The notes beneath the pieces are model-generated. The model ran no database searches and was not told where the DNA came from. It saw only the letters and a list, made by a program, of their open reading frames with translations. The position numbers were made by a program, and so were the translations under genes. A stretch of 11,922 nt of DNA. Origin: Desulfobacterales bacterium. Its GTDB lineage: Bacteria > Desulfobacterota > Desulfobacteria > Desulfobacterales > Desulfobacteraceae. This document shows positions 1 through 11,922 of the stretch, one piece after another. Positions within the stretch are counted from its first letter, which is position 1. Each line of letters starts with the position of its first letter. The stretch is from positions 1 to 11,922 of the forward strand of contig JAKSBM010000316.1 of assembly GCA_022361135.1 (NCBI GenBank), written 5' to 3'.

Positions 1-830
1 CGCATGAGGGGAATGGTAAAGGTCCCCGTGGTGACCACGTTGGCAATGGAAGAACCGGAAACCAGACCGGTCATGCCCGAGGAGACCACGGCGGCCTTGG
101 CCGGCCCACCCCGCAAGTGGCCGAGGGCGGCAAAGGCCGTGCGGATGAAATAATTCCCCGCCCCAGCCGATTCCAAAAGGGAACCGAAGAGGACAAACAT
201 GAAAACCATACCCGTGGAGACCCCCAGGGCCACCCCGTAAACCCCTTCCGTGGACAGCCAGTAATGGGACATGCCTTTGACCAGACTGGCCCCTTTATGG
301 GCAATGACTTCGGGCATGTGGGGTCCGGCAAAGGTATACCCCAGAAAAACCAGGGCCACGATCATCAAGGGGGGCCCCAAGGCCCGGCGGGTGGCCTCCA
401 GTAAGAGGACCAGGCCGGTGACGGAAACCATAAGATCCATGGGAGTCGGATATCCGGGCCGGTCGGACAATTCCGTATAATAGAGAAAAAGATAGGCGGC
501 ACAAAAGGCCGCCACCAGCGCCGTGACCCAATCCTGGAGGGGGATATAATCCCTGGGAGATGATTTAAATGTGGGATAGGCGGTGTAGGCCAGGAAAATG
601 GCAAAGGCCAGATGGATGGAGCGGGCTTCGGTGTCATTCAAGACAAAGATATTGAAAATAAAGGGCAGCGGGGACGCATACCAAAGTTGGAACAGGGTCC
701 AGGCCAGGGGGATATAAAATAAAAGTTTTTTGGATATCCAGCCCTTGGGGGTCCGTGCCCCGGTATCGGTCTCAGCCACCATGTCCTGCAGGTCGTCCGC
801 AGGACGGGGGTCAAGGGAAGCAACACTCAT
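1..830 (-). CDS. TRAP transporter fused permease (4TM-12TM type), N-terminal part
   Basis: The reading frame opens at ATG 830 and stays open to the left edge, giving 276 visible residues. An AAGGAG Shine-Dalgarno lies 7 nt upstream of the start. After a charged, probably cytoplasmic N-terminus of about 35 residues there are hydrophobic segments near residues 36-52, 71-88, 100-118, 131-147, 153-169 and 197-219. The stretch from about residue 216 (GSLLESAGAGNYF, then GHLRGGPAKAAVVSSG and SGSSIANVVTTGTF) is the conserved start of the large DctM-like domain in fused TRAP permeases. These proteins take up organic or amino acids using an ion gradient and a periplasmic binding protein. The small (DctQ-like) and large subunits are joined in one chain, as is usual for TAXI-type systems. 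The binding protein gene lies directly upstream in the same orientation, which supports the call. The rest of the DctM domain is outside the window; nothing suggests the gene is broken. Confidence 0.93.
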   Translation of the reverse strand, partial: MSVASLDPRPADDLQDMVAETDTGARTPKGWISKKLLFYIPLAWTLFQLWYASPLPFIFNIFVLNDTEARSIHLAFAIFLAYTAYPTFKSSPRDYIPLQDWVTALVAAFCAAYLFLYYTELSDRPGYPTPMDLMVSVTGLVLLLEATRRALGPPLMIVALVFLGYTFAGPHMPEVIAHKGASLVKGMSHYWLSTEGVYGVALGVSTGMVFMFVLFGSLLESAGAGNYFIRTAFAALGHLRGGPAKAAVVSSGMTGLVSGSSIANVVTTGTFTIPLM

Positions 831-925
831 GGAACAGCTCCTTGCAGGTGATAAGGCCCGGGGCGGAAAAGCCTCCCATGGATTGAGGACGCCTCACGTG
901 CACCCCTGGGCCGGCGAAAATGAAA

Positions 926-954
926 AGTGTGCAATTAAAACGCAATTGCACACT
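926..954 (-). repeat. Perfect inverted repeat between TAXI gene and permease gene
   Basis: Two 11-nt arms (926-936 and 944-954) are exact reverse complements around a 7-nt loop. Read in the direction of the transporter operon, the hairpin lies 29 nt after the stop codon of the binding-protein gene and is followed by a broken T tract (TTTTCATTTT). It could be a leaky terminator or an RNA-stabilising hairpin that lets the cell make more binding protein than permease, a common arrangement in binding-protein-dependent transporters. The AT-rich arms could equally be a protein-binding operator. The structure is seen directly; the role is inferred. Confidence 0.6.
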
Positions 955-982
955 CGAAATTACCGGACTAAGGCAGGGCAGC

Positions 983-1960
983 TTACATCAGGCCGGCTTC
1001 TTTGTAGTATTTCACAGCACCTGCATGCAAGGGAGCAGAAAGCCCGTCCTTGATCATTTCTTCCTTTTTCAGGTTGGCAAAGGCGGGATGGAGTTTTTTG
1101 AAATCTGCAAAATTATCAAATACCGCTTTAACCACCTGGTAGATAACCTTTTCAGCAACCCGGCTGGAGGTGACAAAGGTCGCCCCCACACCAAAGGTAT
1201 CGGTGGCGCCTGTGGTGCCCCGGTACATGCCCGCCGGGATGGTGGCGGTTCTGTAATAATCATATTTGTTCACCAGCTGATCAATCACCGGGCCGTTCAC
1301 GGTGACCATGACGGAATCGCAGGAGGTGGTGGCCTCTTTAATGGAGCCCGAGGGATGTCCGACCGTATAGATGATGGCGTCGATTTTATTGTCACACAAT
1401 GCCTTGGACTGTTCGGCGGGCTTCAGCTCTGAAGCCAGCTTAAAATCGGCCTTGGACCATCCCATGGCGGCCATGACCACTTCCATGGTGCCCCGTTGGC
1501 CGGAACCGGGATTGCCGATATTCACCCGTTTTCCCTTGAGGTCCATGAAATTGCGGATGCCGGAATCCACCCGGGCCACAACGGTGAAGGGTTCGGGATG
1601 AACACTGAAAATGGCCCGTAATTCCTTGTTGGGACCCTGTTTTTCGAATTTAGAGGTACCGTGGTAGGCATGGTACTGCCAATCGGACTGGGCCACACCC
1701 ATGTCCAATTCGCCGGCACGGATGGTGTTCAAGTTATAAACCGATCCCCCGGTGGATTCCACGGAGCAACGAATACCATGAACTTTTCTGCCCTTGTTGA
1801 CCAGGCGGGCGATGGCACCGCCCGTGGGATAGTAAACACCGGTCACCCCGCCGGTTCCGATGGTGACAAAGGTCTGATCTGCGGCTTGAACTGAGCTGGA
1901 ACCCAGAAAAAGGACACATGCGAACATCGCTGCAACACAAAATACCAATGCTTTCTTCAT
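983..1960 (-). CDS. TAXI family TRAP transporter solute-binding protein
   Basis: This 325-residue protein begins with a clear Sec signal peptide: MKK, a hydrophobic core to about residue 20, and a likely cleavage after VQA at residue 26. The mature part starts with the TAXI-family pattern [20 protein letters not shown] (residues 31-50), followed by the STGGSVYNL segment and the hydrophobic [12 protein letters not shown] segment typical of the family. Further on are [18 protein letters not shown] and the C-terminal [14 protein letters not shown] helix found at the end of many members. It should bind a ligand in the periplasm and deliver it to the fused permease encoded next (830 to beyond position 1). 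Characterised TAXI proteins have been found with glutamate or glutamine bound, but the ligand here cannot be assigned by eye. The ATG at 1960 is supported by a strong Shine-Dalgarno (1966-1972). No lipobox is seen, so a soluble periplasmic protein is expected. Length is normal for the family. Confidence 0.95.
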
Positions 1961-1965
1961 CTTTA

Positions 1966-1972
1966 CCTCCCC
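1966..1972 (-). promoter_or_regulatory. Strong ribosome binding site of the TAXI gene
   Basis: On the minus strand the sequence GGGGAGG stands 5 nt before the ATG at 1960. It is a near-perfect anti-Shine-Dalgarno match, stronger than that of any other gene in the window. This fits the high expression expected of a periplasmic binding protein. Confidence 0.8.
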
Positions 1973-2104
1973 AAATAATGGTTAATCCCGAATATTTCGC
2001 CTTGATTTACGGCGTTGCAAAAATGATTGGCGATAAATCACAACAGCGATTCATTTTGCACCGGCAACCCAGGCAAATCCATTTGGTGAAATATCCAGGT
2101 TCTC

Positions 2105-2121
2105 TGTCCGGAAGTCGGACA
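2105..2121 (-). repeat. Small hairpin in presumed TAXI leader
   Basis: TGTCCG (2105-2110) and CGGACA (2116-2121) are perfect reverse complements around a 5-nt loop. A CGGG/CCCG stem with a five-base loop sits about 10 nt further upstream in the minus-strand direction. If transcription starts near 2170, both would lie in the 5' leader. There is no T tract, so they are not ordinary terminators. Confidence 0.35.
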
Positions 2122-2175
2122 TTACATACGGGAAAAACCCGGTTACTACATCCCAAATACCCGGCTCCAAACACC

Positions 2176-2205
2176 AGTATATTTACTCGGTTTCAAAGCG
2201 GGCAA
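2176..2205 (-). promoter_or_regulatory. Candidate sigma-70 promoter for TAXI-TRAP operon
   Basis: On the minus strand a -35-like TTGCCC (2200-2205) is followed after 18 nt by TATACT (2176-2181), which matches five of six positions of the -10 consensus. Transcription from here would give a leader of roughly 200 nt before the TAXI start codon. The -35 box is weak, so this is only a candidate. Confidence 0.35.
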
Positions 2206-2557
2206 TTTCAGCGATACAACGATTGAGCATTATCAGATTTCATTTCGAACACAGGGGCCAAATCCATTGGAATTCAGCGATTAAGACTACGATATGTGCC
2301 GTTTGACCCCATAGGAACGTATCGCCTTCTTTCCTATTTGTAAAGTCATTGGCCCTTTTTTTCAGTAATTCGCGCCCCTTGACCTCTATTCCCACAGCCA
2401 GGGCCGGGTATTCCAGGACGGCATGGGACCGCACACAAATTGCTCCCTCCCCCCTGCCGCCGTACAAAAAGTCAGGCCATTGACCATGGAATGGCAGGGG
2501 GAATCCCCGGCCTTCCTTCCTGTTTTTCTTCAATTTTCAAATAATCCATGTTAGTGC

Positions 2558-2586
2558 TTGACAATCCCCCTATTTTGAAATATTTG
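2558..2586 (+). promoter_or_regulatory. Candidate sigma-70 promoter for ATP-grasp/KamA/M20 operon
   Basis: A perfect -35 box TTGACA (2558-2563) is followed after 17 nt by TATTTG (2581-2586), a weak -10. It lies about 115 nt before the GTG start of the first gene of the operon. No better promoter and no sigma-54 type element (GG-N10-GC) was found in the gap on this strand. Confidence 0.4.
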
Positions 2587-2594
2587 CTCAAAAA

Positions 2595-2618
2595 TCAAAG
2601 GGAGACACTCCCCTTTGA
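2595..2618 (+). repeat. Bulged hairpin at the start of the operon leader
   Basis: The arm at 2595-2604 pairs with 2608-2618 through ten base pairs with one bulged C (2610) and a 3-nt loop. It begins 9 nt after the candidate -10 box, so it would form at or near the 5' end of the transcript. It could protect the mRNA or act as an operator. No T tract follows, so it is not a terminator. Confidence 0.4.
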
Positions 2619-2702
2619 CCGGTTCGTTGCACTGGGTTTACGGTCCCTGGGCCTTGATGGTTTCAGGCATCATATTTTACCTATGAAAACGGGAAATGCG
2701 AC

Positions 2703-4115
2703 GTGACATCCATATATTTTTCCAATTATCAAGTGGAAGAAGATACCGATTATTTTTTATATATCGGCGAATTAAAAAACTACGGTTTAAATCATTTTCT
2801 CAAGGATGCCCTCTCCAAATTCTACCATCGTAAATTCAAATTCATCGCCATTGTTCCGGACATAGCCGAGCAATACAATTACGACAACGTCATTGTCATC
2901 AACCCCCTGGTCAATGACTACAAATGTCGCTACGGCAGCCATGTCAATTGTCGCGTTTCCGCGGCGGAATTCATGGCAACGGTCTCCAAAACCCGGGAAA
3001 TACAATGCCTCATCGAACAGATCCTGAGGCGACAGGACCATCTCTTTCTCTATATGTACGAAAGCCTTGAGGAGATGACCCTGGACGAAATCCCCGGTGT
3101 TTCCATTTTGGGGCCGGACAAAACCATTGCCCGGGAAGTGAACAACAAGGTGGTCCAGCTCACCCAGCTCAAGGAAATCGTCCCCCTGGTGGAGCATGAA
3201 ATCCTCCGGGGAGGTAAAGCCCTTTTGGAAACCACCGCAGGACTCTGGAATCAATGGGACCAGGGAATCTTTGTCACCCGTCCCTTTTCCGCTGCCGGAA
3301 TCAACAGCGTCGTGGCCCAATCCAACGGGGAGATCCAGACCAAATTCGACCTGGGAGGGGAGGATGCTGAACCGGAGACGGAATTCATCATCTCCAGGTA
3401 TATGCCCCACGACCTGGATCCCACGGTGCTGGCCGTGGTGGCCGGAGAGGACGACATATACATTGCCGGCATTGCAGACCAACGAATTTCCCATGGAAAC
3501 CGCTTCACCGGCTCCACCTTTCCCTCTGCAGCCAATGCCGAACAACGGCAGCTGTTAAGGGAACACACCCGGGCCGTGGGCAAGTGGCTGGCCCAGCAGG
3601 GATATCGGGGAATTTTCGGCTGTGATTACATCATCACCCACGACGGGGAGATCTATTTTTTGGAAATCAATGCCAGAAAACAGGGAACCACCCTGGAATT
3701 CTGCTGTACCCTGGAGCAGGGCCTCCCCCACCAGGCACCCAATCTGCCCGAATTGGAATTCTTTGCCGTCACCCAGGAAATTTTTCCCGCCAATACCTGT
3801 GAACTGGACCATGGAAGCATCCCCCTTCACTGGGGAACCTATAATTATAAAATCGAGGATCCGGTGAAGACCAGTACCTATATTCCCCAGGCTTCCGGGG
3901 AAAGGGAAGCCTTTGCCCGGGTCTCCAAACGGAATCTGAAAAAAGATTTTCTGATCCTGGAACACACCGGTTCGGACTTTGTCATTGCCCAGGGGGCATT
4001 CATCGGACGCATCGTTGCCCTGGGACAGGATCTGGAAAGCGTTACCCAGGGAATTTCCCAGGGATGCAAGACCATAGAATTGACCTTTAGCCAAAGCCAG
4101 AACGAAAGCAATTAA
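2703..4115 (+). CDS. ATP-grasp domain ligase, unknown substrate
   Basis: This 470-residue protein starts at GTG 2703. The frame is open upstream only to 2658 and contains no ATG or TTG there, and a weak GGGA lies 8 nt before the start. The first 130 residues look like a preATP-grasp alpha/beta domain. The ATP-grasp fold follows: GPDK...NNKVVQLTQLKE (about residues 138-158), a VTRPFSAAGINSVV nucleotide-loop region near residues 190-204, and EFIISRYM near 228-235. The metal-binding end has D308 in GIFGCDYII and E321, N323 and R325 in FLEINARKQG. These are the usual Mg-ATP residues of carboxylate-amine or carboxylate-thiol ligases, so the enzyme is probably active. The last 100 residues match nothing I recognise. 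It is the first gene of a three-gene operon, with 29 nt to the aminomutase gene. By context it may join the aminomutase product to another amino acid or amine. The substrate is unknown. Confidence 0.88.
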   Translation: MTSIYFSNYQVEEDTDYFLYIGELKNYGLNHFLKDALSKFYHRKFKFIAIVPDIAEQYNYDNVIVINPLVNDYKCRYGSHVNCRVSAAEFMATVSKTREIQCLIEQILRRQDHLFLYMYESLEEMTLDEIPGVSILGPDKTIAREVNNKVVQLTQLKEIVPLVEHEILRGGKALLETTAGLWNQWDQGIFVTRPFSAAGINSVVAQSNGEIQTKFDLGGEDAEPETEFIISRYMPHDLDPTVLAVVAGEDDIYIAGIADQRISHGNRFTGSTFPSAANAEQRQLLREHTRAVGKWLAQQGYRGIFGCDYIITHDGEIYFLEINARKQGTTLEFCCTLEQGLPHQAPNLPELEFFAVTQEIFPANTCELDHGSIPLHWGTYNYKIEDPVKTSTYIPQASGEREAFARVSKRNLKKDFLILEHTGSDFVIAQGAFIGRIVALGQDLESVTQGISQGCKTIELTFSQSQNESN

Positions 4116-4144
4116 TCCGTTTTATTTACACAGGGGACATCACC

Positions 4145-5722
4145 ATGGATAGAAAAATGGAGGACGCCCGGCTGGACAGCTTTACCAGGGAATTTTTCGA
4201 TTGGCTCTTCAACGCCGGAAACCCGACGCCTCCCCCGGAACTTCAATCCGGAATCAAGGAAAAACTTCAAAGGGCCCGGGAGGCAGGCAATGATTCAAAA
4301 ACCGGCCGGACCCGACCCATCATCGCCCTATTCGGTGCCTTGAAAGCCGCTGCCGACCAGGGCATATCCCCCGGGGCCCTGGGGCTGGACCGTGACCAGT
4401 TGGCCGACCTGGCCTTGAAACATGAAGACATTGACGAACACCAGGTGAGTATCGGGGGACGGGTGTTCAAGGCCCAGGCCATTGTGGACCAGGCCATTTC
4501 ACGGGTGGATGATTACCTGGACGTAAAGGATGAAATCGCCCCCAGCGGATTCCAGCTCTGGGATAAAATCCAGGCCGCCCAGGAACGGATCAAATCCCAG
4601 CTGAAAATGGATGATCAAAGCTGGAACACCTATTCCGGCCAGATCCGCAACTGCATTGACACCGTGGACCAATTGGCCGATATCATCGACCTCTCCCCGG
4701 AGGTGATCCGGGAGGTCACCCGGGTGACCCAGAATTACCGCATGCGCCTGACCCCATACTATGCCAGCCTCATCCAGGTGGGCAGCCCCAACGATCCGGT
4801 TCTGCTCCAATCCGTGCCCACCGGAGAAATGGTGGACAATGTGGGCGAAGAGATCCCACCCGTGGCCGCAGACCATTCCCCGGCCCGGCTCATTGACCAG
4901 TTCTACCCCCGCACCGTCACCATCAAGGCCACCAATATGTGCGCCATGTATTGCACCCATTGCCTGCGCATTGCCCACATCGGCAAAAAAGATCAGATCT
5001 ATTCCGATACTGCATATGGAGAAGCCCTGGAATACATCCGGGCCAATCCCCGGATCCGGGACGTACTCGTCACCGGTGGGGACGCCTTTGTCCTGCCCAA
5101 TAAGATCCTTAAAAAGATTCTCACCGCCCTGGATGACATCGACCATGTGAAGATGAAACGACTGGGCACACGGATTCCGGTGACCGCCCCCCAGAGAATT
5201 GATCAGGAATTGCTGGACATTCTGGCCCAAAGCAACGATAAAAAGCCTGTACGGGTGGTAACACAGATAAACACAGCCCAGGAAATGACCCCCACCAGCG
5301 GAAATGCCTTTAAGCAGATTTCGGCCCATGTATCTGCCGTGCTCAACCAGGCGGTACTTCTCAAGGGGATCAACGACTCCCGGGTGAAAATGTGGAAGCT
5401 GTGCGAAACCATCCAGGAGAACTATGTGCGGCCCTATTACATCTTCAATTGTTCCTACCGGAACCCCCAATTCACCCATTTCCGGGTGCCCGTGGAAAAG
5501 GGACGGGACATTGTGGAATCCATGTACGGCAATATATCCGGTGATGCCATTCCCCGGTACATTGCCACGGCCGGCGGAAAAATACCCCTCCACCGCAGCA
5601 ATGTGGACCGGGGCGGTAAAGAGATTACCCTGGTAAAACCCTGGAGCGGTGAACGGGTCCAGTATCCCGATGCCGATCCTGCAACCTATGAAAGCACGGA
5701 ATTTGCGTTTACAAAAAAGTAA
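4145..5722 (+). CDS. KamA-family radical SAM/PLP aminomutase with N-terminal extension
   Basis: The 525-residue protein starts at ATG 4145 with an AGGGGA Shine-Dalgarno about 8 nt before it. The first ~150 residues are an extension I do not recognise. From about residue 165 it follows lysine 2,3-aminomutase: RNCIDTVDQL, then MRLTPYYASLI with SPNDPVLLQSVPT, then the radical SAM CX3CX2C cluster at C266, C270 and C273. R275 corresponds to the Arg that holds the substrate carboxylate. DVLVTGGDAF, GTRIPVTAPQRI, NQAVLLKGIND and THFRVPVEKG follow, and K479 in AGGKIP is the expected PLP lysine. It should therefore shift an alpha-amino group to the beta carbon using SAM, a 4Fe-4S cluster and PLP. The two Asp residues that bind the lysine side chain (D293 and D330 in the clostridial enzyme) are replaced by S437 and T475, and the loop before the PLP lysine is three residues shorter. 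The substrate is thus probably not lysine. It overlaps the M20 gene by 35 nt. Confidence 0.9.
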   Translation: MDRKMEDARLDSFTREFFDWLFNAGNPTPPPELQSGIKEKLQRAREAGNDSKTGRTRPIIALFGALKAAADQGISPGALGLDRDQLADLALKHEDIDEHQVSIGGRVFKAQAIVDQAISRVDDYLDVKDEIAPSGFQLWDKIQAAQERIKSQLKMDDQSWNTYSGQIRNCIDTVDQLADIIDLSPEVIREVTRVTQNYRMRLTPYYASLIQVGSPNDPVLLQSVPTGEMVDNVGEEIPPVAADHSPARLIDQFYPRTVTIKATNMCAMYCTHCLRIAHIGKKDQIYSDTAYGEALEYIRANPRIRDVLVTGGDAFVLPNKILKKILTALDDIDHVKMKRLGTRIPVTAPQRIDQELLDILAQSNDKKPVRVVTQINTAQEMTPTSGNAFKQISAHVSAVLNQAVLLKGINDSRVKMWKLCETIQENYVRPYYIFNCSYRNPQFTHFRVPVEKGRDIVESMYGNISGDAIPRYIATAGGKIPLHRSNVDRGGKEITLVKPWSGERVQYPDADPATYESTEFAFTKK

Positions 5723-6863
5723 AAAAGAAGCCCTGACCGGCTATTTCACCGACCAGAGGGACGGCCTGTACATCCTGCTCAAAAACCTGGTTGAAATCCA
5801 GAGCGGCTCCCGGAACAAGGCCGGTGTGGATGCCGTGGGACACGCCATTGCCCGGGAAATGGAATCCTTCGGCTTTGAATGCAGCCGCCTTAGCCAAACC
5901 GAGGTGGGCGACCACATCATAGCCCGGAGCATGCCCCATGAACCCGGCGCCCCCCATCTGCTCATCACCGGCCACATGGACACGGTCTTCCCCGAGGACA
6001 CCCACTTCCGCAAATATGTGGAAACCCCGGAGTATTGCAAGGGACCGGGTGTGGCCGACATGAAGGGGGGGCTTGTGGTGGGAATGTTTGCCCTCAAGGC
6101 CCTCAAGGCACTGGATCTCATGCCGGAACTGCCCATCACCTTTTTCTTCAACTCCGACGAGGAAATCGGCTCCCCCACCTCCAGGGAAGCCATTGCCGGA
6201 GAAGCCGAAAGCGCCGTGGCCGGATTTGTCCTGGAGGCCGGCGGCCTGGACGGAGAAGTGGTCAGCGGCCGCAAGGGAAACCTGGCCGTCCGGCTCAATG
6301 TGGAGGGCAATGCCGGCCATGCCGCCTTTGCCGGCCCGGACAAGGCCAGTGCGGTATTGGAACTGGCCCACAAAACCCTGGCCATTGAGGCCCTAAACCA
6401 CCCGGAAAGGGGAATCACCGCCAATGTGGGGACCTTCAACGGCGGCATCGGGCGAAATGTCATTGCCCAGCATGCCTGCGCCGATGTGGATTTCAGATTC
6501 CTGAAACCCGAGGACGAAGCCCAAGTTAAATCCGATCTGGACCGCATTGTAAATGAAAACAGGGTTCCGGGCACCTGCACCACCATCCACCCCTTATCGG
6601 GACGGCCCCCCATGCCCCAGACCCTGGCCAACCACGACCTGTACAGAAGAACCGCGGCCGTGGCCAAGGAGTTGGGAATCGCTGTCAAGGAAGAGCTCCG
6701 CCAGGGGGTCTCCGATGCCAATATCATCGCCGGCACCGGATTGCCCGTGGTGGACGGCCTGGGTCCCTGCGGTGCCAAGGACCACAGCGAAGACGAGTAC
6801 ATCCTCAAGGAAAGTCTTTGGGAGCGCACCCTGCTCTTTGCTGCATTGCTTTCTGAATTTTAA
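5688..6863 (+). CDS. M20 family zinc peptidase/amidohydrolase (carboxypeptidase G2-like)
   Basis: From ATG 5688 the protein is 391 residues long, normal for the family. The N-terminus then begins just ahead of the conserved YFTDQRDGLYILLKNLVEI segment. An in-frame ATG at 5649 would only lengthen the overlap with the aminomutase gene, and TTG 5703 is a third option. No start has a strong ribosome binding site, so translation is probably coupled to the upstream gene. The di-zinc site appears complete: H96 and D98 in GHMDT, bridging D124 in VADMKGG, general base E158 and ligand E159 in SDEEIGS, E183 in VLEAG, and H366 in AKDHS. H211 in GNAGHAAF lies in the dimerisation lid domain. It should hydrolyse an amide or peptide bond, most like glutamate carboxypeptidase or ArgE/DapE-type enzymes. 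There is no signal peptide, so it acts in the cytoplasm. In this operon it may recycle or process the ligase product. The transcript ends at the hairpin at 6894-6931. Confidence 0.9.
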   Translation: MKARNLRLQKSKKEALTGYFTDQRDGLYILLKNLVEIQSGSRNKAGVDAVGHAIAREMESFGFECSRLSQTEVGDHIIARSMPHEPGAPHLLITGHMDTVFPEDTHFRKYVETPEYCKGPGVADMKGGLVVGMFALKALKALDLMPELPITFFFNSDEEIGSPTSREAIAGEAESAVAGFVLEAGGLDGEVVSGRKGNLAVRLNVEGNAGHAAFAGPDKASAVLELAHKTLAIEALNHPERGITANVGTFNGGIGRNVIAQHACADVDFRFLKPEDEAQVKSDLDRIVNENRVPGTCTTIHPLSGRPPMPQTLANHDLYRRTAAVAKELGIAVKEELRQGVSDANIIAGTGLPVVDGLGPCGAKDHSEDEYILKESLWERTLLFAALLSEF

Positions 6864-6893
6864 TTACACCCCATTTAATTTTCACCCGGACGC

Positions 6894-6931
6894 AAAAAAG
6901 GCCCTGCCGTTACTTGGCAGGGCCTTTTTTT
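6894..6931. terminator. Bidirectional Rho-independent terminator
   Basis: A perfect 9-bp GC-rich stem (6900-6908 with 6916-6924) and a 7-nt loop are flanked by six A on the left and seven T on the right. The hairpin is therefore followed by a U tract whichever strand is read. It lies 31 nt after the M20 stop codon and 32 nt after the lepA stop codon, so it can end both convergent transcripts. Confidence 0.92.
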
Positions 6932-6962
6932 ATTTGGAACCGGAATTCCCGGTATACATGAT

Positions 6963-8765
6963 CTAGTCGGACTTCAAAACCGAGAGGAAGGCGGACTGGG
7001 GAATTTCCACAGATCCCACCATCTTCATGCGTTTTTTGCCCTTTTTCTGCTTTTCCAGGAGTTTCCGCTTACGGGAGATGTCCCCGCCGTAGCACTTGGC
7101 CGTAACGTCCTTACGGTAGGCGGAAATGGTTTCCCGGGCGATGATTTTGCCGCCGATGGCCCCCTGGATGGGAATTTTAAACTGCTGTCTGGGGATTTCC
7201 TCCCGCAGTTTCTTACAGGCGGCACGGGCCCTGGCTTCGGCCTTTTCCCTGTGGATGAGCTGGGACAGGGCATCCACCCGTTCTCCATTGATGAGGAAGT
7301 CCAGTTTCACCAGGTCGGTTTCCTGGTATCCGGCAATTTCGTAATCAAAGGAGCCGTATCCCTGGGTCACGGATTTGAGTCGGTCGTAGAATTCATAGAC
7401 CACCTCGGCCAGGGGGAGTTCAAACTTCATCTCCATGCGGTTGGAGGTCAGGTATTGATAATTCTTGCTCACCCCGCGGAATTCGTGGCAGACCTGCATG
7501 ACGTTGCCCATGTATTTATCGGGCACAATGATGGAGGCGTTGATGAAGGGTTCCCGGATCCGGGTGATTTCCGTGGGATCGGGGTATTCCACCGGGTTGT
7601 CAATGATCTTGACTTCACCGTCGGCATGGGTGATTTCGTACTGAACCGAAGGCGAGGTCAGGATGAGGGAGATATTGTATTCCCGTTCCAGACGCTCCTG
7701 GACCACCTCCAGGTGGAGCAAACCCAAAAATCCGCAGCGATAGCCAAAACCCAGGGCCACAGAACTGTCCTTTTCGTAAATCAGGGAGGCATCGTTGAGT
7801 TTGAGTTTTTCCAGGGCATCGGACAACTCTTCGTAATCGTCGGAGGCCACGGGATACATGGAGGAGAAAACAACGGGCGTGGGATCCCGGAATCCGCCCA
7901 GGGCTTCTTCGCAACGGTTATCGGACATGGTCACGGTATCGCCGATTTTTACGTCAGAAATATTTTTAATCCCGGCAATGAAATAGCCCACCTGGCCTGC
8001 GGTGAGTTCCTTCTGGGGTTTACGTTCGATCTGGAACAGCCCCACCTCTTCCACCTTGTACTGGGCATCATTGGACATGAACTGGATCTTGTCACCCTTT
8101 TTAACGGTGCCTTCGAAAATCCGGAAATGGACAATGGTCCCCCGGAAGGCATCGTAATGGGAATCGAAGATCAGGGCTTTGAATCCACCGGTTCCGGTAA
8201 CTTCGGGCGGGGGAACCTGTTCCACGATGGCCGGGAAGATGGGCTCCACATTGGTGCCGGCCTTGGCCGATACGGTGAGGGCATTTTCGCCGTCCAGTCC
8301 CAGGTCGTCTTCAATCTGTCCCTTGACCCAGTCAATTTCCGCCGAGGGCAGGTCAATTTTATTGATGACGGGGATGATCTCCAGATCATGCTCCATGGCC
8401 AGGTACATATTGGCCAGGGTCTGGGCTTCCACCCCCTGGGTGGCATCCACGATGATCAGGGCACCTTCACACGAAGCCAGGGCCCGGGACACTTCATAGG
8501 AGAAATCCACATGGCCCGGTGTATCAATCAGGTTTAACAGATACTCGTTGCCGTCCGGGGCCGTATAGGGAAGGGTCACGGTCTGGGATTTAATGGTAAT
8601 TCCCCGTTCCCGTTCAATGTCCATCGAATCCAGGATCTGGTCCTTCATGTCCCGGTCGGAGATAATATCCGCCAATTGGATCAACCGGTCCGACAGGGTG
8701 GATTTCCCATGATCAATATGGGCAATGATACTGAAATTTCGAATCTTTTGGTGATCTGACTTCAA
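6963..8765 (-). CDS. lepA: Elongation factor 4 (LepA), ribosome back-translocase GTPase
   Basis: The 600-residue protein has the full EF4 pattern and standard length. The GTPase domain carries G1 AHIDHGKST (15-23), switch region ERERGITIK (51-59), G3 DTPGH (81-85) and G4 NKID (135-138). Domains II, III and V-like segments follow, with the EF4-specific C-terminal domain at about residues 490-600, including [38 protein letters not shown] and [21 protein letters not shown]4 binds stalled or mistranslocated ribosomes, helps translation under ionic stress and contributes to ribosome assembly. The start is TTG at 8765, chosen because GGAG (8771-8774) lies 5 nt before it and the N-terminus then aligns with other EF4 proteins; no in-frame ATG fits. 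It is transcribed alone, away from the REC-GGDEF gene, from a candidate promoter at 8820-8848. It is often paired with lepB, which is not seen here. Confidence 0.98.
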
Positions 8766-8770
8766 AGGTA

Positions 8771-8774
8771 CTCC
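8771..8774 (-). promoter_or_regulatory. Ribosome binding site fixing the lepA TTG start
   Basis: GGAG on the minus strand sits 5 nt upstream of the TTG at 8765. It is the evidence that this TTG is the true lepA start. Confidence 0.7.
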
Positions 8775-8784
8775 AAACTAAGAG

Positions 8785-8814
8785 TTGACAATTGTTCACG
8801 TTCTAAGCTAAATC
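8785..8814 (+). promoter_or_regulatory. Candidate promoter for the REC-GGDEF gene
   Basis: A perfect TTGACA (8785-8790) is followed after 17-18 nt by a weak -10 (CTAAAT at 8808-8813 or TAAATC at 8809-8814). The -35 box overlaps an imperfect palindrome centred on ACAATTGT (8788-8795). The start site would fall near 8820, within the facing lepA promoter. Confidence 0.4.
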
Positions 8815-8819
8815 GTACT

Positions 8820-8848
8820 TATTTACCAATTGAGTTCAAAAGTGTCAA
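8820..8848 (-). promoter_or_regulatory. Candidate promoter for lepA
   Basis: On the minus strand a perfect TTGACA (8843-8848) is followed after exactly 17 nt by TAAATA (8820-8825). Transcription would start near 8813, about 50 nt before the lepA start codon. It faces the plus-strand promoter candidate at 8785-8814. Confidence 0.5.
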
Positions 8849-8890
8849 GAAAAGCCGAACTCATGGACGCTTTCCTCCGGAGATATCCCC

Positions 8891-9787
8891 ATGAATTACG
8901 CTATTTTGATAGTGGACGACGACCGTGCCATCACGGACTCTGTCAGAGAGTACCTGAGTATTTTGTCCTACGAGGTCCGAAGCGCTATCAACGCCGAAGA
9001 AGCATTGGAAACATTGAAAACATTCCCTGCACAGGTGGTTCTCACCGATATCATGATGGAGGGAATGGACGGCCTTGAGCTGACCCGGGCCATCAAAAAA
9101 CAATACGATATCGACGTCATGGTCATGACGGGATACAGCGCAGACTATTCCTACGAAGAAGCCATCCACGCCGGAGCCAGCGATTTTATCTTTAAACCCT
9201 TTCGCTTTGAAGAGCTTGACCTTCGCGTGAAACGGGTGCTGCGTGAATCGGAATTCAAAAAAGAACGGGATAAACTGGTCCAGGAGCTTGAAAAACTGGC
9301 CATGACCGACGCCCTGACCAGCCTCCACAATTCCCGCTATTTCTACCAGCAGATCAAGGCGGAAATCCAGCGACACAAACGGTATGAACGGGCCCTTTCC
9401 CTGATCATCCTGGACATTGACTTTTTCAAGGTTTACAACGACAGCTGGGGCCATCTGGAGGGGGACAAGGTCCTCATGAAGATCGGCGAAATCATCACCG
9501 GCTGCATGCGGGCCATGGATTCGGCCTATCGTTACGGGGGCGAAGAATTCGCCATCATCCTGCCGGAAACCGGCATTGAAAAGGCCCGGGTGGTGGGCAA
9601 CCGCATCCGGGAACGCATTGCCGCAGAAGTCTTCCATCCCCAAAGGGGGAAATCCGAATCCGTTACCGTTTCCATGGGGGCGGGCCAATGGGATCCGGAG
9701 GAGGATTTCACCTCATTTATCCGGCGCACCGATGAAGCCCTTTACGTCTCCAAGGAGAACGGTCGAAACCGGCTCTCCACTCCCTGA
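8891..9787 (+). CDS. Response regulator diguanylate cyclase (REC-GGDEF)
   Basis: The 298-residue protein has a receiver domain (about residues 3-118) and a GGDEF domain (about 135-296) joined by a short charged helix. The receiver has the acidic pocket D9-D11, the phosphoacceptor D53 in LTDIMM, T80 and K102 in FKPF. The cyclase domain has MTDALTSLHNSRYF, D175/D177 in ILDIDFFK and an intact GGEEF at 216-220, so it should make cyclic di-GMP from two GTP. The RxxD product-inhibition site (R207 to D210) stands five residues before GGEEF, so feedback control is expected. Phosphorylation probably drives dimerisation, as in PleD/WspR-type proteins, though this one has a single receiver domain. No partner histidine kinase gene is seen, so it is an orphan regulator. 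GGAG 8 nt before the ATG supports the start. The gene is single, with its own promoter candidate and terminator, and diverges from lepA. What its c-di-GMP controls cannot be told. Confidence 0.95.
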   Translation: MNYAILIVDDDRAITDSVREYLSILSYEVRSAINAEEALETLKTFPAQVVLTDIMMEGMDGLELTRAIKKQYDIDVMVMTGYSADYSYEEAIHAGASDFIFKPFRFEELDLRVKRVLRESEFKKERDKLVQELEKLAMTDALTSLHNSRYFYQQIKAEIQRHKRYERALSLIILDIDFFKVYNDSWGHLEGDKVLMKIGEIITGCMRAMDSAYRYGGEEFAIILPETGIEKARVVGNRIRERIAAEVFHPQRGKSESVTVSMGAGQWDPEEDFTSFIRRTDEALYVSKENGRNRLSTP

Positions 9788-9805
9788 TCCTTCCCCAAAA
9801 AAACA

Positions 9806-9845
9806 AAAAGGCCCGGGATGCAATATTCTGCATCCCGGGCCTTTT
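9806..9845. terminator. Bidirectional Rho-independent terminator
   Basis: A perfect 17-bp inverted repeat (9806-9822 with 9829-9845) with a 6-nt loop ends in four A on the left arm and four T on the right arm. It is 18 nt after the REC-GGDEF stop codon and about 80 nt beyond the nadC stop codon on the other strand. It is suited to end both convergent transcripts. Confidence 0.92.
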
Positions 9846-9923
9846 CTATATTTTCACCCTATCCTTGGAAGGGTACGGAACAATCCTTTGGAACCGACCT
9901 ATTGAACCATCACGCTTGGTCCA

Positions 9924-10763
9924 TCACGCCTGGATCATCATGCTCAGGTCCACGGAGCGGGCCTGGTGGGTCAATGCCCCACATGAAATCACATCCACAC
10001 CGGTTTGGGCGATGGGATTGAGGGTATCCAGGCCGACGTTGCCCGAGGCCTCAATGACCACCCGGTCCTGGGAAATGGCCTGGATTACGGCCACGGCTTC
10101 GGTCATCTGCTCCAGGGACATATTGTCCAGCATGATGACATCGGCCCCGGCATCCAGTGCCTGGTGGACCTCTTCCATGGAAGTGACCTCCACCTCGATC
10201 TTCATGAGATGGGAGGTTCTTTCCCGGACGGCGGCCACGGCATTGGCAATGCCCCCGGCCACGGCAATGTGATTTTCCTTGATGAGAATCCCATCATAAA
10301 GGGAACACCGATGGTTGTATCCCCCGCCGGCACGGACCGCATCCTTTTCCAACCGCCGCCACCCCGGTGTGGTTTTCCGGGTGTCGGTGAGGCGGACATG
10401 GTCATTGTCCAAAGCCTGGACATAGGTCCGGGTCAGGGTGGCAATGCCGGAAAGGCGCTGGAGAAAATTCAAAGCGGTCCGCTCGCCCTTGAGCAGGGCC
10501 AGCAGATCCCCCTGGATGTCCACCAGGGTATCCCCCTTGGCCACGGCATCCCCATCCTTGAAATGGAACGTAATATCCACCTGGGGGTCCAGCAGGCCAA
10601 AAACCTGCCTGGCCACCTGGGAACCGGCCAAAACCAAGTCCTGTTTGGCCTTGATCCAGCCCTTTCCCCTCCGGGAATCGGGCAGGATACTTTCGGTGGT
10701 GATATCGCCCAGCCCGGCATCTTCTGCCAGGGCCAGGCGAATGATCTGTTCCACACCATCCAT
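9924..10763 (-). CDS. nadC: Nicotinate-nucleotide pyrophosphorylase (quinolinate phosphoribosyltransferase, carboxylating)
   Basis: The enzyme converts quinolinate and PRPP to nicotinate mononucleotide, CO2 and pyrophosphate, the last step of de novo pyridine-ring synthesis for NAD. It acts in the cytoplasm, normally as a dimer. The 279-residue length is typical. Visible signatures are EDAGLGDITTE near the N-terminus (14-24), GERTALNFLQRLSGIAT (93-109), TRKTTPG (128-134), GGGYNHR (146-152), IKENH (161-165), EVEV (190-193) and the C-terminal EASGNV plus DVISCGALTH phosphate-binding strands. These supply the quinolinate- and PRPP-binding Arg, Lys, His and Glu residues. The ATG at 10763 lies 2 nt after the valS stop codon, and its Shine-Dalgarno (AAGGAAA) falls inside the end of valS, so the two genes are co-transcribed and probably translationally coupled. 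No nadA or nadB is in the window. Confidence 0.98.
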   Translation of the reverse strand: MDGVEQIIRLALAEDAGLGDITTESILPDSRRGKGWIKAKQDLVLAGSQVARQVFGLLDPQVDITFHFKDGDAVAKGDTLVDIQGDLLALLKGERTALNFLQRLSGIATLTRTYVQALDNDHVRLTDTRKTTPGWRRLEKDAVRAGGGYNHRCSLYDGILIKENHIAVAGGIANAVAAVRERTSHLMKIEVEVTSMEEVHQALDAGADVIMLDNMSLEQMTEAVAVIQAISQDRVVIEASGNVGLDTLNPIAQTGVDVISCGALTHQARSVDLSMMIQA

Positions 10764-10765
10764 GG

Positions 10766-11922
10766 TTAGGCCATTTCCTTGATGCGCTTCAGGTTGGCGG
10801 TGAGGGCTTCGTTCTTTTCGGCCAACTCGTCGTGCTGGGCCTTAACCTTGGCAACGATCTCGTCCGGTGCCTTGTCCAGGAAACTTTCGTTGTTCAACCG
10901 TTTCTGGACACCCAGCAATTCCTTGGTGTTTTTATCCAATTCCTTTTCCAGCCGTTTGATTTCCTTATCAAAATCAATGACCCCTTCCAGGTCCACAAAG
11001 CAAGTGGTGTTGCCGGTGACGGAAGAGGCGCTGGACTTGGGTACGGAATCCAGGTCACAGAAGGAGAAGCGTTCCAGGGTGGCCAGGTTGGCGATGACGG
11101 ATTTATTCTCTGCAATGAGGAGTTTTTCCCGTTCATCTTCGGTGTTGGCCAAAACCTTGATCCGCATGGAGGGCTGGATATTCATCTCGCCCCGGATGTT
11201 CCGGATACCGGAAATCAATCCGAATACAAAATTCATGTCCCGTTCAACATCTTCGTTGCGGCAGAGTTTGTACACGTCCTCGTCATAGGGGAAGGAGGCC
11301 TTCATCACGCTGCCTTCGGTGGTGGGCAGAATGTTGTAAATCTCTTCGGTGACAAAGGGCATGAAGGGATGGAGCATGACCAGAATGTCTTCCAGAACCT
11401 TGGCCAATACTGCACGGGCAATATCCCGCTTGGCTCCGCCTTCCTTTTCGTAGAGGGCGGATTTTTCCGTTTCAATGAACCAGTCACAGAACTCGTGCCA
11501 TACAAACTGGTAGGCAGCGGAAGCGGCTTCGTTGAACTTGTAGGTTTCGATGCCTTCCTTAACCGCCTTGGCCGTGGCCTGGCTTCTGGAAAGGATCCAC
11601 TTTTCCTGGAGGGAAAGTTTATCCATTTCAAAATCCGTATCATCCTCGGTGATGTGCATGAGGGCGAAACGGGCGGCGTTCCAGAGCTTGTTCACAAAGT
11701 TGCGGTAGCCTTCAACCCGGGAGGTGGACATCTTCACGTCACGGCCCTGGGCGGCAAAGGCAGCCAGGGTGAACCGGAAGGCGTCTGCACCGTATTCTTC
11801 GATGACTTCCAGGGGATCAATAACGTTGCCCTTGGATTTGGACATCTTTTTACCATGTTCGTCCCGGACCAGGGCATGGATGTAAACGTCGTCAAAGGGG
11901 ACTTCGTCTTCCATGAAGTGCA
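10766..11922 (-). CDS. valS: Valyl-tRNA synthetase, C-terminal part
   Basis: The frame enters from the right edge (…HFMEDEVPF at 11920 downward) and ends at TAA 10768-10766, giving 384 complete residues. The class I signature KMSKSKGN follows VYIHALVRDEHGK, exactly as in ValS. Next come the anticodon-binding helical domain (from FVNKLWNAARFALMH, through WFIETEKSALY and LHPFMPFVTEEIYNILP) and the C-terminal coiled-coil arm. The arm is rich in Lys and Glu (KEIKRLEKELDKNTKEL; KAQHDELAEKNEAL) and is specific to ValS, where it contacts the tRNA elbow. The enzyme charges tRNA-Val with valine in the cytoplasm. The Rossmann fold with HIGH and the editing domain are outside the window. It is the upstream gene of the valS-nadC pair. 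Confidence 0.98.
   Translation of the reverse strand, partial: HFMEDEVPFDDVYIHALVRDEHGKKMSKSKGNVIDPLEVIEEYGADAFRFTLAAFAAQGRDVKMSTSRVEGYRNFVNKLWNAARFALMHITEDDTDFEMDKLSLQEKWILSRSQATAKAVKEGIETYKFNEAASAAYQFVWHEFCDWFIETEKSALYEKEGGAKRDIARAVLAKVLEDILVMLHPFMPFVTEEIYNILPTTEGSVMKASFPYDEDVYKLCRNEDVERDMNFVFGLISGIRNIRGEMNIQPSMRIKVLANTEDEREKLLIAENKSVIANLATLERFSFCDLDSVPKSSASSVTGNTTCFVDLEGVIDFDKEIKRLEKELDKNTKELLGVQKRLNNESFLDKAPDEIVAKVKAQHDELAEKNEALTANLKRIKEMA

Follow-up and report, generated by a model that had tools for sequence, protein, structure and literature searches.

Genes and features of the locus

The window, i.e. the whole stretch of 11,922 nucleotides that was analysed, carries three plus-strand genes in the open reading frame list: an ATP-grasp ligase, a predicted amide-bond former (2703..4115, 470 aa, GTG start), a long KamA-type radical SAM/PLP aminomutase (4145..5722, 525 aa) and an M20 metallo-hydrolase (5688..6863, in a frame open from 5649 with an ATG at 5688). 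The ligase and aminomutase are separated by a 29-nt gap, and the aminomutase overlaps the hydrolase by 35 nt, taking the ATG at 5688 as start of the latter. Inspection of the sequence further downstream revealed a hairpin at 6894..6930, with a 15-bp stem (arms 6894-6908 and 6916-6930) and A and T runs, which is absent from the output of a rule-based terminator scan of the window. Judged from its sequence and from the position of lepA (6963-8765, LepA_C PF06421), which is convergent with the cassette, the hairpin is likely a bidirectional terminator common to both. The first-pass annotation had described a close-packed operon with one terminator and with catalytic residues in all three products; the coordinates agree with the open reading frame list, the single operon is upheld, the terminator was recovered by reading the sequence, and the residues are in place, as detailed below. 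Upstream, on the minus strand, reside a TAXI-TRAP solute-binding protein, a predicted glutamate receptor (983..1960), and the N-terminal part of a TAXI-TRAP fused permease (3..830), the gene of which leaves the window.

The ligase recovers a single domain in family profile searches, PF02655 (ATP-grasp_3, 32.8 bits versus a cut-off of 23.2), congruent with its ATP-grasp fold, and contains the motif EINARKQGTT. Its sole sequence match among solved structures is BesA (8yi6, E 1e-4), the model of which it reaches with 26.5 of 750 bits only. By Z score, PylC ranks level with carboxylases, PurK and PurD, and because the PylC match is no better than those to carboxylases or PurK, the ligase substrates are not indicated.

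The hydrolase is an M20 enzyme by PF01546 (96.1 bits versus 24.6), with PF07687 also matched, and by alignment with its closest solved relative, the glutamate carboxypeptidase carboxypeptidase G2 (1cg2, 121 bits), where the residues that we take to be the M20 zinc ligands (His, Asp, Glu-Glu, Glu, His) coincide. It scores 225.8 bits against the cut-off of 349 for the CPG2-type glutamate carboxypeptidase subfamily PRK06133, and the position of K208 of carboxypeptidase G2, presumably a glutamate contact, is occupied by Val.

The aminomutase lacks the lysine-binding residues

The aminomutase belongs to the KamA family (TIGR00238, 240.2 bits versus a cut-off of 199.2; PF04055 Radical_SAM, 29.5 bits at a cut-off of 29.5), and alignment with lysine 2,3-aminomutase identifies the CxxxCxxC cysteines C266/C270/C273, the carboxylate-binding R275 and the PLP lysine K479. 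The aspartates D293 and D330 of lysine 2,3-aminomutase, which we assume grip the lysine side chain, are however replaced by S437 and T475, in accord with the earlier claim that the lysine-binding residues are missing. The match to the lysine 2,3-aminomutase model TIGR03820 is likewise below threshold (283.5 bits versus 525.4). The best NCBIfam model is instead glutamate 2,3-aminomutase, TIGR04368, at 341.2 bits, short of the 650 cut-off, and the Lys at the D293 site, presumably K332 in the Clostridioides enzyme, is Ser in the window type. R439 is invariant near the S437/T475 pocket sites, where the window type also has one inserted residue. Structure prediction adds a long helical N-terminal extension with good confidence; the mean pLDDT is 72, dropping under 50 within 432-481 and in further segments that hold active-site residues. 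Fold searches with the predicted structure supported only the LAM-like core.

An importer with glutamate contacts

The binding protein is a clear TAXI member (TIGR02122, 371.1 bits versus 84.35). The permease fragment reaches 265.1 bits against TIGR02123 (TRAP_fused), covering 3-238 of the 615 profile positions, where the cut-off of 320.65 applies to the whole protein and the window holds part of the gene, and DctM (PF06808) is above its cut-off. The binding protein aligns with 452 bits to PDB entries 8s4j and 9ibo, the residues of which fit the VcGluP numbering. It shares about 66% identity with VcGluP, a glutamate-specific protein of solved structure, and retains the VcGluP contacts Y45, S75, Q93, E125 and Y200. 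In all 27 TAXI proteins above 200 bits (the window and 26 loci) Y45, S75, Q93 and E125 are kept, and Y200 in 23 (Phe in four). This count leaves out L113, L120 and L142 (one protein, with no ligase nearby), L093 (a repeat of L001) and two distant homologues, the L037 second copy and L047 (133 and 112 bits), in which the glutamate contacts are absent. Among TAXI proteins at large, PMC11574862 gives Y45 at 78%, Q93 at 54% and Y200 at 20%, and names Y45 and Q93 as the contacts whose loss costs most affinity. The Y45-Q93 pair of glutamate-specific TAXI proteins (VcGluP and TtGluBP type) is thus found in 27/27, the window included, and import of L-glutamate can be inferred with good support. Of the 28 loci with sufficient flanks, 20 have the importer, its genes being placed in four different ways; 52 of the 80 loci were too short for this count. 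It represents a fourth partner that was missed in the first reading. In G342, a long KamA adjoins a TAXI protein and a ligase was not detected.

Conservation and distribution of the cassette

To what extent the genes stay together was assessed in 80 loci with related ligases. Of the 69 loci in which 1.6 kb or more follow the ligase, 64 have an adjacent aminomutase and one more has it in the reading frame of the ligase; of the 59 with 3.2 kb or more, 46 have M20 beside the ligase. Downstream sequence is below 1.6 kb in 11/80 loci (five still with KamA) and below 3.2 kb in 21/80 (eight with M20); laxer counts that include the short loci showing the gene give 69/74 and 54/67, respectively. Conservation in 64/69 loci excludes chance adjacency. 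The three families do occur side by side across genomes, and the refuting case named in the first-pass annotation, adjacency in this genome or close relatives alone, was not found: the linkage persists down to about 36% ligase identity to the window and includes L066, with the cassette genes in rearranged order.

Four ligases among the 69 loci are without an adjacent KamA (L014, L016, L032 and L034); in the ligase tree they share one starred clade of paralogues with L015 and L017. These carry GSIK or GSIR where other ligases have GELK, as does the shortened L061 (GSIK), and in four of these seven (L015, L017, L032 and L061) the assembly also holds an ordinary cassette (L008, L005, L010 and L012, respectively), as paired by contig accession. 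In L072, ligase and aminomutase lie in one reading frame, the relative L073 differing by 4 nt at the junction; L072 retains a ribosome-site-like stretch and an ATG ahead of the aminomutase, and it is not counted as a proven fusion, this being a single draft genome with a possible indel.

The cassette is conserved mainly in sulfate-reducing bacteria, often beside a glutamate-type importer; cultured carriers include Desulfofustis glycolicus DSM 9705 (L030) and Desulfopila aestuarii DSM 18488 (L020). Among 242 Desulfobacterales genomes, 12 hold the ligase, 13 a long KamA above 500 bits and nine both (hypergeometric P 2e-11, kinship ignored and the centre chosen as a carrier). In the small phylum of G013 the ligase is present in 11 of 12 genomes, again with a carrier as centre, and the twelfth has no cassette-type KamA either. 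Outside these groups the cassette is patchy, with at least 1/198 genomes in the phylum of G005 (Nitrospiraceae) and at least 1/149 in that of G006 (Brocadiaceae), the centre in both cases, and at least 6/297, centre included, in that of G001; these are lower bounds, as the first look scored some candidates per genome.

In a second cassette clade the KamA is of another type and comes closest to glutamate 2,3-aminomutase: for three of these enzymes TIGR04368 is the best NCBIfam model (578-614 bits, below the 650 cut-off), and Lys occupies the D293 site in 16 alignment rows, three of them repeats. The ligases of G885 and G886 fall inside this clade (starred 100/98 fork of the ligase tree), with KamA missing beside the ligase and the best KamA elsewhere being of the window's type. 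That G885 and G886 swapped the second-clade KamA for the window type suggests that both KamA types do the same job, this displacement being a single event, seen in a pair of sister draft genomes. With a second-clade KamA nearest to glutamate 2,3-aminomutase and a glutamate-type importer, glutamate/beta-glutamate is therefore indicated.

Proposed pathway and alternatives

Departing from what was directly observed, namely which genes are present and stay linked, their folds and catalytic residues, the conserved importer contacts and the KamA clade switch, we propose a glutamate-centred pathway, from imported glutamate via beta-glutamate to an amide cleavable by M20, to which we assign a probability slightly short of even. 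Here, the TAXI-TRAP importer would take up L-glutamate, and the aminomutase would shift the amino group of glutamate or a derivative from C2 to C3, yielding beta-glutamate (3-aminoglutarate). The ATP-grasp enzyme would then use ATP to activate a carboxylate and join beta-glutamate to a second molecule, which is most likely an amino acid. The resulting dipeptide, with its beta-amino acid, would go unnoticed by ribosomes and common peptidases, and M20 could finally cleave the beta-glutamate amide and release its components. Most likely the product would serve as an osmotic or reserve solute, this being the weakest step of the proposal; substrate, coupling partner and osmolyte role are what we infer for the cassette. 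Methanogens and a few bacteria are known to use beta-glutamate as a compatible solute, according to a review (PMC1224877) whose passages on sulfate reducers give trehalose or inorganic salts only.

Several observations sit less well with glutamate. The window KamA reaches 341 and three second-clade enzymes 578-614 of 650 bits, and the former has S437, not Lys; M20 is absent beside the ligase in 13/59 loci and the importer in 8/28; G342 has a long KamA without a detected ligase; the K208 site is Val in M20; and regulators of catabolic type are frequent neighbours, while no salt-sensing riboswitch was found.

Some of these bear on a different use of the ligase, which would first conjugate glutamate to an amine or acid serving as carrier; the aminomutase would act on that conjugate, and M20 would take off the protecting group to free the beta-amino acid. 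ATP-grasp protection with later removal is established in butirosin (BtrJ/BtrG) and LysW-based lysine synthesis, providing a precedent, yet we know of no such glutamate conjugate. The gene order matches the step order and M20 is third partner in 46/59 loci, against the 13/59 without an adjacent copy and against G342, with its long KamA and no ligase detected. In an enzyme with neither the second-clade Lys nor the lysine-type Asp pair, S437/T475 would fit a free carboxylate less well than an amide, but that Lys suits a free carboxylate and its clade appears interchangeable with the window type. Overall, we consider this route unlikely.

Equally improbable, in our judgement, is a catabolic module, in which imported glutamate, or a glutamate-containing amide after cutting by M20, is rearranged for degradation, with the ligase acting as in gamma-glutamylated polyamine breakdown. 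The importer linkage fits, as do the neighbouring regulators, from families common in catabolism: a GntR gene lies beside 14/80 loci (FCD-GntR domains checked in L023 only) and RpiR/SIS regulators beside second-clade cassettes (checked in L155, L156 and L162). Nor was an osmotic riboswitch found: Rfam searches of the window and of 18 short loci around ligases and aminomutases, out of 142 loci, yielded no family above threshold, the sole match of a lax scan of 1950-2800 being a manganese riboswitch on the minus strand (12.6 bits, 45 needed), and riboswitch control was dropped as an idea. However, the aminomutase is constantly accompanied by a ligase that spends ATP, which is expensive in degradation for sulfate reducers, and among 40 gene clusters viewed by eye, part of them family-annotated, no recurrent dehydrogenase, transaminase or CoA-ligase was recognised.

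That the genes co-travel yet serve unrelated substrates is very unlikely: none has a known substrate, but the linkage survives about 36% ligase identity, the L066 reordering, four importer arrangements and two aminomutase clades. Synthesis of N-acetyl-beta-lysine or NAGGN in another guise is barely credible, since despite the KamA membership and a superficially NAGGN-like ligase and peptidase, the lysine-binding Asp pair is absent, the hydrolase is M20 rather than the M42 of NAGGN, and the window's other scanned genes hold no acetyltransferase or amidotransferase domain.

Returning to the glutamate pathway, a broader claim can be made only tentatively, with less confidence than the pathway itself: an undescribed pathway by which bacteria would convert imported glutamate into an amide of beta-glutamate, representing a new class of beta-dipeptide solutes, in which the separate KamA clade with the Ser/Thr/Arg pocket is a second, interchangeable beta-glutamate maker, spread among sulfate reducers and present in 11/12 genomes of a small phylum. 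If true, many sulfate reducers would make a new metabolite for which the cassette provides a testable gene set, and the KamA family would gain a new substrate pocket and the ATP-grasp enzymes a new specificity, of use in beta-peptide making. In open-licence PubMed Central, judged at listing level, we found no paper joining the cassette genes and none on how bacteria might convert glutamate into an amide of beta-glutamate, and at that level the literature on BesA and NAGGN held nothing bearing on the cassette.

Comparison with known systems

Carnosine, from beta-alanine and histidine, is made by an ATP-grasp carnosine synthase and cut by an M20 carnosinase. Like the predicted product, it is a beta-amino-acid dipeptide with an ATP-grasp maker and an M20 cutter, the comparison covering these two; the carnosine system has no aminomutase. 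In the PylB-PylC pair, PylB is not a KamA enzyme and M20 is missing, and the cassette ligase ties PylC with many other ATP-grasp enzymes. The NAGGN pathway employs AsnO-like, acetyltransferase-ATP-grasp and M42 peptidase genes; it shares with the cassette an ATP-grasp ligase plus a peptidase and a small osmolyte dipeptide, which in NAGGN contains no beta-amino acid. The parallel to NAGGN drawn in the first-pass annotation is thus not supported: the ligase matches only PF02655, the peptidase is M20 instead of M42, and the other scanned window genes include no asparagine-synthetase-like, amidotransferase or acetyltransferase partner. Its separation from the AblA/AblB pathway to N-acetyl-beta-lysine fares better, as the cassette KamA has S437/T475 for D293/D330 and is partnered by an ATP-grasp ligase and M20, not AblB; the part on the missing acetyltransferase holds for the other scanned genes of the window, the region covered.

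Glutamate 2,3-aminomutase (eam; TIGR04368) is the best model for the window KamA and for three second-clade KamAs. The second clade shares its Lys at the side-chain site, whereas the window enzyme differs by Ser/Thr, an inserted residue, an invariant Arg and the helical N-terminal extension. According to PMC9337991, eam, for beta-glutamate, is among the osmoprotectant genes occasionally under Na+ riboswitches, unlike the cassette, for which no riboswitch was found. Finally, the binding protein of the importer resembles VcGluP, with about 66% identity and the main ligand contacts conserved; M201 is Thr, as in TtGluBP of Thermus (PMC11574862), S40 is Gly, and the window importer differs in being linked to an aminomutase-ligase-hydrolase set.

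Conservation of the ligase, aminomutase and hydrolase genes

The reading frames of the window confirmed the plus-strand order proposed in the first-pass annotation, with an ATP-grasp ligase (2703-4115) followed by a KamA-type aminomutase (4145-5722) and an M20 hydrolase (5688-6863). The claimed spacing also holds, with a 29-nt gap and, if the hydrolase starts at the ATG at 5688, a 35-nt overlap, and the terminator can be read from the sequence as a hairpin at 6894-6930 with a 15-bp stem and A and T runs. Domain searches assigned the rest of the window to importer genes, lepA, a nadC-type gene, valyl-tRNA synthetase and a GGDEF-domain response regulator (diguanylate cyclase; 8891-9787, downstream), the last with no link to the cassette seen. 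The closest kin of the window in the scan of GTDB genomes are Desulfobacteraceae drafts.

A single ligase-alignment scan of these genomes recovered 99 relatives, with identity to the window ligase dropping to about 36%, and 80 loci were retained. The side-by-side arrangement is borne out well beyond the window: the aminomutase adjoins the ligase in 64 of the 69 loci whose sequence extends 1.6 kb or more past the ligase, and M20 is present in 46 of the 59 that extend 3.2 kb or more. Ligase and aminomutase share a single reading frame in locus L072, all three genes are adjacent in rearranged order in L066, and among the 69 loci the aminomutase is absent beside the ligase in L014, L016, L032 and L034. 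A paralogue clade of ligases, where GSIK/GSIR replaces GELK near the N-terminus, was observed in L014 (9877-11286), L016 (9998-11377), L015, L017, L032, L034 and L061; the aminomutase is not beside them wherever the contig is long enough, and six of these loci carry an upstream RimK-like ATP-grasp gene, assigned by gene cluster with the domain tested in L014 (8829-9713).

Of 242 Desulfobacterales genomes, 12 carry the ligase and 13 the long, N-terminally extended aminomutase of the window type (>500 bits); the two coincide in 9, an overlap with a chance probability of about 2e-11 when kinship is ignored. Genomes G009, G010 and G523 have the ligase only, and G342, G291, G496 and G521 the long aminomutase only; part of these misses are draft gaps, since G009 carries a short fragment of the long form.

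A TAXI-TRAP importer often accompanies the cassette

Clustering of the genes around the 80 ligase loci showed that, in addition to the cassette genes, those for a TRAP binding protein of the TAXI type, its fused permease and a universal stress protein recur, as does a GntR-type regulator near 14 loci. The importer, a cassette partner that the first-pass annotation missed, lies at 983-1960 and 3-830 of the window (minus strand, divergent from the cassette), and is found in 20 of the 28 loci with more than 6.5 kb to the left and 9 kb to the right, though in L019 only at 9.7 kb. Among 26 loci with a TAXI protein above 200 bits, it is placed upstream and divergent in 9, downstream and co-directional in 11, downstream and convergent in 3, and upstream and co-directional in 3.

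The TAXI protein of the window matches the solved structures 8s4j and 9ibo at 452 bits, and we take 8s4j to be the glutamate-specific VcGluP because all eleven VcGluP residues checked from PMC11574862 match the chain numbering. Across the 27 proteins above 200 bits, one from the window and the others from 26 loci, Y45, Y46, S75, Q93, H123 and E125 are always retained. Y200 is kept in 23 of them and replaced by Phe in the other four, and M201 is Thr throughout, as it is in the Thermus glutamate/glutamine binding protein according to the same paper, which for TAXI proteins at large gives Y45 in 78%, Q93 in 54% and Y200 in 20%. This conservation of VcGluP contacts points to glutamate or a near-identical compound as the likely cargo. 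Separately, in G342 (locus L120), where no ligase was found in the genome, a TAXI binding protein (7567-8586) is divergent from a long KamA (8905-10461); it keeps most glutamate contacts, with H123 replaced by Tyr, Y200 by Phe and M201 by Ile.

Two forms of the aminomutase

When the window aminomutase is aligned with lysine 2,3-aminomutase (2a5h), the cysteines for the iron-sulfur cluster, the Arg for the carboxylate and the PLP-binding Lys are all retained. The claimed loss of lysine-binding residues stands, as D293 and D330, which we take to be the Asp pair holding the lysine side chain, are replaced by S437 and T475; one residue is inserted just past these positions, and R439 is invariant. 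S437 and R439 are retained even in the distant standalone long forms of L115 (1480-3087) and L116 (1408-3009), where T475 is lost; on these short contigs no cassette partner was recognised. Desulfonatronovibrio/Desulfonatronospira drafts carry, upstream of the cassette and divergent from it, another and quite dissimilar KamA-like gene, whose residue at the D293 site is Arg (minus strand; L042 186-1304, L045 8352-9470, L055 121-1413).

Loci L072-L080 hold the same gene set with a shorter KamA that lacks the extension and has Lys at the D293 and Thr at the D330 site; three of this second clade reach 578-614 bits with the model for glutamate 2,3-aminomutase, a little short of the 650 cut-off. In the phylum of genome G013, 11 of 12 genomes have the ligase, adjoined by KamA in 9 of the 11, and in the twelfth, the 1.7-Mb draft G888, neither ligase nor cassette-type KamA was found. 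Longer contigs read, in one direction, RpiR (assigned by domain search in L155, L156 and L162), TAXI, permease, stress protein, ligase, KamA and M20. Further genes observed in this form are a Glu/Gln-class tRNA synthetase, assigned by domain searches and close to the cassette in several of the phylum's genomes (L154 14483-16180; L156 3170-4858, minus; L158 8104-9708), and, directly before the ligase in one subgroup, an Lcl_C-type gene (L158 2435-2950, the one with the domain tested; L147 2639-3148; L159 4124-4639; L074 9466-9951). The cassette-bearing G894 has a second short KamA (L165 3067-4371, minus) next to the beginning of a TRAP permease gene and a regulator of the RpiR type.

In G885 and G886, sister genomes of this phylum, M20 directly follows the ligase, and tblastn found no KamA at the cassette site; their best KamA, on a different contig, is of the long window type with the NCSYRNPQ motif. 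Their ligases fall inside the second clade at a starred fork, and their aminomutases inside the long group; the branch dividing long from short forms is also starred. The simplest account, of one event in two drafts, is that the long KamA took over from the short in trans; both types would therefore serve the same step.

Proposed pathway and relation to known systems

Observed directly are the genes that make up the cassette, their linkage, the folds and the conserved residues; substrate, partner and direction we infer. The glutamate-type importer, the glutamate-2,3-aminomutase-like KamA or its stand-in, the ATP-grasp enzyme and the hydrolase, whose nearest solved relative is a glutamate carboxypeptidase, together suggest that KamA would yield beta-glutamate, that the cassette would couple it via an amide bond, and that M20 could cleave the product. 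The same enzymes may instead act in a protecting-group order of steps, or the cassette may have a catabolic use. Judging largely by record titles, many hosts are probably marine or soda-lake species; the carriers Desulfobulbus sp. Tol-SR and Desulfoprunum benzoelyticum are not known to be marine. The saline habitats, and the osmolyte use of beta-glutamate described in PMC1224877 and PMC9337991, permit a guess at an osmolyte role for the beta-glutamate amide.

No paper joining the cassette genes was found in open-licence PubMed Central. Every component belongs to a known family, the combination of genes and the aminomutase clade being new to us, and the cassette would fall within aminomutase-made beta-amino-acid metabolism, already known in kind.
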